From Peptococcaceae bacterium CEB3 (lineage in GTDB: Bacteria; Bacillota; Desulfitobacteriia; Desulfitobacteriales; Desulfitobacteriaceae): a DNA stretch of 64,000 nt. The stretch lies in NCBI GenBank assembly GCA_001029295.1, contig LDXJ01000060.1:124127-188126 (forward strand), read 5' to 3'. A model generated the notes under the pieces. That model was given only the letters and a program-made list of their open reading frames with translations. It was not told where the DNA came from and did not search any database. A program made the position numbers and the translations under genes. How positions within the stretch are numbered: the stretch's first letter is position 1; each line of letters begins with the position of its first letter. This document shows, piece after piece, positions 1 through 64,000 of this stretch.

Positions 1-1
1 A

Positions 2-451
2 ACGAACCCCCAGTTTACCCAGATCATTGCGCCCAATGAGATGGTGATGCTCGTCACTCTGCAAATCAGTGTGGGGGAAACGGTGGGGATGATCAATGTC
101 TGTCTGCCTTATCTGGTCTTGGAACCGATCCTGGATAAGTTGAGCACTTTTTTGCTCTTCGCGGCTCAGGCCAAAGTGTCATCCGCGGAGGAGGTTGAGG
201 CGATCCGGCGCCAAATTGAACGGGCTAAAGTGGAGCTTCATGTGCTTTTAGGCCAAACAGAGATCGCGGTGCGGGAACTTTTGGATTTGGCTCCGGGTGA
301 CGTGATTCCGCTTGACCAAGAGGTCGAGGCCCCTCTCCCCGTTTTCGTCGGCGCTTTTAGGAAGTTCCGGGGGGTTCCGGGGTTGCACGGGGAACATCTC
401 GCGTTGAAACTCACGGAGGTAGTCGAGGAAGGAAGGGATCAGGATGAGTGA
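2..451 (+). CDS. fliM: Flagellar motor switch protein FliM, C-terminal part
   Basis: Partial: the reading frame is open to the left edge and ends at 451, leaving about 149 residues. The stretch NPQFTQIIAPNEMVMLVT followed by GMINVCLPYLVLEPI is typical of the end of the FliM middle domain. The C-terminal SpoA-like domain follows and contains the run LLDLAPGDVIPLDQEVEAP. FliM forms the cytoplasmic C-ring that binds CheY~P and sets rotation direction. It overlaps fliY by 8 bp, so the two are translationally coupled at the head of this export/chemotaxis operon. Identification is firm; the start lies outside the window. Confidence 0.95.
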   Translation, partial: TNPQFTQIIAPNEMVMLVTLQISVGETVGMINVCLPYLVLEPILDKLSTFLLFAAQAKVSSAEEVEAIRRQIERAKVELHVLLGQTEIAVRELLDLAPGDVIPLDQEVEAPLPVFVGAFRKFRGVPGLHGEHLALKLTEVVEEGRDQDE

Positions 452-1739
452 CGGGATGCTCTCCCAGGAAGAAATAGACGCTCTGCTCAAAGGGACGGTG
501 GAGGCCGGCCCTGAAGAGCACGAGGGGGAAGAAGCGGCCTTCAGTGAGCAAGAGAAAGACGCGATCGGGGAGATCGCCAATATCTCCATGGGTACGGCGG
601 CTACGACTCTGTCACTGCTCCTGGGCCGAAAAGTTGAAATTACCGCCCCTAGGGTGGATGTGACATCGGCGGAGCAGGTGCGCCGGGATTATCCTGTTCC
701 TTCCGTCATTGTCAACGTAAAGTACAAGGCGGGTCTGGAAGGGTCAAACCTGCTCATTCTGTCCCAAAAGGACGGGGCGGTGATCGTCGATTTGATGATG
801 GGCGGCGATGGCAGTAATCTCTCGCCCGAGCTCTCGGACCTGCAGATCAGCGGGATTGCCGAGGCCATGAATCAAATGATGGGCTCGGCGGCCACCTCGA
901 TGTCCACGATGTTCAATTCCCTGGTGGACATCACCCCGCCCCAGCTGACTTTACATGATCTGGGTGAAGAGAGGGATGTCTTACAGGAGTTTTTGCAGGC
1001 GTCCGAGCCTTTTGTCCGCATTTCTTTTCGGATGGTCGTGGAGTCGGTGATAGACAGCATCCTGGTTCAGGTCATCCCGATTTCAGTCGCTAAAGGGATG
1101 GTGGCGAAGCTTATGGCCAGTGTCAGTGGGGTGACGGAAACAGCCGCGGAAAGGGAGGACACGATTGCCCGCAGATCCCCGGCGCCGGGAAGGCCGGCGG
1201 AAACGGCCGGGATTCCGTCTCCGCCCGGAGTGGACCGTGACACGGAAGATTTGGCCGACGCCCGAAATTATGCCGCACGGGGCAGTAAAGGTTATGTCAG
1301 CCCGGGTCAGAGCGGGCCGGGTTACGGCCCTCCGGGCCCCGCCGCCCAGGCTTATGGCGGCAGGTCCGCTAAAGCCGCTTATGGTGCCGCGGCTCAGTCC
1401 CCGTCCGGACACGGTTCTCAGACCGCTGTGCGGACGGCGCGTTTTGCCTCGCTGGAGCCCGGAGGGGAAACGGCCCCGCCAAACAATCTAGACCTCATTA
1501 TGGATGTCCCGCTCCAGGTCAGCGTCGAATTGGGCAAGGCGAAAAAGACTATCAAAGAGATCCTGGAGATGGGGCCGGGTTCGGTGGTGGAACTGGATCG
1601 TCTGGCGGGGGAACCGGTCGATATGATCGTCAACGGAAAACTGATTGCGAAATGCGAAGTAGTGGTCATCAATGAAAGCTTTGGTATTCGCATTACGGAT
1701 ATTGTGCATCCGGCCCAGAGGATTCAGACTTTGGCCTAA
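444..1739 (+). CDS. fliY: Flagellar motor switch phosphatase FliY
   Basis: At 431 aa this is longer than Bacillus FliY. Residues 1-15 carry the FliM-like CheY-binding peptide (MLSQEEIDALLKG). Residues about 33-220 form a CheC-type phosphatase domain with both D/S-x3-E-x2-N active-site helices (DAIGEIAN, and a second with EAMNQ). A Gly/Pro/Ala-rich linker of about 110 residues follows, then a FliN/SpoA domain (about 345-425, beginning LDLIMDVPLQVSVELG). Known role: C-ring component that dephosphorylates CheY~P at the motor. The long low-complexity linker is the unusual part. The next gene, cheY, encodes its substrate. Confidence 0.95.
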   Translation: MSDGMLSQEEIDALLKGTVEAGPEEHEGEEAAFSEQEKDAIGEIANISMGTAATTLSLLLGRKVEITAPRVDVTSAEQVRRDYPVPSVIVNVKYKAGLEGSNLLILSQKDGAVIVDLMMGGDGSNLSPELSDLQISGIAEAMNQMMGSAATSMSTMFNSLVDITPPQLTLHDLGEERDVLQEFLQASEPFVRISFRMVVESVIDSILVQVIPISVAKGMVAKLMASVSGVTETAAEREDTIARRSPAPGRPAETAGIPSPPGVDRDTEDLADARNYAARGSKGYVSPGQSGPGYGPPGPAAQAYGGRSAKAAYGAAAQSPSGHGSQTAVRTARFASLEPGGETAPPNNLDLIMDVPLQVSVELGKAKKTIKEILEMGPGSVVELDRLAGEPVDMIVNGKLIAKCEVVVINESFGIRITDIVHPAQRIQTLA

Positions 1740-1765
1740 ACAAACTCAATTAAGGGGGAACACTT

Positions 1766-2128
1766 GTGGGCGCAACGGTAATGATCGTCGACGATGCGGC
1801 CTTCATGCGGATGATGCTGAAGGATATTCTGAACAAAGGGGGATTCATGGTGATCGGGGAGGCCGAGAACGGGGCGATCTCCGTAGAAAAATATCTGGAA
1901 TTGAAACCTGACCTGACCATCATGGACATCACGATGCCGGAAATGGACGGTTTGCAAGCGGTAAAAGAAATTCGCGAGAAAGATCCCAAAGCCAAAATCA
2001 TCATGTGCAGTGCCATGGGGCAACAAGCCATGGTGATTGAAGCGATTCAATCCGGGGCCAAGGATTTCGTGGTTAAGCCTTTTCAGGCTGACCGGGTTAT
2101 TGAAGCTGTGACGAAGGCGTTGAAGTAA
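1766..2128 (+). CDS. cheY: Chemotaxis response regulator CheY
   Basis: This is a single-domain receiver of 120 aa. The acidic pocket D9-D10, phosphoacceptor D54 (LTIMDITMPEMDG), S82 and K104 (VVKPF) are all present, and there is no output domain. The start is GTG at 1766, preceded by an AAGGGGG ribosome-binding site. CheY~P binds FliM/FliY to change flagellar rotation. It lies between fliY and fliO as in Bacillus and many Clostridia. The cognate kinase CheA is not in this window. Confidence 0.96.
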   Translation: MGATVMIVDDAAFMRMMLKDILNKGGFMVIGEAENGAISVEKYLELKPDLTIMDITMPEMDGLQAVKEIREKDPKAKIIMCSAMGQQAMVIEAIQSGAKDFVVKPFQADRVIEAVTKALK

Positions 2129-2130
2129 AG

Positions 2131-2601
2131 ATGCCGGGCAATATCGAGAATCGGCCTTATGCGCCTCCCGTACCCTCCCAGGCCCTGCATCCAGCGTTTT
2201 CGGGGTGGGGTTTGTTCGGAACCCTCCTCATCTTCCTGATCATATTTGTTATCGCTTTATGGATCATCAGGCGGCTAAACCGCACGGCCCTGCGCGGGAT
2301 GGATGCCGGCTGGGCCAGAGTGCTTGACCGGCAGCTCCTGGGTGGTCAGCAGGTGCTCTACCTGGTGGAGGTGGGAGGAAAATTGCAGGTGTTAGCCGGT
2401 TCGGATCATTACTTGCTGAAATTGACGGAGATAGACGATCCGGACCTGGCGGCCGAGATCCTGGAGGAAATCGCCACCCGCCCGGCGGAGCGGGTGGAGG
2501 GATTTCTGGCGGGTCTTGGCGCTCTTCTGCCTCGGGGCAGACGGAGCAAACCCTTTGCCGGGGAGCTGGCCCGGATGCTGGGAGAGGAGGAGCGACGATG
2601 A
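2131..2601 (+). CDS. fliO: Flagellar export protein FliO/FliZ family
   Basis: 156 aa with one predicted membrane segment at about residues 28-47 ([19 protein letters not shown]) and a cytoplasmic domain with the FliO pattern ([21 protein letters not shown]). FliO is a chaperone for assembly of the FliP/FliR export gate. FliO sequences diverge quickly, so the call leans on topology and position directly upstream of fliP. Its stop overlaps the fliP start by 4 bp (ATGA). The start ATG at 2131 follows cheY by two bases and has only a weak ribosome-binding site, which suggests translational coupling. Confidence 0.88.
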
Positions 2602-3263
2602 ACCTGGCGCTCAATTTTGGCAACAGCACCGGCCAGCAACTCAGTACTTCTTTGCAGATTCTCCTGCTCGTAACGGTACTGTCCTTGGCTCCGGCCATTC
2701 TGATCTTGATGACCTCGTTTACTCGCATTATTGTCGTCCTCTCTTTTGTGCGCAACGCCCTGGGCACACAGCAGCTGCCGCCGAACCAGGTGCTAATCGG
2801 GCTCTCCCTCTTCCTGACGCTGTTCGTCATGGAGCCGACCTGGAGTCAGATTAACACCCAGGCCCTGCAGCCTTACCTGCACCACCAAATCAGCCAGACG
2901 GAGGCTCTAGGTAAAGCGGAAGAACCCTTGCGCACTTTTATGTTCAAACAGACGCGGCAAAATGACCTGCAGCTTTTTGTCAGCCTAGCTAAGATCAAGA
3001 GGCCAAAGACTTACGGAGACATCCCGACCTATGTTCTTATCCCGGCTTTCATTATCAGCGAACTGAAAACGGCTTTTCAAATGGGCTTTGCCATCTTTAT
3101 CCCATTCATGATCATCGACATGATCGTTTCCAGTACCCTGATGTCTATGGGGATGATGATGCTGCCCCCGATGATGGTCTCCCTGCCTTTCAAGCTTTTG
3201 CTCTTTGTCTTGGTTGACGGCTGGCACTTGGTGGTTCAATCGCTCGTGATGAGTTTTCATTGA
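2598..3263 (+). CDS. fliP: Flagellar type III export gate protein FliP
   Basis: 221 aa with the FliP signature [20 protein letters not shown] near residue 40 and the C-terminal [19 protein letters not shown] and MGMMMLPP motifs. Four membrane segments are visible. No separate cleavable signal peptide stands out. FliP forms the core of the export gate in the basal-body membrane ring. It overlaps fliO and is followed 16 bp later by fliQ. Length and motifs are standard. Confidence 0.97.
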
Positions 3264-3279
3264 AGCCGGGGAGTGAGTT

Positions 3280-3552
3280 ATGAGTCAAAACGAAGTTCTC
3301 TACATGGCGAAAGAGGCTCTGGGCACCGCCTTGCTCGTGGGTGGGCCGATCCTGGGTGTGGCGCTCCTCGTCGGACTTTTGGTCAGCGTTTTCCAGGCGA
3401 TGACCCAGATCCAGGAGCAAACCCTTTCTTTTATACCCAAGATTCTGGCCGTCGTGGTGGTGATGCTCGTGCTGGGACCGTGGATGTTGAGTGTCCTGAC
3501 GGCTTACACGACGAACCTCTTGCGCGAACTGCCGACTTTTGCTTTGCGCTAG
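3280..3552 (+). CDS. fliQ: Flagellar export gate protein FliQ
   Basis: 90 aa with two hydrophobic helices and the family patterns ALGTALLVGGPILGVALLVG and MTQIQEQTLSFIPKI. FliQ wraps the FliP/FliR gate. ATG at 3280 is preceded by GGGGAG. A longer overlapping frame (3273-4004) is rejected because it lacks membrane character and would replace both fliQ and fliR. Confidence 0.97.
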   Translation: MSQNEVLYMAKEALGTALLVGGPILGVALLVGLLVSVFQAMTQIQEQTLSFIPKILAVVVVMLVLGPWMLSVLTAYTTNLLRELPTFALR

Positions 3553-3582
3553 TCTCCGGGGGGACGGGAGGAGGGCTGGAAC

Positions 3583-4362
3583 GTGGACTTGGCGGGGCTT
3601 TTACAATGGAATATTTCCTTGTTCCTGCTGATCTTGGCGCGCTGGGCCGGCATGATTATGCTGGCCCCGGTGTTCGGGGCGCGGGGGGTTCCGGCTCTCG
3701 TCAAATTGGGGTTGGCCGTGAGCCTGTCCATGATCCTCTACCCGCTCATGCTCGCTTCGCAGCCGCAAATCCCCGCCGGGCTTCTTCTCTACTTTGCTTT
3801 AATTCTGAAAGAGACCTGGGTCGGTCTGGTCATCGGTTTTGTCATCTCTGCCTTGACGGCTATTGTGGAGGGAGCCGGGCAGTTGATAGACCTGCAAATG
3901 GGGTTTACCATGGGGAACGCTCTGGACCCGGTCTATGGTATGCAGAGCCCCATGATGGGCAACTTTCAGCTGGTCCTGGCCACAATGCTCCTCCTGGCGA
4001 CTAACGCGCATTATTACCTGATTGCGGCGATGGTGAAGAGTTATGCCTATGTTCCGATCAGTCCGGCGGGACTTCCTTTGGGGATTCCCTTTTTCGTCCG
4101 CTTGGTGTCCGAGATCTTTGCCCTCTCAGTACAATTATCCATGCCGGTTTTCGGCGCCATGCTCCTGTCGGATTTGGGTGTGGGTCTTCTCACCCGCGCG
4201 GTGCCGCAGATTAACGTTTTTTCGATTATCTTTGCCGTCAAAATCATCTTCGGTTTTATCTTATTGTTTATGGCTATGCCGCTTTTTGCTGTGTCGATCT
4301 CCCATCTTTTTAACACGAGCATGGATTGGCTTTTGCAACTCTACCGCGGGTGGAAAGCATGA
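3583..4362 (+). CDS. fliR: Flagellar export gate protein FliR
   Basis: 259 aa, highly hydrophobic with about six membrane segments. FliR features include FGARGVPALVKLGLAVSLS and a C-terminal LSDLGVGLLTRAVPQINVFS motif. The GTG start at 3583 has GGGAGGAGGG upstream. FliR completes the FliP5Q4R1 gate. Its stop overlaps flhB by 4 bp (ATGA at 4359), which indicates coupled translation. Confidence 0.97.
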   Translation: MDLAGLLQWNISLFLLILARWAGMIMLAPVFGARGVPALVKLGLAVSLSMILYPLMLASQPQIPAGLLLYFALILKETWVGLVIGFVISALTAIVEGAGQLIDLQMGFTMGNALDPVYGMQSPMMGNFQLVLATMLLLATNAHYYLIAAMVKSYAYVPISPAGLPLGIPFFVRLVSEIFALSVQLSMPVFGAMLLSDLGVGLLTRAVPQINVFSIIFAVKIIFGFILLFMAMPLFAVSISHLFNTSMDWLLQLYRGWKA

Positions 4363-5402
4363 GTGAAAAGCAATTCGCGGCGACCCCCAGGCGCAGACAG
4401 GAGGCCCGGAAGAAGGGACAGGTTCTCAAGAGTCAGGAATTGACTTCCGCTGTCATGCTTTTGGGTTTTGTGGCGGTGCTGAAGTTTTGGCTTCCGGTCA
4501 TGCTGCTGCGCTTAGAGGCACTTTTCCCCTATGTCTGGGGTGAGGATACCCACTGGAATATTCACTCGGTCTCAGAGCTCATGGTTAACTTGCTCTGGGC
4601 CTCCGTGCAAATCGCGGCTCCTGTCTTTGCGGCCGGAGCGATCATAGCTCTGGCGGGGAACTTCCTGCAGGTCAAAACCCTCTTCACCTCCGAACCTTTG
4701 AAACCGGATTTTGCCCGACTGAACCCGGCTAACGGATTAAAACGGATGTTCGGCAGCAAAGCCTGGATGGAGTTGGCCAAATCTCTGCTCAAAGTCAGCG
4801 TGATCGGTTACTTTCTCTACGTCTCGGTGCGGGATAACCTGGAGGTGTTCCCGGCTCTGCAGCGTGTGGACGTGGGTCAGGCGGCGGTTTTCTTGGGCCA
4901 TGCCGTTTTAAATTTGGGTTGGAGAATTTCTCTTGCCTTTTTGGTTTTGGCCGTGGGCGATTATCTCTATCAGCGCTGGGACTATGAGAAGAATCTGCGC
5001 ATGTCCCGCGAAGAACTGAAAGAGGAGTTCAAACAGACGGAGGGAAGTCCACAGATCCGGTCGGAGATCCGAAGGAGGCAGAGGGCCATGGCCACCCGCC
5101 GTATGATGCAGGATCTGAAGCAAGCGGATGTGGTGGTGACAAACCCGACCCATATTTCCGTGGCTCTCCGGTATGAGCCTACGGAAAAAAGCGCGCCTTT
5201 TGTCGTCGCCAAAGGCCAGGACGCGGTAGCTCTGCGCATTCGGGAGCTGGCCCGGGAGTACGGGATTGCGGTTCTGGAAAATAGGCCGCTGGCCCGTGCG
5301 CTTTATGCCCAGGTGGATCTGGGCGAGGCCGTCCCGGCGGAACTTTACAAGGCGGTGGCGGAAGTCCTGGCTTTTGTCTATCGGTTGAAGAAGAAAAAGT
5401 GA
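4359..5402 (+). CDS. flhB: Flagellar export switch protein FlhB
   Basis: 347 aa starting MSEKQFAATPRRRQEARKKG, the usual FlhB N-terminus. An in-frame upstream ATG at 4326 would add 11 residues inside fliR and has no conservation pattern, so it is rejected. Four membrane helices precede a cytoplasmic domain with the self-cleavage motif NPTH at residues 262-265. Cleavage after this Asn switches export from hook to filament substrates, and FliK (encoded further on) triggers the switch. The NPTH residues are intact, so an autocleaving protein is expected. Confidence 0.96.
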   Translation: MSEKQFAATPRRRQEARKKGQVLKSQELTSAVMLLGFVAVLKFWLPVMLLRLEALFPYVWGEDTHWNIHSVSELMVNLLWASVQIAAPVFAAGAIIALAGNFLQVKTLFTSEPLKPDFARLNPANGLKRMFGSKAWMELAKSLLKVSVIGYFLYVSVRDNLEVFPALQRVDVGQAAVFLGHAVLNLGWRISLAFLVLAVGDYLYQRWDYEKNLRMSREELKEEFKQTEGSPQIRSEIRRRQRAMATRRMMQDLKQADVVVTNPTHISVALRYEPTEKSAPFVVAKGQDAVALRIRELAREYGIAVLENRPLARALYAQVDLGEAVPAELYKAVAEVLAFVYRLKKKK

Positions 5403-5453
5403 ACTCGTTTCAACCGCGCCGTTTCAACTTAGGGGGACGGGAGTCTTACGATT

Positions 5454-5487
5454 TAGATGAAGTGGGGAAGTAGATGAAGTGGGGAAG
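5454..5487 (+). repeat. Perfect tandem duplication of 17 bp before flhA
   Basis: The unit TAGATGAAGTGGGGAAG occurs twice in direct succession (5454-5470 and 5471-5487). The second copy runs into the flhA ribosome-binding site AAGGAGGTG (5485-5493). The 97-bp gap between flhB and flhA contains no other recognisable signal. The repeat may simply reflect replication slippage. Confidence 0.9.
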
Positions 5488-5499
5488 GAGGTGTGAAAT

Positions 5500-7572
5500 T
5501 TGGCTGTAACCGTGCAAAAACGTTTGTTAGCCCATACGGACGTTCTGGCCGCTCTGGGTTTGGTCGGGATCGTGGTTATGATGGTTATACCTCTCCCTCC
5601 CGGCCTCTTGGACATTCTTATCACTTTGAACATCACCGGAGCGGTACTGACCCTTATGATGTCCTTTTTCCTCAAAGAGCCTTTGGAGTTTTCCGTGCTC
5701 CCTTCTCTTCTCCTCACAATGACCTTATTCAGGCTTTCTCTCAACATTTCCACGACCCGGCTGATTCTCCTCAACGGGGCCGCCGGGCAGGTGATTCAGC
5801 AGTTCGGTCAGTTCGTCATCGGCGGCAACCCTGTGGTGGGATTTATCGTTTTCGTGATTTTGGTGGTGGTCCAGTTTATTGTCATTACCAAAGGGGCGGA
5901 AAGGGTCTCGGAGGTAGCGGCCAGATTTACTTTGGACGCGATGCCGGGCAAGCAGATGGCGATCGACGCGGATCTGAACGCCGGCATCATCAATGATGAG
6001 CAAGCCCGCGAGCGGCGGAAGAAAATCCAGCAGGAAGCGGATTTCTACGGGTCGATGGACGGAGCCAGCAAGTTCGTTAAAGGAGATGCCATTGCTGCCA
6101 TTATCATTCTTTTCATCAACATCATCGGCGGATTTATCGCGGGTGTTGTGCTCAGGGGAATGTCTTGGCCTGATGCCCTGCACACTTACACCCTCCTGAC
6201 CATCGGGGATGGTTTGGTCTCCCAGATTCCGGCCCTGCTCATTTCCACGGCGACAGGGCTGGTCGTGACCCGGGCCGGGGCGTCAGAAGCCAATTTGGGT
6301 CAGGATCTCTCCAGACAATTGTTGAGCGCGCCCAAGGCCTTGTTCATAACGGGGGCGGTTCTGGTTTTGCTTGCCCTTTTAGGGCTGCCCAAATTCCCCA
6401 TGCTTTTGGTCGCTTCCGTGTTATTTTTTGCCGGGGTTCTCATAGAGCGCTCGAAGACAGCGGAGGTCGGGCAGGAAAGCGCGGCTGCCAGGGAAAGCGC
6501 TTTGGCCGAAAGCAAGAAGCCGGAAAACGTTCTGGGGCTCTTGCAGGTCGATCACATGGAGTTGGAGCTGGGTTACGCTCTCATCTCCCTGGTCGACTCC
6601 CAACAAGGAGGGGACCTTTTGGATCGGGTGGTGCTCATCCGGCGTCAGATAGCCGGGGAGTTGGGTTTCATCGTCCCGATCATCCGGATTCGGGATAACA
6701 TGAACCTGCAGCCCAACCAATATGTCATTAAACTGAGAGGCGCGGAGGTGGCCGGGGGAGAGCTGCTAGCCGACCAATACCTGGCTATGGGCGGGGCGGG
6801 AGCGGAGGACAAGATTCCGGGAACTCCAACCAAAGAACCGGCTTTCGGCCTGGAGGCCAAGTGGATTCACGCCATGTACCGCGAACAGGCGGAAATCGCG
6901 GGCTGTACGGTCGTGGACGCTCCGACGGTGCTCGCCACCCATCTGACAGAGGTCATTAAGAACGAGGCTTGGGAGATCCTGAGCCGCCAGGATGTCAAGA
7001 CTTTGGTGGAAAATGTCCGCCGCCAATCTCCGACGGTCGTGGAGGAGCTGATTCCGGACCTGCTCAACCTTGGGCAGGTGCAGAAGATTTTAAGCAACCT
7101 CCTGCGCGAACGGGTGTCGATTCGCGATTTGGCGACGATTCTGGAGACTTTGGCCGATCACGCGCCGGCGGGCAAAGACTTGGACAAGCTGACCGAACAT
7201 GTCCGGCAGGCTTTGGCCAGGCAGATCTTGCAGCCACTGCTGGGCCAAGACAAAATGTTGCCGGTGCTTACGCTGGACCCGAAGGTGGAACAGCAGATTT
7301 TGGACAGCATTCAGCCTTCGGACTATGGTTCTTATTTGTCCCTTGATCCGCAAGTTCTGCAAGATTTAATTCAGGCCTTGAGCCGGGAGGTAGAAAAGAT
7401 GATGCTCAAAGGGCAGTCGCCAGTGCTGGTCTGCGCCGCGCTGGTGCGGATTAACCTGAGGCGGGTGACGGAACGTCAGCTTCCGCAGCTGACTTTGTTG
7501 TCTTATAACGAACTCGTGCCTGGCGTTCAAGTCCAGGCCGTGGGAATGGTGGTGCCTGGTCATGCGGGTTAA
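5500..7572 (+). CDS. flhA: Flagellar export platform protein FlhA
   Basis: 690 aa. The first about 320 residues carry the FHIPEP-type membrane domain with the conserved loop containing RFTLDAMPGKQMAIDADL and IINDEQARERRKKIQQEADF. A cytoplasmic domain follows, forming the nonameric ring that receives export substrates and chaperones. The start is TTG at 5500, supported by a strong AAGGAGGTG seven bases upstream. FlhF begins inside its 3' end (11-bp overlap). Length is normal. Confidence 0.97.
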   Translation: MAVTVQKRLLAHTDVLAALGLVGIVVMMVIPLPPGLLDILITLNITGAVLTLMMSFFLKEPLEFSVLPSLLLTMTLFRLSLNISTTRLILLNGAAGQVIQQFGQFVIGGNPVVGFIVFVILVVVQFIVITKGAERVSEVAARFTLDAMPGKQMAIDADLNAGIINDEQARERRKKIQQEADFYGSMDGASKFVKGDAIAAIIILFINIIGGFIAGVVLRGMSWPDALHTYTLLTIGDGLVSQIPALLISTATGLVVTRAGASEANLGQDLSRQLLSAPKALFITGAVLVLLALLGLPKFPMLLVASVLFFAGVLIERSKTAEVGQESAAARESALAESKKPENVLGLLQVDHMELELGYALISLVDSQQGGDLLDRVVLIRRQIAGELGFIVPIIRIRDNMNLQPNQYVIKLRGAEVAGGELLADQYLAMGGAGAEDKIPGTPTKEPAFGLEAKWIHAMYREQAEIAGCTVVDAPTVLATHLTEVIKNEAWEILSRQDVKTLVENVRRQSPTVVEELIPDLLNLGQVQKILSNLLRERVSIRDLATILETLADHAPAGKDLDKLTEHVRQALARQILQPLLGQDKMLPVLTLDPKVEQQILDSIQPSDYGSYLSLDPQVLQDLIQALSREVEKMMLKGQSPVLVCAALVRINLRRVTERQLPQLTLLSYNELVPGVQVQAVGMVVPGHAG

Positions 7573-8746
7573 GCGTTTTACGGGGGAAAATGTAGCGGAA
7601 ACCGTGGGCAAAGTCAAAAAGGAGTTGGGGCCCGACGCGGTGATTCTGCAAACACGCCAATATCGGGAAGGTGGGTTTCTCGGATTTTTTGGCAAGATCA
7701 AAGTGGAGATTATGGCGGCCATAGAAGAACATTCACGTCCTCTGCCGGGTCCCGTGCCGGAAGCCTATGCGGTCGCGGTCCAACGCACTCCTGCCCCGGC
7801 CGCGCGTTCGGAGCGCGCGCCGGCGGAACCGGGGGCCGGAAGAGCTCATCCGGACGTGAGCGCGGTACTGACGGAACTGCGTCAGACGCAGACCTTGCTC
7901 AGCGATATGAGCCGGCAGATGGAGAGCCTGCGTCAGATGAGTACGATTTGGCCGCAGGCTTTGCAAGGCTGGGCTGAGGGGCTGCGGCGCCGGGGTATTG
8001 GCGACGCCCTGGCGATGCGCCTTCTGCGCCAGGTTCAAAGGCAGCTGCCGGAGGAACAATGGCCGGACCACGCTTCGGTCTGGTCAACCCTGCGGGAAAA
8101 CGTGAACCGGCTCTGCCACCCGACGGCCAGAATTTTGCCGGGGGTCAGGGCACCCCTGGTCGTGGCTCTGGTCGGTCCCACCGGGGTGGGCAAAACCACG
8201 ACCGTCGGCAAATTGGCGGCCGGGTTCAGCATTGTCGATAAACGCCGGGTGGCTCTGGTTACGGTAGATACCTACCGGGTCGCGGCCGTGGAGCAGTTGA
8301 AGACATTTGCCGGGATTATCGGGGTGCCGATGGATGTAGCCATGACCCCGACGGGCCTTAGGGAGGCGTTAAACCGGTATGCCGACAAAGAGATTATCTT
8401 CATTGATACCGCCGGGCGCAGCCCGCAACATGATGCGCACATGTCCGAACTGCGCGCTTTTTTGGAGCAGGGGAAGCCCGACCTTACCTTGCTGGCTCTG
8501 AGCGCCACGACCCAGACGGTCGATCAGTTGCAAGCGTTTCAACGGTTTAAACCTTTTGCGACCCACCTGGTCTTTACCAAGCTCGACGAAACGGTCTGTG
8601 CCGGAAGTCTCCTCAACATTCTGGAACAGACGACCCTGCCGACGGCTTACCTGACGACCGGGCAAAGCGTCCCCGATGATCTTGAGGTGGCGGAGGTGGG
8701 ACGTTTGGCGGACTATATTCTGGGGGAGGAGGATATGTATGCCTGA
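7562..8746 (+). CDS. flhF: Flagellar SRP-like GTPase FlhF
   Basis: 394 aa. A short N-terminal B region (MRVKRFTGENVAETVGKVKK) and a variable linker precede an SRP-type NG domain. The P-loop GPTGVGKTT starts at residue 205, followed by DTYRVAAVEQLKTFAG, DTAGRS and TKLDE. FlhF marks the pole or site of flagellar assembly, and its GTPase is stimulated by FlhG, the next gene (8-bp overlap). All G motifs look functional. Confidence 0.96.
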   Translation: MRVKRFTGENVAETVGKVKKELGPDAVILQTRQYREGGFLGFFGKIKVEIMAAIEEHSRPLPGPVPEAYAVAVQRTPAPAARSERAPAEPGAGRAHPDVSAVLTELRQTQTLLSDMSRQMESLRQMSTIWPQALQGWAEGLRRRGIGDALAMRLLRQVQRQLPEEQWPDHASVWSTLRENVNRLCHPTARILPGVRAPLVVALVGPTGVGKTTTVGKLAAGFSIVDKRRVALVTVDTYRVAAVEQLKTFAGIIGVPMDVAMTPTGLREALNRYADKEIIFIDTAGRSPQHDAHMSELRAFLEQGKPDLTLLALSATTQTVDQLQAFQRFKPFATHLVFTKLDETVCAGSLLNILEQTTLPTAYLTTGQSVPDDLEVAEVGRLADYILGEEDMYA

Positions 8747-9602
8747 CCAAGCGAGGGTACTGCGCGAAATGGCCTTTGAGAAGGCGGAAGCCAAACGCGC
8801 CATCCGGGTTATTGCCGTCACAAGCGGCAAGGGCGGGGTGGGGAAGACCGCCTTAAGCGTGAATCTGGCTCTGGCTTTGGTGGATTACGGCTGCAGGGTC
8901 CTCATCCTTGATGGTGATTTGGGTATGGCCAACGTGGATGTCGCCTGCGGTGTTACTCCTGTTTACACCATGAAGCATTTGTTGGCGGGGGAAAGAACGA
9001 TAGAGGAAATCGTGACCGCCGGGCCGAAAGGGATAGGCATCCTCCCGGGTGGGTCCGGCGTCGTCGAGCTGGCTGATCTCGAACGCACCCGTTTGGTTCA
9101 TTCGCTGGCCAATCTGGGGCGTCTGGAGAAAATGGGCGACATTCTCATCATAGACACGGGTGCCGGGCTGAATCGCACTGTTCTTAATTTCCTCCGGGCC
9201 TCCGATGATGTGATTTTGCTCACGACACCGGAACCGACGGCTTTGACGGACGCTTACGCACTCCTTAAAGCTTTGTGTCAAGGGCCGGAAAGCGCGCCGG
9301 TTAACATTGTCGTCAACCGGGTCACAGACGAGGGGGAAGCGCAGGAAACTTTCGCGCGCCTGGCCGCGGCTGTGGAAAGATTTCTGCACGGGTCTTTGAC
9401 CTTGTTGGGGTGGGTATATGAGGATCCATCGGTGAAGCGCGCCGTCATGAACCAGGTGCCGTTGGCTCTGGCTTATCCGGAAAGTTCCGCCTACCGGTGC
9501 ATAGAATGGATCGCGGGCAAAGTCTCGGGCTTGTATTTGCAGCCGCCGCGCCGCTCCCAGGGTATGCGCGGGTTTCTGGACCGGATCCTGCGCGTCTTTT
9601 AG
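8739..9602 (+). CDS. flhG: Flagellar number regulator FlhG (MinD-like ATPase)
   Basis: 287 aa from ATG 8739, preceded by GGGGGAGGAGG. The N-terminus carries DQARVLR, matching the DQAxxLR motif by which FlhG activates the FlhF GTPase. The deviant Walker A SGKGGVGKT lies at residues 29-37, and MinD-type switch residues (LDGDLGMANVD; IIDTGAG) follow. An upstream TTG/ATG extension (from 8676) lies inside flhF and lacks this motif. FlhG limits flagellar number and, in Bacillus, interacts with FliY/FliM. Confidence 0.95.
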   Translation: MPDQARVLREMAFEKAEAKRAIRVIAVTSGKGGVGKTALSVNLALALVDYGCRVLILDGDLGMANVDVACGVTPVYTMKHLLAGERTIEEIVTAGPKGIGILPGGSGVVELADLERTRLVHSLANLGRLEKMGDILIIDTGAGLNRTVLNFLRASDDVILLTTPEPTALTDAYALLKALCQGPESAPVNIVVNRVTDEGEAQETFARLAAAVERFLHGSLTLLGWVYEDPSVKRAVMNQVPLALAYPESSAYRCIEWIAGKVSGLYLQPPRRSQGMRGFLDRILRVF

Positions 9603-9636
9603 AGCAGACTCTTTGGTCTGGAAAGGGTGGTTCCGC

Positions 9637-10281
9637 TTGTCGTATACAGAAAAGTTAAAGCCGGGCCTTGCGGTGGAGCTAATCATAACGGAAGGGGAGT
9701 ATGCCGGAAAATACCGCACTCGTATTGATGAAGTGGGGGACCGGCTGGTTTCCGTAGGCGCCCCTTACCGGGACCGAGAGGTCGTACCCGTCCGGGAGGG
9801 AACCGATGTGGAAATAGCTTTTGCGGACGAACTCTCGGCCTATAGTTTTGCCGCCAAGGTTAGTCAAAGGATTGCTCTGCCCGTCCCGATCCTGGTTTTG
9901 GCGGTGCCGGGGGAAATACGCAGAGTTCAAAGGCGCAGCTTCGTCCGGCTTCCCGCCTTTTACCCGCTGGCTTACCGGGTGGTCATTCAAGAGGGCTTAA
10001 GCGAACCGCGAGTTGGCAGAATGCTGAATCTCAGCGGCGGAGGAATCCGCTTCCGGGTGAACGAGGAGATCGAGGAAAGGGCTTTATTGTATCTGTACTT
10101 ACAATTGCCCACGGGCGAAATTCAAACGCCCGCCTACGTTTCCCGGGTGGAGAAGGAGGAAGACGGTACGTCTTACACCGTTTCCGCGGAATTTGACGAA
10201 ATTCCCGAACGCGAACGGGACCGGATCATTCGCTGTGTCTTCGAGTTGCAAAGGACCATGCGGAAGAAAGGACTTGTTTGA
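9637..10281 (+). CDS. PilZ-domain cyclic-di-GMP receptor, YcgR type
   Basis: 214 aa from TTG 9637, chosen because AAAGGGTGG lies about 8 bases upstream. A TTG at 9613 would add 8 residues but has a poorer site. The N-terminal half resembles a YcgR/FlgZ domain. The C-terminal half is PilZ, with the c-di-GMP-binding RxxxR motif in RRSFVRLP and the NLSGGGIRF motif. YcgR-type proteins brake or bias the motor when c-di-GMP is high. Its location between flhG and cheC fits that role. Confidence 0.9.
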   Translation: MSYTEKLKPGLAVELIITEGEYAGKYRTRIDEVGDRLVSVGAPYRDREVVPVREGTDVEIAFADELSAYSFAAKVSQRIALPVPILVLAVPGEIRRVQRRSFVRLPAFYPLAYRVVIQEGLSEPRVGRMLNLSGGGIRFRVNEEIEERALLYLYLQLPTGEIQTPAYVSRVEKEEDGTSYTVSAEFDEIPERERDRIIRCVFELQRTMRKKGLV

Positions 10282-10282
10282 G

Positions 10283-10879
10283 ATGGAGATCAGTCAGACC
10301 CAGTTGGATGTCCTGCGCGAGATCGGCAATATTGGTTCGGGGCATGCCGCCACCGCTCTGTCGACTCTGCTGCAAAGGCGGATAGGCATGTCCGTGCCCG
10401 AAGTGTGGACCGTGAGTTTTGAACAGATGACCGGAATCATCGGTCAGTTGGATGATCCCCAGGCCGTGATCTATGTCAAGGTGGAAGGAGAGGCCCCGGG
10501 GAAAGCAGTCTTTTTCTTTCCGGTTGAAAGTGCGGCGATTGTTGTACAGGCGCTGTTTCAAAGCGAGGAAACTCCGGATCTCTATGCCGACGAGCTGGTG
10601 CAATCCGCTCTCAAAGAAGTGGGTAACATCATGGTCAGTTCCTTCCTCATTGCCCTGTCCCAGTTTTCCGGTATCCCGCTTCACCCGTCCGTACCCGCTT
10701 TGGCTGTCGACATGGCGGGGGCGCTTCTGGACGCGATCTTGTTGGAGGAGGGGACGCTGGACGAGAAAGTTCTTTTTATCGACACCCAGATTTTCGGGAT
10801 CCCTCGCATAGAGGGGCAATTCATTTTCCTGCCCGGGGCGGGGTCCCTGCATAAACTTTTGGGAGCGTTGGGACTATGA
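10283..10879 (+). CDS. cheC: CheY-P phosphatase CheC
   Basis: 198 aa from ATG 10283. An upstream in-frame ATG at 10193 would lie wholly inside the PilZ gene. Two CheC helices each keep D/S-x3-E-x2-N: DVLREIGN near residue 9 and SALKEVGN near residue 108. CheC dephosphorylates CheY~P and is stimulated by CheD. It overlaps cheD by 4 bp. Together with FliY this makes two CheY~P phosphatases in one operon, as in Bacillus. Confidence 0.95.
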   Translation: MEISQTQLDVLREIGNIGSGHAATALSTLLQRRIGMSVPEVWTVSFEQMTGIIGQLDDPQAVIYVKVEGEAPGKAVFFFPVESAAIVVQALFQSEETPDLYADELVQSALKEVGNIMVSSFLIALSQFSGIPLHPSVPALAVDMAGALLDAILLEEGTLDEKVLFIDTQIFGIPRIEGQFIFLPGAGSLHKLLGALGL

Positions 10880-11358
10880 GCAACGTGATCAATGTGGGAA
10901 TGGCGGATTATAAAACGGCTTCGACTCCGGACATTCTGATGACGGCCGGGCTCGGGTCCTGTGTGGGGGTATGCCTTCACGATCCTCTGCTGAAAGTAGG
11001 CGGTTTGGCGCATATTATGCTGCCCAAGGCCAACGGTAAAACCGGCGACAACCCTTTCAAATACGCGGACACGGCTATTGCCCTGATGCTTGGGGAAGTA
11101 CTGGCTCTAGGGGGAATGCGGGGACGCTTGAGGGCGAAAATGGCCGGGGGAGCCCAAATGTTTTCTTTTCCCGGCAAGCCGCCGATCCTCAAAATCGGCG
11201 ACCGCAACGCCGAAGCTGTGGCGGAGGAGCTGAAACACCTGGGTATTCCTCTGGTGACTTTCGACACCGGTGGCAGTTTCGGACGTACGATCCATTTTGA
11301 TCTTAAGACCGGTGAGCTGAGGGTGAGGACGATCAGTCACGGGGAAAAAATCATTTAG
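10876..11358 (+). CDS. cheD: Chemoreceptor glutamine deamidase CheD
   Basis: 160 aa with the catalytic Cys29 in GLGSCVGVCLHD, His46 in LAHIMLPK and a nearby Thr23. The C-terminal GGSFGRTIHFDLKTGELRVR block is also conserved. CheD deamidates receptor glutamines and binds CheC, forming the adaptation feedback loop. Its start overlaps the cheC stop. The catalytic residues are intact. Confidence 0.96.
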   Translation: MSNVINVGMADYKTASTPDILMTAGLGSCVGVCLHDPLLKVGGLAHIMLPKANGKTGDNPFKYADTAIALMLGEVLALGGMRGRLRAKMAGGAQMFSFPGKPPILKIGDRNAEAVAEELKHLGIPLVTFDTGGSFGRTIHFDLKTGELRVRTISHGEKII

Positions 11359-11452
11359 GCCGCCCTGAAACCGGCTGCCTCGGGCAAATACCCGAAAGCA
11401 TTATCCAGGGCGGGTTCCCGGGACAGGAAAAGAGACGATGGAGTAAAGTGAA

Positions 11453-11959
11453 ATGGAGCAAAAGAGTTATGAATCTTTGAGGGTGTGGGCCTGGCGCCTT
11501 TCGGTCGGGACGGCGCTGATGGTCGGCCTTCTTAGTTTCGTCCAGGGTGTGGGTTTCTTGGGATTGATGCTGCGACTGCCGCTCACGTTTTTCATTATGT
11601 ATGCTCTGAGCGCGGGCAGCCTCTACCTTTTCCGCAAAGGGAGCGCCGATGCGGGGCTCGGGTCGGAGGCTTCTGACGGTAAGGGAAATTTGTTTGATAT
11701 TGTGCTCGGTGCCGAAACGGCAGCGACGGCTCCGGGCGCGGGAGCAGTTGCCGATTCCGGTCTGGCTGCCGATGCGGCGACTGCCGATGCGGCGACTGCA
11801 GATGCTGCGGATGCGGGTGCGGAGAGCGCGGCCCCGGAGAAAGGGGCTCCGGCTCTATTCCGAGGTTTGCCCGGCCAAGTGGACGCGGGCCTGGGGGAAG
11901 GGCTGCCCGACCCTGCCCAACAAGCCCGGATCGTGCGCCATATGGGTTGGAAAGATTGA
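11453..11959 (+). CDS. Small membrane protein with Ala/Asp-rich repeat tail
   Basis: I do not recognise the family. 168 aa: two likely membrane helices (about residues 16-35 and 38-62), then a low-complexity tail. DNA 11771-11815 holds three near-identical 15-bp units (GATGCGGCGACTGCC type) that encode DAATA repeats. The protein ends QARIVRHMGWKD. It sits between cheD and sigD, and the sigma gene starts 13 bp after its stop, so it is co-transcribed with flagellar genes and may have an accessory motility role (inference). ATG 11453 is preceded by a weak GGAGTAAAG site. Confidence 0.75.
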   Translation: MEQKSYESLRVWAWRLSVGTALMVGLLSFVQGVGFLGLMLRLPLTFFIMYALSAGSLYLFRKGSADAGLGSEASDGKGNLFDIVLGAETAATAPGAGAVADSGLAADAATADAATADAADAGAESAAPEKGAPALFRGLPGQVDAGLGEGLPDPAQQARIVRHMGWKD

Positions 11960-11972
11960 GAGGTGACGTTCC

Positions 11973-12740
11973 TTGCCGGCGGAATCTTACGTACAAAAAT
12001 CCTGGGAACCCGCTGCCAATGAGCAGTGGGATGTTGAGCGAATCGAGCGCTTTCTGCCCCTGGTCAAGAGAGTCGCCGGGAGGCTGGCCATGTCTTTGCC
12101 TGTTTATGTAGACCGGGATGACATGGTGGGTTACGGGGTTTTCGGGCTGCTCGACGCGGTGGAACGTTTCGATCCGGCCCGGGGTGTCAAATTCGAGACT
12201 TACGCTACTCTGCGTATCCGGGGCGCGATTCTGGACGGGCTGCGGGCGATGGATTGGGTACCTCACAGCGCCAGGCAAAAAGTACGGCGGGTTCAGGATG
12301 CTTTTGCGACTTTGGAAGGAGAGTTGGGACGGGCGGCGACGCCAAAGGAAATCGCGACTTTTCTTAACATGGGTATGACGGATCTGGAGAGTGTCCTCAA
12401 GCAGGGGCAGATGCTGGTGCTTCTCTCTTTTGACGAGATCCTGGAAAACCACGAGGGAGAGGGCAGTCCGGTGGTTTCGTTGGAAGATCCCGGGGCCCAA
12501 AAAGCTTATGAAGAAGTGGAAAAGGAGGAGCAGGCCTGCCTTCTGGCCGAGGCGATTGAACGCCTGCCGGAGAAGGAGAAACTGGTCATAGCCCTGTATT
12601 ATCGGGAGGAGCTTACCCTGAAGGAGATTGCGGCGGTGATGAATCTGTCGGAAGGGAGAATCTCCCAGATACACTCTCAGGCGATTGCGCGCCTAAGGGG
12701 AAAAATGACCCGGGAGATGGGCCAGAAACCTAAAGTTTAG
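11973..12740 (+). CDS. sigD: Flagellar RNA polymerase sigma factor, sigma-28/SigD (FliA/WhiG family)
   Basis: 255 aa. Region 2 is clear (DDMVGYGVFGLLDAVERFDP, then FETYATLRIRGAILDGLR), with region 3 and a C-terminal region-4 helix-turn-helix (LTLKEIAAVMNLSEGRISQI). The TTG start at 11973 follows GAGAGGTGA. This family transcribes late flagellar and chemotaxis genes from TAAA-N15/16-GCCGATAA promoters. Two such promoters are visible in the window, at 12731 (directly downstream of this gene) and 48279. The anti-sigma factor FlgM is not seen here. Confidence 0.95.
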   Translation: MPAESYVQKSWEPAANEQWDVERIERFLPLVKRVAGRLAMSLPVYVDRDDMVGYGVFGLLDAVERFDPARGVKFETYATLRIRGAILDGLRAMDWVPHSARQKVRRVQDAFATLEGELGRAATPKEIATFLNMGMTDLESVLKQGQMLVLLSFDEILENHEGEGSPVVSLEDPGAQKAYEEVEKEEQACLLAEAIERLPEKEKLVIALYYREELTLKEIAAVMNLSEGRISQIHSQAIARLRGKMTREMGQKPKV

Positions 12741-12758
12741 CCGGGAATCGGCCGATAA
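12731..12758 (+). promoter_or_regulatory. Sigma-28-type promoter before/at fliK
   Basis: The -35 is TAAA (12731-12734), the spacer 16 bp, and the -10 GCCGATAA (12751-12758), a full match to the flagellar sigma consensus. It overlaps the 3' end of sigD and the first possible fliK start codon. A transcript from it would begin near 12765, so fliK would then have to start at GTG 12794 or ATG 12818. Confidence 0.8.
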
Positions 12759-14428
12759 TGAAAGTGAGACATAAGCAGAAAGCGGGTGACCCAGTGCCGG
12801 TTCCTAACCTCCCAGTCATGGGTACGGATTCCATCTCCACACCGTCCGGCCGCAAAGACCGGAATTCGTCGTCCGACCCGTTAAAGACCGGATTCGCGGC
12901 CCTTCTCGGTCAGGGATTGCTGCCGGCGAATAGAGCCGTTCAGGGTACCCCAAGCACAGCCAAAGGATTACCGGTGCCGGCGAAGGGGCGGACAGGGGTT
13001 GCGGCAGCCGGGGAAGGGCACTCCGGGATCTCGACGCCAACGGCGGGGCTGGCGGGGAACCCGGCCGCGATGCGAAGGCAGGCGGGAAAGCCGGTGACGA
13101 TAGAAGGATACCCCGCGTCAATAGAAGGCTGCCCGGGGATTTCTTCGGGGCTTTCGGGAGTGGGCTTTTTTCCGGGAGAAAGTAGTTTTCCGGGAGAAAG
13201 TAGGGGAGAGCCTGTCTCGGGAGGCACGAACCCGGGAGGCGCGGCCCCCGGGGGAAAGAACTCCGGCGGGAACGCCGCCGCAACCGAAGAACTGACTAAA
13301 CTGTTGGCGGGACTGCTCTCTTCATTGGGTCAGGCCGCTACCGGCCGGGGCGGGACGCCAGGAGCGGGCCCGGACGCGGCACTCAACGAAAACTCCGCTG
13401 CCAAGTTGGAGGCGGAACTTAAAACCTTGGCTGGGATTTTGGCCCAGGCGGGGCAAGAAGGCCGGCTGCCCGGTCCGACCGGGGTTTGGCCGAGCATATT
13501 AGATTCGATTGTGAAAGTCGCTGGTCGGTTGGGAAATACTCCCGGTCAAGCATCACCCTGGGCGGCCGCGTCCGGGAATGGGGGGCCGCAGGGGGCCGTA
13601 CCTGTGGCTTCCGATGGGAATCTCGACCCGCCCGCCCGGGCGGCTTTGATGCAGGCCCTTAGGGTTTTGTTGGCGGAACTGTCCGGCACGGTGCAAAAGA
13701 GCGGGGCCCCGCGGCAGAATCCGCCGGCGCCTGACGGTGGGCCTGCCGCCTTGTGGAAAGGCGTGTCGGGGAAGAGTGAGCCACAGGGGCCGAATAACAA
13801 TTCGTCGTCGCTGATTGCCAATCCGCTTGAAACGAGCAAAGAACCGGGAGCGGCGGCGACGGGAGGAGCAAGCGCACAAGAAGGACGCTCAGGCGGACAA
13901 CAAAACGCCTCGCCTCAAGATTGGGCTGGTGTGGTCATAGCGGGCGCGACAGGGAGAATTCCCCAGCCGGCAGCGGCGCTGATGAATCCGGGGAGTCAAG
14001 GTGCTCCCGTGGAGGTGTGGCAGCAGGTTGGCCGGGCCTTAGCGCAAAATCTCCGGCGGGAAAGTCCCCAAATTAAGGAGCTGACAATTCAATTGCAGCC
14101 GGAAAAGCTGGGCAAGATCCAAGTGCTGCTGAATTGGGATGACAAACAGGTCAATTTGCAGATTACGGCGGTTGAAGACAGCACGGCTAAGATGTTGCAG
14201 GGACACATCCACGATTTGAGAAATGCGCTCGAAAACGCGGGGGTAGCTTGTGGAACCTTAGACTTGGGTTCGGGTGGGAGCTTTGGCCGGCCGTGGCGGC
14301 AAAACGCGCCCCAGCCCTTCCTGCCCGGATTGAGTGACGGGCGGGAACAGGTCCGGACTTCCGACCCTCTTCCGCTTCCGTATGAAGCGCCGGGGGATGA
14401 GCGTTACAGAGTGAACATAACGGCCTGA
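12758..14428 (+). CDS. fliK: Flagellar hook-length control protein FliK
   Basis: 556 aa. The first about 430 residues are Gly/Pro/Ala/Ser-rich and poorly conserved, including a duplicated FPGES unit. Residues about 430-510 form the Flg_hook (FliK C-terminal) domain with ELTIQLQPEKLGKIQVLL and MLQGHIHDLRNALENAGV. FliK measures the hook and triggers the FlhB specificity switch. ATG 12758 has a poor ribosome-binding site and overlaps a sigma-28 -10 element. GTG 12794 has GGGTGA four bases upstream and may be the true start on the shorter transcript. flgD follows, as in many flagellar clusters. Confidence 0.88.
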   Translation: MKVRHKQKAGDPVPVPNLPVMGTDSISTPSGRKDRNSSSDPLKTGFAALLGQGLLPANRAVQGTPSTAKGLPVPAKGRTGVAAAGEGHSGISTPTAGLAGNPAAMRRQAGKPVTIEGYPASIEGCPGISSGLSGVGFFPGESSFPGESRGEPVSGGTNPGGAAPGGKNSGGNAAATEELTKLLAGLLSSLGQAATGRGGTPGAGPDAALNENSAAKLEAELKTLAGILAQAGQEGRLPGPTGVWPSILDSIVKVAGRLGNTPGQASPWAAASGNGGPQGAVPVASDGNLDPPARAALMQALRVLLAELSGTVQKSGAPRQNPPAPDGGPAALWKGVSGKSEPQGPNNNSSSLIANPLETSKEPGAAATGGASAQEGRSGGQQNASPQDWAGVVIAGATGRIPQPAAALMNPGSQGAPVEVWQQVGRALAQNLRRESPQIKELTIQLQPEKLGKIQVLLNWDDKQVNLQITAVEDSTAKMLQGHIHDLRNALENAGVACGTLDLGSGGSFGRPWRQNAPQPFLPGLSDGREQVRTSDPLPLPYEAPGDERYRVNITA

Positions 14429-14567
14429 ATGAAAGCCGATTGGGCTGTGAGACAGATTAAGTCAAAGCAAACAGGACAGACCCGTCTAAAAGTAAATACC
14501 GTCCAGGCTGTCTGGGATTGCTTCCGGCAGCCAGAATCCGAATAGATGAAAAAAGGAGAGGAGATTT

Positions 14568-15083
14568 ATGAGCCTAAGCCCCCTATACGGACCCGCCGCC
14601 GCTCCCGCGGCCGGTGCGACGCCGAGTGCCCCCACGGCGAGCGCGGCGAATACCGCCGGTAGTTCCAGCCCGGCTCAACAGGTGTTGGGTCAAGACGCTT
14701 TCCTTAAATTAATGATTGCGGAATTGCAGAACCAGGATCCATCCCAAACTACGAACGGCACGCAGTTTGTGGCTCAGCTGGCCCAGTTCAGCGCTCTGGA
14801 ACAGATGACTAATGTGGCCCAGGCCGTGACGAAACTGGATTCCGACGTGACGGCGTTGAGTCAGCAAACCCTTTTGACCCAAGGCGCGGCTTTGATTGGG
14901 AAACAGGTGAGCGGAACGGATGCCGGAGGCCACCCGGTCCAAGGGACTGTAAGCCAGGTGACGATGCAAAACGGTCAGGTTGAATTACAGGTGGGCTCCC
15001 AGACCCTCACCCTGGCTCAAGTGGAACGGATCGATAATGCGGCGAGCACTCCTACAAGCACACCCACAAGCGCTCCGGCCTAG
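14568..15083 (+). CDS. flgD: Flagellar hook assembly scaffold FlgD
   Basis: 171 aa with the FlgD core QVLGQDAFLKLMIAELQNQDP and TQFVAQLAQFSALEQMTNV. A flexible Ala/Pro/Ser N-terminus precedes it, and the C-terminal Tudor/Ig part typical of longer FlgD is reduced. FlgD caps the growing hook. ATG 14568 is preceded by AAAGGAGAGGAG. The 139-bp gap after fliK shows no clear terminator. Confidence 0.94.
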   Translation: MSLSPLYGPAAAPAAGATPSAPTASAANTAGSSSPAQQVLGQDAFLKLMIAELQNQDPSQTTNGTQFVAQLAQFSALEQMTNVAQAVTKLDSDVTALSQQTLLTQGAALIGKQVSGTDAGGHPVQGTVSQVTMQNGQVELQVGSQTLTLAQVERIDNAASTPTSTPTSAPA

Positions 15084-15163
15084 AGTGTCCGCGGCCGTCA
15101 GATTTTCCTTGCGCCTAACCCTGAAACAACGGCGCAGGCCGGCATAAGGCACTTGGGAACCAT

Positions 15164-15183
15164 TCCCACTCGTAGAAGTGGGA
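15164..15183 (+). terminator. Hairpin downstream of flgD without U-run
   Basis: TCCCACT (15164-15170) pairs with AGTGGGA (15177-15183) around a 6-nt loop. A second possible stem, TGCGCC/GGCGCA, lies just upstream (about 15110-15136). There is no T-tract, so this may be an RNA-processing or attenuation structure and not an intrinsic terminator. Confidence 0.35.
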
Positions 15184-15270
15184 GCCTCGCAGTCAGAGCC
15201 TCACGATTGGATGAAGAAAGAGGTGAAAAGCCAGGTTTCCCGGCAAGACTTGCCGGAAGCGGCTGCACCC

Positions 15271-15675
15271 ATGAATGATTGGCTGAACACTCCGGTTTTG
15301 CGGATCATGGAGAAAGGCTTGGATGCTTCAAGTTTGAGACAAAGAGTCTTGGCAAACAATGTCGCGAACGTCGATACCCCGGGGTTCAAGAGGTCTGATG
15401 TGAATTTTCAGGTTGCGCTGGAGTCAGCGCTTGGGCAAAGCGGGGTTCTCCCCTTAAAAGAGACGTTAGCAGGACATTTGGCGGGAACACAGAGCCCTGC
15501 CACGGTTCAAATAAAGAAAGACAGCGCCACCAGTTTGCGCAATGACGGGAACAACGTGGATATTGACAAAGAGATGGCCGATGTGGCGAAAAACGGTCTT
15601 TATTATGATTCGGTCTCCCAAGCCATCCAGTCACAGTTGGGTATTCTGCGCAAGGCGATCCAGGGACAGCCCTAA
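15271..15675 (+). CDS. flgB: Flagellar proximal rod protein FlgB
   Basis: 134 aa from ATG 15271, which puts MNDWLNTPVLRIMEKGLDAS at the usual FlgB N-terminus. An ATG at 15211 would add 20 residues, and neither has a strong ribosome-binding site. The rod signature RQRVLANNVANVDTPGFKRSDV and the C-terminal block VDIDKEMADVAKNGLYYDSV are both present. FlgB normally precedes flgC and fliE, and neither follows here. The remaining rod genes are therefore presumably left of the window, or this is a second copy. Confidence 0.88.
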   Translation: MNDWLNTPVLRIMEKGLDASSLRQRVLANNVANVDTPGFKRSDVNFQVALESALGQSGVLPLKETLAGHLAGTQSPATVQIKKDSATSLRNDGNNVDIDKEMADVAKNGLYYDSVSQAIQSQLGILRKAIQGQP

Positions 15676-15866
15676 AGGAGCTTTCTTGTTCAGCCCGGTT
15701 CGAGCGGGCGCGGCAGGAGGGGAACCGGTCGCCGGGAAGGCAAGAGACCCCGTGGCTTGGGTTCAAGTAAAGTAGGCGGGGAAAGTCGTGGCCGAGGCCA
15801 GTATGGCGCTCCCGGAAAACTTTAGTCAGAGGGAAGCGAGCGGGGAAAAGAGGAGGGATTTGTTCG

Positions 15867-16601
15867 GTGATACGAGGCCTTTATACAGCGGCGGCCGGAA
15901 TGTTGGCATCCCAGAGTCAAAGCGACATCATTGCCGACAATATGGCTAACGTCAGAACTCCGGGGTTTAAAGAAGAACTATCCGGTTTGAGAACTTTTCC
16001 CTCGATGCTTATCGACCGCGTAGGGACGGCAGCCCCAGCCGTGCTGGGTTCGCTGGGAACGGGTGTCGTGGTTGACCCGGTCACGCGTCTCAATCTCGGA
16101 GGAAGTCTGCGGTCTACGGGCGTGCGGACAGACCTCGCCTTAACGGGCCGGGGATACTTTGCCGTGCAAACTCCGCAGGGAGTGCGCTATACTCGCAACG
16201 GCCGTTTCCAACTGGGGACCAACGGTATCCTGCAAACGGCGGACGGTTACCCGGTGCTGGGGTCAAACGGAGTGATCGGTCCGCTGAGTCGAAATTTTAC
16301 GGTCGGAGACGACGGAACCGTGACGGACGGAGGAAAGACGGCCGGCCAAATAAGGGTGGCCGATATTCCGGCCGGCGCGCTGATCCGGGAGGGGGATTCC
16401 TTGTACGCGAGTTCCCGTGGAACGGTGCCGGCCGTGGGGATTGAGGTGCACCAAGGTTACCTTGAGACATCAAACGTGGATGTCGCCGGTCAGATGGTCG
16501 ACATGATCAGCGTGATGAAATCTTATGAAGCCAACCAAAAAGTTATCCAGACCGAGGACTCGACTTTGGACAAGGCTGTGAACGAAGTGGGGAAAGTCTA
16601 A
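15867..16601 (+). CDS. Flagellar rod/hook-basal body protein, FlgF/FlgG (FlhO/FlhP) type
   Basis: 244 aa beginning MIRGLYTAAAGMLASQSQSD with DNMANVRTPGFKEE, then the FlgG-type middle (DLALTGRGYFAVQTPQGVRYTRNGRF). It ends with the rod C-terminus (GYLETSNVDVAGQMVDMISV). The GTG start at 15867 has AGAGGAGGG upstream. The protein builds the rod, but FlgF, FlgG and the Bacillus paralogues FlhO/FlhP cannot be told apart by eye. A second FlgG-like protein is encoded at 49892. A 191-bp untranslated gap precedes it. Confidence 0.88.
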   Translation: MIRGLYTAAAGMLASQSQSDIIADNMANVRTPGFKEELSGLRTFPSMLIDRVGTAAPAVLGSLGTGVVVDPVTRLNLGGSLRSTGVRTDLALTGRGYFAVQTPQGVRYTRNGRFQLGTNGILQTADGYPVLGSNGVIGPLSRNFTVGDDGTVTDGGKTAGQIRVADIPAGALIREGDSLYASSRGTVPAVGIEVHQGYLETSNVDVAGQMVDMISVMKSYEANQKVIQTEDSTLDKAVNEVGKV

Positions 16602-16724
16602 GACCCGATTTCCACGGGCGCAACAGTCTGGCGAAGATTCTTGCGAGAAGTTCTTCTGGAAAATCGAGCTTTTGACGCAATCCTTAAAAGGTGTTGGAAA
16701 TCTCAGCTGCGGGGGGATGAGGGC

Positions 16725-17171
16725 ATGGGAGTGCAGACTGTAGTCTTTGCCGTGGGGCAGGAAGAATATGGCCTGCCGATTGAGGCGGTTCACGAAATTA
16801 CCCGCTTGGGAGAGGTGAGGCCGGTTCCGGAGGCTCCACCGTTTGTCCTGGGGCTGATCAATCTGAGAGGGATGGCGCTGCCGGTCATCGATCTGCGTGT
16901 TCGTTTTGGTCTGCCGGTGCCTGAGGCTGCCGATCCCGGCAGGGCGAGCGGCAACGCCTTAGTTTTGGTGGCGGAAATTGCCGGCGACCCGGTCGGTTTG
17001 GCCGTGGATGAGGTGGTGGAAGTGACAGTTCTGGAGGACATATCTCCCCCTCCTCCCCTGATAGCCACAGCTTTTATCCGCGGCTTGGTAAACTTGCCGA
17101 ACCGCATCATTATGCAACTGGACCCGGGAAAGATCCTGGCGGCGGACGAATTGCGGGAGTTGTTATTATGA
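16725..17171 (+). CDS. cheW: Chemotaxis coupling protein CheW
   Basis: 148 aa from ATG 16725 (GGGGGGATGAGGG upstream). The single CheW domain has VVFAVGQEEYGLPIEAVHEI, FVLGLINLRGMALPVIDLR and VGLAVDEVVEV. It couples receptors to CheA. A TTG start at 16641 would add 28 residues unlike CheW. It overlaps the following transglycosylase gene by 4 bp. Confidence 0.95.
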   Translation: MGVQTVVFAVGQEEYGLPIEAVHEITRLGEVRPVPEAPPFVLGLINLRGMALPVIDLRVRFGLPVPEAADPGRASGNALVLVAEIAGDPVGLAVDEVVEVTVLEDISPPPPLIATAFIRGLVNLPNRIIMQLDPGKILAADELRELLL

Positions 17172-17824
17172 TGAACATAGCGGATTTGCTTCTCATTTGC
17201 TTGCAGCAGGCTGGGTCGCCCTGGACCGGGGGCGGGGCGGACAGCCGGGTGCCGGGGCAGAAAGACGGCTTTGAGCTTTTGCTGCAAGAAACCCTGCAAC
17301 GGGCGCTCAGGCTTGACGGGACGGCCGGGGCGGGGGGACCGCAAGACGCGAATGTTTTCCAAGGGTTGGAAGACAGCCCGGACCGGGCGGAGAATACCGA
17401 CGTCAGCGGCGCAGGCCGGTCCGGCGGCAGCCGGAAGGCTCTCGCTCCCTTGATCGCGTCGTCGGCGGGAAAATATGGGATCGATCCCGCGCTTGTCCGG
17501 CAAGTCGTCAAAGCCGAATCCGGCTATGATTCCCGGGCCGTTTCCCCCGCGGGCGCGGAGGGTCTGATGCAACTGATGCCGGCGACGGCGCGGGCTTACG
17601 GAGTCACGGATGCTCTGGACCCGGCTCAGAATATTGACGGAGGTACGCATTTTCTCCGCGATCTGCTGCAACGCTATCAGGGAAATGTGCCCCTGGCTCT
17701 GGCCGCTTACAATGCCGGCCCGGGTGCCGTCGAGAAGTACGGGGGTATTCCCCCTTACGCCGAAACCCAAAGCTATGTGCGGAAAATCCTGGCGGGTTTG
17801 GGCGGGCTGGATCGGCAGGTTTGA
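17168..17824 (+). CDS. Lytic transglycosylase (SLT domain), flagellum-associated
   Basis: 218 aa. A variable N-terminal half precedes a goose-lysozyme-like SLT domain from about residue 95: IDPALVRQVVKAESGYDSRA carries the catalytic Glu, followed by GAEGLMQLMPATARAYGV and LALAAYNAGPGAVEKYGG. It cleaves peptidoglycan. Overlap with cheW and its position at the operon end suggest it opens the wall for rod growth, the job FlgJ does elsewhere (inference). The N-terminus is not a classical signal peptide, so export through the flagellar apparatus is possible. Confidence 0.88.
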   Translation: MMNIADLLLICLQQAGSPWTGGGADSRVPGQKDGFELLLQETLQRALRLDGTAGAGGPQDANVFQGLEDSPDRAENTDVSGAGRSGGSRKALAPLIASSAGKYGIDPALVRQVVKAESGYDSRAVSPAGAEGLMQLMPATARAYGVTDALDPAQNIDGGTHFLRDLLQRYQGNVPLALAAYNAGPGAVEKYGGIPPYAETQSYVRKILAGLGGLDRQV

Positions 17825-17981
17825 AGAGACGCGCACAACTCAGGCCGTCAATGGGCGGCACATAGGGATGACGAAGCAAAGTAGCTCACGCCTGCTGGGG
17901 GAGCTGCTTTTGCTTTTTTGCTTTGTTGTTTTCAGCACTCTTGGGTCAACGAGCGGCTCTGCAGTGCAGGCCGGGTTTTGC

Positions 17982-18049
17982 TTGCGAAGAACGGCGGGCG
18001 TGGTATAATAGAGATACCCATGCGGGGTATGGGAATGCAGTCCGACTGC
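17982..18049 (+). promoter_or_regulatory. Promoter and two-hairpin leader before the DUF5714 gene
   Basis: TTGCGA (17982-17987), a 16-bp spacer and a perfect TATAAT (18004-18009) form a likely housekeeping promoter. The transcript would begin with two small stem-loops: ATACCC/GGGTAT (18014-18019 with 18025-18030) and GCAGT/ACTGC (18037-18041 with 18045-18049). The gap from 17825 to 17981 shows no gene. Confidence 0.7.
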
Positions 18050-18077
18050 GAAAGCAAAAAACCCGAGGTGAAAAATC

Positions 18078-18848
18078 TTGATCGAATTGCAGACGGTGAA
18101 TAGGCCGGGAGAAGTTTCCCGAGAGCACGAGGCTGGCTGCGTGATCTGCGGCCGGGAACTTATCTATGCCGAAACGAGTGTCAAGCAGACTTGCGGCATC
18201 TGCGGGCAAGTCCAGGAGAGTTCCATTGTCTGCCCGGGCGGGCACTTCGTGTGCGACGCCTGCCACCGGGCGGATGCGGTGGGAATGATGGAGGTTCTGG
18301 CCAGGCACAGCGATAAGCAAAACCCGATCGAACTGGCCCGGGAGATGATGGCGCTTCCGAGTGTGCACATGCATGGGCCGGAACACCACGTGCTGGTACC
18401 TCTGGTGCTCTTGGCGAGTTTAAGGAACTTGGGGGTAGAGGTTCCGGAGGCCCGGCTGCAAGAGGCCCTTTTGCGCTCCGGCCAACTTCCGGGTGGCATC
18501 TGCGGCAGTTGGGGGACTTGCGGGGCGGCCATAGGGGCCGGGATCGGCCTTAGTGTTCTGCGCGGACTTACGGCTTTGAAAAAGGAAGGCTGGGCCGAAA
18601 CCAACCGCGAGACCGGGGAGATCCTGCAGCACGTTGGAGCGTTCGGCGGGCCCCGCTGTTGTAAACGGAGCACGTACGCGGCTATTCTGGCTGCCGTGGA
18701 GATACTGGAAAGGGACGGAGTGGCCGAGTTTCCGCCTGAGGCGCATGAGAAACCGGTCTGCCGCGATTTCCCGCGCAACCGCCAGTGCCTGAAGGAGGAG
18801 TGCGGCTATTACCCGAAGTTTCTGAAGACTGGTTTGACCCTTCCCTGA
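18078..18848 (+). CDS. Cysteine-rich DUF5714-type protein
   Basis: 256 aa, function unknown. The N-terminal about 65 residues contain paired CxxC motifs (CVICG, CGICG, CPGG, CDACH), probably a zinc or Fe-S site. The central motif GGICGSWGTCGAAIGAG recalls C_GCAxxG families. Further Cys pairs follow (RCCKR, CRDF, CLKEECGYYP). TTG 18078 follows GAGGTG. Such proteins occur in anaerobes near redox genes, and the next genes here are a rubredoxin-like peptide and a DUF362 ferredoxin-like protein, so a redox or metal role is likely but unproven. Confidence 0.75.
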   Translation: MIELQTVNRPGEVSREHEAGCVICGRELIYAETSVKQTCGICGQVQESSIVCPGGHFVCDACHRADAVGMMEVLARHSDKQNPIELAREMMALPSVHMHGPEHHVLVPLVLLASLRNLGVEVPEARLQEALLRSGQLPGGICGSWGTCGAAIGAGIGLSVLRGLTALKKEGWAETNRETGEILQHVGAFGGPRCCKRSTYAAILAAVEILERDGVAEFPPEAHEKPVCRDFPRNRQCLKEECGYYPKFLKTGLTLP

Positions 18849-18881
18849 CCTCAAACTATTAATACTAATTCTAAACAACTA

Positions 18882-18946
18882 TTGACAAAATCGTTCGCTT
18901 CCATTAAGGTATAGTTGCCGTCATGTTCGGCCGCTTGTTGGCCGAA
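18882..18946 (+). promoter_or_regulatory. Probable promoter and hairpin before the rubredoxin-like gene
   Basis: A perfect TTGACA (18882-18887) is followed 17 bp later by a weak -10 TAAGGT (18905-18910); TATAGT at 18910 is a spaced-out alternative. The start of the leader folds into TTCGGCC/GGCCGAA (18926-18932 with 18940-18946) with a 7-nt loop. Confidence 0.6.
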
Positions 18947-19008
18947 ATACGATGCGCAAGCCGATGAACCGGCATATCTCGCAAGATGTTCAAGGGAGGG
19001 CAAAAGTC

Positions 19009-19122
19009 ATGGCAACTTGGAAATGTTCGGAATGCGGGGCCACGAGCGAAGGCCGCTGCCGCCCCAAGACCTGTAAGAATTGCGGAGCGGATAAAGAGAA
19101 AATCGTGAAGGCCGAGGGCTGA
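19009..19122 (+). CDS. Small RCKP-type rubredoxin-like protein
   Basis: 37 aa, starting MATWKCSECGATSEGRC. Two CxxC-like knuckles (CSECG and CKNCG) and an RCRPK variant of the RCKP motif match the rubredoxin-like domain known from rubrerythrin tails and free-standing peptides of anaerobes. It probably binds one iron or zinc. ATG 19009 is preceded by a very strong AGGGAGGG, and a TTGACA promoter lies upstream. It is monocistronic, with a possible terminator structure 18-110 bp after the stop. Confidence 0.85.
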   Translation: MATWKCSECGATSEGRCRPKTCKNCGADKEKIVKAEG

Positions 19123-19140
19123 GAGAGACTGAGCAATCTT

Positions 19141-19233
19141 AAAAGGGGGTCAGGCTCAGGCTCGCCTTGTGTCGCGGGCCAGAGAAGGACTGCGCGCGGG
19201 GATTCACGGAATGATGCAGTGGACCCCTTTTTT
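19141..19233 (+). terminator. Long-range stem with U-run after the rubredoxin-like gene
   Basis: AAAAGGGGGTC (19141-19151) can pair with GACCCC plus TTTT (19222-19233), with one bulged G. The stem encloses about 70 nt and is followed by six T. The outer stem plus T-run would work as an intrinsic terminator. The large internal segment, which includes the direct repeat CAGGCTC, is longer than a simple terminator loop and could be a small structured RNA. Confidence 0.5.
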
Positions 19234-19259
19234 GTGTATTTTGATTGAGCGGGTGCAAG

Positions 19260-19745
19260 ATGGCCGAATATTATCGTTACCTGTGGCTTAGCACATGGCC
19301 CGCCGTGATTTCTTTAATCCTGGTTTGGCTGTTTGTGCTATTCCGCTTGACCGGTAAAGCCAGGCACACGTGGCGTTGGGAACGGGACGCCTGGGGGTTT
19401 CTCGTTTTGCTCGGCAAAAGTCTTGTCTGGATTGGTGTTTTGGCGGGATGCACGGCCATGTTTGCCATGAACGACGCGGATTGGTTCAGACAGCCGGCCT
19501 CGTGCCGGGGAACGGTTCTGAGCAAGGAAGCGGCGGCTGGGCGCTATTCCGTTCAAATCAAGGAAGGAGAGGGGAAGACGGACGGAAAAGGTCCTGTCCT
19601 GGATCTCTTTCTGGATCCGGCCTCATATCGTCTCCTGAGCGGGGGGGAACGAGTCGAGGCGGTCTATCTGCCTGTGGCTAAAGAGACAGTGTTTTTGCGA
19701 ATCCTGGGACCGGTTAAAGAAAAGGCGAAGGGGAGAGGGAAATGA
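19260..19745 (+). CDS. Two-helix membrane protein of unknown function
   Basis: Not recognised. 161 aa from ATG 19260; a TTG at 19245 would add five residues. Two membrane helices (about residues 8-30 and 46-66) precede an extracytoplasmic domain with the pattern SCRGTVLSKEAAAGRYSVQI, ending in basic residues. The ribosome-binding site is weak (GCGGGTG). It overlaps the DUF362 gene by 4 bp, so the two are co-translated. Plausibly it anchors or accompanies that Fe-S protein. Confidence 0.7.
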   Translation: MAEYYRYLWLSTWPAVISLILVWLFVLFRLTGKARHTWRWERDAWGFLVLLGKSLVWIGVLAGCTAMFAMNDADWFRQPASCRGTVLSKEAAAGRYSVQIKEGEGKTDGKGPVLDLFLDPASYRLLSGGERVEAVYLPVAKETVFLRILGPVKEKAKGRGK

Positions 19746-20845
19746 GTGCTGATGTCTACTTCACGAATCTGAGGACAAAGCAAGGGCAAAGTCTGGTCAG
19801 TAAACTGGAAAAGCTGATTCTCCGGGCGGGATTGACGGAGGGGATCGAGCCGAAGGACCTCGTGGCCATTAAGATGCACTTCGGAGAGCGGGGAAACCTA
19901 GCTTACGTGCGCCCCCAATATGTCCGCCGGGTGGTCGATATGGTCAAAAGAAAAGGGGGCAAGCCCTTTTTGACAGATGCCAATACGCTTTATGTCGGCT
20001 CGCGGGCCAATGCCGTGGATCATTTGGAAACCGCCTTCGAAAACGGTTTCGCTTATTCTGTCGTGGGTGCGCCTGTGATGATTGCCGACGGGCTAAATGG
20101 GAAAGACTATGAAGCGGTGCCCGTCAACCTTAAGCACTTCAAAGAGGTTAAGATCGGGAGTGCCGCCGTCCACGCGGACGCGCTCTTGGCGGTCACGCAT
20201 TTCAAAGCACATGAGGCGACCGGCTTTGGCGGTACACTGAAGAATTTAGGCATGGGTTTGGGCAGCCGGGCCGGCAAGCAGCAGCAGCATTCCGACCTGC
20301 TGCCTGAAGTCGACGAGGCGATTTGTGTGGCCTGCGGAAAATGTGCCAAGTGGTGTCCGGCTCAAGCTATCACGGTGACTCATAAGGCGCATATCGACCA
20401 CAGCCTGTGTATCGGGTGCGGGGAATGTACCGTGACCTGTCCTCACAAAGCTATTGCCATCAACTGGAAGACCGAGCCGGATGTGATTCAGGAAAAGATC
20501 GTGGAATACACGGCCGGTGTTCTTCGGGGCAAGGAGGGGAAAACCGGATTCATTACGTTTGTCACGAACGTGTCGCCGCTCTGTGACTGTGTGGCCTGGA
20601 ACGATGTGCCAATCGTCGGGGATATAGGGATCTTAGCGTCTAAAGATCCCATTGCCATCGATCAGGCGGCGGTGGATCTGGTCAACCGGGCTTCCGGCAA
20701 CCCGCATTCGGAATTGGGTGACAGATATGGGGAAACGGATAAGTTCAGGGTTCTTTTCCCGCGGGTTGATTGGAATGTCCAGCTTGCCTACGGGGAACAA
20801 GTCGGTTTGGGCACCCGACAGTATCGCCTGATTGAGATGGGTTGA
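19742..20845 (+). CDS. DUF362 domain protein with 2[4Fe-4S] ferredoxin module
   Basis: 367 aa. The N-terminal DUF362 domain contains DLVAIKMHFGERGNLAYVRP and later HFKAHEATGFGGTLKNLGMG. A ferredoxin module is inserted at about residues 193-240, with two CxxCxxCxxxCP clusters (CVACGKCAKWCP, CIGCGECTVTCP). The C-terminal part (GILASKDPIAIDQAAVDLVN) returns to DUF362. These proteins are common in strict anaerobes and hold two 4Fe-4S clusters. Substrate and partner are unknown. It starts within the end of the preceding membrane-protein gene. Confidence 0.9.
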   Translation: MSADVYFTNLRTKQGQSLVSKLEKLILRAGLTEGIEPKDLVAIKMHFGERGNLAYVRPQYVRRVVDMVKRKGGKPFLTDANTLYVGSRANAVDHLETAFENGFAYSVVGAPVMIADGLNGKDYEAVPVNLKHFKEVKIGSAAVHADALLAVTHFKAHEATGFGGTLKNLGMGLGSRAGKQQQHSDLLPEVDEAICVACGKCAKWCPAQAITVTHKAHIDHSLCIGCGECTVTCPHKAIAINWKTEPDVIQEKIVEYTAGVLRGKEGKTGFITFVTNVSPLCDCVAWNDVPIVGDIGILASKDPIAIDQAAVDLVNRASGNPHSELGDRYGETDKFRVLFPRVDWNVQLAYGEQVGLGTRQYRLIEMG

Positions 20846-20899
20846 ACTTATTGCCAACTTTCTTTCCCTGTTTTCGGAGAAAGTTATCAAGTTATATGA

Positions 20900-20905
20900 T
20901 ATAAT
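20900..20905 (+). promoter_or_regulatory. Likely -10 element of the mecA promoter
   Basis: A perfect TATAAT lies 50 bp ahead of mecA in an AT-rich stretch (20870-20915). No good -35 is visible 16-18 bp upstream, so the promoter is inferred from the -10 only. Confidence 0.45.
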
Positions 20906-20955
20906 GGGAATACAATAGGGTGAGAACCCGATGAGGAAAGGAGAGGTGGGGGCTA

Positions 20956-21582
20956 ATGCGTATTCAGAAAGTCAACGAACGCACGATTCGCATCTTCATC
21001 TCCTTCACGGAACTGGCTGATCGGGATATTACGATGGCAGATTTGTTCCAGCGCTCTCCGAAGACTGAGCAACTCCTCTGGGAGCTTATTTCTCAGGCCC
21101 GGGAAGAAGTGGAGTTCAACCTCGACCAACCTTTCTGGATTCAGGCCACGGTTGCTTCCAATGATGAATTTGTCATAACAGTCATGAAGCAAGAAGATCA
21201 ACCGGAGGCGCCGGTCCAAGAAAAGGAAAAACGCAAGCCGAGTAAAGGCCGTCTCTCCGAGTGGGTATATGTATTTGAAGATTTAGAGGATGCCATATCC
21301 GCCGCGGGCCGTTTGCCCCAGTTTGCCCAACTGCGTTCCGGTCTCTTTGAGTTCGAAGAAGAATACTATTTGGTGCTCAGTCGCCTGGGTTCCGGTAAGA
21401 AGCGCCAATTGGCCGAGGCGCTGCTGGATGAGTACGGGGAACTTACAGGGATGACCAAGGCCTTTCTCATTGAACACGGACAGAGTGTAATTCCCGAGAA
21501 AGCGGTCCAAACTCTCAAAGCGTCTTTTGGGGTTTGGGAGCCTGCCAGGTCTCAAAATCTTAAGGCCAAGCACAAACCTTAA
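20956..21582 (+). CDS. mecA: Adaptor protein MecA
   Basis: 208 aa with the MecA N-terminal substrate-binding part (MRIQKVNERTIRIFISFTEL, DLFQRSPKTEQLLWELI) and the C-terminal ClpC-binding domain from about residue 105 (WVYVFEDLEDAISAAGRL). MecA delivers substrates to ClpCP and tunes competence or development. ATG 20956 has AAAGGAGAGGTGGGGG upstream. The last codons (NLKAKHKP) are written by a degenerate DNA repeat that continues past the stop. The C-terminus may therefore have been recently altered. Confidence 0.92.
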   Translation: MRIQKVNERTIRIFISFTELADRDITMADLFQRSPKTEQLLWELISQAREEVEFNLDQPFWIQATVASNDEFVITVMKQEDQPEAPVQEKEKRKPSKGRLSEWVYVFEDLEDAISAAGRLPQFAQLRSGLFEFEEEYYLVLSRLGSGKKRQLAEALLDEYGELTGMTKAFLIEHGQSVIPEKAVQTLKASFGVWEPARSQNLKAKHKP

Positions 21583-21632
21583 GGCCAAGCGCAATGTTTT
21601 AGACCAAACGCAAATTTTTAGGCCAAGCACAA
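21559..21632 (+). repeat. Degenerate tandem repeat across the mecA stop codon
   Basis: Four imperfect copies of a unit close to TTAAGGCCAAGCRCAAA follow one another with a period of about 18-20 bp, starting inside the last mecA codons and running to the terminator. The third copy is diverged (TTTAGACCAAACGCAAA). A further pair, TTGTCAATACGGAA and TTGTCAGTACGGAA, lies just after the terminator (21656-21683). Confidence 0.8.
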
Positions 21633-21657
21633 AAGGGAAGCCATTGGCTTCCCTTTT
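21631..21657 (+). terminator. Bidirectional intrinsic terminator after mecA
   Basis: AAAAGGGAAGCC (21631-21642) and GGCTTCCCTTTT (21646-21657) form a perfect 12-bp stem with a 3-nt loop and A/T tracts on both sides. It can stop mecA transcripts and also those of the opposing small gene at 21674-21868. Confidence 0.93.
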
Positions 21658-21673
21658 GTCAATACGGAATTTG

Positions 21674-21868
21674 TCAGTACGGAAATAAGTTCAGAATTCG
21701 TTGCAGACAAGTGAGACAGATGGGTTTTCCCTTAAAGGTCTGCATGCTTTGGGTTTGTCCGCAGAAAATGCAGGACGGAAGATGCCTTTTCCGGCGCAGG
21801 GCCGGATCGAACGGGATAAGGACCTGTTCGGGTTGGTGGTAAGTTACTTCCTGGGGGGGAGATGCCAT
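21674..21868 (-). CDS. Small zinc-ribbon protein, possibly Gin/CsfB-like anti-sigma factor
   Basis: 64 aa on the minus strand, with a strong AGGAGG seven bases before its ATG and a terminator beyond its stop, so it is probably real. The C-terminal half carries CIFC-x14-CLTC with FKGKPICLTC. That resembles the CxxC-x15-CxxC core and length of Gin (CsfB), the 64-residue sigma-G/sigma-E inhibitor of spore formers. The resemblance is my inference from the pattern; a generic zinc ribbon is the alternative. It diverges from selA. Confidence 0.7.
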   Translation of the reverse strand: MASPPQEVTYHQPEQVLIPFDPALRRKRHLPSCIFCGQTQSMQTFKGKPICLTCLQRILNLFPY

Positions 21869-21999
21869 GCCATTACCTCCTGTATTTACGTCGTGCTTAG
21901 ATTATAGATCTTGTCCCCTGTCGAAATCCTAAAAAGAGTGCAGTCGGGCAAGAAAATAATTGGTCGATGGAGATAGATGAAAGGCGAAGGGTGCAAACC

Positions 22000-23469
22000 A
22001 TGGCGGATCAAAAAAACAGGCGGTTGAGAATCATTCCGCCCGTGCACGAGGTCGTCAGTGCTTTGGAACATGGGGAGGAATTTCGTCCCTTCTTGGCGAA
22101 TGACGGTCCGCGTCTAACCTTGGCAATTCGACAGGCTTTACAAGAATTGAGAGATCATCTCTTGGGGGAGGAAGGTGCCTGGCCCTGGGCCTCTCCTGCC
22201 GACGCCGAGCGGGAAGCAGCGGTTATGACGGGCGACGCGGAGGAGGCGGAGGTTGAGGCCAGGCTTTGGGGTTGGCTGAGAGAGGAAGTGCTGCGAATTC
22301 TCACGAGCAGGTCCGCCGTCAGCCTGCGTCACATAATCAACGCTACCGGGGTCATTTTACATACGAATTGCGGACGCGCTTTGCTCGCCCCGGAAGTCGC
22401 GGATTTTGTGGCCGCACAAGCCGGGCATTACAGTAATTTGGAACTCAACCTGGAAAGCGGAGAACGGGGTTCCCGCTACGTCCATGTGGAGAAGCTTCTC
22501 TGCGCCTTGACCGGGGCGGAAGCGGCCATGGTTGTCAACAACAACGCGGCGGCCGTCTTACTGATCATGAACACTTTGGCAGCGGGGGGAGAAGTTGTAG
22601 TTTCACGGGGGGAACTGGTGGAAGTCGGCGGTTCTTTCCGGATCCCCGAGGTTTTGAAAGCGGGTGGGGCTCGCTTGGTCGAAGTGGGCGCCACCAACAA
22701 GACCTGGCTGCGAGACTATGAACAGGCCATCGGCAGTCAAACGGCTCTCCTGCTTAAGGTGCACACGAGCAATTACCGAATCGAAGGCTTTACTCATGCC
22801 GTCAGCGCCCGGGAACTGGTCGAACTGGGGGCGCGTCAGGGACTTCCGGTCGTGGAAGATCTGGGCAGCGGGAGTTTTCTGGACGGGTCTCAGTTGGGCT
22901 TGCCGCCGGAGCCCACGATCGGACAGAGTGTCGAGGCCGGGCTCTCCCTGGTGTCTTTCAGCGGAGACAAGCTCTTAGGAGGTCCTCAGGCCGGTATCAT
23001 TGTCGGGAAAAAAGAATATGTGGAGCGCCTGCGTTCGAACCAGTTGACCCGGGCTCTGAGGATAGACAAGCTTACTTTGGCCGGCCTGGAGGGAACGCTG
23101 CATATGTACGCGGAGGGCCGCGGCCCGGACCTCCCCGTCTGGCACATGCTGGCAGCCCCCCCGGCTCTTTTGCGCGAAAAGGCGGAGCGGCTGTGCTCTG
23201 CCTTGAGCGACCATCCGAAACTCCAGGCTGAGGTACAGGAGGGTTTTTCTCAGGTTGGGGGCGGTGCCTGGCCAACGGTAAATTTGCCGACCTGGGTGTG
23301 CGCGCTGCGCCCGCAGAGCGGTTCTGTCAACGATTTGGAAGAATTTCTCCGGCGCGGCTCGCTTCCTATCCTGGCCAGGATCCAAAAGGACAGGGTATTG
23401 TTGGACGGGCGTACGCTTCTGACCGGAGAAGAGGAGGAGATCATCCGGCGCCTCGCGGACTGGTGTTGA
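22000..23469 (+). CDS. selA: L-seryl-tRNA(Sec) selenium transferase SelA
   Basis: 489 aa from ATG 22000 (GAAGGGTG upstream). An ATG at 21967 adds 11 residues but has no ribosome-binding site. SelA motifs are present: HIINATGVILHTNCGRALL, LELNLESGERGSRY, and the PLP lysine K324 in SFSGDKLLGGPQAG. The enzyme converts Ser-tRNA(Sec) to Sec-tRNA(Sec) using selenophosphate made by SelD, which is encoded 1.2 kb away. A LysR gene, convergent with selA, separates the two. selB and the Sec tRNA gene are not in the window. Confidence 0.96.
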   Translation: MADQKNRRLRIIPPVHEVVSALEHGEEFRPFLANDGPRLTLAIRQALQELRDHLLGEEGAWPWASPADAEREAAVMTGDAEEAEVEARLWGWLREEVLRILTSRSAVSLRHIINATGVILHTNCGRALLAPEVADFVAAQAGHYSNLELNLESGERGSRYVHVEKLLCALTGAEAAMVVNNNAAAVLLIMNTLAAGGEVVVSRGELVEVGGSFRIPEVLKAGGARLVEVGATNKTWLRDYEQAIGSQTALLLKVHTSNYRIEGFTHAVSARELVELGARQGLPVVEDLGSGSFLDGSQLGLPPEPTIGQSVEAGLSLVSFSGDKLLGGPQAGIIVGKKEYVERLRSNQLTRALRIDKLTLAGLEGTLHMYAEGRGPDLPVWHMLAAPPALLREKAERLCSALSDHPKLQAEVQEGFSQVGGGAWPTVNLPTWVCALRPQSGSVNDLEEFLRRGSLPILARIQKDRVLLDGRTLLTGEEEEIIRRLADWC

Positions 23470-23476
23470 AGGGGAC

Positions 23477-24382
23477 TTAGTCATCAGTTGGGGCTTCTTG
23501 AGAGGCATAGTCCTTGATGGCTTTAACAAAGGTCTGGCTCAAAGGAGACAGGTGTTTGTCTTTGTGATAAATGAGCGAAAAGGGACGGGTGATTTCCAGC
23601 TCCGGCAGCTCCCGCACGGCAACGAGACCGGTCTGTTCGCAGAGCCGGACGGCCAATTCCGAAACGATGCTGACACCTAAATTAGCGGCTACCGCGTATT
23701 TGATTCCGTCCGTGCTGGCGTATTCCATGGCGACCTGCAGATGGATGCCGCGGCGCGAGAAAGCATCCTCAATGGCCCGGCGGGTGCTTGAGCCGGGCTC
23801 GCGCAGAATGAAGCGCTGGCGGGCGATGTCTTCCAGGCTTATTTCGTCTTTTTTCAGGAGGGGATGCTGCGGGCTCAGAATCATGAGCAGGCGGTCGCGG
23901 CGGAAAGGTTCCGAGACGAGGTCGGGTTCCGTGGAGAGGCAGCCTATGACTCCGATGTCCAATTGGTTAGCCAGGACCTTCTTTTCGATCTCGGATGAGT
24001 TGGCCACATCGAGGACCAGTTCGATGCCGGGATAGTCCTCTTTGAACTGGCCCAGGAGGTCAGGCAAGTAATAGATCCCGGCGGTGGTGCCGGCTCCCAA
24101 ACGAATCCGCCCCTTGTGCAGGCCTTGGAGTTCCTCCAGGGCCCTTTCCGCTTCCTCGGCTAAAGTGAAGATTTTTTGCGTATAACCGAAAAGCATCCGC
24201 CCGGCGTCTGTCAAGTAGATATTTCGCCCCAACTGCTCGAAAAGCTCCATTCCCAGATCCTGTTCCAGTTTTTGCAGGTGAACGGAAACCGTGGGCTGGC
24301 TGAGATATAGTTCGGCCGCGGCTTTGGAATAACTCCTGTGCTTGGCGACCACATTAAAAATGTGCAGCTGGTGAAAGTTCAT
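23477..24382 (-). CDS. LysR-family transcriptional regulator (CysL/CbbR-like)
   Basis: 301 aa. The N-terminal winged helix-turn-helix (residues 1-60: MNFHQLHIFNVVAKHRSYSK, AAAELYLSQPTVSVHLQKLE) is followed by a periplasmic-binding-type effector domain. The gene is read toward selA (7 bp between stops) and away from selD. AAAAGGAGT precedes its ATG. LysR proteins usually act on the divergent gene, so selD or its neighbours may be the target. The 248-bp intergenic region contains a candidate operator repeat. The effector is unknown; sulfur or CO2-related ligands are typical of this subfamily. Confidence 0.9.
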   Translation of the reverse strand: MNFHQLHIFNVVAKHRSYSKAAAELYLSQPTVSVHLQKLEQDLGMELFEQLGRNIYLTDAGRMLFGYTQKIFTLAEEAERALEELQGLHKGRIRLGAGTTAGIYYLPDLLGQFKEDYPGIELVLDVANSSEIEKKVLANQLDIGVIGCLSTEPDLVSEPFRRDRLLMILSPQHPLLKKDEISLEDIARQRFILREPGSSTRRAIEDAFSRRGIHLQVAMEYASTDGIKYAVAANLGVSIVSELAVRLCEQTGLVAVRELPELEITRPFSLIYHKDKHLSPLSQTFVKAIKDYASQEAPTDD

Positions 24383-24482
24383 CAGACGGTACTCCTTTTC
24401 AAAGGCCCCTCTGCCTTCACTTAGGAAAGGCTGTCGCTCACATTATAACAAAGCGATGGATCCGGATCAACCAGTGGGGGGT

Positions 24483-24506
24483 ATCAGTATAATGATCAGT
24501 ATAACG
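24483..24506 (+). repeat. 12-bp tandem repeat in the LysR-selD intergenic region
   Basis: ATCAGTATAATG (24483-24494) is followed at once by ATCAGTATAACG (24495-24506). The repeat lies midway between the divergent LysR and selD genes and includes TATAAT-like sequence, so it could be the LysR operator, a promoter, or both. Confidence 0.6.
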
Positions 24507-24630
24507 ATTTATGAATGGACTTTTTCAGCAATTAGTGATAACATATGCCAGCGGAAGAGAATGTTTCGGGTGATCAAACGCTGTCAAGAAACTCTCGTCC
24601 AGTCGAAGATCGCGGAAGGGGTGAGCATGG

Positions 24631-25716
24631 GTGTTGATCGACAATTTGATCCCGGATGCCAAGGGAAAAATCCGCCTGACCCAATATTCCAGCAAGTCCG
24701 GCTGAGGCTGCAAGATAGGTCCAGCGGACCTGGCGCAAGTTTTGCGTTATTTGCCGGCCAATCAGGAAGATGCCAACTTATTGGTGGGGTTAGACACCTC
24801 GGATGACGCGGGAGTTTATCGCTTAAACCGGGATCAGGCAATTGTACAAACTGTGGATTTCTTTACACCGGTTGTGGACGACCCGTATGCTTTTGGCCAG
24901 GTGGCGGCTGCCAATGCTTTGAGCGATATCTATGCCATGGGGGCGAAGCCGCTGACGGTGCTCAATCTGGTCTCCTTTCCGGTGAGTAAACTGGACATGT
25001 CGATTTTGGCTCAGATTCTGCAAGGAGGCAGTGAGAAGATTCGGGAAGCGGGAGCGCTTCTCATCGGCGGGCACTCGATTGACGACAACGAACCCAAGTA
25101 CGGTTTGGCGGTAACGGGGTTGGTTCACCCGGACAGGATACTTTCCAACGCCGGGGCCCGGGTCGGAGACTATCTCGTTTTGACCAAGCCTTTGGGTGTC
25201 GGGATCATTACGACCGGCATCAAGCGGGGTATTGCGGCTCCCGAGGATGTGGCGGAAGTGACGCGGGTTATGGCGGCTCTCAATAAGGAGGCGGCGGAGG
25301 CGGCTAAAGAGACCGGGGTGCACGCTTGCACCGATATTACCGGCTTCGGATTCCTCGGGCACTTGCACGAGATGATGAAAGCCAGCGGCACCGCGGCGGA
25401 AGTCTATGCCGAGTCGGTTCCGGCCCTGCCGGCCGTGTGGGACTGTTTGGAACAGGGAGCCCTGCCGGGCGGTACGAAGTCGAACCGGCGGTATTTGGAA
25501 GACAAAGTCACCTATGACGCCGAAGTCGAAGAAAGATGGCGCTGGGTTTTGTCCGACGCCATTACCTCCGGGGGCTTGCTTTTGAGCGTGGGGGAAGAGG
25601 ATTTGCCGGCGCTCGTGCGGGAACTGCGGCAAAAGCAGACACCGGCCGCGGCCGTGGTGGGCCGGGTGACTCCGGGAGTGGCCGGGCGGATCACGGTTCG
25701 ACCGGGGCAAATGTAA
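24631..25716 (+). CDS. selD: Selenide water dikinase SelD, a selenocysteine-containing form
   Basis: Read as 361 aa from GTG 24631 (AAGGGGTGA six bases upstream; TTG 24634 is possible) with one in-frame TGA at 24703-24705 decoded as Sec25. The reconstructed N-terminus, KIRLTQYSSKSG-Sec-GCKIG, matches the SelD active-site loop, in which Sec replaces the usual Cys next to the conserved Gly-Cys-Lys. Downstream are GLDTSDDAGVYRLN, TVDFFTPVVDDPYAFGQVAA, IGGHSID and DITGFGFLGHLHEM. SelD makes selenophosphate from selenide and ATP. Ordinary gene callers would start at TTG 24742 and lose the catalytic loop. Confidence 0.94.
24703..24731 (+). promoter_or_regulatory. Selenocysteine UGA codon and bacterial SECIS-like hairpin
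   Basis: The UGA at 24703-24705 is followed by a perfect 6-bp stem, AGGTCC (24717-24722) with GGACCT (24726-24731), enclosing the loop AGC. The loop begins 17 nt after the UGA and has G as its second base. Both fit the known bacterial SECIS rules (a G in the first two loop bases, loop about 16-37 nt from UGA). SelB with Sec-tRNA would bind here. Confidence 0.85.
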
Positions 25717-25774
25717 CTGTGGGGTATGAACGAAATCAGTTGAAGCATATTGTGATGTATTTCTTGGCGTTTTG

Positions 25775-25816
25775 ACGGTGGCCTGTGGGGCGTGAGTTCC
25801 CGGGCCGCCGTGTTTT
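25775..25816 (+). terminator. Terminator after selD
   Basis: ACGGTGGCC (25775-25783) pairs with GGCCGCCGT (25803-25811), with one G-U pair. An inner GGGG/CCC extension is possible, and GTTTTAT follows. The rest of the 242-bp gap to the next gene is AT-rich (25840-25900) but holds no clear promoter. Confidence 0.7.
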
Positions 25817-25958
25817 ATAGGGCAGCTTGCGCGGTAAATGTGGAAAAAGGCATATAAAGCATGTATTATTATGTATTAAGGATGTGCCGATCCAGCCCAT
25901 GGTACGAAGACAGAAGATAGAAGGGTAAGTGGATCTTAGGGGAAACGGGGGGTTAGAG

Positions 25959-27986
25959 ATGCCGGAAGAGATTGTACGCGGCCGCTCTTTGGGGGAAATT
26001 CGGGAAGCTTGGGCGAACAAATTGGGACTGGCTTCCTCTGCGCTCAGGCTGGAAACATTGGAGAAGCCGGGGCTCTTGTCTCGCCAGTGGAAGGTCAGAG
26101 TGGCTTGGGATGAAAGCGCAAGTGCCGAGTCCCCGCTTGGCTCCGCAAGTCTTCCCGTCGGGGCGGAGAAGAGTTCTCCCCCAAGGCACATCGCCGCGGC
26201 GGTCCGGGAGGAAGGATTCTATCGGATCCACTGTCCGGAAAGGGTTGAGCAGTTTATCCCTTTCCCGCGCGGGGGTACTTTGTTCTATAAGGGAGAGGAG
26301 AGAGAGACCCCTTTTACGGTGGAGGCCGGAAACGATGTGGAGTTTTATCCCTGTGTCGAGGGGGGGCAGTTGACTTGGCAGATCAATATTCGCTTTCAGG
26401 GGTTGGAGGCCGTCGCCAAAGTGGCCAAACGCCGACCCGGAAAATATGCCCTGCCGGAGACGATTCCTTACGAGACGACGTTGAGTATTGAGGAGCATGC
26501 GTTTTGGGAGGAAGGACTCCTTGCGGGGGAGTACTGGGATAAGGAGCATTTGGCAGAGGATCTTCGGGAACTGAAAATCGTTTATGGCATCCGGGAGGAA
26601 GCCTGGAGTGAAATTTTGACGGCGGCGGACGGGGAAGAGGTGGTCGCGGCTAAAGCGAAGGCGCCGGTCCCGGGCCGTCCCCCGCGTTTGGCGGAGCTTC
26701 CCGACCGGAATCAGGTCATGGCGGAGGAGCGGGATCGGATTGATTTTTTTGCCTCCAAGATCGAACTGGTGCCTGAGGGGGCGGTCTTAGCCCGCAAGAT
26801 TCAAGGAGTGCCGGGAGAGCCGGGGACGAATATCTTCGGGCGGATTATTCCGGCGGAGGTGTGGAAAGATTTCCAATTCCGCTTAAAACAGAACGTCCGC
26901 TTGTCTGAGGATGGCTTGGAAGTCCTGGCGACCTGTCCGGGGAGGCCGGTCAAGTTTGACAATTACGCTTACGGGGTGGACAATGTCTATGTTCTGAACC
27001 AAGATGTCGACTTGGAGAGCGGAAGCATTGAGTTTCCCGGAGACGTGGTTATCAACGGCAGTGTTCAGGACGGACTCCGGGTCGTGGCCAAAGGCAGAGT
27101 GGAAATAAGCGGCGGAGTGTCACACGCGGAGATATGGGCCGAAAAGGGACTGAGCGTCAAGCGGCCGGTTTATGGCGGACGGATCATCGTGGGCGAAAAA
27201 TATGTCTTTCACTCCGGATTGTTGCGGCGGCTGCAAGAACTACAGGGTGATCTGAGGGAGAGCCTGCGCCAGACGGCTGAACTGGTCGCGGCTGCGGGAG
27301 CCGCCCGGCTGAAATCCGGACAAAGCCTCAAGCTGATCTTGGAGCGGAATTTTGCCAAACTGCCGAAAAAGATGGCGGAAACGGAAAGCTATCTGCTGGG
27401 GCATAAAGACGAACTCGTGACCAAGGAATTCATGGATTCTATCCACACCGGCAAGCGGTTTTTGACAGGTCTCGGCCCTTTGGATCCCCAATCCGTTCCG
27501 GCCCTCGTGAAAGTTGAGGAGGTTCTGGCCCGTATAGCCGCCGGCATGGCTCTGGAGGTTCCCGAGCATTTGAAGTGCAGTGTCGAATATATTCAGGGCA
27601 CGACTGTGGCCTGCGGCGGGGATTTCTTCTGCACCAAGGGGGCCTATAATGCGCAGCTTCAAGTGGACGGAGACATCGAGATGCAAGGAGTCTGCCGAGG
27701 CGGCAGGGTTTTGGCTGGCGGAAACGTCTTTATCCGGGAACTTGGAGGGTCGGAGGTCTCCAGCACTTTGGTGCAAATCAAGGGGACGAAAAGGCTTAGG
27801 GTGGATTACTGTCATCCGAATGTATTGGTTACCGTGAATAAGGAAATAATTCGGATCGAAGAAGCGTGCCGGAATCTGGAGATATTTCGGGCGGACGGAC
27901 GGGTGCAAGTGGAAAAATTGCGGGCCGGCGCCTGGCCGGGCATCAGGGACAGGATTGAGCCGGGATCATCCACTCCGCCGTTTTGA
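25959..27986 (+). CDS. fapA: FapA family protein (DUF342) with Jag-N-like N-terminus
   Basis: 675 aa from ATG 25959 (GGGGGGTTAG upstream); a GTG at 25929 would add 10 residues. Residues about 3-50 (EIVRGRSLGEIREAWANKLG) resemble the Jag_N domain. The middle holds the DUF342 beta-helix: GEPGTNIFGRIIPA, VDNVYVLNQDVDLESGSIEF and GDVVINGSVQDGLRVVAKG. A helical segment (about 425-490) follows, then a second beta region. FapA is linked to flagellar assembly and cell envelope in some bacteria, but its molecular role is unsettled. Here it is not in the flagellar operon. Confidence 0.85.
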   Translation: MPEEIVRGRSLGEIREAWANKLGLASSALRLETLEKPGLLSRQWKVRVAWDESASAESPLGSASLPVGAEKSSPPRHIAAAVREEGFYRIHCPERVEQFIPFPRGGTLFYKGEERETPFTVEAGNDVEFYPCVEGGQLTWQINIRFQGLEAVAKVAKRRPGKYALPETIPYETTLSIEEHAFWEEGLLAGEYWDKEHLAEDLRELKIVYGIREEAWSEILTAADGEEVVAAKAKAPVPGRPPRLAELPDRNQVMAEERDRIDFFASKIELVPEGAVLARKIQGVPGEPGTNIFGRIIPAEVWKDFQFRLKQNVRLSEDGLEVLATCPGRPVKFDNYAYGVDNVYVLNQDVDLESGSIEFPGDVVINGSVQDGLRVVAKGRVEISGGVSHAEIWAEKGLSVKRPVYGGRIIVGEKYVFHSGLLRRLQELQGDLRESLRQTAELVAAAGAARLKSGQSLKLILERNFAKLPKKMAETESYLLGHKDELVTKEFMDSIHTGKRFLTGLGPLDPQSVPALVKVEEVLARIAAGMALEVPEHLKCSVEYIQGTTVACGGDFFCTKGAYNAQLQVDGDIEMQGVCRGGRVLAGGNVFIRELGGSEVSSTLVQIKGTKRLRVDYCHPNVLVTVNKEIIRIEEACRNLEIFRADGRVQVEKLRAGAWPGIRDRIEPGSSTPPF

Positions 27987-28057
27987 ATTGGCCTTCCCGT
28001 AATTGGGCGGTGTTTCCGGGATATTCAGTCAGTGTGGATGAAGTGGGGATGGAATGA

Positions 28058-29272
28058 ATGCGGACGTACTTAGAACTGGAAGAGGCAAGGGAACTTATCC
28101 TTTCGCGGGTGAACCGGGCGGCGAGCGAAGAAGTGGCCTTGGCCGCGGCTTATGGCAGGGTCTTAGCCCGGGATCTCTATGCTCCTTTTGCTCACCCCCC
28201 TTTCGATCGCTCTCCCCTGGACGGGTATGCCTACCGGGCCGAGGCGCTGAGCAAGGGCCCTTTGGATCTGAAAATCGTAAGTGAAATTCCGGCCGGGACG
28301 TGGCCGGAGCGGACGATTGCGGCGGGCGAGGCGGCGAAGATTTTTACGGGGGCCCCGTTGCCCCCGGGGGCCAACTGTGTAGTCCGGATGGAGGACACCG
28401 TGCCGGAAGGGGAAGATGTCGTCGTGAAGCGCCCGGTTCTGCCGGGCGCCAACATTGTCCCTGAGGGGGACGAACTAAAACGAGGGGATTTTCTGCTCGG
28501 CCAAGGAACCAGACTGAGCCCGGCGGCGGTGGGACTTCTGGCGGCGTTTGGCTTGGGGCGGGTACCGGTCCGGCGCAAACCGCGCGTCGGGGTCTTTTCC
28601 AGCGGCAGCGAACTGACGGAAGCCGGTGAAGCGCTGGTCCCGGGAAAGATCTATAACAGCAACAGCTTTACATTGCGCGGACTCCTGCTCGCGGCCGGGT
28701 GTGAGGTCGTCCAAAAACCCTTGGTACCCGACAGACAGGCCGAAACCCTGCAAGCCTTACGGGACCTGGAAGACGTGGACATGGTCGTCACGACCGGGGG
28801 GGCCTCTGTGGGGGATTATGATTTGCTGCCCCGCTCCTTGGAGGCCTACGGGTGTGAGATTCTCTTTTGGAAAGTGCGGTTGAAGCCCGGCACGCCGGCC
28901 TGTGTGGGAGAGAAAGACGGACGCCTGTATTTCTCCCTTTCCGGCAACCCCGCGGCCGCCATGGTCACTTTTGAATTGCTGGTGCGCCCTGCCTTGCGGC
29001 AGTGCGCGGGTCTGGCAGATCCGTTGGGACGAAAATTCGCGGTGAGGATGGCGGGGGGATTCGCCAAAGGAGGACGGCAGCGCCGTTTTTTGCGAGCGAA
29101 AGCCGTGATGCGGGAAGGTGTTATGTGGGCCGACCCGGAAGGAGCGCAGGGATCGGGTATTCTGAAATCCATGGTCGGGCGGCAGCTCCTGGTCGACATT
29201 CCGGGCGGACACGGTCCGGTGGAAGCGGGGGAGATCCTGGAAGCTTATTGGATGGGAGAATGGGAGGATTGA
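28058..29272 (+). CDS. moeA: Molybdopterin molybdenumtransferase MoeA
   Basis: 404 aa with the MoeA domains: an N-terminal part with FDRSPLDGYAYRAE, KIFTGAPLPPGANCVVRMED, then the MoCF-binding fold (GVFSSGSEL, YNSNSFTLRG, MVVTTGGASVGDYDLL, FSLSGNPAAAMVTFE). It inserts molybdate into adenylated molybdopterin. It sits 72 bp after fapA and 2 bp before mobB. Molybdenum (or tungsten) cofactor and selenocysteine are both needed by FdhA-type formate dehydrogenases. Confidence 0.95.
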   Translation: MRTYLELEEARELILSRVNRAASEEVALAAAYGRVLARDLYAPFAHPPFDRSPLDGYAYRAEALSKGPLDLKIVSEIPAGTWPERTIAAGEAAKIFTGAPLPPGANCVVRMEDTVPEGEDVVVKRPVLPGANIVPEGDELKRGDFLLGQGTRLSPAAVGLLAAFGLGRVPVRRKPRVGVFSSGSELTEAGEALVPGKIYNSNSFTLRGLLLAAGCEVVQKPLVPDRQAETLQALRDLEDVDMVVTTGGASVGDYDLLPRSLEAYGCEILFWKVRLKPGTPACVGEKDGRLYFSLSGNPAAAMVTFELLVRPALRQCAGLADPLGRKFAVRMAGGFAKGGRQRRFLRAKAVMREGVMWADPEGAQGSGILKSMVGRQLLVDIPGGHGPVEAGEILEAYWMGEWED

Positions 29273-29274
29273 GC

Positions 29275-29820
29275 ATGGCTGGGTTGGGACAGACGGGCGA
29301 GGGGCCGGCGGGTATTCCGGTTGTTTCCATCGTTGGCAAGTCGGACGCGGGTAAGACGACTCTGCTGGAAAAGCTGGTAGGCGAGGCCAAACGGAGAAAT
29401 TGGCGCGTCGCCGCGGTTAAGCATGATGTTCACGGGTTCGAAATGGACAGGCCGGGTAAGGATACTTGGCGCTTTGCCCAGGCCGGGGCAGACACGGTGG
29501 TCATCTCTTCACCGAAGAAAATTGCCATCCTGGAGGCTGTTCGGGAAGAGCAGGATCTTGATGCCGTGGTCGCCCGAATCCGGGGAGTGGATCTGATTCT
29601 TACCGAGGGGTATAAACATGGCAACAAACCGAAGATCGAAGTATTCCGGGCGGCGGTACATAAGGAACTGCTCTGCGCGCCGGAAGAACTGATCGCGATC
29701 GCGACCGACGCCGCGTTCAATCTGGGTGTACCCTGTTATGATTTGGATGACGCGGCTGGACTTTGTGATTTGATCGCCGCGAAGTTCGGAGTACAGGGGT
29801 CAGGGCAGGATCCTGTCTAA
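29275..29820 (+). CDS. mobB: Molybdopterin-guanine dinucleotide biosynthesis adaptor MobB
   Basis: 181 aa from ATG 29275, preceded by GGGAGG inside the moeA end. The P-loop GKSDAGKTTLLEKL is near residue 20, followed by VAAVKHDVHGFEMDRPGKDT and DLILTEGYKHGNKPKIEVFR, the classical MobB set. It binds GTP and assists MobA in making the bis-MGD cofactor. An upstream extension to 29002 runs in another frame of moeA and is rejected. Its last 21 bp overlap the convergent transporter gene. Confidence 0.94.
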   Translation: MAGLGQTGEGPAGIPVVSIVGKSDAGKTTLLEKLVGEAKRRNWRVAAVKHDVHGFEMDRPGKDTWRFAQAGADTVVISSPKKIAILEAVREEQDLDAVVARIRGVDLILTEGYKHGNKPKIEVFRAAVHKELLCAPEELIAIATDAAFNLGVPCYDLDDAAGLCDLIAAKFGVQGSGQDPV

Positions 29821-30708
29821 GAACTTACCCGCGTACGGTGTCAGGGGGAAAGCCAAGAGTGAGGAAATCACGTTGAAAAGAGTGTGGGCATTGGCCACTT
29901 GACGGTCGGGATTTCCGCCCAGGAGATTGAGCAGGTTGGCGAGCGGGACGAGAAAAGGCAGAAAGCACAGTACCCCGAACACGTTCAGAAGGATGTGGAA
30001 TAAGGCGACGCGTTGAGCGGCCCGTTTGGCGCCCAGAGAGGCCACGAGGGCGGTGCCGCAGGTGCCGATGTTGGCGCCGAAGACAAAAGCGATGGCGGTG
30101 GGCAGAGTTATGGCACCTTGCCGGGTAAGGAGCATAACGATTCCCGTGGTGGCGCCGGAGGACTGGAGCAGGGCGGAAAGCAGCGCACCGGCCAGGACGC
30201 CGTGGAGACGGTTATTGCCAAGGTTATGGAGGAGATTCTGAATGCCGGCATTGTCGGCTAAAGGTCTGAGACCGGTCTCCATGATCATCAGTCCCAAGAA
30301 GAGCAAGCCGAATCCGAGCAAAGTCAGGCCCAGAAAGCGTTTGCGTTTGGGCAGGAAGAGATAGCCCAGGGCGCCCAGAAGCAGGGCGTACACGGAAAAA
30401 CGGTTGAGGGGCAGGGTCAGGAGTTGGGTGGTGACGGTCGTACCAATGTTGCTGCCGAGAATGAGGTAGAGAGCGCCAGCAAAAGGAAGAAGCCCGGCGT
30501 CGACCAGCGAGACTGCCATCACGGTCAGGATGTTGCTGGACTGTATAAGAGCGGTCGCCAAGGTCCCGCTCCAAAAGCCGCGCCAAGGGGTTTGGGTCAT
30601 CCAAAGCAAAGCCCGGCGCAGCCGGCTTGCGGCCAGGGCTTGCAACCCCTGGCGTAAGGTATGCATGCCGCCCAGAAGGGCGAAGAGCCCGAGGACGAAG
30701 AGAGGCAT
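29800..30708 (-). CDS. Na+/phosphate symporter family protein (NptA/PNaS)
   Basis: 302 aa from ATG 30708 (AGGAG upstream on the minus strand); a GTG at 30717 adds three residues. Two inverted Na/Pi-cotransporter repeats carry the QSS signatures (ALIQSSNILTVMAVS and ALLQSSGATTGIVML), each followed by GSNIGTTVTTQ or GANIGTCGTAL. About eight membrane helices are visible. The C-terminal PhoU-like domain of long family members is absent. It probably takes up phosphate with sodium. The gene converges on mobB with a 21-bp overlap. Confidence 0.9.
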   Translation of the reverse strand: MPLFVLGLFALLGGMHTLRQGLQALAASRLRRALLWMTQTPWRGFWSGTLATALIQSSNILTVMAVSLVDAGLLPFAGALYLILGSNIGTTVTTQLLTLPLNRFSVYALLLGALGYLFLPKRKRFLGLTLLGFGLLFLGLMIMETGLRPLADNAGIQNLLHNLGNNRLHGVLAGALLSALLQSSGATTGIVMLLTRQGAITLPTAIAFVFGANIGTCGTALVASLGAKRAAQRVALFHILLNVFGVLCFLPFLVPLANLLNLLGGNPDRQVANAHTLFNVISSLLAFPLTPYAGKFLDRILP

Positions 30709-30871
30709 TTCCCTCACTCCTGTCTTGAACTGATATCTTCCTATCAGAACGTCCCTTTGATAAAAACAAAGCAGTACACCTTAAAGTATATCTTCCCAGA
30801 CCGCGCGGCAGAACGCGAACGACCCGCCAAGCGTTGTCCGCGGCAGGTTCGTTGGCGGGGCGAGTGCCGCG

Positions 30872-30897
30872 CCCTTTGCATACATTGATGCAAGGGG
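30872..30897 (+). promoter_or_regulatory. Hairpin that covers part of the acetyltransferase ribosome-binding site
   Basis: CCCTTTGCAT (30872-30881) pairs with ATGCAAGGGG (30888-30897) around ACATTG. The 3' arm contains AAGGGG of the Shine-Dalgarno sequence AAGGGGTGG, which serves ATG 30905. A larger inverted repeat, CCCGCCAA/TTGGCGGG, lies upstream at 30823-30830 and 30852-30859. Confidence 0.55.
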
Positions 30898-30904
30898 TGG
30901 TAGT

Positions 30905-31396
30905 ATGCGTATCCGAGTGGGAGATGTTCATGATTGGCCTTTTATTTATGCCTTGGGAAAGACCGTGATTCTCGACAGTGTTTCACCTTGGCGCCGGCAG
31001 CCGGCGAGCCGGACTTTGAACTACCGCATCGGCATCTTAAAAGGCTTGTGGACCTGGATTCAACAGTCCGATTCTATCGCCTTCGTCGCCGAGACAGAAG
31101 ACGACCAGGGAGGCCCGGTTAAAGCCGGGTACCTGATTTTGTTTCCGGGGGCGAAGGAAGAACTGACGGGACTCAGTCAAGGCTGGGTGATGGACCTGGC
31201 GGTCTCCAAGGAATTCCGGGGCCGCGGCGTGGGCAGCGCTCTCCTCAAGGCGGCGGAGGATCACTGCCGGGCGGCGCGGATCCCATACTTGGGGTTGGCG
31301 GTCAGCAGCCACAATATCAAGGCGCTTTCTCTTTATGAGAAACTGGGCTTTGCTGAGGAGCGGAAACTCATGGTTAAGGTACTGTCAGCGGATTAG
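30905..31396 (+). CDS. GNAT-family N-acetyltransferase
   Basis: 163 aa covering one GNAT fold. The acetyl-CoA-binding motif A is SKEFRGRGVGSALLKAAEDH, and motif B is SHNIKALSLYEKLGFAEERK. The substrate cannot be told from sequence. It stands alone, divergent from the Na/Pi symporter, with a leader hairpin that may limit ribosome access. Confidence 0.9.
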   Translation: MRIRVGDVHDWPFIYALGKTVILDSVSPWRRQPASRTLNYRIGILKGLWTWIQQSDSIAFVAETEDDQGGPVKAGYLILFPGAKEELTGLSQGWVMDLAVSKEFRGRGVGSALLKAAEDHCRAARIPYLGLAVSSHNIKALSLYEKLGFAEERKLMVKVLSAD

Positions 31397-31412
31397 CGGG
31401 GTAAGCGCCTTT

Positions 31413-31458
31413 AAACGGTTCCGTCAGGTCCTTGCAAACCGTTCCGTCAGGTCCCTGC
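31413..31458 (+). repeat. 23-bp direct repeat downstream of the acetyltransferase
   Basis: Two adjacent copies (31413-31435 and 31436-31458) share the core CGTTCCGTCAGGTCC with two mismatches overall. The core GTTCCGTCAGGTCC is not palindromic. No gene overlaps it. Confidence 0.8.
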
Positions 31459-31496
31459 CCCAACGACCCGGTTAGGATGCTCATGCGTCGCCTAGA

Positions 31497-31531
31497 ATAA
31501 AAAAAATGCTTGCGGCCGGAAAGCCGCAAGC
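31497..31531 (-). terminator. Intrinsic terminator oriented to the minus strand
   Basis: GCTTGCGGC (31508-31516) and GCCGCAAGC (31523-31531) form a 9-bp stem. The uninterrupted A-run at its left (31499-31506) becomes a U-run on the minus strand, so it terminates leftward transcripts. No minus-strand gene is visible to its right, which makes its purpose unclear. On the plus strand the following bases are not T-rich. Confidence 0.7.
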
Positions 31532-31561
31532 TTAAGTAAAAGAGAGGAGTGGGGATAAAAA

Positions 31562-31645
31562 TTGGAAAACGTGAGACTAATTAGATTGTACCCAGAGAAG
31601 GGGATTCATATACATCGTAGGATAACAAGTTCGGGAATTATTTGA
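31562..31645 (+). CDS. Possible 27-residue peptide ORF
   Basis: A TTG start with AGAGAGGAGTGGGG 8-20 bp upstream opens a 27-codon frame (MENVRLIRLYPEKGIHIHRR...) ending 31 bp before the PHP gene. The strong ribosome-binding site is the only evidence. It could be a leader peptide or chance. The rest of the 280-bp gap (31397-31676) holds only the repeat and the terminator-like hairpin. Confidence 0.25.
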   Translation: MENVRLIRLYPEKGIHIHRRITSSGII

Positions 31646-31676
31646 ATCCCTATGATCATGAAGGCGGGGAAAAGGC

Positions 31677-32450
31677 GTGTTGGATCTGCATGTGCATTTA
31701 ACGGGACACCGGGACAGGGTGGCAGACCGGGAAAACATCCGGGCTTTTTTGCGAACGGCCGTGGCTAAAAATTTATGGGAAGTGGGTTTCGCCGACCATG
31801 ATATGTACTATGATGATTTAAACCTGCCCTTGCTGGGCGAGGTGGCGGACGAGTTTCCCGGGCTCAAAGTGAGAGTGGGGCTCGAAGTGGATTACCGTCC
31901 GGGGGAGGAAGAGAAAATAAGAGAGATGCTGGCCTCTTTTCCTTTTGACTACGCAATTGGGTCAGTGCATGAAATCAGAGGTTGGGCTTTTGATGCGCCC
32001 GGCCAGGAGCGGCGTCACCTGGAGGCGGAGCCGGACCGGTTGTATCAAGAGTATTTCAGTTTAGTCGCTCAGGCCGCCCACAGTGGGCTGTTTACGACTC
32101 TCGGTCATTTGGACCTGATCAAGATCTATGGAGTGCGCCCGCGGAGCGATATCCTGGAGCTGGTGGGGGAAACCCTGGCGGCGGCGGAGGAGACCGGGTG
32201 CGCCATTGAGATTAATACCAACGGCAGGAATAAGCCCGTCGGGGAATTCTATCCGCAGGAACGGTTGTTGAAGGAGATCATAAGGCGCCATATTCCCATC
32301 ACTCTCGGTTCGGACGCGCATGAGGCGGCGGCCGTGGGGAGGGATTTGGCGGAGGCCCTGGGGATGGCCCGCCGCCTGGGGGCCGAGTCGATTGTGGGTT
32401 TTGAACAAAGGCGGATGGTCGCCTATCCCATCGTGGCATATTCTGTCTAA
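31677..32450 (+). CDS. PHP-domain phosphatase, probable histidinol-phosphatase (HisK type)
   Basis: 257 aa. PHP metal-site motifs appear in order: DLHVHLTGH at the start, FADHDMYYDD, GLEVDYRPG, IGSVHEI, TLGHLDLIK, and GSDAHEAAAVGRDLAEAL near the end. HisK enzymes dephosphorylate histidinol phosphate, but PHP proteins also include other phosphoesterases and no his genes are nearby. The start is TTG 31677, eight bases after GGGGAAAAGG. A strong terminator follows, so it is likely monocistronic. Confidence 0.85.
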   Translation: MLDLHVHLTGHRDRVADRENIRAFLRTAVAKNLWEVGFADHDMYYDDLNLPLLGEVADEFPGLKVRVGLEVDYRPGEEEKIREMLASFPFDYAIGSVHEIRGWAFDAPGQERRHLEAEPDRLYQEYFSLVAQAAHSGLFTTLGHLDLIKIYGVRPRSDILELVGETLAAAEETGCAIEINTNGRNKPVGEFYPQERLLKEIIRRHIPITLGSDAHEAAAVGRDLAEALGMARRLGAESIVGFEQRRMVAYPIVAYSV

Positions 32451-32485
32451 GTTTGAGGCAAAATAACTGAAGAATCCCGAGTCCG

Positions 32486-32512
32486 TTCTCCGGCTTCGCC
32501 GGAGAATTTTTT
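32486..32512 (+). terminator. Intrinsic terminator after the PHP gene
   Basis: TTCTCCGGC (32486-32494) pairs perfectly with GCCGGAGAA (32498-32506) around TTC and is followed by TTTTTT. Confidence 0.95.
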
Positions 32513-32635
32513 CTCCTATTCTCCTAATAGAAAGCAATCACGCGTATAGAAGATAATCTCGCACATGGAGGAGAATCCCACACTGCGTGCTCTATGTTGG
32601 GTTTGCCGTATGTTGCGTTAGAAAGGAAAGATCGC

Positions 32636-33334
32636 ATGCCACGTATTGAAATTAAACTCGAACCTGTCCAGGATTGGGAAGAGGCGGCTTGGGAGGACTG
32701 GAGCAGTGCTCTGGGTGCTTTCCTGGCCGAGAGCGGCCGCAGCATCCGCAACACTTTGCGGTTTCCTGGTTACCAGGTCTTGGAAATCGAGGGTTCGGAG
32801 TCTCCGGCTGAGGTGATCCTCAGCGCCTCAGAGCGGCTCGTCCTCCTGGAAGGACTGCGTATCGACGGATCCTTGGAACAGAGGATCATCCGGTTCGTCC
32901 TGCGTTTTGCCAGGCAGATGGGAGCCCAGAGTTTCCTGACTCCGGTCTGTTCACCTCAAGAAGAGGATTTTTGGCGAGCTTTGGGGGCCCGGTTTCATCC
33001 TGACCCGATCGAGCTCAAAGGAGAGGTGGAGCGCGGCCTGGTTGACGTGCGCCCTCTCTCAGGCACCGGCCTTTTGATAACCTATGCCGGGAAGCCTGCC
33101 GTTTGCTTGGAGCCGATTGCCTGCACGGTTCATTCTCCCGGCCCGGTCAGCTTGGCCCAACGCCGGCTGGAGAAGCGTTTCGGCGGGCAGCCCTTGGGGT
33201 TTGCCAGCCGCATTTCCAGTTATTGTCCCTGGGATGTCCGTAAGTCCCAGTGGGATGACCTGCTCTCTTACAGCAGGCTCAAGTCCTATGAGATCCTGGC
33301 GGAAATTGTTTTCGGGCGCAAAGGTATGCGTTAG
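32636..33334 (+). CDS. Conserved-looking protein of unknown function
   Basis: Not recognised. 232 aa from ATG 32636, eight bases after AAAGGAAAG; a start at 32594 would lack a ribosome-binding site. There is no signal peptide or membrane segment. It is acidic in the first third (MPRIEIKLEPVQDWEEAAWE), has a helix-rich middle (LEQRIIRFVLRFARQMGAQS) and a basic, Tyr/Ser-rich end. The middle loosely recalls small GNAT-like folds (LGARFHPDP) but lacks the acetyl-CoA motif. Terminators isolate it from the preceding gene. Confidence 0.6.
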   Translation: MPRIEIKLEPVQDWEEAAWEDWSSALGAFLAESGRSIRNTLRFPGYQVLEIEGSESPAEVILSASERLVLLEGLRIDGSLEQRIIRFVLRFARQMGAQSFLTPVCSPQEEDFWRALGARFHPDPIELKGEVERGLVDVRPLSGTGLLITYAGKPAVCLEPIACTVHSPGPVSLAQRRLEKRFGGQPLGFASRISSYCPWDVRKSQWDDLLSYSRLKSYEILAEIVFGRKGMR

Positions 33335-33393
33335 GGATTTTGACGGAGACGGCGATCAAGCTCAAAATTTCACAAGCTGGCGAAATTCTAGTA

Positions 33394-33658
33394 TTATCGG
33401 GTAAAAAGTAGTATGATATAAGACAGAGGATGAGAGGGCGCAAAGGGGACTTTGACTGGCTTCGGGCCAGAAGCCGGTCAAAAATGGGATTTAAGGGAGT
33501 GGTGTGTTTTTTTAGGAACCCTGGACAAAATGTACGGCAGGAAATGGGCTTTTTGAGGGGTTAGCTCAGAGATAGAAAGATAAATGCCGTACAGGGGCAT
33601 TTGTTTTGTTTTTATGGGTTCGGTGGGTTCGAATGGTTAATTGGAGGAGGGTCATTTT
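33394..33658 (+). promoter_or_regulatory. Leader with competing antiterminator/terminator hairpins (attenuator or riboswitch)
   Basis: A plausible promoter (TTATCG 33394-33399, 17 bp, TATAAG 33417-33422) starts a leader of about 230 nt. It has a 13-bp hairpin (33451-33463 with 33470-33482). Next comes TGTACGGCA (33531-33539), able to pair with TGCCGTACA (33585-33593). Last is a terminator, AAATGCC (33582-33588) with GGCATTT (33596-33602) and the T-run GTTTTGTTTTT. The last two structures share bases 33585-33588 and so exclude each other. This is the logic of a riboswitch or attenuator. I do not recognise the aptamer class. Confidence 0.75.
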
Positions 33659-34492
33659 TTGATTGGGTCGAGTCTCATCATTTTTACGTTCTCTATTCTG
33701 GCGGGGTTTATCGGTTCGTTGTTGGGTCTGGGAGGCGGAATTATTATCATTCCCGCCTTGACGCTGCTCTTAGGTGTCAGTATTCATGAGGCAATCGGTG
33801 CCAGCATCGTCTCGGTCATTGCCACGTCCAGCGGCGCGGCCATCGCTTACGTCCGGGACAAGATCACCAATATCCGGATCGGGATGTTTTTGGAGACCGC
33901 GACCACCCTGGGCGCGATTAGCGGGGCTTTTATCGCCGGTCTGGTTGAACCCAAGGTGTTGTACATCATTTTTGCCGTGTTGATGATGTATTCCGCCGTG
34001 GCCATGTTTCAGAAAAGGCACTCGGAGCTGCCTGTGGATGTCGTGGAGCACCCGGTGGCTGCTCGTCTCAAACTGAGCAATGAGTATTACGATAAAGCTC
34101 TGGACGAAACCGTGGCCTATAAAGTCACCGGGGTCTACCCCGGCTATGCCGTCATGTACGGAGCGGGTGTCATTTCCGGCTTGCTCGGAATCGGCAGCGG
34201 GGTTTTCAAAGTCCTGGGCATGGACGTTTTTATGAAGCTGCCGATGAAAGTGTCCACCGCTACCAGCAATTTTATGATCGGAGTGACTGCCGCGGCCAGC
34301 GCAGGGGTTTACTTTTCCCGCGGCGACATTAATCCCTTAGTGGCCGGTCCCGTGGCCTTGGGAGTGCTATTGGGAGCGCAGGCCGGAACTAAAGTGATGG
34401 AGCGTTTGAATAATAAGACCTTGCGTCTTATTTTTATTCCCATTTTGCTGTATGTAGCTTTACAGATGCTCTGGAAGGGTTGGTGGATGTAG
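33659..34492 (+). CDS. TauE/SafE-family transporter
   Basis: 277 aa from TTG 33659, seven bases after GGAGGAGGG; a TTG at 33641 would overlap that site. About eight membrane helices are visible. Family motifs are GFIGSLLGLGGGIIIIPALT near the start and GVISGLLGIGSGVFKVLGMD in the second half, the two halves of the fold. The family exports sulfite, sulfonates or related organic anions, and some members import. It is coupled by a 1-base overlap to a DUF1634 gene, a recurrent partner. An attenuator-like leader precedes it. Confidence 0.9.
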   Translation: MIGSSLIIFTFSILAGFIGSLLGLGGGIIIIPALTLLLGVSIHEAIGASIVSVIATSSGAAIAYVRDKITNIRIGMFLETATTLGAISGAFIAGLVEPKVLYIIFAVLMMYSAVAMFQKRHSELPVDVVEHPVAARLKLSNEYYDKALDETVAYKVTGVYPGYAVMYGAGVISGLLGIGSGVFKVLGMDVFMKLPMKVSTATSNFMIGVTAAASAGVYFSRGDINPLVAGPVALGVLLGAQAGTKVMERLNNKTLRLIFIPILLYVALQMLWKGWWM

Positions 34493-34869
34493 TGGACGAC
34501 AATAAAGCCGCCGGTCAGGCCAATTTGTTTGATGCGGAATTGTTCATCAGTTCCAGCTTGCGTTTTGGCGTCTATCTTTCGGCCATAGTGATGGCCTTAG
34601 GTTTGGTCCTGCTTTTTGTCAGAGGAGCTTCGGGTTATCCCGCCGATGTCTTTCCCACCTCGCTTCCTCTTCTATGGGCTGGGCTGTTTCTGTTTAAGCC
34701 CGCAGCCATCATTACTCTGGGACTTGTGCTCCTGATTGCCACGCCCGTCTTCCGGGTGGCGGCTTCCGTCCTATTGTTTTTGATGGAGAAAGATCACCTG
34801 TATACGCTGATCACCTTATTTGTCCTGGCTGTCTTGATTACCAGCTTCCTGATTGGCAAGTCCCTATAG
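34492..34869 (+). CDS. DUF1634 membrane protein, TauE partner
   Basis: 125 aa from GTG 34492 in the arrangement TAGTG with the preceding stop; a TTG at 34480 is an alternative. Three membrane helices are visible (about 21-42, 62-82, 101-122), with the DUF1634 pattern IITLGLVLLIATPVFRVAAS. DUF1634 genes often follow TauE/SafE genes, suggesting a two-component transporter, but the function is unproven. The last 6 bp overlap the remnant on the opposite strand. Confidence 0.85.
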   Translation: MDDNKAAGQANLFDAELFISSSLRFGVYLSAIVMALGLVLLFVRGASGYPADVFPTSLPLLWAGLFLFKPAAIITLGLVLLIATPVFRVAASVLLFLMEKDHLYTLITLFVLAVLITSFLIGKSL

Positions 34870-35274
34870 GGTCTGTTCACATAACAAGATATCGTTCCTG
34901 ACGGCTGCCAAGGCTTTCATCCGTTCCGTATAGCCGTTGATACTGAAAAAAATAAAGGACTCCCGGCGGTTATCTTTGTTCCAGATAACCGCCTTTTTCT
35001 TTTCCAACAGAGTGTAGAAAATGTCGATGTCCATGGGCTCCTTCGTATACTTGCATTCCCCGAAGAGGATGTCCTGACCGGTGCTGTCATAAGCGACCAG
35101 GTCTATTTCCGTGTTGTTGTTCCACCAGCGTCCCACCTTATCAAAGCAGAAAGGGAGTCGCCCTTTGGCATTGAGCTCCCACATTTTTTCCCGGCAAATA
35201 TCCTCATAGGCGCAGGCAACGTGGCGGCTGATCCAATGGGTCTTTATTTTATCGTCCTGCCACGGATAAGCCGA
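34864..35274 (-). pseudogene. C-terminal remnant of an archaeal-type AAA ATPase (DUF234 domain)
   Basis: The minus strand is open from a TAA at 35275-35277 down to 34864. It encodes about 136 residues starting SAYPWQDDKIKTHWISR and including HVACAYEDICREKMWEL, EIDLVAYDSTGQDILFGECK and VIWNKDNRRESFIFFS. This is the DUF234 nuclease-like tail of a roughly 450-residue ATPase family. The ATPase part (P-loop, HTH) is missing upstream, so it is a truncated remnant. An internal ATG (35184) could still allow a 106-residue product, but I see no clear ribosome-binding site. It suggests past insertion and decay here. Confidence 0.75.
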
Positions 35275-35340
35275 TTAAAACCGTGGGCTTTCGGGTACGT
35301 TGCTGTAAAGGACGTACTGTCAACAATGTAATCTAAACAA

Positions 35341-35371
35341 AAAAATGCACCACGCGGACGTGGTGCATTTT
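35341..35371 (-). terminator. Strong bidirectional terminator after the phosphoesterase gene
   Basis: CACCACG (35348-35354) and CGTGGTG (35359-35365) with flanking AAAATG/CATTTT give a stem of 13 bp around CGGA, with A/T runs on both sides. It lies 90 bp beyond the stop of the minus-strand phosphoesterase. The bases between carry no gene. Confidence 0.92.
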
Positions 35372-35461
35372 CTCCTTCAGGCGCATAGGATCTGCGCTCA
35401 ATTTCCGGGCGAAGCGGGTCGCCCCAAGGGTGTGCCAGAGCCAAACACTCCGGCGGGGCAA

Positions 35462-37861
35462 TCAGCTGAATACGCTGATTTGGTTGGTGTACGCAGCCGC
35501 CGGGGTGCCGCTCGAGTTCGACAGGGTGATTACGTCGTTGTCATAGGCATCCCAATTGGTCGGCGCGGTGCCGACGGTATAGCTGAGGACGGCTTTGCCG
35601 GCGGAGTCGAGGGTGACAGCTGCCGGTGTGGCGCCGATCTTCTTTCCGCCTGCCGTGAGGGTGCCCGTCTTGTCAATCGTACCGGGTTTGAAGGTCACAT
35701 AGACGGTACTGCCCGCGGCGAGAGGATGGCCGTCGGCGCCGATGGCCGTGAGCACAAGGTTGTAGGTCTTTCCGGTCTGAGCGCCGTTAATGATCTGGTT
35801 GACGAGGGCCCCGGAGCCCGCGGGGGAACTGACCGAGGCGGGAGCGCCAATTGTCAAGGCGCTGGAGTCGCTCGCAGCGCTGTTGGCGACAGTAAATGTC
35901 GTTACTGATGTACCGTTGGGGGTACTGGATGTGTTGATGGGTGCGGCTGTGGTCGAGCCGTCAGCCGGGGTATTCGACGGCACCGTTGCTGCGGTCGTGT
36001 CCATGGGTTTGAACAAGATCTGGTTTGACTGATACTGCACCGGTTCTACGCCCAGCGCTTTGGCCAAGTCGGCGACCGGCAGGCAGGCGGCGCCGTCTTG
36101 GTCTACGAGCGGGGAGCTTAATTTGACCGCCTGCCCGTCGACTTTGACGCTGTCTCCGTGGTTCGGGATCTGGACCAAGTGGCCTCCGTAGATGAACCAC
36201 GTCTGGTCGCCATTCTGATGGGGTTGGACGTCCAGGCCCTGGGTGAGATCCCCAATAGCCATGTAGAGCTGTCCTTGACGTTCAAAGGGTTTAATTTGAG
36301 CTACCGGCTCGCCTGTATTCGGATCCAGGAACACGGGGGGGTTATTGTAACCCGGTGTAAAGTTAAACATGTCGTTAAGGGAACCCGCTTCGGCATCAAA
36401 AGACTCCTTGCCAATCTGTCCGAGATTCCAGTTGTCTTCGACAAAACGGAGTACGGAAGACTGGTCTGCCAAGGTATTGATCACGGCATTATGTTTGGCA
36501 TACGGTGAAATTACAACCATCGGAAACCGCGGTCCGTAGCCTAGCCGATCTTCGGCTCCGCCTAAGGGCGGATTGGCCCCGGCGTTCTTTCCTTCCAGGG
36601 CGTCCACGGCCGGATCGTTTGATTGATTGATAATCGGAGGCATGACGTGGTCATACCAGCCGTCAGAGTCGTCATAGGTGAGAAAAATAGCGGTATTTTT
36701 CCAAGTCGGCAGGGACTCCAACTTGTTGATAGTGTTGACGAGCCAGGTTTGTTCGTCCAGCGGATCGGAGTAGGATGGATGCCCGTCTTGGTAGGCAGGC
36801 GCTTTTAAGAAAGAGTAGCTGGGCAGATTGCCGGCATCCGCGGCCGCCCAGAAGTCCGTTATGTCATATTGGTGATTCGCTTGATCCGTGCGGCCAATCA
36901 TAGCCACGGACGAGGGTTTCTTGTGTGTCACATTGGACGTCGGACCATAGTATTGAAATGGTTCATGGTGAGGGATGTAGTCCGTTACTTTTTCCCCGGC
37001 AATGTTCTTATGCTGGGCTGTGGGGTCGTCATATCCACCAAAGAAACATCCCCAAGTGAGGCCTTTAGCGTTTAACAAGTCACCGATATTTTTGCCGGAC
37101 ATGGCGACGGTGGCGCCTTTGGAAGCATTGTCATAGTAAGGGTCGATATCGCTATAGATCGTGCCGTTGCTGTTAAGTCCCCATTTGGGAAAGCCTTTGT
37201 CCCCAGGTTGCAATTTTTTGCCGTTTTTCGCTTCGTTGGCACTGTAGGCTGTCGCTCCGTGGGTGTTGCCCGAAACGACGTTGATAGCTCCGGGAGTGGA
37301 AGGACCCAGGTTTGAGCCGAAGTAATTGTCATTTATGGCATAGTGTTGGGCATAATTCCAAAAAGCAGTGACAGTGTTTCCGTCAAAATAATCCATGACT
37401 TGGGTATTGCCGTGTCCGTCATTTTGGACAAACTTGTCCATCAGTCCGCCGTCAAATGACTTTTGTTCAGCGGTGTAACCGTGATCGAAGTCGACGGTGT
37501 GGGCTTGAGAGCGATCTAAACGCTGTGGATTTGCCTGGTTGGGATTGTTGGTCAATAAGGAGGCACTCAGCCCGTTGACCGTAGGAGTGCCCGGGGCCGC
37601 GTAGAAGGGTGGTTCACCGGCGGGATTCTTGGCAACCGGATAAGTACCGAAATAATGGTCAAATGATTCGTTTTCCTGGAATATAACGACAACGTGCTGA
37701 ATGGGAGTGTTTGCCTTGGCACCGCTGATGACGGTACCGGCGGGTGCCGAAGCAGAAGACACGCCCGCTAAGGCGGCCGGGGCGGCGCCGGCTGCCATCA
37801 GGGTACCGAGTACGGCGGTACTTGTGAGGACGGCGACGGCTTTCTTGAGTTGAATTTTCAC
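35462..37861 (-). CDS. Secreted phosphoesterase (phospholipase C/acid phosphatase family, PF04185-like)
   Basis: 799 aa from GTG 37861 with AGGAGG ten bases upstream. Residues 1-32 form a signal peptide (KKAVAVLTSTAVLGTLMAAG). Residues about 50-500 form the phosphoesterase domain: HVVVIFQENESFDHYFGTYP with the metal/nucleophile region, NDNYFGSNLGPSTPGAINVV, and LTYDDSDGWYDHVMPP. Residues about 520-620 resemble a copper-amine-oxidase N-terminal-like stalk, then come a Ser/Thr linker and an Ig-like C-terminal domain. It likely hydrolyses phosphate esters outside the cell. It is the only gene of its kind here. The promoter region carries phosphate-box-like repeats. Confidence 0.88.
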   Translation of the reverse strand: MKIQLKKAVAVLTSTAVLGTLMAAGAAPAALAGVSSASAPAGTVISGAKANTPIQHVVVIFQENESFDHYFGTYPVAKNPAGEPPFYAAPGTPTVNGLSASLLTNNPNQANPQRLDRSQAHTVDFDHGYTAEQKSFDGGLMDKFVQNDGHGNTQVMDYFDGNTVTAFWNYAQHYAINDNYFGSNLGPSTPGAINVVSGNTHGATAYSANEAKNGKKLQPGDKGFPKWGLNSNGTIYSDIDPYYDNASKGATVAMSGKNIGDLLNAKGLTWGCFFGGYDDPTAQHKNIAGEKVTDYIPHHEPFQYYGPTSNVTHKKPSSVAMIGRTDQANHQYDITDFWAAADAGNLPSYSFLKAPAYQDGHPSYSDPLDEQTWLVNTINKLESLPTWKNTAIFLTYDDSDGWYDHVMPPIINQSNDPAVDALEGKNAGANPPLGGAEDRLGYGPRFPMVVISPYAKHNAVINTLADQSSVLRFVEDNWNLGQIGKESFDAEAGSLNDMFNFTPGYNNPPVFLDPNTGEPVAQIKPFERQGQLYMAIGDLTQGLDVQPHQNGDQTWFIYGGHLVQIPNHGDSVKVDGQAVKLSSPLVDQDGAACLPVADLAKALGVEPVQYQSNQILFKPMDTTAATVPSNTPADGSTTAAPINTSSTPNGTSVTTFTVANSAASDSSALTIGAPASVSSPAGSGALVNQIINGAQTGKTYNLVLTAIGADGHPLAAGSTVYVTFKPGTIDKTGTLTAGGKKIGATPAAVTLDSAGKAVLSYTVGTAPTNWDAYDNDVITLSNSSGTPAAAYTNQISVFS

Positions 37862-37897
37862 TGGCTCTATCCCTCCTAAATGTGTTTGTTAGAGTTT

Positions 37898-37945
37898 ACC
37901 ATATCTCTTTAAAGGCTCGTTCCCAAGAACGTAAACCTGCGGTAA
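37898..37945 (-). promoter_or_regulatory. Promoter of the phosphoesterase gene with Pho-box-like repeats
   Basis: On the minus strand, TTGGGA (37921-37926) is spaced 17 bp from TATGGT (37898-37903). Just upstream are TTACGT (37929-37934) and TTACCG (37940-37945), an 11-bp-period pair that resembles the TT(A/C)ACA direct repeats bound by PhoP in Firmicutes. The match is partial. Confidence 0.5.
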
Positions 37946-38518
37946 CAGCTTTTTAAAAAATCAGTTAAAATATGTTCCCGGGTGGCCGAAAATACGCGCG
38001 GCCGCGGTACATCTTGGGGCAAAGGCGCCGACGGTCACGGAAGCGGTGCGGCCTGGGGCAAAGACGCAGTTGGCTGCGGCACGGGTGCTGCCCTAGGATC
38101 AAGTATCTGCACGCGGTGCCGGCGTCCTCTGGGGAAAAAACGCTGGGACAGCGATATTACCCCCGGGTGGTATTTGTCAGACGGCGTACGTCAGGGTATA
38201 ATAAGAACTGATCTCAGAGTAACTCAGAATAACTCAGACTAACATCGGGGTGGCACCGTCAAAGACTACGTGCAGACGGCGGGAAGACCTCGGCTTTAAG
38301 GAAAAGGCAGGGGCTCACGGGATAAACACAACGCTGTAACGCCAATGTGACGGCTAAGAGACCCAAGTACCTATGAGGGGAGTTTAAGGAGTGGAGAGAG
38401 AGACGGAAATCACTCGCTCAGTTTTGGGCGGTAAGGCGCCGGCTGTGAGCGTCCGCGAACAGGCCGGATTTGGGCAAACCGGGCCCCGTGGGGCGCGCAG
38501 ACGGGCGGGTGGACGCTA
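37946..38518 (+). other. Long intergenic region with ccdA promoter and repeat-bearing leader
   Basis: A perfect-spacing promoter, TTGTCA (38174-38179), 17 bp, TATAAT (38197-38202), would start a leader of about 310 nt. Its first 30 nt contain RTAACTCAGA twice in tandem (38219-38228, 38229-38238), preceded by another CTCAGA. Further GC-rich inverted segments follow (CCGTC/GACGG near 38257-38281). Upstream, a GTG frame at 37982-38242 would encode 86 Gly-rich residues with one CxxC, but it lacks a ribosome-binding site and overlaps the promoter. I do not call it a gene. Confidence 0.6.
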
Positions 38519-39244
38519 ATGAACGTGAGTTGGGGTCTGGCTTTCCTGGGAGGACTTGTTTCTTTTTTCTCACCCTGCGTCCTGCCGGTGGTACCGGCTT
38601 ATTTTTCTTTCCTTTTGGGAAGTTCGTTGACGGGGAAGGTTGCCAAGAGGGTTCTGATCGCGCGCTCACTCTTGTTCGTGCTCGGTTTTTCCTTAGTTTT
38701 TGTTTTGTTGGGAGCGTCGGCCAGTGCTCTGGGCCGGGTGGTGGGCGCCCACCGGACCCTCTTGATGCGGCTGGGTGGGCTAATTATCGTGCTCTTCGGC
38801 CTGCAAATGCTCGGTATCGTGAGGATTCCTTGGTTGATGATGGAGAAAAGAGTCCACATGCAGGGAGGCTCTGGAGCCGGCGAGGAAAAGGGTGCACGGG
38901 CCGGCGGAGGGAAGGCTTTTCTCTTGGGACTTTCTTTTGCCGCGGGTTGGACGCCGTGTATTGGGCCGGTGCTCTCCAGTATCCTGTTCATGGCGGGTTC
39001 GAGTGGGAGCACAGGGGTGGCCGCCTTTCTCCTCATGCTTTATTCTCTCGGCTTAGCGCTTCCTTTCTTGCTTTTTGCTCTGCTGGCCGAGCGGGCGGCT
39101 TCCTGGATCCGAAAGAGCGGGCGTATCGTGCAGTGGGTGTCTTGGATCGGGGGCGCGATTTTGGTCGTGTTGGGAGTCCTGGTGTTTTTCGACCTGCTGG
39201 CTAGGGTGAGCGCGTTTTTACCGGTGATTCCTCTGCCCTTCTGA
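38519..39244 (+). CDS. ccdA: Cytochrome c biogenesis/thiol-disulfide transporter CcdA
   Basis: 241 aa with six to seven membrane helices in two inverted halves. The reactive cysteines lie in SPCVLP (near residue 20) and in AAGWTPCIGP (near residue 143), the CcdA hallmark. CcdA passes electrons from cytoplasmic thioredoxin to the outside for cytochrome c maturation or other thiol chemistry. No partner thioredoxin (ResA type) is adjacent. An overlapping frame (38470-39204) is a shadow. ATG 38519 has GGGTGG upstream. Confidence 0.93.
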   Translation: MNVSWGLAFLGGLVSFFSPCVLPVVPAYFSFLLGSSLTGKVAKRVLIARSLLFVLGFSLVFVLLGASASALGRVVGAHRTLLMRLGGLIIVLFGLQMLGIVRIPWLMMEKRVHMQGGSGAGEEKGARAGGGKAFLLGLSFAAGWTPCIGPVLSSILFMAGSSGSTGVAAFLLMLYSLGLALPFLLFALLAERAASWIRKSGRIVQWVSWIGGAILVVLGVLVFFDLLARVSAFLPVIPLPF

Positions 39245-39381
39245 GTGGCGCAAGAAACGTAAGGGTGTGCGCGCGATCATAGTCTTAGCCGGAGTTTTCT
39301 GTTATCATACAATAAAAGGGGAGATAAAAATCTCTCCGGGTGAGAATGCTAGAAATGTTTAAAGGGTAGGGGGAGTTAATT

Positions 39382-40143
39382 ATGGCAAAATATGTGGCGG
39401 TTGCCGGCAAGGGCGGTGTGGGCAAGACTACTTTTACGGCTCTGATGCTCAGGCAGATGATCCGGGAAAAAAGGGGAATATCCATTCTGGCGGTGGATGC
39501 CGATCCGAACGCGAACCTGAACGAGGTGTTGGGTTTGGATGTGACGGCGACGATTTCCGATCTCTTGGAGGAGACGAAGAATCCCAAGGCCATTCCCACG
39601 GGCATGCCGAAAGATGTTTTTGTCCAATACAAACTGCAGCAATCCCTGGTGGAGTCAAAGGACATCGATCTCCTGGTCATGGGGGGGCCCCAGGGTCCTG
39701 GCTGCTACTGTTACCCGAACGATCTTTTGCGCAAATACCTGGAAGATTTAGGCGAGAACTATGATTTTGTGGCGGTGGACACGGAGGCCGGCTTGGAACA
39801 CATCAGCAGGCGCACGATCCCGCACATTGATATCATGTTTGTCATCAGCGATTCTTCGGCCCGGGGGATTCGTTCGGCCGGCCGGGTTAACGACCTGATC
39901 CGCGGCCTCAAGGCTGAGGTGGGTGAGGTTTATCTGGTCGTCACCAAGACCGTTCCGGACAGTCTGGACTCTCTGGCGGACGAGATCGCCCTGACCGGTT
40001 TGCAAGTAATCGGGGACATCCCGCTTGACCCGCTGGTTGTGACCCAGGACCTGGCGGGTAAAGCTCTTTATGACTTGCCGGATGAAGCCGTTTCGGTTCA
40101 GGCGGTGGAAAAGATCGTCCGCCGAGCCGGAATTCTCAAGTAA
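39382..40143 (+). CDS. cooC: CO dehydrogenase nickel-insertion ATPase CooC
   Basis: 253 aa. The deviant Walker A GKGGVGKTT is at residues 9-17, with VDADPNANL as switch region, and the nickel-binding pair C108-x-C110 lies in GPGCYCYPNDLL. This is the CooC/AcsF group, which uses ATP to load nickel into the C-cluster of CO dehydrogenase or acetyl-CoA synthase. It implies a Ni-CODH elsewhere in the genome. ATG 39382 has GGGTAGGGGGAG upstream. The next gene follows after a few bases. Confidence 0.94.
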   Translation: MAKYVAVAGKGGVGKTTFTALMLRQMIREKRGISILAVDADPNANLNEVLGLDVTATISDLLEETKNPKAIPTGMPKDVFVQYKLQQSLVESKDIDLLVMGGPQGPGCYCYPNDLLRKYLEDLGENYDFVAVDTEAGLEHISRRTIPHIDIMFVISDSSARGIRSAGRVNDLIRGLKAEVGEVYLVVTKTVPDSLDSLADEIALTGLQVIGDIPLDPLVVTQDLAGKALYDLPDEAVSVQAVEKIVRRAGILK

Positions 40144-40175
40144 TCTTGGATGCTGATGAAGGGGGAGTGGTGGCC

Positions 40176-41141
40176 TTGGCGGAAAGAATGACCCTGGAAG
40201 AGTTTGAACAAGGCTTGACCGAGGCCGGCTACATTACGGAACCGGAAGACCGGATTGCCGTGACGGCTTTCCTGGCGGTTCAGTTGGGCAAGCCCCTCTT
40301 GGTGACGGGGCCTCCCGGTGTGGGCAAGACGGAAATCGCTAAAGTACTGAGCCAAGTTTTCAAGGCCCATTTGGTGCGCCTGCAGTGTTATGAGGGTCTG
40401 GATGAGACCCGGGCCCTGTATGAGTGGAATTATCAGAGGCAGTTGCTGAAAATCCAGCTTCAGCGGGAAAGTCTGCAGGAAGAGGATCTTTTTTCCGAGT
40501 CTTACCTTTTGCCCCGGCCTCTGTTGCAGGCCCTGGTGAGCGAGGAACCCACGGTCCTCCTCATTGATGAAATTGACAAGACGGACGCGGAATTTGAAGC
40601 GTTTCTTTTCGAACTGTTGGGAGAATTTCAGGTTACGATCCCGGAAATGGGGACGGTTCAGGCTAAGAAGCACCCGTTGGTGGTTCTGACTTCGAACGGT
40701 GAGAGGGAGCTTTCGGACGGGTTGAAACGACGGTGTGTTTTTTTGCATGTGGAATCCCCGTCGGTCAACAAAGAGGTCCGGATCTTGAGGACGAAAGTGC
40801 CGGAACTGCCGGAGCGCTTGGCTTTGCAGGTAGCGCGGGCTATTCATGTTTTGCGGGAAAGCGTTGCTTTGCACAAGATTCCTTCGATTGCGGAGACGCT
40901 GGACTGGGCCAGAGCTCTTCTCCTCATGGGCCGCGAGGATCTGGACGCCGCCTGGGTAGACGCGACCCTGACCCTGCTCCTGAAGAGTGAGGAGGATGTT
41001 CAGGCTTTCTACCGGGAGATGGGAGCGGAGAAGCTGCTCTGGGAAGCGAGGTCAGCCGGTCCGGAGAAAAAGGTGGAGCAACACCGTCAGGCCCGGGCCC
41101 TTACCGATGAGGCCGGGCAAGCGGCAGCGGGACGGACATGA
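40176..41141 (+). CDS. MoxR-family AAA+ ATPase
   Basis: About 321 aa. The start is taken as TTG 40176, eight bases after GAAGGGGGAG; GTG 40167, TTG 40146 or ATG 40188 are possible. Walker A is GPPGVGKTEIAK, Walker B is TVLLIDEIDKTD, and sensor 1 is VVLTSNGERELSDGLKRRC. MoxR ATPases act with VWA proteins as chaperones in cofactor insertion. CoxD is the member tied to CO dehydrogenase maturation. It sits between cooC and a CoxE-like gene, overlapping the latter by 4 bp. Confidence 0.9.
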   Translation: MAERMTLEEFEQGLTEAGYITEPEDRIAVTAFLAVQLGKPLLVTGPPGVGKTEIAKVLSQVFKAHLVRLQCYEGLDETRALYEWNYQRQLLKIQLQRESLQEEDLFSESYLLPRPLLQALVSEEPTVLLIDEIDKTDAEFEAFLFELLGEFQVTIPEMGTVQAKKHPLVVLTSNGERELSDGLKRRCVFLHVESPSVNKEVRILRTKVPELPERLALQVARAIHVLRESVALHKIPSIAETLDWARALLLMGREDLDAAWVDATLTLLLKSEEDVQAFYREMGAEKLLWEARSAGPEKKVEQHRQARALTDEAGQAAAGRT

Positions 41142-42475
41142 ACAGCGTCAGCGAACTGGATCGTCACTTGGTGGAATTCGCCGGGCTTCTGCGCCAGGTG
41201 GGGATCCGGATCAGCGCGTCGGAGATTCTGGACGCGGCGCAGGGTTTAGCCTTGGTGGGCATGGAGGACAGAAACCGGGTGGAGGCGGTCTTGGCGGCGA
41301 CCCTGGTCAAGGAGCCCAACCAGATACCCTGGTTTGAAGAAGCCTTCCGGGCCTATTTTGCGCCCCCGGAACAAAAGAAAGCATGGCAGGAAGAGGCAGA
41401 GAAAAAAGCGGCCCAGTGGAGGGAAGACATCGGGCAGACGCATGAAGAATTGCGCTTCCAAGGCCGGGAACTGGCGCTTGGCGAGGAAGAGCGGGCAGTC
41501 TACGCCAGGCTGCCGGAGGAGGAAAAAGAGCGCTTGAAGAGTTTTTTGGCCAAATCCTCCGAGGGAATGAAAAGCGGAATCCCGGTCGATCATGCCTTTC
41601 AGCCGATCCTGGAGCGCACTGTGCGCGGCTCGCTCGAATACTGGCGCCACCGCTTGGGCGAGGATTTTCCCTTGCTCCCTCCGGGTGAAGCCAATGGGGT
41701 CCTCTCGGAAGTGGAAGAAGCGATTAGGCGCAAAGAATTGGCCTATTTATCCCAAGATTTGAAGAATATCGATCCCGAAGATTGGCCCAGGGTGGTGGAT
41801 CTGATTCGCCGCCTGACCGAACGCCTCGCCGGCCAGATTTCCCGCCGCTATCAGGCTGACCGGCGCCGGGGCGGGATCGATATGCGCCGCACACTGAGGG
41901 CGAACATGCGCTATGGCGGGGTTTTGCTGGCCAGGCGCTACCGCAGCCGGCATACGGGCCGGCCGAAGTTCGTCTTGCTTTGCGATCTGTCGGGTTCGAT
42001 GGTGAAATATACGGAGTTTGTCCTGCAGTTTATCTACGGGCTTTCCACGGTGGTGAGCGGTATCGAGACCTTTGCCTTCGGCGAGCGCTTGGCTCGCCTG
42101 ACGGACGAGGTGCGCACAGGGAAGTCCTTTCAAAAGATGGTCCGGGAAGCCCTGCCGGCTGCCGGCGAGAATTGGGGCGGCGGGACGAATCTGGCGGTTG
42201 CTTTGGAAGAACTGGTGCGTACGCAGGCCCAGGTCCTTACCCGGCGCACGGTGTTCATTATTTTGAGTGACAGCCAGACCCTGGAGGGGGAAAGGGCCGC
42301 CCAGTATCTGGCGGGCATCCGCCGCCGGGTGAGGGAGATCTTATGGCTGAACACCCTGCCGGAAAGGCGTTGGCCGGAAATCAAGACGATCGAGCAATTC
42401 CGGCGCCACTGCCGGATGTATGAATGCTATACCTTGGGGCACCTGACCGGAATTCTGAGTGAAAGGCTGGGTTAG
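41138..42475 (+). CDS. CoxE-like VWA domain protein
   Basis: 445 aa. The N-terminal about 270 residues are helical and charged. A C-terminal VWA domain has the MIDAS motif DLSGSM near residue 285, GAxENWGGGTNLAVALEEL spacing further on, and TVFIILSDSQTLEGE. This layout matches the CoxE/DUF58-like partner of MoxR ATPases. The pair probably works as a metal or cofactor insertion machine. Direct linkage to cooC suggests the CO dehydrogenase/acetyl-CoA synthase system as client (inference). Confidence 0.88.
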   Translation: MNSVSELDRHLVEFAGLLRQVGIRISASEILDAAQGLALVGMEDRNRVEAVLAATLVKEPNQIPWFEEAFRAYFAPPEQKKAWQEEAEKKAAQWREDIGQTHEELRFQGRELALGEEERAVYARLPEEEKERLKSFLAKSSEGMKSGIPVDHAFQPILERTVRGSLEYWRHRLGEDFPLLPPGEANGVLSEVEEAIRRKELAYLSQDLKNIDPEDWPRVVDLIRRLTERLAGQISRRYQADRRRGGIDMRRTLRANMRYGGVLLARRYRSRHTGRPKFVLLCDLSGSMVKYTEFVLQFIYGLSTVVSGIETFAFGERLARLTDEVRTGKSFQKMVREALPAAGENWGGGTNLAVALEELVRTQAQVLTRRTVFIILSDSQTLEGERAAQYLAGIRRRVREILWLNTLPERRWPEIKTIEQFRRHCRMYECYTLGHLTGILSERLG

Positions 42476-42667
42476 GCGGGAGGACAGAAGGAGGAGGTCA
42501 GAAGCTTTCGGCTGTCTTTCTAACGAGGGAAGCGGGGGGCATAAAACATGCGCGGGGTGGGTAACGCTTCTCGATTCGACTTTGTGGTGTTTAAGCGAGA
42601 CGTAAATTGAGCATATTATCTTTGGTGACAATTGTTCGTAAGAACACAAATCGAGGTGCATAAAACG

Positions 42668-42823
42668 ATGCTGGAAAAATGCCGCTCATGTGGATTTGAG
42701 CACGAAGATCTGAACTCAGTCGTCTTTCGCCGCAACCAAGTGTCCAATCGGGTGCTTCCCTACTGCGGGCACTGCTTGCGCAGGCTCTATCAGGTGCCGT
42801 ACCGTCCGGAACGGGAAGTGTGA
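42668..42823 (+). CDS. Small zinc-ribbon protein
   Basis: 51 aa from ATG 42668 with GAGGTG ten bases upstream. Two CxxC pairs (CRSCG near the start, CGHC near residue 35) predict one zinc site. The family is not recognised. A short inverted repeat, TGTTCgtaaGAACA, sits 20-35 bp before the start and may be an operator. The remainder of the 192-bp gap after the CoxE-like gene shows nothing clear. Confidence 0.6.
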   Translation: MLEKCRSCGFEHEDLNSVVFRRNQVSNRVLPYCGHCLRRLYQVPYRPEREV

Positions 42824-42833
42824 TTATTTCATC

Positions 42834-42863
42834 TTGCCTTCCGCCTTTCTTTTGTGTTATAGT
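42834..42863 (+). promoter_or_regulatory. Promoter of the ferredoxin gene
   Basis: TTGCCT (42834-42839), an 18-bp spacer and TATAGT (42858-42863) lie 35 bp ahead of the ferredoxin start codon. Confidence 0.7.
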
Positions 42864-42897
42864 GGCCTTAATTGAGGGGAAGGGGAGGTAGAAAAAG

Positions 42898-43074
42898 ATG
42901 GCTTTTGTGATTACGGACGAGTGTATTGCTTGTGGCTCATGCGCGGCGGAGTGCCCTTCGGAGGCTATCAGTGAGGGTGACGATAAGTATGTCATCAATG
43001 CCGAGCTGTGTACGGAGTGCGGTACATGTGCTGAGGTCTGCCCGACGGGTGCGCCGGTGAAGTCTGAGTCTTAA
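42898..43074 (+). CDS. 2[4Fe-4S] ferredoxin
   Basis: 58 aa, a clostridial-type ferredoxin. It has two CxxCxxCxxxCP motifs (CIACGSCAAECP and CTECGTCAEVCP) with the usual 2-fold symmetry and an acidic surface. It is a low-potential electron carrier for CO dehydrogenase, hydrogenase, pyruvate oxidoreductase and similar enzymes. ATG 42898 follows GGGGAAGGGGAGGT. It has its own promoter and a strong terminator downstream at 43225. The 150 bp between stop and terminator hold no gene. Confidence 0.96.
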   Translation: MAFVITDECIACGSCAAECPSEAISEGDDKYVINAELCTECGTCAEVCPTGAPVKSES

Positions 43075-43224
43075 GGGGTCTGGGTATCGAGGAGTCCGAG
43101 TCTCATCCATTTCACGCCTCTAGAGGCCGGGGGACTTCTCGTAAGTCATGTTAAAGAGCCAGTCGACCGGGTTGGTCTCAATTGATCAGGTTGCTTGTGT
43201 CGGCGACGAGTTTAAGGACTTCCG

Positions 43225-43253
43225 GAGGAGAGCGAGAGCTCTCCTCTTTTTTT
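43225..43253 (+). terminator. Intrinsic terminator downstream of the ferredoxin gene
   Basis: GAGGAGAGC (43225-43233) and GCTCTCCTC (43238-43246) form a perfect 9-bp stem with a GAGA loop and seven T. Confidence 0.95.
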
Positions 43254-43319
43254 CTTTGTCTTAGGTTCCTAGGTGCGGCGGATACACTCAACCGATTGCC
43301 CGCTTGAGTGATCACGGTC

Positions 43320-43357
43320 TTGACAGAAGCTGCGCTTTAGTCTAAAATTAAACTAAA
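43320..43357 (+). promoter_or_regulatory. perR promoter with overlapping operator palindrome
   Basis: TTGACA (43320-43325), 17 bp and TAAAAT (43343-43348) form a near-consensus promoter. An AT-rich interrupted palindrome (43336-43357, outer arms TTTAGT and ACTAAA) covers the -10. Its composition and size resemble Fur-family boxes, so autorepression by PerR is likely. Confidence 0.75.
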
Positions 43358-43435
43358 AATAATTGCAAAGTAATAGGTGTGATATGCCCTGGTGAAGCAG
43401 GAGCTCGAGGCAATTTTACGGGCCCGTCGACATTA

Positions 43436-43528
43436 GAGATGGGACATGGTTGCTGCGAGAATATTGTTGTGAAGAAAGAGATAGGGACATGATTTTCTGC
43501 GAGAGTATCGTGGTGGAACCAGAGAGAT
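43436..43528 (+). repeat. Imperfect 42-46-bp tandem repeat in the perR leader
   Basis: Two diverged copies begin GAGATGGGACATG (43436) and GAGATAGGGACATG (43478). Both contain CTGCGAGARTATYGTKGTG, and a third GAGAT starts at 43524. They fill the 200-nt untranslated leader between promoter and start codon. Confidence 0.7.
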
Positions 43529-43560
43529 GAGTTCCGCACGTTGATAAAGGGGACGAGGAC

Positions 43561-43989
43561 TTGGATGCGGTTGAACTTTTACGGCAGCTGAAAGGCAAAG
43601 GAGTTCGTTTCACACCGCAGCGGCAGGCGATTTTGGAATTTCTGCTTGAGACCAAATCGCATCCGACGGCGGAAGAGATCTTTCAACATGTGAAGGCGAA
43701 GTTTCCGGGCGTCAGTCTGGGGACCATTTACAACACCCTCAATATGCTGAAGGAACACCAGCATGTTCTGGAATTGTCGTATGGGGACATGTCCAGCCGT
43801 TTTGACGGTAACCCCGAGAATCACTATCATGTGGTCTGCTCGAATTGCGGTAAAGTGGTCGATTATGACCGGCCTCTGCTGCATCTGGAGAAAGAGGCGT
43901 CCGATGCTACCGGTTTCAGGGTTGACGGTCACCGGTTGGAGTTCTATGGTCTCTGTCCGGACTGCCGGAAACGCGAGCCGATGCATTGA
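43561..43989 (+). CDS. perR: Peroxide/iron-responsive regulator PerR (Fur family)
   Basis: 142 aa from TTG 43561 (AAAGGGGACGAGG upstream). The N-terminal winged helix (GVRFTPQRQAILEFLLE, VSLGTIYNTLNMLKE) precedes the dimer domain. Structural zinc cysteines C93/C96 and C132/C135 are present. H88, H90 and an Asp at 103 (VVDYD) match the PerR sensing site, where Fur has Glu. It represses oxidative-stress genes using Fe/Mn. The upstream palindrome suggests autoregulation. Confidence 0.9.
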   Translation: MDAVELLRQLKGKGVRFTPQRQAILEFLLETKSHPTAEEIFQHVKAKFPGVSLGTIYNTLNMLKEHQHVLELSYGDMSSRFDGNPENHYHVVCSNCGKVVDYDRPLLHLEKEASDATGFRVDGHRLEFYGLCPDCRKREPMH

Positions 43990-44015
43990 TGCATTGTGGA
44001 AGGTCAGGCAAACTG

Positions 44016-44050
44016 AGCTCCGCCCGAGAAACGCCGGACGGGGCTTTTTT
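44016..44050 (+). terminator. Terminator after perR
   Basis: AGCTCCG (44016-44022) pairs with CGGGGCT (44039-44045), with one G-U pair, and is followed by TTTTTT. Confidence 0.75.
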
Positions 44051-44199
44051 GGTTGCCCGCAAATTCGCTTGGCAAGAGGTTTTTCAGCGGCGGAGAACAA
44101 AAATGATCGCGGAAAAAGGTTTTTTGCGGGTGGGAAGCGAAAATAGTAAAATGGACAGCAGACCGCTTTGCCTACTAAGTTTAAGAGAGGAAACCCGGA

Positions 44200-46380
44200 A
44201 TGTTTAACCGGCGGGCAGCCATTGTTCTCGTGCTCTTAGTTTTGAGCCTCAGTGTTTTGTTTGTGAGCTGGCAGTCTTCACTTAGTCAGGGCCTGCCGGC
44301 CGGTAAGGATATCGTGAGTGCCCAGCGTTGGCAGATTTCCTTGGCGGGGGGCTGGGATAAATTCTCCTCTGTGCGCGCGGCGTGGACGGGGGAAATCGGA
44401 GCGCAGCCGCCAAAGTCCAAGTTCGGCTTTCTTACGCGCGAGGAACCGTTTTACCTGCCGTCAGGGACGGAGTTTGCCGTGGCGGCCCGTAAGTTCCGTA
44501 TACCGAACGAATGGAGTGCCCGTACGATGCAGTTGGTTCTCGGCGGAGTGGACGGGCGGGTGCGGGTTTACCTCAACGGAATTGACAGTGCGCACAAAGT
44601 CGGAGAGTTCGAAGGTCTGGGCGGGACGACCCGGGTGGCTATTCCGGCGGGAGCTTTTCGCTACGGAACGGACAATGTCCTGATTCTTCGGCTTTCCGCC
44701 GGAGTCGGGCAGCGTTCGGTTCTCTTTGGTTCCGGCTGGCCGGCGGCCGGAACGATCACGGGGGAACTCGCTCTGGAAGCGGTCACCGCGACCTCGCTGG
44801 GGAAGCCTCGGGTCACAGTGGCCTGGCAGGGGAGCAGCGCTCAGGTGACAGTTCAAGCCGACCTCCGGCATCACGGTTTGATGGAAGAAGGTCCGTGGAC
44901 CGTTTCCGCCGTTCTGTCGGACGGTTCGGCCGGGGTGGCGCGGGCTTCGCAAGTTGTCCGGCCGGGCGGAGGGGAAAGAGAGAGCGTGACCTTCCACCTG
45001 GCGGTGGCCGGGGCGCGGCCATGGAGTCCCAAAACCCCTTTTCTCTATCAACTTCATCTTACGGTGGCTAATCCGGCGGGGGATCAGGATGATTTGGCAT
45101 TCCCGGTCGGCCTGCGCTCCCTCAGTCTGGCCGGCGGCAAGTTTGTCTTGAACGGTCAGCCCTTGGCTATTCACGGGGCAGCCCTGGACCCAGCTGAGGA
45201 AAGAGAGATCCGCCGGACGGGCCGGATTGCCGCGTTTCTCCAAGAAGAGCGCCGGCAGGGAGTGAACCTCATTTATTTTGTGGGTTCTGTTCCGGATCCC
45301 CTCTGGCTGCAGGCAGCCGATCAGGCGGGCATAGGGGTTTGGGGGGAATGGCCGGTGGCCTTGACGCCCGCGGCGCGCCTACCGAACCCGAGCATTTTCA
45401 GCGCGCTGGCGGAGAATTATCACCCATCCCTGTGGGCTTGGACGGTGGGTAAGAGGCTGGATCCCGCGGCACCCCTGGCCGGATATTTCAGCTTGGCCAA
45501 ACAGGCGGCGGCCCCGAGCCTGGCTTTCGCGGTGCGCGCAAATCCGCGGCCGTTATGGGGTGTTCCTTCGGATCAGGCACCGGTTATTGAGGGGGGGACT
45601 TTGCAGGGCCCTTGGGGCCGGGTGGTACCGCTGGCGGCCTCGGCGGCCGGGACGGGGAAAGAAGTATCCCCTGCCACCGGTTCTCAGGGGCAAGGCACAA
45701 ACGGTGGGAAGGTCTGGCCGGGGCGGGGGTTTGCCTTCGGCTGGGGCTTCCTCATCCTCTATGTTACTTTGATGGACCTGCGCAGCGCGACTTGGCTGTA
45801 TAAAGAGATTGATGAGAAAAAGCCGAAGCGGCGGCTGCGCCAGGCTTGGTTTTGGCAGGGTCTGTCGATCTGGGTCAGGGCCGGAACCCTCAGTGCCATC
45901 CTGACAGCGGGGATTTTCCGGCTTCCGAGCGGACTCGGTTTTTGGTTTCCGGACCTGTGGCCAGGCGCGATGGTCTTGCAGAGGCAGAACCCGTGGCTTA
46001 TCTGGCTTGCCTTGGGGCTTGCAATTGTGCTCCTGCGCTTGCTCCAGACCGGGTTGGCGGCTCCCCGGCTGCCGGGTTCACCCCATCCTTACGGGGTGGC
46101 TTTGTGGTTGGAGCAACGCTATCGCTGGTTCATCATACCCGGTGTGTTTTGGGCGGGGGTGGCCTGGGGATGGCCCTGGTGGACTTCCCTGGCGGCTTAT
46201 GCCGGGCTGAGTTTCCTGGTCCTGCCCTGGCGCCGACGGGACGTTCACCGGATTGGGGGGAAATACCGGGTGCTCCTCTACATCCCGCTTTTGCTGACAC
46301 TTCTGGCTTTCATTTGGCTTTGCCTGCGTTGGCCGGATGTGGCTTTTCTCTGGCACTTGGGAAGCATCGTTCCGGGGTAA
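44200..46380 (+). CDS. Membrane protein with glycoside hydrolase family 2-like domains
   Basis: 726 aa, not matched to a named protein. It has an N-terminal membrane anchor or signal (residues 6-25). The next part is a GH2-like sugar-binding beta-sandwich (about 70-170, MQLVLGGVDGRVRVYLNGID) and an Ig-like domain (180-290). A shortened TIM-barrel-like part follows (300-470, RRQGVNLIYFVGSVPDPLWL, QAADQAGIGVWGEWP). The end is a polytopic region with about six helices from residue 509. I cannot find convincing catalytic Glu motifs after the barrel start, so it may bind glycans and not cut them. ATG 44200 has AGAGAGGAAA upstream. Confidence 0.65.
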   Translation: MFNRRAAIVLVLLVLSLSVLFVSWQSSLSQGLPAGKDIVSAQRWQISLAGGWDKFSSVRAAWTGEIGAQPPKSKFGFLTREEPFYLPSGTEFAVAARKFRIPNEWSARTMQLVLGGVDGRVRVYLNGIDSAHKVGEFEGLGGTTRVAIPAGAFRYGTDNVLILRLSAGVGQRSVLFGSGWPAAGTITGELALEAVTATSLGKPRVTVAWQGSSAQVTVQADLRHHGLMEEGPWTVSAVLSDGSAGVARASQVVRPGGGERESVTFHLAVAGARPWSPKTPFLYQLHLTVANPAGDQDDLAFPVGLRSLSLAGGKFVLNGQPLAIHGAALDPAEEREIRRTGRIAAFLQEERRQGVNLIYFVGSVPDPLWLQAADQAGIGVWGEWPVALTPAARLPNPSIFSALAENYHPSLWAWTVGKRLDPAAPLAGYFSLAKQAAAPSLAFAVRANPRPLWGVPSDQAPVIEGGTLQGPWGRVVPLAASAAGTGKEVSPATGSQGQGTNGGKVWPGRGFAFGWGFLILYVTLMDLRSATWLYKEIDEKKPKRRLRQAWFWQGLSIWVRAGTLSAILTAGIFRLPSGLGFWFPDLWPGAMVLQRQNPWLIWLALGLAIVLLRLLQTGLAAPRLPGSPHPYGVALWLEQRYRWFIIPGVFWAGVAWGWPWWTSLAAYAGLSFLVLPWRRRDVHRIGGKYRVLLYIPLLLTLLAFIWLCLRWPDVAFLWHLGSIVPG

Positions 46381-46603
46381 TGAAAGAGCATAGCCGCGTG
46401 ACCCCAGGGTTCAGCCTGGTTTCAGCCATGGGGAGGTTGAGAAGGATGATGCGCGAAATCATTACACGGCCGCGCTTGTCTCGTTAACGGAACCGAGAAC
46501 GATGAGAACTTTTGGGGGCGGACGGAAGCGTGGGCCGGCGGAATTTCGCGGAGTAAGCGGGCCGGCAAGGTGGGATGATACGAGAAAAAGGGAGGCGGAA
46601 ACA

Positions 46604-47764
46604 GTGGAGGAAAAGAATGAGCAGAGGCGAGGGCAAAAGTTCGAAGACGTTGAGACGCGGGGAGCCGGAACGCAGTTCGCTGCGAGATTTCGGCCAGGGT
46701 TTTTGGCGACCGGTGTGGGAAGCGTGCCTTTTGTCCGGGCCGAAGAAGCCCTGCGACTCATCTGGCAGAGCGTTCCCCGGGCGCCCCACTGGCCGCAGCT
46801 GCCGAAAATGGGTGCGGAGAGCGCCTTTGTCGGGCAGTATTTGCGCGCTCTGATCGAGACCGGCGTCATGGAAGATTACGCCCGGCCCAGGTTCCGGGCT
46901 GAGGCGGGGGATTGGGCGGAACGGATGGCGCGCTTTTATGAGCTGTACTTGGCAGCGGAGGCGGGCGATGACGCCGCCTTGGAGCATTTCGGCTTCTCCG
47001 GTGTGGGGGGCGAAGGACTCGAAAGTTTCTGCCGGGATATTGAAGAGCGTGGGACGCGGGAGGCGCTTATACTCAAAGGGCAGTTGAGCGGTCCCGTGAC
47101 CCTGGGCTTGCAGATCACGGATCAAAACCGCCGTGCCAGTTATTATGAGGACAGTCAGAGGGAGATGCTGGTTAAGTCCATTGCCATGCATGCCCGCTGG
47201 CAGACGCGACGCCTGAAGGCCTACGGGCTGCCGGTGCTGATGTCGGTAGACGATCCCGGGCTTTACGCGGTGGGGGCTTCGACTCACGTGACCTTAGACA
47301 AAAGCCGGATTATTGACGATCTGAACTCGATAGCCGGCGAAATCATCGGGCAGGGGGGGATTCCCGGAGCCCATGTCTGCGCGGGGATGGATTGGACGAT
47401 TCTTTTTGATTCCATGATTAAGGTGGTCAACTTCGATGCTTATGAGTACATGACAGGTATGCTGGTCTTAGCGGAGGAGCTTGAGCGTTTTCTGACCCGG
47501 GGGGGAGTGCTGGCCTGGGGGATTATCCCGACCGGCAGCGCCTTGAATCGGGAAAACCGCCTGACCCTGCGGCAGAGACTGGAGGACAATATCCTGGAGT
47601 TGGTGCGCCGGGGGGTGAACGAAGAACGCCTGCGGGCCCAGAGCCTGCTGACTCCGAGCTGTGGCACGGGGACCCTGAGTCCGGAGCAGGCAGAACAAAT
47701 CTACGGCTTGCTCAAAGAATTGGGAAAAGAATTATCAAAAGAGTTGCCTATTGGGGCAGATTAA
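46604..47764 (+). CDS. MetE/UROD-like methyltransferase family protein
   Basis: 386 aa from GTG 46604, placed five bases after GGGAGGCGG; ATG 46502 would add 34 charged residues. It begins with a TIM-barrel GVGSVPF motif, and LKGQLSGPVTLGLQI is in the middle. The zinc-ligand set of cobalamin-independent methionine synthases appears as HVCAGMDW and, 100 residues on, TPSCGTGTL. It probably transfers a methyl group to a thiol, but the methyl donor (folate or corrinoid protein) is unknown. It lacks the N-terminal half of full MetE. Confidence 0.8.
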   Translation: MEEKNEQRRGQKFEDVETRGAGTQFAARFRPGFLATGVGSVPFVRAEEALRLIWQSVPRAPHWPQLPKMGAESAFVGQYLRALIETGVMEDYARPRFRAEAGDWAERMARFYELYLAAEAGDDAALEHFGFSGVGGEGLESFCRDIEERGTREALILKGQLSGPVTLGLQITDQNRRASYYEDSQREMLVKSIAMHARWQTRRLKAYGLPVLMSVDDPGLYAVGASTHVTLDKSRIIDDLNSIAGEIIGQGGIPGAHVCAGMDWTILFDSMIKVVNFDAYEYMTGMLVLAEELERFLTRGGVLAWGIIPTGSALNRENRLTLRQRLEDNILELVRRGVNEERLRAQSLLTPSCGTGTLSPEQAEQIYGLLKELGKELSKELPIGAD

Positions 47765-47772
47765 GTTATAAT
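47744..47772 (+). promoter_or_regulatory. Promoter of the DUF1858 gene
   Basis: TTGCCT (47744-47749), a 17-bp spacer and a perfect TATAAT (47767-47772) overlap the end of the preceding methyltransferase gene. Confidence 0.75.
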
Positions 47773-47815
47773 AAAACCGACCAATTTAGTAAGCTTTGAG
47801 AAGGAGGGAACCGCA

Positions 47816-48022
47816 ATGATCAGCAAAGAAATGACCGTGGGACAGGTGTTGCGCTTATATCCGCAAACCGTTCAGATTTTCCTCGAACTGGGAATGCATT
47901 GTTTAGGCTGTCCGTCCTCCACGATGGAAAGCATCGAAGGGGCGGCACTTACCCATGGCCGCCGGGTGGATGACTTGGTGAAGCAGTTGAACGAGGCAGT
48001 CGAGCAAGCCGCCAAGGCTTGA
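47816..48022 (+). CDS. DUF1858 small protein
   Basis: 68 aa with the DUF1858 pattern MTVGQVLRLYPQTVQIFLEL followed by GMHCLGCPSSTMESI. The CxxC pair is conserved in this family, which occurs alone or fused to hybrid-cluster or ScdA-type proteins. Binding of a metal or a disulfide role is possible. AGAAGGAGG precedes ATG 47816, and it has its own promoter. Confidence 0.88.
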   Translation: MISKEMTVGQVLRLYPQTVQIFLELGMHCLGCPSSTMESIEGAALTHGRRVDDLVKQLNEAVEQAAKA

Positions 48023-48077
48023 AGGCTTGAAACCGCGCTCCGGGCCGGAAGACCGGTACGATGCGAATTGCCGCTAC

Positions 48078-48210
48078 TTAAGCTGGCAGAAGCTGACGGA
48101 GACTAACAGAAGCCGACAGAAACGGAAGCTGCCAGGAACGCAGACCGACAGAAACGGAAGTCGATAGAAACGGCGACCGACAGGAACAGAGATAGAAGCT
48201 GACAGAATTA
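48078..48210 (+). repeat. Degenerate purine-rich repeat block between DUF1858 and flgE
   Basis: CCGACAGAAACGGAAG occurs exactly at 48113-48128 and 48145-48160 (period 32 bp). Many shorter variants (AAGCTGACAGAA, GATAGAAACGG, GACAGGAACAG) surround it. There is no open frame of interest through it. The block ends at a terminator. Confidence 0.75.
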
Positions 48211-48215
48211 ACTGG

Positions 48216-48255
48216 AAGAAACAGCCGTACTCGCCAAGAGAACGGCTGTTTCTTT
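48216..48255 (+). terminator. Intrinsic terminator before the flgE promoter
   Basis: AAGAAACAGCCGT (48216-48228) pairs perfectly with ACGGCTGTTTCTT (48242-48254) over 13 bp, with a T-rich 3' side. It separates DUF1858 transcription from the flagellar promoter that follows 24 bp later. Confidence 0.9.
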
Positions 48256-48278
48256 ATGAAAGAAATTTCTGCCCGGCC

Positions 48279-48306
48279 TAAAGTTTAGGCCGAGTTTGGT
48301 CGATAT
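48279..48306 (+). promoter_or_regulatory. Sigma-28-type promoter of flgE
   Basis: The -35 is TAAA (48279-48282), the spacer 16 bp, and the -10 GTCGATAT (48299-48306). The extended -35 CTAAAGTTTAG, spacer length and flanking CCG match the promoter at 12731. The -35 is embedded in the inverted repeat GGCCTAAA-G-TTTAGGCC. The leader to the flgE start is about 120 nt. Confidence 0.82.
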
Positions 48307-48433
48307 ACATATTGACGTACATTCTGTGAAGATGGGGATGCTGTTTGTCGCCGTCGCTTTTGGAAGTTGTTAAAGACAAAGTAAGACAAAATAGACTACC
48401 ATACAACATGTGAATACGGGGAGGAAATGCCTT

Positions 48434-49711
48434 ATGATGCGGTCACTCTATTCCGCCGTTTCCGGGCTGAAGGCTCATCAGGTCATGATGGACACGATCG
48501 GAAACAACATCGCCAATGTCAACACTCCCGGCTTTAAAGCCAGCCGTGTCACCTTTGCCACGATGCTCAGCCAGACTATGAAAGGGTCGGCGGCACCGAC
48601 AGCCACCATGGGGGGTGCCAACGCGGCTCAGGTCGGTTTGGGCACCCAGGTCGGCGCGATTGACCAAATCATGAGCCAAGGCAGTGCGGAAAACACGGGC
48701 AAATGGTCGGACCTGATGGTTCAGGGAGAGGGTTTTTTTGTCTTGAATGATGCCGGTAAAACGGTTTACACGAGGGCCGGAAACTTTGGCACGGACAGCA
48801 ACGGGAACTTGGTGGATAACGCGACGGGGGCGTATGTCCTGGGCGTTCCTAATCAGACCCCGGTTACTCTGGACGGAACCGGGTCGGGTTGGACGACAAA
48901 CGGGACCGGGCAGCCGGTCTATACGGATAGCGCCTTAGTCGGGCAGCCTGACATAACTTTGGAAAACGGGGCGGGTCCGCTCACGAACGGGACGGATTAC
49001 AGCTTCGATTCGTCCACAGGTACCATAACCTTTCTCGGAACCGCACCCAGCCCTACGAATCAATACACCGTGGCGCCAGGTTTGACGATTGGCTCCACCG
49101 ATCCTGTCAACTGGGGAACCGATGCCAACGGCAATAACGTCTATCAAAGCGCCTCTTTAATCGGCGTGCCCGGAGTGAGCATAACAGACGCAACGACCGG
49201 GAAGGTCTTGCAGCCGGCCGCTTCCGTTTCCGCCATCGACAGCACTCATCCCTACTACTTTGATTCCGCTACCGGGACGATCAATGTTGGCCCTACGGCC
49301 CCGACCGATTCATGGGTTATTACAGCCCCGGGGGTCATCCGGATCCCACCCAACACCTATACCAGTCTGAATGTCGATCAGAACGGTAATGTCACGGGAA
49401 CGGACAGCTCCGGGACCATGGTCAATCTGGGTCAGGTCGATTTGGCGACTTTTCCGAATTCGGCCGGTCTGACGAATGTGGGTAATAACTACTATGTTCC
49501 TTCGAACAACTCCGGGGCGGCTGTCGCCGGTCCGCCCAATTCCGGTAACGCGGGTTCCATTATTTCGGGCGACCTGGAAATGTCCAATGTGGATTTGGGC
49601 CAGGAAATGACGAATATGATCGTGGCCCAGCGGGGCTTTGAAGCCAATTCACGCGTAATCACGGTGTCCGACAGCTTTTTGCAGACATTGGTCGATCTGA
49701 AACGTCAATAA
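48434..49711 (+). CDS. flgE: Flagellar hook protein FlgE
   Basis: 425 aa from ATG 48434 (GGGGAGGAA upstream); GTG 48410 adds eight residues. The N-terminus MRSLYSAVSGLKAHQVMMDT with NNIANVNTPGFKASRVTF and the C-terminus LEMSNVDLGQEMTNMIVAQR are the D0/D1 rod-hook signatures. The central about 200 residues are Gly/Thr/Asn-rich and include two similar blocks (TNGTDYSFDSSTGTITFLG and HPYYFDSATGTINVG), an internal duplication of the exposed domain. It is the hook subunit, encoded 31 kb from fliK and flgD. Confidence 0.93.
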   Translation: MMRSLYSAVSGLKAHQVMMDTIGNNIANVNTPGFKASRVTFATMLSQTMKGSAAPTATMGGANAAQVGLGTQVGAIDQIMSQGSAENTGKWSDLMVQGEGFFVLNDAGKTVYTRAGNFGTDSNGNLVDNATGAYVLGVPNQTPVTLDGTGSGWTTNGTGQPVYTDSALVGQPDITLENGAGPLTNGTDYSFDSSTGTITFLGTAPSPTNQYTVAPGLTIGSTDPVNWGTDANGNNVYQSASLIGVPGVSITDATTGKVLQPAASVSAIDSTHPYYFDSATGTINVGPTAPTDSWVITAPGVIRIPPNTYTSLNVDQNGNVTGTDSSGTMVNLGQVDLATFPNSAGLTNVGNNYYVPSNNSGAAVAGPPNSGNAGSIISGDLEMSNVDLGQEMTNMIVAQRGFEANSRVITVSDSFLQTLVDLKRQ

Positions 49712-49891
49712 TCCGGTGAGCTGTGTCTGCCCGAGTAGGAATGAGTTGAGCGGAATTCCCGGCCCAGGCGCGAAAGAGGGGAAGGTGGAGGCCTCTTAGC
49801 TTTGGGCAAGGGTTTGTTTCCGCTTGGGCGGCTCGAGCGTGTGGCGGGGCAGGGAACTTAACGGAGGAATTTTACTTGGGGGGCGAAGCAA

Positions 49892-50695
49892 ATGCAGATT
49901 CTGGGTACGGCAGCCTCCGGGTTGAGAGCACAGCAAATGTCTCTTGATCTGGTGGCTGACAATATGGCGAATGTCAATACCCCCGGCTACAAAGCGGCGC
50001 AGATGGATTTCGCCGAGACGATGGCCGCGCAAGCGGCAGGCGCTACCAGGCCCGGTTCGGTCAATGCCGGTGTGGGAACGGCAGCGGGGCAGGTGGGCCT
50101 GGGCGCGGGAGTGCTGGAGAGGGCGACGGGCAGAAACTTGGCTCAGGGCGACATTCACGCGACCGCGAACCCACTGGACCTGGCAATTGACGGAGCGGGC
50201 TATTTCCAAGTGGCTTTGCCCAACGGGCAGATTGCCTACACGCGGGCCGGAGCCTTTCGCCTAGATGCGAACAGGCAGATTGTGGATAGTCAGGGGCACC
50301 CGCTGGTGCCCGGAGTTACGCTTCCGTCGGGAAGCGGTGCGCCGACAGTGAGCGCGGATGGACAAATCAAGGTGACAGACCTTCAGGGCCGAGAGCAAAC
50401 GGTCGGCCGAATGGTGTTAGCAAACTTTCCCAATCCGGAAAGCATGCAGGACATAGGGAACAACCTGCTCTTGCCCCAAGCCAATACCGGGCCCGTTCAA
50501 ACAGGTCGCCCGGGTGCGATGTCCGGGAACACGGCTTTGGGTTTCATCCATGGCGGGGCCCTGGAACAGTCGAATGTAAGTCTGGCGGACACCATGGCGG
50601 ATTTGATCAAGGTGCAAAGGGCTTACCAGTTGAATGCCCGGATGGTGGAGGACGGGGATCAGATGTGGGCCATCGCCGACGCCATCAGGGCCTAA
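49892..50695 (+). CDS. flgG: Flagellar distal rod protein FlgG
   Basis: 267 aa with MQILGTAASGLRAQQMSLDL, DNMANVNTPGYKAAQMDF, DLAIDGAGYFQVALPNGQIA and the C-terminal GGALEQSNVSLADTMADLIK. Length and the GQIAYTRAGAF block suit FlgG better than FlgE, but FlgF cannot be excluded. It lies 180 bp after flgE and is probably in the same sigma-28 transcript. GGGGGG precedes ATG 49892. Confidence 0.88.
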   Translation: MQILGTAASGLRAQQMSLDLVADNMANVNTPGYKAAQMDFAETMAAQAAGATRPGSVNAGVGTAAGQVGLGAGVLERATGRNLAQGDIHATANPLDLAIDGAGYFQVALPNGQIAYTRAGAFRLDANRQIVDSQGHPLVPGVTLPSGSGAPTVSADGQIKVTDLQGREQTVGRMVLANFPNPESMQDIGNNLLLPQANTGPVQTGRPGAMSGNTALGFIHGGALEQSNVSLADTMADLIKVQRAYQLNARMVEDGDQMWAIADAIRA

Positions 50696-50971
50696 GTTCG
50701 CCTGAGGCCTATTATGTTGTCTGGGCGAGAGGGTCGTTTCAGGCAAGGGTTCGTTTAAGGCCGATTTCTGAGGCAAGCCGATCTCGGAAGTCGGCCACAG
50801 ATATTGCTCCCACTTGAGACCAGATTAGGGGTACGCCCGTATCGTTACGAGGAAGATTTGTCGAAGTGGGAGGTCGTTCGGACCGGTTTGAACCTTTGGC
50901 AGACTCTATCCCGGTTGGGTCTGTGTTGGAAGCAGAATTTGCGGATGTCGAGAGAGAGGAGTGGTTCCGGG

Positions 50972-52888
50972 ATGCCGTGGAAGAAAGGTGTGGTTTTGCT
51001 GGGCCTACTGGCCTTTGTCTTGTTCGGTTGGACCAAGGTGGTTTCTGCTTCGCCGACGACCAATCGCCTGGAGGGGACGGATCGCTATGGCACGGCGGTA
51101 GCGATCAGCCAGGCAGGCTGGCCTAACGGGGCCATGACCGCGGTTCTCACGACGGGTGAAAACTTCCCGGACGCCTTAAGCGCCGCGCCCTTGGCGCGCA
51201 AATTCAACGCGCCGATCTTGCTGACGGAGCAGAATGAACTAAACCCTGAAACCGCTGCGGAATTGAGCCGTCTCCACGTGAAAAAGGTTTATATTATCGG
51301 GGGTGTAGGGGCTGTTTCGGCCGAGGTTCAGAGCCAGCTCACGACGATGGGTATAAGCACAACCCGCATCGCCGGTGTGGATCGATATGACACGTCAGTG
51401 CAGGTCGCCAAAATGGTGGGCATGGGGAAGGGAGTTTTTATCGTAAGCGGAGAGACTTTTCCCGATGCGGTATCAGCCGCCCCCATTGCGGCGGCCTTGG
51501 GGATGCCTGTAGTCTTGGTTCCCCCCGACGGGCAAAACCCTTCTTTGCAGACTTTTCTAAAAAGCAGGTTTCAACACATCTATGCGGTTAACGGCAACAA
51601 TGAACTCAGTCAAAGCCTGATCAGCCGGCTTGCCAATGCTCAGGTTATCAGCGGCGGCGATCGTTATGAGAGGAATGCCAATCTGATTAAATACTTCGCG
51701 AACAGCCTTCAGTTCAATTCGATTTACGTGGCGACCGGTCAGGATTATCCCGATGCGCTGACGGCGGCCGCCTTGGCCGCTCAAACTCAGGCACCGGTTG
51801 TTTTGGTAGCGGGTGATAAGGTCCCGGTTTCAGTGCAGGGAATGTTGAACTCCGAGGTTATCAACCAAATCAATATTGTTGGAGGGGAGGCGGCGGTTAG
51901 CTCGGGGATGGGTGGGGTATTACAGTCAATCCCGGCCCGGATCTTGTCCCTGGCTAATGTCACAGCGAGTTCGTCGAGCGCCCAACAATATCAGCTGCCG
52001 AAAACGGTTGGCGCGATTCTCAGTGACGGTTCGCAGGTGCAAGTGCCCGTGACCTGGAACCTTTCCTCAGTCAATACCGGACAGACTGGAAACTATACGT
52101 ATACGACCACAAACACGGTTTATACCTATACCGGTACGGTAAAAGGCTATAGTGGTGCCGCAACCCTCAGCTTGACGGTTCTTCCTTCTTCCACAGTGAC
52201 TTTTGGCCGAATTGCAGCCGAAGCCGTCCTGGGATTTTCCTATAATTTTCCCACTACGGTGACGGGTACTCTGAGTGACAAGACGACCCAGCAATATCCT
52301 GTTACCTGGAATGTGAGCGGCAACAATGTCTCTCTTAAGAAAGTTGGCAGTTATACGTTCCAGGGAAGCGTCGCGGGTATGAATCAAAAAGTCAGTCTGA
52401 CTCTGAAGGTGGTCAACAATGCCCCAGTAAATCTGGATGATGGGAATTTACAGCAATTTGTGAGGTATCAGCTAACGGGGTCGACCACTGGCGGACCACT
52501 CTACCTCAGCGATGTTCTCAAGATTACCTCACTGCAAGCTAACGGCAAGAACATCTCGAATCTGGCCGGCCTGCAAAATTTCTATAATCTCACTTATCTG
52601 GACCTGGGGAACAATCAGGTTAGCAGTACCACCCTCAGCAATTTGCGCAACTTGCCCAACCTCAAAACCCTTATATTGAATAACAATCAGCTGACAGGTG
52701 TCAGCGGTCTGCAGGGCTTGAGCGGATTACAGTACTTAGATGTGAGCCATAATGATCTCACTAATTTTGCCCCGCTCAGCGGTATGACTCAACTCACATC
52801 TCTCTTTGTGGGTGACAACCATACTTCTAATTACACCCCGCTGCGGGGATTGTACAATAATCTGACCTATAGAGATTTTTACCTTTAG
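50972..52888 (+). CDS. Surface protein with CWB2 repeats, Ig-like domains and leucine-rich repeats
   Basis: 638 aa from ATG 50972 (GAGAGGAG upstream); an upstream TTG at 50804 would bury the signal peptide. Residues 1-28 form a signal peptide (KKGVVLLGLLAFVLFGW). Three CWB2 cell-wall-binding repeats follow to about residue 310, each opening near a DRY motif (GTDRYGTAVAIS, GVDRYDTSVQVA, GGDRYERNANLI). Then come two bacterial Ig-like domains (about 325-490) and leucine-rich repeats (about 500-638; LTYLDLGNNQVSS, LKTLILNNNQLTG, LQYLDVSHNDLTN). It is non-covalently wall-attached and adhesin-like. Confidence 0.9.
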   Translation: MPWKKGVVLLGLLAFVLFGWTKVVSASPTTNRLEGTDRYGTAVAISQAGWPNGAMTAVLTTGENFPDALSAAPLARKFNAPILLTEQNELNPETAAELSRLHVKKVYIIGGVGAVSAEVQSQLTTMGISTTRIAGVDRYDTSVQVAKMVGMGKGVFIVSGETFPDAVSAAPIAAALGMPVVLVPPDGQNPSLQTFLKSRFQHIYAVNGNNELSQSLISRLANAQVISGGDRYERNANLIKYFANSLQFNSIYVATGQDYPDALTAAALAAQTQAPVVLVAGDKVPVSVQGMLNSEVINQINIVGGEAAVSSGMGGVLQSIPARILSLANVTASSSSAQQYQLPKTVGAILSDGSQVQVPVTWNLSSVNTGQTGNYTYTTTNTVYTYTGTVKGYSGAATLSLTVLPSSTVTFGRIAAEAVLGFSYNFPTTVTGTLSDKTTQQYPVTWNVSGNNVSLKKVGSYTFQGSVAGMNQKVSLTLKVVNNAPVNLDDGNLQQFVRYQLTGSTTGGPLYLSDVLKITSLQANGKNISNLAGLQNFYNLTYLDLGNNQVSSTTLSNLRNLPNLKTLILNNNQLTGVSGLQGLSGLQYLDVSHNDLTNFAPLSGMTQLTSLFVGDNHTSNYTPLRGLYNNLTYRDFYL

Positions 52889-52954
52889 TCGTCCTTCTGC
52901 AGGGATTACGGCTTGCAGGTTTCCGGCTCACTTTCATTCATAGGGATTTCCTCA

Positions 52955-52985
52955 ATTCGCCCGGGTATTGCAGACCCGGGCGAAT
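52955..52985 (+). terminator. Perfect 12-bp hairpin after the surface-protein gene
   Basis: ATTCGCCCGGGT (52955-52966) pairs with ACCCGGGCGAAT (52974-52985) around a 7-nt loop. The downstream T content is low (CTACTTTG), so termination may be inefficient, but no other terminator follows. Confidence 0.7.
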
Positions 52986-53301
52986 CTACTTTGCGTCGGG
53001 GCAGCCGCAAATCATTATTAACAGAATAAACACGAAATTCTCCTTGACATCTGAGGTCTCTTGTTATACAGTAGCGGTATTCATCCATTTCGGGATCTTC
53101 GTGTTCTTGTTCTCGCCGTCCTCGAGAGGAGGCAGCCATAGGTACCATTTCGTGAGGCATGGGGGCGGCCGGCTTGGGTTGGGTTGGCATCTTGAGCCTG
53201 AGCGGAACGCGTCTTGAGCAGAAGTAGCACCTTTAGGGAGTGGGAACAGCGGTCTCCGGAAAAACGCCCTTGGGCTTTTTATATCGAAAGGAGAGAGACT
53301 T
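52986..53301 (+). other. Intergenic region with promoter of the CBS gene
   Basis: TTGACA (53044-53049), a 17-bp spacer and TACAGT (53067-53072) give a promoter; TATACA two bases earlier is an alternative -10. The leader of about 220 nt ends with a small GCCC/GGGC hairpin plus TTTTT (about 53265-53279), a possible attenuator, just before the ribosome-binding site. A minus-strand frame at 52906-53190 (94 codons) runs through the hairpin and promoter, lacks a good ribosome-binding site, and is not called. Confidence 0.55.
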
Positions 53302-53757
53302 ATGCAGGTCAAGGATATCATGAGTTCAGCGGTTATTTCCTTGCTTTCCGAAGACAGTGTCCAGAAAGCGGCGTCCCTGATCTGTTTAAGGAAGATCAGC
53401 GGAATCCCGGTAGTCGACGAAGAGATGAAATTCATCGGTATGTTATCGGAAAAGGATATCCTAAGGGCGATTTACCCCAGTTACCGGGAGTTCTACGATG
53501 ATCCCGCGGAATTCCGAGCTTTTGAAGACTTGAGCCGGCGCTATGATTCGACGGTTAATCTCAAGGTCAAAGACATTTTCACCCGGCAAACCATTGCGGT
53601 AGAGCCGGAGACCCCGGTTCTCAAGGCCTTGTCTCTGATGGTCACCAAGAGGATCAGGAGGCTGCCGGTGGTCGACGAAACGGGCAAGTTGATCGGAATC
53701 ATCAGTCAAGGCGATGTCCATCAGGCTCTCTTTAATGAGCATTTCCACATGGGTTAA
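53302..53757 (+). CDS. CBS-domain pair protein
   Basis: 151 aa, two tandem CBS motifs (MQVKDIMSSAVISLLSEDSV with GIPVVDEEMKFIGMLSEKDI; KVKDIFTRQTIAVEPETPVL with RLPVVDETGKLIGIISQGDV). CBS pairs bind adenosine nucleotides and act as energy or ligand sensors. With no fused effector domain, the partner is unknown. AAAGGAGAGAG precedes ATG 53302. Confidence 0.92.
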   Translation: MQVKDIMSSAVISLLSEDSVQKAASLICLRKISGIPVVDEEMKFIGMLSEKDILRAIYPSYREFYDDPAEFRAFEDLSRRYDSTVNLKVKDIFTRQTIAVEPETPVLKALSLMVTKRIRRLPVVDETGKLIGIISQGDVHQALFNEHFHMG

Positions 53758-53863
53758 GGATCAGAATATCAAAATGCCATGGGGCAGCAAGTGGGCAGCT
53801 CCGCGCCGAGAGCAAAACATTCCAGTGGACTGTTTCGGCTGCGCGGACGACTGACGCCTCTTA

Positions 53864-53894
53864 TGGCCGGAAACTAATGGTAGTTTTCCGGCCA
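53864..53894 (+). terminator. Hairpin after the CBS gene
   Basis: TGGCCGGAAACT (53864-53875) pairs with AGTTTTCCGGCCA (53882-53894), with one bulged base. No U-run follows. A weaker GGGATC/GGTCCC pairing lies near 53937-53962. The 320-bp gap from 53758 to 54077 has no gene. Confidence 0.5.
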
Positions 53895-54077
53895 GTTAAA
53901 GCAGTTAAGTTCGCCGTCCACAGAATCGAGTTATGGGGATCTCCCGAATGGGGGGTCCCTTTGGCTTGCTCAGCGTGCGGGGAAAACAGGTGTGAATAAA
54001 GAGCGCCAATGCGGAAAAAATAAACCCTGTTGAGCAGGGAACTATCCGAAATGATTGCTTGCGGGGTGACAGTCAGA

Positions 54078-54767
54078 ATGCTGATTGTGGTGGTAAGGAC
54101 TTTAATCCTCTATGCTTTGGTCGTGCTGGTGCTGCGCCTTTTGGGGAAGCGCCAGATCGGTCAGCTGCAGCCTTTTGAGCTGGTGGTCGTCATCATGATT
54201 TCGGAATTGGCCGCGGTGCCCAGCGAGGATGTGGGGATTCCTTTGGTGAGCGGGATTGTGCCCATCCTGGTTCTCCTGTTGGCCGGGGCGACGCTATCGT
54301 ACTTTTCGTTAAAAAATGAAAAGGCCCGGGCCATCCTCTGCGGCACCCCCACGGTCCTCATCGACAAGGGCCGGATTGTGGAGCGGGAATTGGAAAAAAA
54401 TCGTTACAACTTAAGCGACTTGCTGGAGCAGCTGAGGCTGAAAAACGTTCCCAATGTCGCGGATGTGGAGTACGCCATCCTGGAGACCAACGGTGAAGTG
54501 AGCGTGATTCCCAAAGCCGAGAAAAGGCCGACGATTCCGGAGGACTTTCAAATATCCCCCAAAGATGAGGGACTGCCCATTCCGCTGGTCATGGACGGCA
54601 AAGTGCACATCGAGAATTTGAACCAGGCCGGCGTTAACACGGCTTGGCTGGAGGCCGAGATCAAGAAGCACAATCTGCAGGGAGTCGAGCAGGTGCTCTT
54701 GGCCAGCATTGATGCCTCAGGGACCCTCTTTGTCCAGGAAAACAGGCGCAAGAAAATATTGCATTAG
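54078..54767 (+). CDS. DUF421 (YetF/YcaP-type) membrane protein
   Basis: 229 aa from ATG 54078 (GGGGTGA eight bases upstream); ATG 54051 or TTG 54030 would lengthen it. Three membrane helices at the start hold the DUF421 motif LLGKRQIGQLQPFELVVVIM followed by SELAAVPSEDVGIP. A cytoplasmic domain follows (TVLIDKGRIVERELEKNRYN, LSDLLEQLRLKNVPNVADVE). Bacillus YetF-type proteins are expressed in spores, but the biochemical role is unknown. A DUF4363 gene follows, a common pairing in Clostridia. Confidence 0.9.
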   Translation: MLIVVVRTLILYALVVLVLRLLGKRQIGQLQPFELVVVIMISELAAVPSEDVGIPLVSGIVPILVLLLAGATLSYFSLKNEKARAILCGTPTVLIDKGRIVERELEKNRYNLSDLLEQLRLKNVPNVADVEYAILETNGEVSVIPKAEKRPTIPEDFQISPKDEGLPIPLVMDGKVHIENLNQAGVNTAWLEAEIKKHNLQGVEQVLLASIDASGTLFVQENRRKKILH

Positions 54768-54844
54768 TGGAGCAACAACTATAGATTCTTTGAGCCTCCT
54801 GGCTTTGGCCAAGGGGAGATTCTGCAGCGGGGTGGTGATCAAGG

Positions 54845-55225
54845 ATGCGAAACCTGAAGATCGTGGCTGTGGTGCTCATCCTTTTGCTGGGTGCGTCTTT
54901 TTTGTCCTTTTCTTACATAAGTCGCTCGGCCGGGACGCTCACGGCCCAACTGGACCGGGTGGAGCGTTCGGTTCAAGACGGGAAATGGCAAGAAGCCGGC
55001 AACGAACTAAAGACGGCTCAGGCTTCCTGGGAAAAAACGAAATACTGGTGGACGATTTTGCTCAATCACCAGGAAATTGACAATATCGATATCAGCATGA
55101 GCCGGGTGCAAAAATATATTGAGACGAAGGGAGCGGTTCTCAGCTTGGGAGAACTGTCGACCTTGCGTATGCTGGTAGACCACGTCTCCGACAACGAAGC
55201 GTTTAATGTACGTAACATTTTGTAA
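54845..55225 (+). CDS. DUF4363 family protein
   Basis: 126 aa: an N-terminal membrane helix (residues 4-24), then a helical extracytoplasmic domain with the family pattern ERSVQDGKWQEAGNELKTAQ. Genes of this family frequently follow DUF421, and here the gap is 77 bp, so they may form one complex. Function unknown. Confidence 0.8.
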   Translation: MRNLKIVAVVLILLLGASFLSFSYISRSAGTLTAQLDRVERSVQDGKWQEAGNELKTAQASWEKTKYWWTILLNHQEIDNIDISMSRVQKYIETKGAVLSLGELSTLRMLVDHVSDNEAFNVRNIL

Positions 55226-55249
55226 TCGCTTGGCCTAATGTGTTAAAAT
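55220..55249 (+). promoter_or_regulatory. Probable promoter of lpdA
   Basis: TTGTAA (55220-55225), an 18-bp spacer and TAAAAT (55244-55249) lie just at the end of the DUF4363 gene, giving a leader of about 160 nt that is purine-rich. Confidence 0.5.
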
Positions 55250-55416
55250 CAGAGGGGCACACGATGGAGCGGAGAAACAAAAAGCCCAGAAGAGAAGGCA
55301 GGGGGATTAGGGGGGGCGGCGACTGAAGTCCGATGAAGAGGGTACACCGGGTGAAGAGAACAAAGCGGGCTTGAGGGGTAAAGAGGAAAAAGAAGGAAAA
55401 AGGGGACAGGTACGAA

Positions 55417-56862
55417 ATGGAAAAGTTTAACGTGGGAATTCTGGGCGGGGGGCCCGGGGGATATGTTTGCGCTTTGAGGGCGGCCCAGCTGGGGCTGTCC
55501 GTCGTTTTGGCTGAAGGAGAGCGTCTGGGCGGGACCTGCCTGAACCGGGGGTGCATTCCGACGAAGGCCCTGGTGAAAAGCGCGGAGCTTTGGCGGGAAA
55601 TCGGGCGGTCAGAGGAATTTGGCCTGGCGGTCGGGGAAAGAAGGCTGGATTTTGCCCGGGTGATGGAACGTAAAGATAAAGTAGTAGACACGCTGGTGAA
55701 CGGCGTGGAGCAGCTGATGAAGGCCGGCAAAATTAAAGTGGTCAAAGGTTGGGGAGCCGTGCGGGAGCCGGGCTTTCTTGAGGTTGAAGGGGATGAGGCT
55801 CAACTGGAGAAGGTTAGGGCCCAGCTCGGAGCGGAGCAGACCGCCGGGGAGAATACCGGGTCCGTAAGGATTCCGGTGCAAAACATCGTGCTGGCCACGG
55901 GTTCGCTGCCTGCCCGGATTCCGGTTCCGGGAACGGACCTGCCGGGCGTTGTGACGAGTGATGAGATTCTGAGCGAAACTGAGCTTCCTGCCAGCCTCGT
56001 CGTCATCGGGGGCGGAGTGATCGGACTGGAAATGGCTTCGATTTATCGGGCATTTGGAGTGAAGGTGGCGGTCGTCGAGATGCTGCCCAGTCTCTTGGCG
56101 ACCATTGATGAGGAAATACCCAAGCGCTTGACTCCTCTCCTGAAGAGAAGCGGGCTGGAGATTTTGACGAAAACCGCGGTCAAGGGGATTCGCAGAGAAA
56201 AGGAGCGGCTCTTCGTTCTGGTGGAAGGAGCCAAAGGGGAACGAGAGCTGGAGGCGGAGCGGGTTCTGATCGCGACCGGGAGGAAACCCAATCTGAGAGG
56301 AATCAATGTGGAGGGTTTGGGTCTGGAGACGGAGCGAGGCGCGCTGCGTGTCAACCGCAAGATGGAGACGAACGTGCCGCACGTCTATGCTATCGGAGAC
56401 GCGGTCGGCGGGATCATGCTGGCCCACGTGGCTTCAACGGAGGGGATAGTGGCGGCCGAACAGATCGGCGGACTGCCATCTGAGATGGATTATCGGGCGA
56501 TTCCCAGCGCCATCTTTACTTACCCGGAAATTGCCACGGCCGGGGCGAGCGAACAGGAACTGAAAGAGCGGGGGATGGCCTATAAAGTGAGCAAATTCCC
56601 CTTCAGCGCCAACGGCAAGGCCTTGGCTTTGGGTGAACCGGTGGGATTGGTAAAGATCTTGGCGGACGAACAAGGGGTCATTCTGGGAGGAGCGATCATG
56701 GGACCGCAGGCCAGCAGCCTCATCCAGGAGCTAACGCTTGCCATCCAAGAGGGGCTCTCGGCCGATCAGGTCGCCCGGACTGTGCACGCACACCCCACGC
56801 TGCCGGAAGCGGTGATGGAAGCGGCGCACGGAGTTTTGGGCAAGGCTTTGCACCTGGCTTAA
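55417..56862 (+). CDS. lpdA: Dihydrolipoamide dehydrogenase (E3)
   Basis: 481 aa. It has an FAD-binding GGGPGGYVCALRAAQLG, the redox disulfide GGTCLNRGCIPTKALV, an NAD-binding GGGVIGLEMASIY, and the C-terminal active-site HAHPTLPEAVMEAAHG. It reoxidises lipoyl groups of 2-oxoacid dehydrogenases or the glycine cleavage system. No E1/E2 or gcv genes adjoin it. A charged insertion near residues 125-150 lengthens the protein slightly. AAAGGGGACAGG precedes ATG 55417. Confidence 0.95.
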   Translation: MEKFNVGILGGGPGGYVCALRAAQLGLSVVLAEGERLGGTCLNRGCIPTKALVKSAELWREIGRSEEFGLAVGERRLDFARVMERKDKVVDTLVNGVEQLMKAGKIKVVKGWGAVREPGFLEVEGDEAQLEKVRAQLGAEQTAGENTGSVRIPVQNIVLATGSLPARIPVPGTDLPGVVTSDEILSETELPASLVVIGGGVIGLEMASIYRAFGVKVAVVEMLPSLLATIDEEIPKRLTPLLKRSGLEILTKTAVKGIRREKERLFVLVEGAKGERELEAERVLIATGRKPNLRGINVEGLGLETERGALRVNRKMETNVPHVYAIGDAVGGIMLAHVASTEGIVAAEQIGGLPSEMDYRAIPSAIFTYPEIATAGASEQELKERGMAYKVSKFPFSANGKALALGEPVGLVKILADEQGVILGGAIMGPQASSLIQELTLAIQEGLSADQVARTVHAHPTLPEAVMEAAHGVLGKALHLA

Positions 56863-57203
56863 ACCGGGCTTCGCCCAGGCTTCACCGGGCTCAACCCAGG
56901 GTTTATCCAGGCTTCGCCGGGCCTTAGCCCAGGCTTCGCCCAGGACACCGCCAGGACTCAGCCGTGATTAGACCAAGGTCTTTGATTTTCCGACGAAGTC
57001 CACTTGTTTTTTCTTCCTGGTTGGTTAAGTCCACCTAAATAGTACGAGTCCGCCGCTGTCGATAAGACGCCGGCGGATTTCTTGGATTTCTTGGATTTCT
57101 TGTCATCCCCCATGCCGCCATGTCGGTAGCGCCGGAGGGTGATCCCGTTCGGCATACGCCTCAAATCAGGATTTAAAAAAGATAAAAGAAGATAATTTTT
57201 GGA
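56863..57203 (+). other. Intergenic region with CCAGGCTTCGCC repeats and a terminator-like hairpin
   Basis: Between 56864 and 56948 variants of CCAGGCTTCGCC(GG/CA) recur about five times, giving alternating short palindromes (GGGCTTCGCCC type). Further on, TCCGCCG (57049-57055) pairs with CGGCGGA (57071-57077) and is followed by TTTCTTGGATTTCTTGG, a likely terminator for lpdA. A minus-strand frame at 56958-57164 (KKSKKSKKS repeat) is the complement of that T-rich tail and is not called. Confidence 0.6.
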
Positions 57204-57261
57204 TTGACAGTTTGACGAAAAGTCTGTATATTAGAGCATAGAAAGTATGGAAACGTTTCCA
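57204..57261 (+). promoter_or_regulatory. rbs operon promoter and LacI-type operator
   Basis: TTGACA (57204-57209), exactly 17 bp, and TATATT (57227-57232) form a strong promoter. The 14-bp perfect palindrome TGGAAACGTTTCCA (57248-57261) lies over the likely start of transcription, the typical site for a LacI/RbsR-type repressor (a CcpA site is also possible). Confidence 0.88.
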
Positions 57262-57283
57262 CATGGAGAGTGGTCCGGAATTG

Positions 57284-58297
57284 GTGACGATTAAGGATGT
57301 TGCTCAGAGAGCAGGGGTGTCGGTCACGACGGTGTCCCGCGTGATCAATCACAGCGGCTATGTGGGGGAGACCGCCCAGGAACGCGTTACAAAGGCGATG
57401 GAGGAACTTAACTTTCAGCCGAGCCGCCTGGCCCGCGGTTTGGTCAGCGGCAAGACTTCGACCATCGGGCTGTTAATTCCGGATGTGGCTAATCCTTTTT
57501 TCGCGGATGTTGCCCGGGGTATCGAAGACGCGGCAATCGCCAAGGGTTACACGACCATTCTCTGCAACTCCGACTGGAAAAGGGAACGAGAGGTAATGTA
57601 TCTCGGCATTTTGCGCAGCCGCTGGGCTGATGGGGTTATTATCGCGGGGAGCCGGAGCGGAGAGGAGGCTATTGACCAGGCGACCGCGGGACTTCCCCTC
57701 GTACTTGTGGACAGGAGGGGTTCGGCCCAGCACAGCTCGGTTTGGATGGACAACGAAAGGGGAGGAAGGCTGGCGACTTCCCATTTGATCAACATTGGCT
57801 GCCGCCACATTGTTCATATTTCCGGTCCGGAGGATTCGCCGTCCGCCTACAGCCGGCGGCTGGGATTTGAAGAGGCTATCAGTGAAAACCGGGCCCGGCA
57901 TGAGGGCCTTAGGGGAGAACTGATTCAGGGCAACTTCCGCTATGAGGGGGGGCATGAGATCGGGTTAAGCCTTCTCCGCTCCAAAGACCGGCCGGATGGA
58001 ATATTTGCCGCCAATGACCTGATGGCCGTGGGTATTCTCCAGGCGGCCAGGTTTTGTGGGATCGAGGTGCCGGATGAATTGGCTATCGTTGGGTATGACA
58101 ATATTGCTTTGAGTGAGTATGCTTTTCCGTCCTTGACGACGATCGCTCAACCGGGCTATGCCATGGGAAGGTCAGCTTTTCAGCTTCTGCTTAATCAATT
58201 AGGTTCAGGCAGGAATTACCGCGCAGAACAACAGGAGTTTGAACCTCAGCTGATCCTGCGGGGTTCGACCGCGAGAAAGCGGCAGGCGGGGATGTGA
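57284..58297 (+). CDS. rbsR: Ribose operon repressor RbsR (LacI family)
   Basis: 337 aa from GTG 57284, giving the usual MTIKDVAQRAGVSVTTVSRV start with GGAGAGTGG upstream. ATG 57263 would add seven residues but sits against the operator without a ribosome-binding site. A HTH (1-25) and hinge are followed by a ribose-binding-protein-like sensor domain (TIGLLIPDVANPFFADVARG). Operators at 57248 and 58319 share TGGNAACGTTNCCA. First gene of a complete ribose operon. Confidence 0.92.
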   Translation: MTIKDVAQRAGVSVTTVSRVINHSGYVGETAQERVTKAMEELNFQPSRLARGLVSGKTSTIGLLIPDVANPFFADVARGIEDAAIAKGYTTILCNSDWKREREVMYLGILRSRWADGVIIAGSRSGEEAIDQATAGLPLVLVDRRGSAQHSSVWMDNERGGRLATSHLINIGCRHIVHISGPEDSPSAYSRRLGFEEAISENRARHEGLRGELIQGNFRYEGGHEIGLSLLRSKDRPDGIFAANDLMAVGILQAARFCGIEVPDELAIVGYDNIALSEYAFPSLTTIAQPGYAMGRSAFQLLLNQLGSGRNYRAEQQEFEPQLILRGSTARKRQAGM

Positions 58298-58318
58298 ACG
58301 GCTGGGTTTTGGGCAATG

Positions 58319-58332
58319 TGGTAACGTTACCA
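58319..58332 (+). promoter_or_regulatory. Second LacI-type operator between rbsR and rbsD
   Basis: TGGTAACGTTACCA is a perfect 14-bp palindrome, the same class as TGGAAACGTTTCCA at 57248. No strong promoter is visible right next to it, so it may act as a roadblock or as a looping partner for the upstream operator. Confidence 0.8.
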
Positions 58333-58370
58333 TAGAGACTTAAAAAGTAACAACAGAGGTGTTGACAGAA

Positions 58371-58763
58371 ATGAAGAAACAAGGCGTGCTGCACGGGGAA
58401 CTGTCCCGCTTCATTGCCACGCTGGGGCATGGACAGACTCTGGTTATTGCTGACTATGGCTTGCCTGTTCCCGCTCAGGTTCCCCTGGTTGACTTGGCGG
58501 TGTCTCGAGGGGTTCCTTCCTTTTTGGATGTTCTCGATGCTGTTTTAAGCGAACTGAGTGTGGAGAAAATTACCTTAGCTAAGGAACTCGAGCGCGAGCA
58601 TCCGGATCTGTTTGACAGAATTCAGCAGTTGGCTGCGGCACCCCGGGAACTTATCGGACATGATGTTTTGAAAGAACGGTTGGCGTCGGCAGCGGTGATC
58701 GTGCGTACCGGTGAGTGGACCTCTTATGCCAATATCATTCTCAAGTCCAGCGTAGTGTTCTAG
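58371..58763 (+). CDS. rbsD: D-ribose pyranase RbsD
   Basis: 130 aa from ATG 58371 (AGAGGTG upstream). Conserved parts are GVLHGELSRFIATLGHGQTL, IADYGLPVP, GVPSFLDVLDAVLSEL and RTGEWTSYANIIL. It interconverts pyranose and furanose forms of ribose so that RbsK can use it. It lies between rbsR and rbsA. Confidence 0.95.
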   Translation: MKKQGVLHGELSRFIATLGHGQTLVIADYGLPVPAQVPLVDLAVSRGVPSFLDVLDAVLSELSVEKITLAKELEREHPDLFDRIQQLAAAPRELIGHDVLKERLASAAVIVRTGEWTSYANIILKSSVVF

Positions 58764-58779
58764 CTAGGTGGTGAAGACG

Positions 58780-60267
58780 ATGGCTCAATTAGAAATGGAA
58801 GGAATCAGTAAGGCCTTTTCCGGTGTCAAGGTTTTGGAAAATGTCAATTTTCAGGTTGACAGCGGAGAAGTTGTGGCTCTGCTCGGAGAAAACGGGGCGG
58901 GCAAATCGACCCTAATGAAGATTTTAACCGGGGTCTATACCGCTGATGAGGGGCAGATCCTGATTGACGGGGAGGCTGTGGTTGTCCGTACTATCCGGGA
59001 CGCCCAGGATTTGGGCTTAGGCATGATTTATCAAGAGCTCAACTTGTTTGGCAACCTGTCAGTGGCTGAGAATTTTCTCGTCGGGCGCGAGGACAAGTTC
59101 AAGACCCTGGGTTTTGTGAATTATCCCTTGCTTTATGAGAAAGTCTCGGCGACGATGGAGACTCTGAATCTGAACCGCAACCCCAAAGAACGTCTGGTCA
59201 ACTTAAGCGTGGGGGAACAGCAACTGGTGGAAATCGGCAAAGCCTTGCAGCAAGACGTCCGCTTTCTAATCATGGATGAGCCAACCTCCGCCTTGAGCAA
59301 GGCGGAGACTGATCGCCTTTTTGAAATCGTCCATGCGCTCAAGGCCAAGGGGGTGGGGATTATCTATATTTCCCATCGGCTGGAGGAATTGTTCAGAGTG
59401 GCTGACCGGGTGACCGTGTTGCGGGACGGACGCTTCATTGCCACAGTTCGGACCGAAGAGACCACAGAACGGGAATTAGTTTCCTTGATGGTCGGTCGGG
59501 ATATTGAAGACCGTTATCCCCATGAGCAATCAACTCCCGGCGAGAGCATTCTGCGTGCGGAGAAGCTGAAGACGTCGGCAATTCGAGATGTCTCCCTGGA
59601 AATCAGAGGCGGGGAAATTGTGGGACTGGGGGGATTGATGGGATCCGGACGGACAGAGGTTGCCCGTGCGCTGAGCGGGATTGACTCATTGCAGTCCGGA
59701 AAAATCGTGATGGAAGGCCGTATCCTCCATCTAAGGTCTCCCGCCTCGGCGATTCGGTCCGGAATCGTCCTCGTGACGGAGGATCGTAAGAACGAAGGGT
59801 TGCTTCTGCCCTTCACGATACGGGAAAACTTGGCACTTCCCACCCTCAGTCATCGCAGCCGTTTGGGGCTCGTCCGCAGGCAGGATGAACGGAAGAATGC
59901 CGAGGAATGGGTTGGAAAGCTCAGAATCAAGACCCACTCGATGGAACAGGCGACTGAGAACTTGAGCGGCGGCAATCAGCAGAAGGTGGTCATCGGCAAA
60001 TGGTTGGCTTGCAAGCCCAAACTTCTCATTTTAGATGAGCCTACCCGGGGTATCGATGTAGGGGCTAAGCAGGAAATTTACCAATTGATGAACCAGTTGA
60101 AGCTTGAAGGAAAGGCCGTGCTGATGATTTCGTCGGACCTCCCGGAATTGCTGGGCATGAGTGACAGGGTCTATGTTATGCATGAAGGAACGGTTCGGGG
60201 GGAATTGCAGGGACGTGAGATGCAACAAGAGGCATTTATGCGTCTGGCCACGGGGGGTGAGGTATGA
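58780..60267 (+). CDS. rbsA: Ribose ABC transporter ATP-binding protein RbsA
   Basis: 495 aa from ATG 58780 (AGGTGGTG upstream); GTG 58768 is less likely. There are two ABC domains. The first has GENGAGKST at 36-44, LSVGEQQLVEIGKAL and FLIMDEPTSAL. The second has a degenerate P-loop region GLMGSGRTEVAR, then NLSGGNQQKVVIGKWLACKP and ILDEPTRGIDVGAK. This is the standard sugar CUT2 ATPase. It overlaps rbsC by 4 bp. Confidence 0.95.
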   Translation: MAQLEMEGISKAFSGVKVLENVNFQVDSGEVVALLGENGAGKSTLMKILTGVYTADEGQILIDGEAVVVRTIRDAQDLGLGMIYQELNLFGNLSVAENFLVGREDKFKTLGFVNYPLLYEKVSATMETLNLNRNPKERLVNLSVGEQQLVEIGKALQQDVRFLIMDEPTSALSKAETDRLFEIVHALKAKGVGIIYISHRLEELFRVADRVTVLRDGRFIATVRTEETTERELVSLMVGRDIEDRYPHEQSTPGESILRAEKLKTSAIRDVSLEIRGGEIVGLGGLMGSGRTEVARALSGIDSLQSGKIVMEGRILHLRSPASAIRSGIVLVTEDRKNEGLLLPFTIRENLALPTLSHRSRLGLVRRQDERKNAEEWVGKLRIKTHSMEQATENLSGGNQQKVVIGKWLACKPKLLILDEPTRGIDVGAKQEIYQLMNQLKLEGKAVLMISSDLPELLGMSDRVYVMHEGTVRGELQGREMQQEAFMRLATGGEV

Positions 60268-61208
60268 TGCAACGCATTATCAACACTATTAAACGCTATC
60301 ATTTGGGACCTTTAATCGGGCTTGTCATCCTGATATTTATTCTTTCTTTTGCTACGGCAAAGTTTTTCACTTTTGGTAACCTGCGCAATGTCGCTTTACA
60401 AATCTCCGTTAATGCACTCATTGCGGTAGGCATGACCTTTGTCATTCTCACGGCTGGGATTGATCTCTCGGTCGGTTCCACCTTGGCTTTGAGCGCGGCC
60501 ATCGCCGCCCAGCTCATGGTCGGGCACATCAATCCCTGGTTGGCCGGAGGCGCGGCTCTTTTCGTGGGGGGATTGGCCGGTGCGCTCAACGGAGTTTTCG
60601 TGGCCTACGCCGGTTTGGCGCCTTTTATCGTGACACTGGGAACGATGACGCTGTTCCGAGGGCTGACCGAAATCTATACGAACGGGATGCCCATCTTTAA
60701 CCTGCCGCGAGGCTTTGCCGGTTTTGGCACGGGAACCTTTCTGGCCATCCCCATTCCCGTTTGGGTCATGGCTTTGGTCTTCGTCGCCGCCTGGGTGGTG
60801 CTGTACCGAACCACTGCGGGGAGGCGCATCTATGCCATTGGGGGAAACGAACGAGTGGCCTTTCTTGCCGGAGTACCGGTCAAAAGATATTTGGTGGGTG
60901 TTTACGTGGTCAGCGGTATCCTGGCTTCCCTGGCGGGGATCATTCTAGCATCGCGCCTCGGTTCGGCCGAACCGACTGCCGGGGTGGGCTATGAACTCGA
61001 TGCCATTACTGCCGTCGTCCTTGGCGGAACCAGCTTGATGGGCGGCGAGGGTACTTTGATTGGCACTTTGATCGGCGCCTTGATTCTGGGAACTATCGAT
61101 AATGGCCTCAATCTTCTCAATGTAAATTCTTTCTACCAGGATGCCGTCAAGGGGTTGATTATTCTCGCGGCCATCATGCTTGACCGCAAGAAGTCTGCCG
61201 GGAGATAG
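60264..61208 (+). CDS. rbsC: Ribose ABC transporter permease RbsC
   Basis: 314 aa, about ten membrane helices, with the CUT2 permease motif GIDLSVGSTLALSAAIAAQL and GGTSLMGGEGTLIGTLIGAL. The N-terminus MMQRIINTIKRYHLGPLIGL is cytoplasmic. ATG 60264 overlaps the rbsA stop. Works with RbsA and RbsB. Confidence 0.95.
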   Translation: MMQRIINTIKRYHLGPLIGLVILIFILSFATAKFFTFGNLRNVALQISVNALIAVGMTFVILTAGIDLSVGSTLALSAAIAAQLMVGHINPWLAGGAALFVGGLAGALNGVFVAYAGLAPFIVTLGTMTLFRGLTEIYTNGMPIFNLPRGFAGFGTGTFLAIPIPVWVMALVFVAAWVVLYRTTAGRRIYAIGGNERVAFLAGVPVKRYLVGVYVVSGILASLAGIILASRLGSAEPTAGVGYELDAITAVVLGGTSLMGGEGTLIGTLIGALILGTIDNGLNLLNVNSFYQDAVKGLIILAAIMLDRKKSAGR

Positions 61209-61259
61209 GAGGCCTCTGGCCTCATGCTCAATAATTATAAAAAAGGGGAGAATCGCAAA

Positions 61260-62213
61260 ATGAAAAAGTGGAAGATTATCTTAGGGCTGGGCGCTCTAAC
61301 AGTCGGGCTTGTTTCAGGGTGCGGAAGTGCCGCCAACAACAGTTCAGGCGGACAACCCGCTTCTCAGCCTAACCCCTCGTACACCATCGGGTTTGCCGTA
61401 TCCACGATCAACAATCCGTTTTTTGTGGCTATGGAAAATGGCGTAAAACAGGAAGCGGCCAAGGAAGGGGTCAAGGTCATTGTCGACAACGGCAACAATG
61501 ATCCAGCGACACAGCTGAATCAGGTTCAGGATCTGATTCAGCAAAAAGTCAGTGCCATTATTCTCAACCCGACCGATAGCCAAGGTTTGTCCAGCGCGGT
61601 GGCTGCCGCGAACAAAGCGAATATCCCGGTGGTGACATTGGACCGCAGTGTGACCTCAGGCAAGGTGGCTTGTTTCATTGCTTCCAACAGTGTCCAGGCA
61701 GGGAAAATGGCGGCTGACGAAATCATCAAAGCCTTGAAAGGGCAGGGCAAGGTGGTTGAGCTGCAAGGGATCATCGGCACGTCGGCGGAACGAGACCGCG
61801 AGCAGGGCTTTGACCAAGAGATTGCTACAGCGAAAGGCATCAAAGTCGTGGCCAAGCAGACGGCGAATTTTGATCGGAGCAAAGCCCTCAACGTCATGCA
61901 AAACATCTTGCAGGCTAATCCCAGTGTCAAGGGTGTTTTTGCTCAAAACGATGAAATGGCTTTGGGAGCTCTGAAGGCCATTCAGCAAAGCGGCAAGTCC
62001 GGAATTGCCATCGTCGGGATCGACGGGGAGAAAGAGGCGGTTAATGACGTCCAACAAGGGCTTTTTTATGCTGACATTGCTCAACAACCGACGCAAGAAG
62101 GGATATTAGGCGTGCAGAATGCGGTTAAGCTGGCTAAGGGAGAAACTGTGCCGGCCACGATTAACTCCCCCCTGCAATTGGTCGAAAAAGGAACTTCTTT
62201 CAGCGGCTTCTAA
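61260..62213 (+). CDS. rbsB: Ribose-binding lipoprotein RbsB
   Basis: 317 aa from ATG 61260 (AAAGGGGAG upstream); ATG 61224 would add 12 residues ahead of the signal. The lipobox LVSGCGS puts the lipidated Cys at 21. The binding fold matches RbsB (YTIGFAVSTINNPFFVAMEN, GVKVIVDNGNNDPATQLNQV, NVMQNILQANPSVKGVFAQN, GIDGEKEAVNDVQQG). It captures ribose outside the membrane. Confidence 0.95.
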   Translation: MKKWKIILGLGALTVGLVSGCGSAANNSSGGQPASQPNPSYTIGFAVSTINNPFFVAMENGVKQEAAKEGVKVIVDNGNNDPATQLNQVQDLIQQKVSAIILNPTDSQGLSSAVAAANKANIPVVTLDRSVTSGKVACFIASNSVQAGKMAADEIIKALKGQGKVVELQGIIGTSAERDREQGFDQEIATAKGIKVVAKQTANFDRSKALNVMQNILQANPSVKGVFAQNDEMALGALKAIQQSGKSGIAIVGIDGEKEAVNDVQQGLFYADIAQQPTQEGILGVQNAVKLAKGETVPATINSPLQLVEKGTSFSGF

Positions 62214-62308
62214 GAGTGTCCAGAGCATTTTGTGGCAGAACTCAGGTCAAGCCGACCGCATGAATGAACAATCCGTCCGGGTAGAGGGTTAAGGGGGATG
62301 GGAGGATA

Positions 62309-63244
62309 ATGCGTTCCATCGCTGTCATCGGTAGTCTCAACATGGATATAGTCAATTGGGTCGAGAAGGCACCTTTGCCGGGAGAGACCATTCGGGCCCT
62401 GGCTACCGCTTATGTTCCGGGCGGAAAAGGGGCCAATCAGGCTGTGGCTGCCGCCAGGGCGGGAGCCATGGTCGAAATGATCGGGGGTGTAGGTCAGGAC
62501 GATTACGGAGAGGCGTTGTTGGAAAACCTACGCGCCTCGGGTGTCAGGACGGAGGGGGTGCTTCTTGAACCCGGAGTGTCAACTGGGATAGCCTTTATTA
62601 CCGTAGACGCTCTGGGTGAAAATAGCATTATTCTTGCCGCAGGAGCCAACGGAAAATTAACCCCTGAGAAGATTGGAACGGAGGATCGGTTTGCCTTCCG
62701 ACCTGATATGGTTGTTTTGCAAAATGAGATACCGTATCCCACTGTGGCCTATGCTTTGACCTATTTTGCGGCGATGGAAAAGTATATCATCTATAACCCG
62801 GCTCCTGCTCTTAAGTTGCCTGAAGATGACTACCGCAAAATCAATTTACTCATTCTGAACGAAACAGAAGCGGCGGTTCTGACCGGGGGCGCTGTTGGCA
62901 GCGCGGAGGAAGTTCGTAACGCGGCGGAAATCTTGGTAGAGTGCGGGTGCCGGGAAGTCATCATTACCCTGGGAGGCAGGGGCTTATTTTACCGAAACCG
63001 CGAAAGAAATATGATGTTTTTTTTGAATGCGTTCAAGGTGCCGGTGATAGACACCACGGCGGCAGGCGACACTTTCGTCGGAGCCTATGCCGCGGCCCTG
63101 GCGGAGGGCTTGCCGGTGCGGGAAGTGCTGCGTTTTGCTTCCGCAGCTGCGGCCCTGACTGTTACCCGGAAGGGTGCGCAAACATCAATTCCCGAACGGG
63201 CAGATATCGACTTGTTTTTAAGGGATAGGCAGTGTCGCAAGTAG
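62309..63244 (+). CDS. rbsK: Ribokinase RbsK (PfkB family)
   Basis: 311 aa. The N-terminal PfkB pattern is VIGSLNMDIVNWVEKAPLPG and GGKGANQAVAAARAGA, and the C-terminal catalytic motif is DTTAAGDTFVGAYAAAL with the base Asp. It phosphorylates ribose to ribose-5-phosphate. It comes last in the operon, 95 bp after rbsB with its own strong ribosome-binding site, whereas Bacillus places it after rbsR. Confidence 0.95.
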   Translation: MRSIAVIGSLNMDIVNWVEKAPLPGETIRALATAYVPGGKGANQAVAAARAGAMVEMIGGVGQDDYGEALLENLRASGVRTEGVLLEPGVSTGIAFITVDALGENSIILAAGANGKLTPEKIGTEDRFAFRPDMVVLQNEIPYPTVAYALTYFAAMEKYIIYNPAPALKLPEDDYRKINLLILNETEAAVLTGGAVGSAEEVRNAAEILVECGCREVIITLGGRGLFYRNRERNMMFFLNAFKVPVIDTTAAGDTFVGAYAAALAEGLPVREVLRFASAAAALTVTRKGAQTSIPERADIDLFLRDRQCRK

Positions 63245-63326
63245 CCACCCCGACATCAAAAGGGTTTAACCGCTGCGGCCTATATCGCATGAAGCAGTCT
63301 TACGCAACCCACAAAGACGATATATA

Positions 63327-63363
63327 AAAACTCCCCGAAAACCTCGTGGTTCCGGGGAGTTTT
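63327..63363 (+). terminator. First terminator after the rbs operon
   Basis: AAAACTCCCCG (63327-63337) pairs with CGGGGAGTTTT (63353-63363), and an inner AACC/GGTT stem caps it. A/T ends on both sides allow bidirectional action. Confidence 0.9.
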
Positions 63364-63430
63364 GCTCGCGTATCCTACACGGAAAGAGGGACATCGGAGG
63401 ATACTCGGATTGAATATGGTAAACCGACAT

Positions 63431-63477
63431 AAGAGAGGCACTATCATTGAGATAATGCCTCTCTTGTTGTTTTTTTC
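63431..63477 (+). terminator. Second terminator after the rbs operon
   Basis: AAGAGAGGCA (63431-63440) pairs perfectly with TGCCTCTCTT (63456-63465), followed by GTTGTTTTTTT. The orientation is rightward, so it stops rbs read-through before the convergent gene. Confidence 0.93.
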
Positions 63478-63511
63478 GTATCGGTTTAGAGATGGGTTCA
63501 CATTGTTTGTC

Positions 63512-64000
63512 TTATTGTACATAACTTGGCGCGTCACCGGGAACGGTATCCTCCGGGATCACCGCGGGAGTCATGTCGTCGAAATACTCGTCGAAATCGC
63601 GTGTCTCTGTCCGCACATTCTGTGTTTGCCTCTTTTCCGGCAGGAGAGAACGATCGGCGAGGTGCATAATGGCATAACTCGCGCTCAGACCATAGAGCAT
63701 ATTGTCCCAAAGAGAGGCGTAGAAGGTCTTTGTCAGCTTGGGCTTAGCCCGGTAAAGTCCCAGCCGGGTGGCTCCGTCAACCAGGATGGACCAGGTGAGT
63801 GAGCCATAGAAAGCCCCTTTCACATAGGCCAAGTCACGGCCCGTTCGTTTAAACAGATAGACCAGAGGAACACCGAGAGCCGTCCCCGTAAACATGTGGG
63901 CGATTTGGCCGAGAAGAAAATCCTTGCGCCGGTTGGTACGCCAGGTTCGAAAGAGCATGGAACCGGCCAAGTGGCCGAGCAGGTTTTCCGTCTTTCCGCG
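63512..64000 (-). CDS. Unknown protein, partial at right edge
   Basis: The minus-strand frame is open to the window edge (reads GKTENLLGHLAGSMLFRTWR from position 63997) and ends at 63512, giving at least 162 residues. A TTG at 63970 is possible, but the continuation upstream looks natural, so the true start is outside. Two weak hydrophobic segments are visible (IAHMFTGTALGVPLVYLFKR; GAFYGSLTWSILVDGATRLG), with an acidic tail (DFDEYFDDMTPAVIPED). The family is not recognised. It may be a small membrane protein of spore formers. Confidence 0.65.
   Translation of the reverse strand, partial: RGKTENLLGHLAGSMLFRTWRTNRRKDFLLGQIAHMFTGTALGVPLVYLFKRTGRDLAYVKGAFYGSLTWSILVDGATRLGLYRAKPKLTKTFYASLWDNMLYGLSASYAIMHLADRSLLPEKRQTQNVRTETRDFDEYFDDMTPAVIPEDTVPGDAPSYVQ

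Follow-up and report, generated by a model that had tools for sequence, protein, structure and literature searches.

A probable conditional transcription attenuator in the leader of tauE-DUF1634, found only in the genus Acididesulfobacillus

Results and Discussion

The tauE-DUF1634 locus and its leader

The window analyzed here is a 64-kb stretch of DNA from the 5.3-Mb genome of CEB3, a bacterium of the genus Acididesulfobacillus. The organism is an acid-tolerant sulfate reducer. The features of interest are summarized in Table 1. They center on tauE, which encodes a TauE/SafE-family membrane transporter, and on the overlapping gene for a small DUF1634 membrane protein. The likely start codon of tauE is the TTG at 33659, which has a strong Shine-Dalgarno (SD) sequence upstream (GGAGGAGGG, duplex -12.2). 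The pairing of the two genes recurs elsewhere, with DUF1634 as the next ORF after tauE in 27 of 28 other loci checked. TauE/SafE proteins are widespread and their substrates are mostly unassigned; for the protein in the window, "anion exporter" is a family annotation.

Genomic context did not point to a substrate, either in the window, where the neighbors are a PHP/HisJ-like phosphatase, an unassigned protein, and a DUF234 remnant, or in other genomes. Among 53 neighbors of TauE-DUF1634 pairs scanned in other genomes were ROK-family proteins (8), prolipoprotein diacylglyceryl transferase (5), and GntR/UTRA regulators (3), with no convergence on one substrate. The DUF234 match (34864-35184, minus strand) is short and partial, covering 44-91 of the 100 positions of the profile, and is probably a gene remnant. 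A strong plus-strand terminator lies inside it (34965-34993) and could end the tauE operon. Farther downstream, 35462-37861 on the minus strand encodes a 799-aa protein with an N-terminal signal-like stretch, a phosphoesterase domain of the phospholipase C/acid phosphatase type, and a weak copper-amine-oxidase N-terminal-like domain. Our literature search returned no paper naming both DUF1634 and TauE, and the published A. acetoxydans literature that we examined mentions neither a TauE gene nor a riboswitch.

The leader is about 235 nt long (about 33404-33640) and runs from a sigma-70-like promoter to tauE, with transcription predicted to start near 33404. The promoter was located by a consensus scan in which the number of candidates in the region was close to the chance expectation. 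For comparison we used A. acetoxydans (NZ_LR746496 locus), the sole same-genus genome sampled, which matches the leader at 91%. The promoter stretch (33369-33403) carries substitutions at 2 of 35 bases in this comparison, against 28% divergence in the adjoining spacer upstream. A direct repeat, TAGTATTAT (33389-33397) and TAGTATGAT (33409-33417), 20 bp apart, overlaps the -10 box with its first copy and has one change in its second copy in A. acetoxydans; it could be a tandem promoter or an operator.

Table 1. Coordinates of the features in and around the tauE leader (positions in the 64-kb window).
Feature	Position	Strand	Details
Likely promoter	33369-33397	+	TTCACA, 17-bp spacer, TATTAT; sigma-70-like; consensus scan
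Conserved first transcribed part of leader	33404-33438	+	1/35 substituted; binomial p 0.0025 against 21% third-position divergence
13-bp hairpin	33451-33482	+	12 Watson-Crick pairs and 1 G-U pair; -21.5 kcal/mol in the window
Weak candidate leader-peptide ORF	33452-33556	+	TTG start; SD AAAGGGG; 34 codons; ends in MYGRKWAF and stop
Possible anti-antiterminator, 5' strand (AACCCT..CAAAA)	33517-33530	+	Pairs with 33550-33562; minimum-energy off fold
Antiterminator 5' arm, TGTACGGCA	33531-33539	+	Complements 33585-33593 perfectly over 9 bp; identical in A. acetoxydans
P2 hairpin TGGGCT/AGCTCA in antiterminator loop	33545-33568	+	6 bp; kept in both genomes
Possible anti-antiterminator, 3' strand, TTTTTGAGGGGTT	33550-33562	+	Folding
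Intrinsic terminator stem-loop AAATGCC-GTACAGG-GGCATTT	33582-33602	+	33582-33588 (AAATGCC) paired with 33596-33602 (GGCATTT); loop GTACAGG; U-rich tail to 33616
Antiterminator 3' arm, TGCCGTACA	33585-33593	+	Shares 33585-33588 with the terminator
tauE, TauE/SafE-family membrane transporter	33659-34492	+	Pfam PF01925, E 2.8e-52; TTG start
DUF1634 small membrane protein	34480-34869	+	Overlaps the end of tauE; Pfam PF07843, E 2.6e-28

Competing pairings in the leader

The sequence-only reading of this locus had proposed an antiterminator and a terminator that share bases 33585-33588, and both can be read directly in the sequence. Up to 12 pairs (33577-33588 with 33596-33607) are available to the terminator stem, and GTTTTTAT comes after it. 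A U-tailed intrinsic terminator (33577-33607) lies in the 5' leader, ahead of the coding region. The distal part of its 5' strand is the first four bases of TGCCGTACA, and through these common bases the antiterminator competes with the terminator stem beyond what chance would give. Computed folding energies are -24.1 kcal/mol for the antiterminator segment (z -3.0) and -13.5 kcal/mol for the terminator (z -4.35). In dinucleotide shuffles of the leader, a terminator alone appeared in 103 of 4000 sequences; 0 of 4000 combined a U-tailed terminator 7 bp or longer with a perfect 9-bp competitor that overlaps it. This figure serves as a guide and not as an exact probability because the criteria were set after the feature had been seen. 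On both strands of the window, only this one place carries an arrangement that meets them.

Folding of the isolated segment 33516-33616 yielded two alternative structures. The off fold (-26.3 kcal/mol for the window and -27.0 for A. acetoxydans) combines the terminator with the anti-antiterminator, in which 33557-33562 is the partner of 33517-33522 and 33550-33554/5 that of 33526-33530; these pairings enclose the antiterminator 5' arm. A T33562A change in A. acetoxydans costs the anti-antiterminator one terminal pair. In the on fold, the CCCT of the 33517-33530 strand takes an alternative role and extends the 9-bp antiterminator by pairing with GGGG, giving -24.7 kcal/mol in both species. The P2 hairpin by itself is not more stable than shuffled sequence (z -0.7).

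The computed gap between on and off is within about 2 kcal/mol, and which state dominates varies with the length of 5' leader included in the folding. With the full leader, the window favors the on state (P 0.92) and A. acetoxydans the off state (P 0.99-1.0). When the RNA was folded stepwise, the antiterminator appeared first and gave way to the terminator only once the terminator's 3' arm was complete. Folding thus shows two states close in energy and gives no indication of the default one. With so small a difference in computed energy, a modest signal could shift the switch from one state to the other.

Conservation between the two Acididesulfobacillus genomes

As a neutral yardstick we used the third codon positions of four neighboring genes, which differ between the two genomes at 21%. 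The middle of the leader shows 15% divergence with two gap columns. Within the switch (33517-33616), 3 of 100 bases are changed (p about 1.5e-7 under the third-position rate), a count that could also reflect constraint on a DNA-binding site or on a peptide. The antiterminator arms, terminator, and U-run together have 0 of 44 bases changed (p about 3e-5), including 0 substitutions in the 35 bases from terminator to U-tail (33582-33616). The inter-arm segment 33540-33581, which is purine-rich, has 3 of 42 bases changed. Every pair is simply invariant, with no compensatory change in this two-sequence comparison. Measured against the third-position rate, selective constraint is shown to fall on exactly the competing elements, with base pairing as a candidate cause. 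The attenuator proposed from the letters of the window is supported by this localized conservation in a second genus genome, together with the shuffle statistics.

The promoter and the first 35 transcribed bases are also conserved (3 of 70 changed, p about 7e-5). The stretch 33404-33438 may be an initial transcribed region, an operator, or part of the RNA switch. Its pairing to the terminator tail was considered and dropped, as it was no better than in shuffled sequences (161 of 500).

The 13-bp hairpin behaves differently. It is present where the sequence-only reading placed it, and the sensing role suggested for it did not hold up: in A. acetoxydans 8 of its 32 bases differ (25%), 3 of its 13 pairs are broken, and its folding energy is -8.9 kcal/mol, compared with -21.5 in the window. 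Because it diverges at the neutral rate and loses three pairs, the hairpin is probably not a constrained sensing domain.

Known regulatory classes and phylogenetic distribution

The leader had been described as matching no known class, and the database searches agree. An Rfam scan of the window at the gathering score, covering riboswitch and leader classes with T-boxes included, gave no match; at E<=10, the region 33200-33760 returned only two snoRNA chance matches at E 6-7. A search of both genus genomes with RF00442 (ykkC/Guanidine-I) did not report the leader at E<=10 either. Several further readings were rejected: by eye, there was no hexaloop pair with A1/G4 as for ANTAR, no regularly spaced (G/U)AG repeats as for TRAP, and no match to the PyrR loop, while the tRNA-like stretches GTTAGCTCAG and GGGTTCGAAT form no cloverleaf and the Rfam tRNA model gave no match.

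Comparable leaders were sought at other TauE loci. The TauE-DUF1634 leaders read at 26 loci (Desulfosporosinus, Moorella, Clostridium, and others) did not contain the attenuator, and a terminator scan of other TauE-DUF1634 loci found no such leader. In a covariance search of 37 TauE-DUF1634 loci, the best match outside the genus scored 22 bits (E 0.024), with P2 broken and a position far downstream of tauE. Known classes were likewise lacking at 39 other TauE loci, tRNA and Na+ riboswitch matches aside; in Clostridium folliculivorans, a Na+ riboswitch (RF03071, 61.8 bits; L011 5896-5953) lies about 2 kb downstream of the TauE-DUF1634 pair. A. acetoxydans itself has a second TauE (L006 3001-4220), 94% identical to the one in the window, accompanied by DUF1634 and located downstream of an FmdE-like gene. 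No attenuator precedes this paralog, so one A. acetoxydans TauE paralog is controlled differently.

Within the order (74 genomes), a covariance model of the switch recovered the two genus members and no others, and among 398 genomes of the phylum it matched the window and one genome with three 30-32-bit matches that were since rejected. Despite a deceptively similar alignment, these three matches (G402) are copies of a palindromic interspersed repeat between genes, none of them ahead of a gene. The repeat is about 120 bp long and has at least 33 copies in that genome; genomes of several species in one Bacillota genus each carry dozens (L089-L091, L115-L126), which makes it a source of false matches to the model. 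Overall, no credible homolog outside the genus was found in about 470 genomes with this model, which was built from two nearly identical sequences (about 97-99% in the switch) and would miss strongly diverged homologs. Matches of 29 nt at the DNA level (L003/L004) fall in a ribosomal-protein/secE region, in antisense or sense orientation, and were put down to chance. A search of plasmids and phages gave no match to the leader; in viral contigs the exact inverted-repeat pattern hit 23 stretches, and chance occurrences of a 9+9 base pattern are to be expected in a set of that size. The genome of the window gave one match only, with no second copy of the leader.

Proposed mechanism and alternative explanations

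Based on the pairings, their conservation, and their distribution, we propose that the leader of tauE-DUF1634 acts as a conditional transcription attenuator, one that we found in no genus but Acididesulfobacillus, and we place the probability of this reading at roughly 70%. In our assessment the attenuator is real, selectively maintained, and ordinary in kind. The terminator/antiterminator platform is common to many riboswitches, T-boxes, and protein-controlled leaders. Like generic Firmicutes attenuators, the leader sets an exclusive antiterminator against a U-tailed terminator, with a further competing pairing upstream; unlike them, it has no recognizable sensor class and is restricted to one genus. 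Compared with ligand-binding riboswitch classes, its lack of a homolog elsewhere is unusual.

In the off state, pairing of 33517-33530 with 33550-33562 would keep TGTACGGCA in an upstream hairpin, and TGCC would be free to form the terminator. In the on state, TGTACGGCA would be released and pair with TGCCGTACA; the terminator would be disarmed and RNA polymerase could read into tauE-DUF1634 under some condition. We infer that the leader regulates these genes and that the on state answers a signal connected with the exported anion or with a related stress. The signal would act on the conserved core (33517-33593), the probable sensing site, and not on the 13-bp hairpin. Direct recognition of a small molecule or ion is the input that we rank first, at odds well short of even; a protein or small RNA and a leader peptide come next and are nearly as likely. 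A more specific version, which we put forward as speculative, is a compact lineage-specific riboswitch in which the 45-nt inter-arm segment (33540-33584) is the predicted ligand-binding domain, and would, in acidophilic sulfate reducers, switch on an exporter whose substrate is a toxic oxyanion or organosulfonate.

Two other inputs would operate the same pairings. In ribosome-mediated attenuation, a leader peptide would be translated from TTG 33452 or ATG 33530, and the position of the ribosome would free or hide the antiterminator 5' arm. With its competing pairings and a short ORF whose end falls between the two antiterminator arms, the leader does recall trp-type attenuators. The TTG 33452 ORF is preceded by an SD (-6.8 and -6.3 in the two species), is open in both, and leaves a 1-nt indel at 33445 outside its bounds; the terminal MYGRKWAF and stop (33530-33556) are identical in both, with two base changes that are both synonymous. 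However, changes in 33452-33512 are spread over first (2), second (5), and third (5) codon positions, so the peptide is not conserved there, and a 2-nt indel at 33513 separates a common frame before it from different frames and ends after it. Unlike in trp-type attenuators, the frame of the ORF is not kept between the two species, and there are no convincing regulatory codons, with no run beyond three TGG. For ATG 33530 the SD is weak (-4.2 in the window). We regard a leader peptide as rather unlikely to be the input. A trans-acting protein or small RNA that chooses between the folds by binding 33517-33581 (or 33404-33438, where the leader starts) carries similarly low odds. The conserved, purine-rich inter-arm segment would suit such a factor, and a lineage-specific factor would account for the narrow distribution better than an aptamer class of wide occurrence. 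Against it, no recognized binding motif was identified in the leader, the leader occurs once in the genome, and no candidate regulator gene adjoins the operon.

The remaining readings dispense with this switch altogether or assign it to a known class. A constitutive partial terminator could lower or insulate tauE expression, with the 9-bp complement retained for some other role, for example as an operator at the DNA level. TGTACGGCA and TGCCGTACA together make an inverted repeat and might be a pair of half-sites, and with two genomes RNA and DNA function cannot be told apart by conservation alone. Yet the overlap of the arm with the terminator is just where an antiterminator requires it, and the repeat, at a spacing of 30-60 nt, turned up a single time in both the genome of the window and A. 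acetoxydans and in 0 of 39 relatives, so it is not a repeated operator in that form. We consider this reading improbable. Still less credible, and disfavored here, is the reading that the leader belongs to a known riboswitch class and has diverged from it, with ykkC subtype 2d as the foremost candidate. The orphan riboswitches of that subtype precede EamA and TauE/SafE genes and their ligand is unknown (PMC7266159), so the type of gene controlled is the same. However, in the comparison, made with RF00442, the CEB3 leader had no match, while RF00442 does find a 45-bit ykkC relative elsewhere in the genome. This relative (C64:112242-112364; L127 about 1501-1623) scores below gathering, lies upstream of a gene reading like a branched-chain aminotransferase, and possibly belongs to the ppGpp or another subtype.

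If the input of the proposed conditional attenuator is identified, it would point to the substrate or the stress handled by the TauE-DUF1634 pair. The host organisms are used in the treatment of acid mine drainage. The narrow distribution of the attenuator makes it a test case for how an attenuator originates within one genus.
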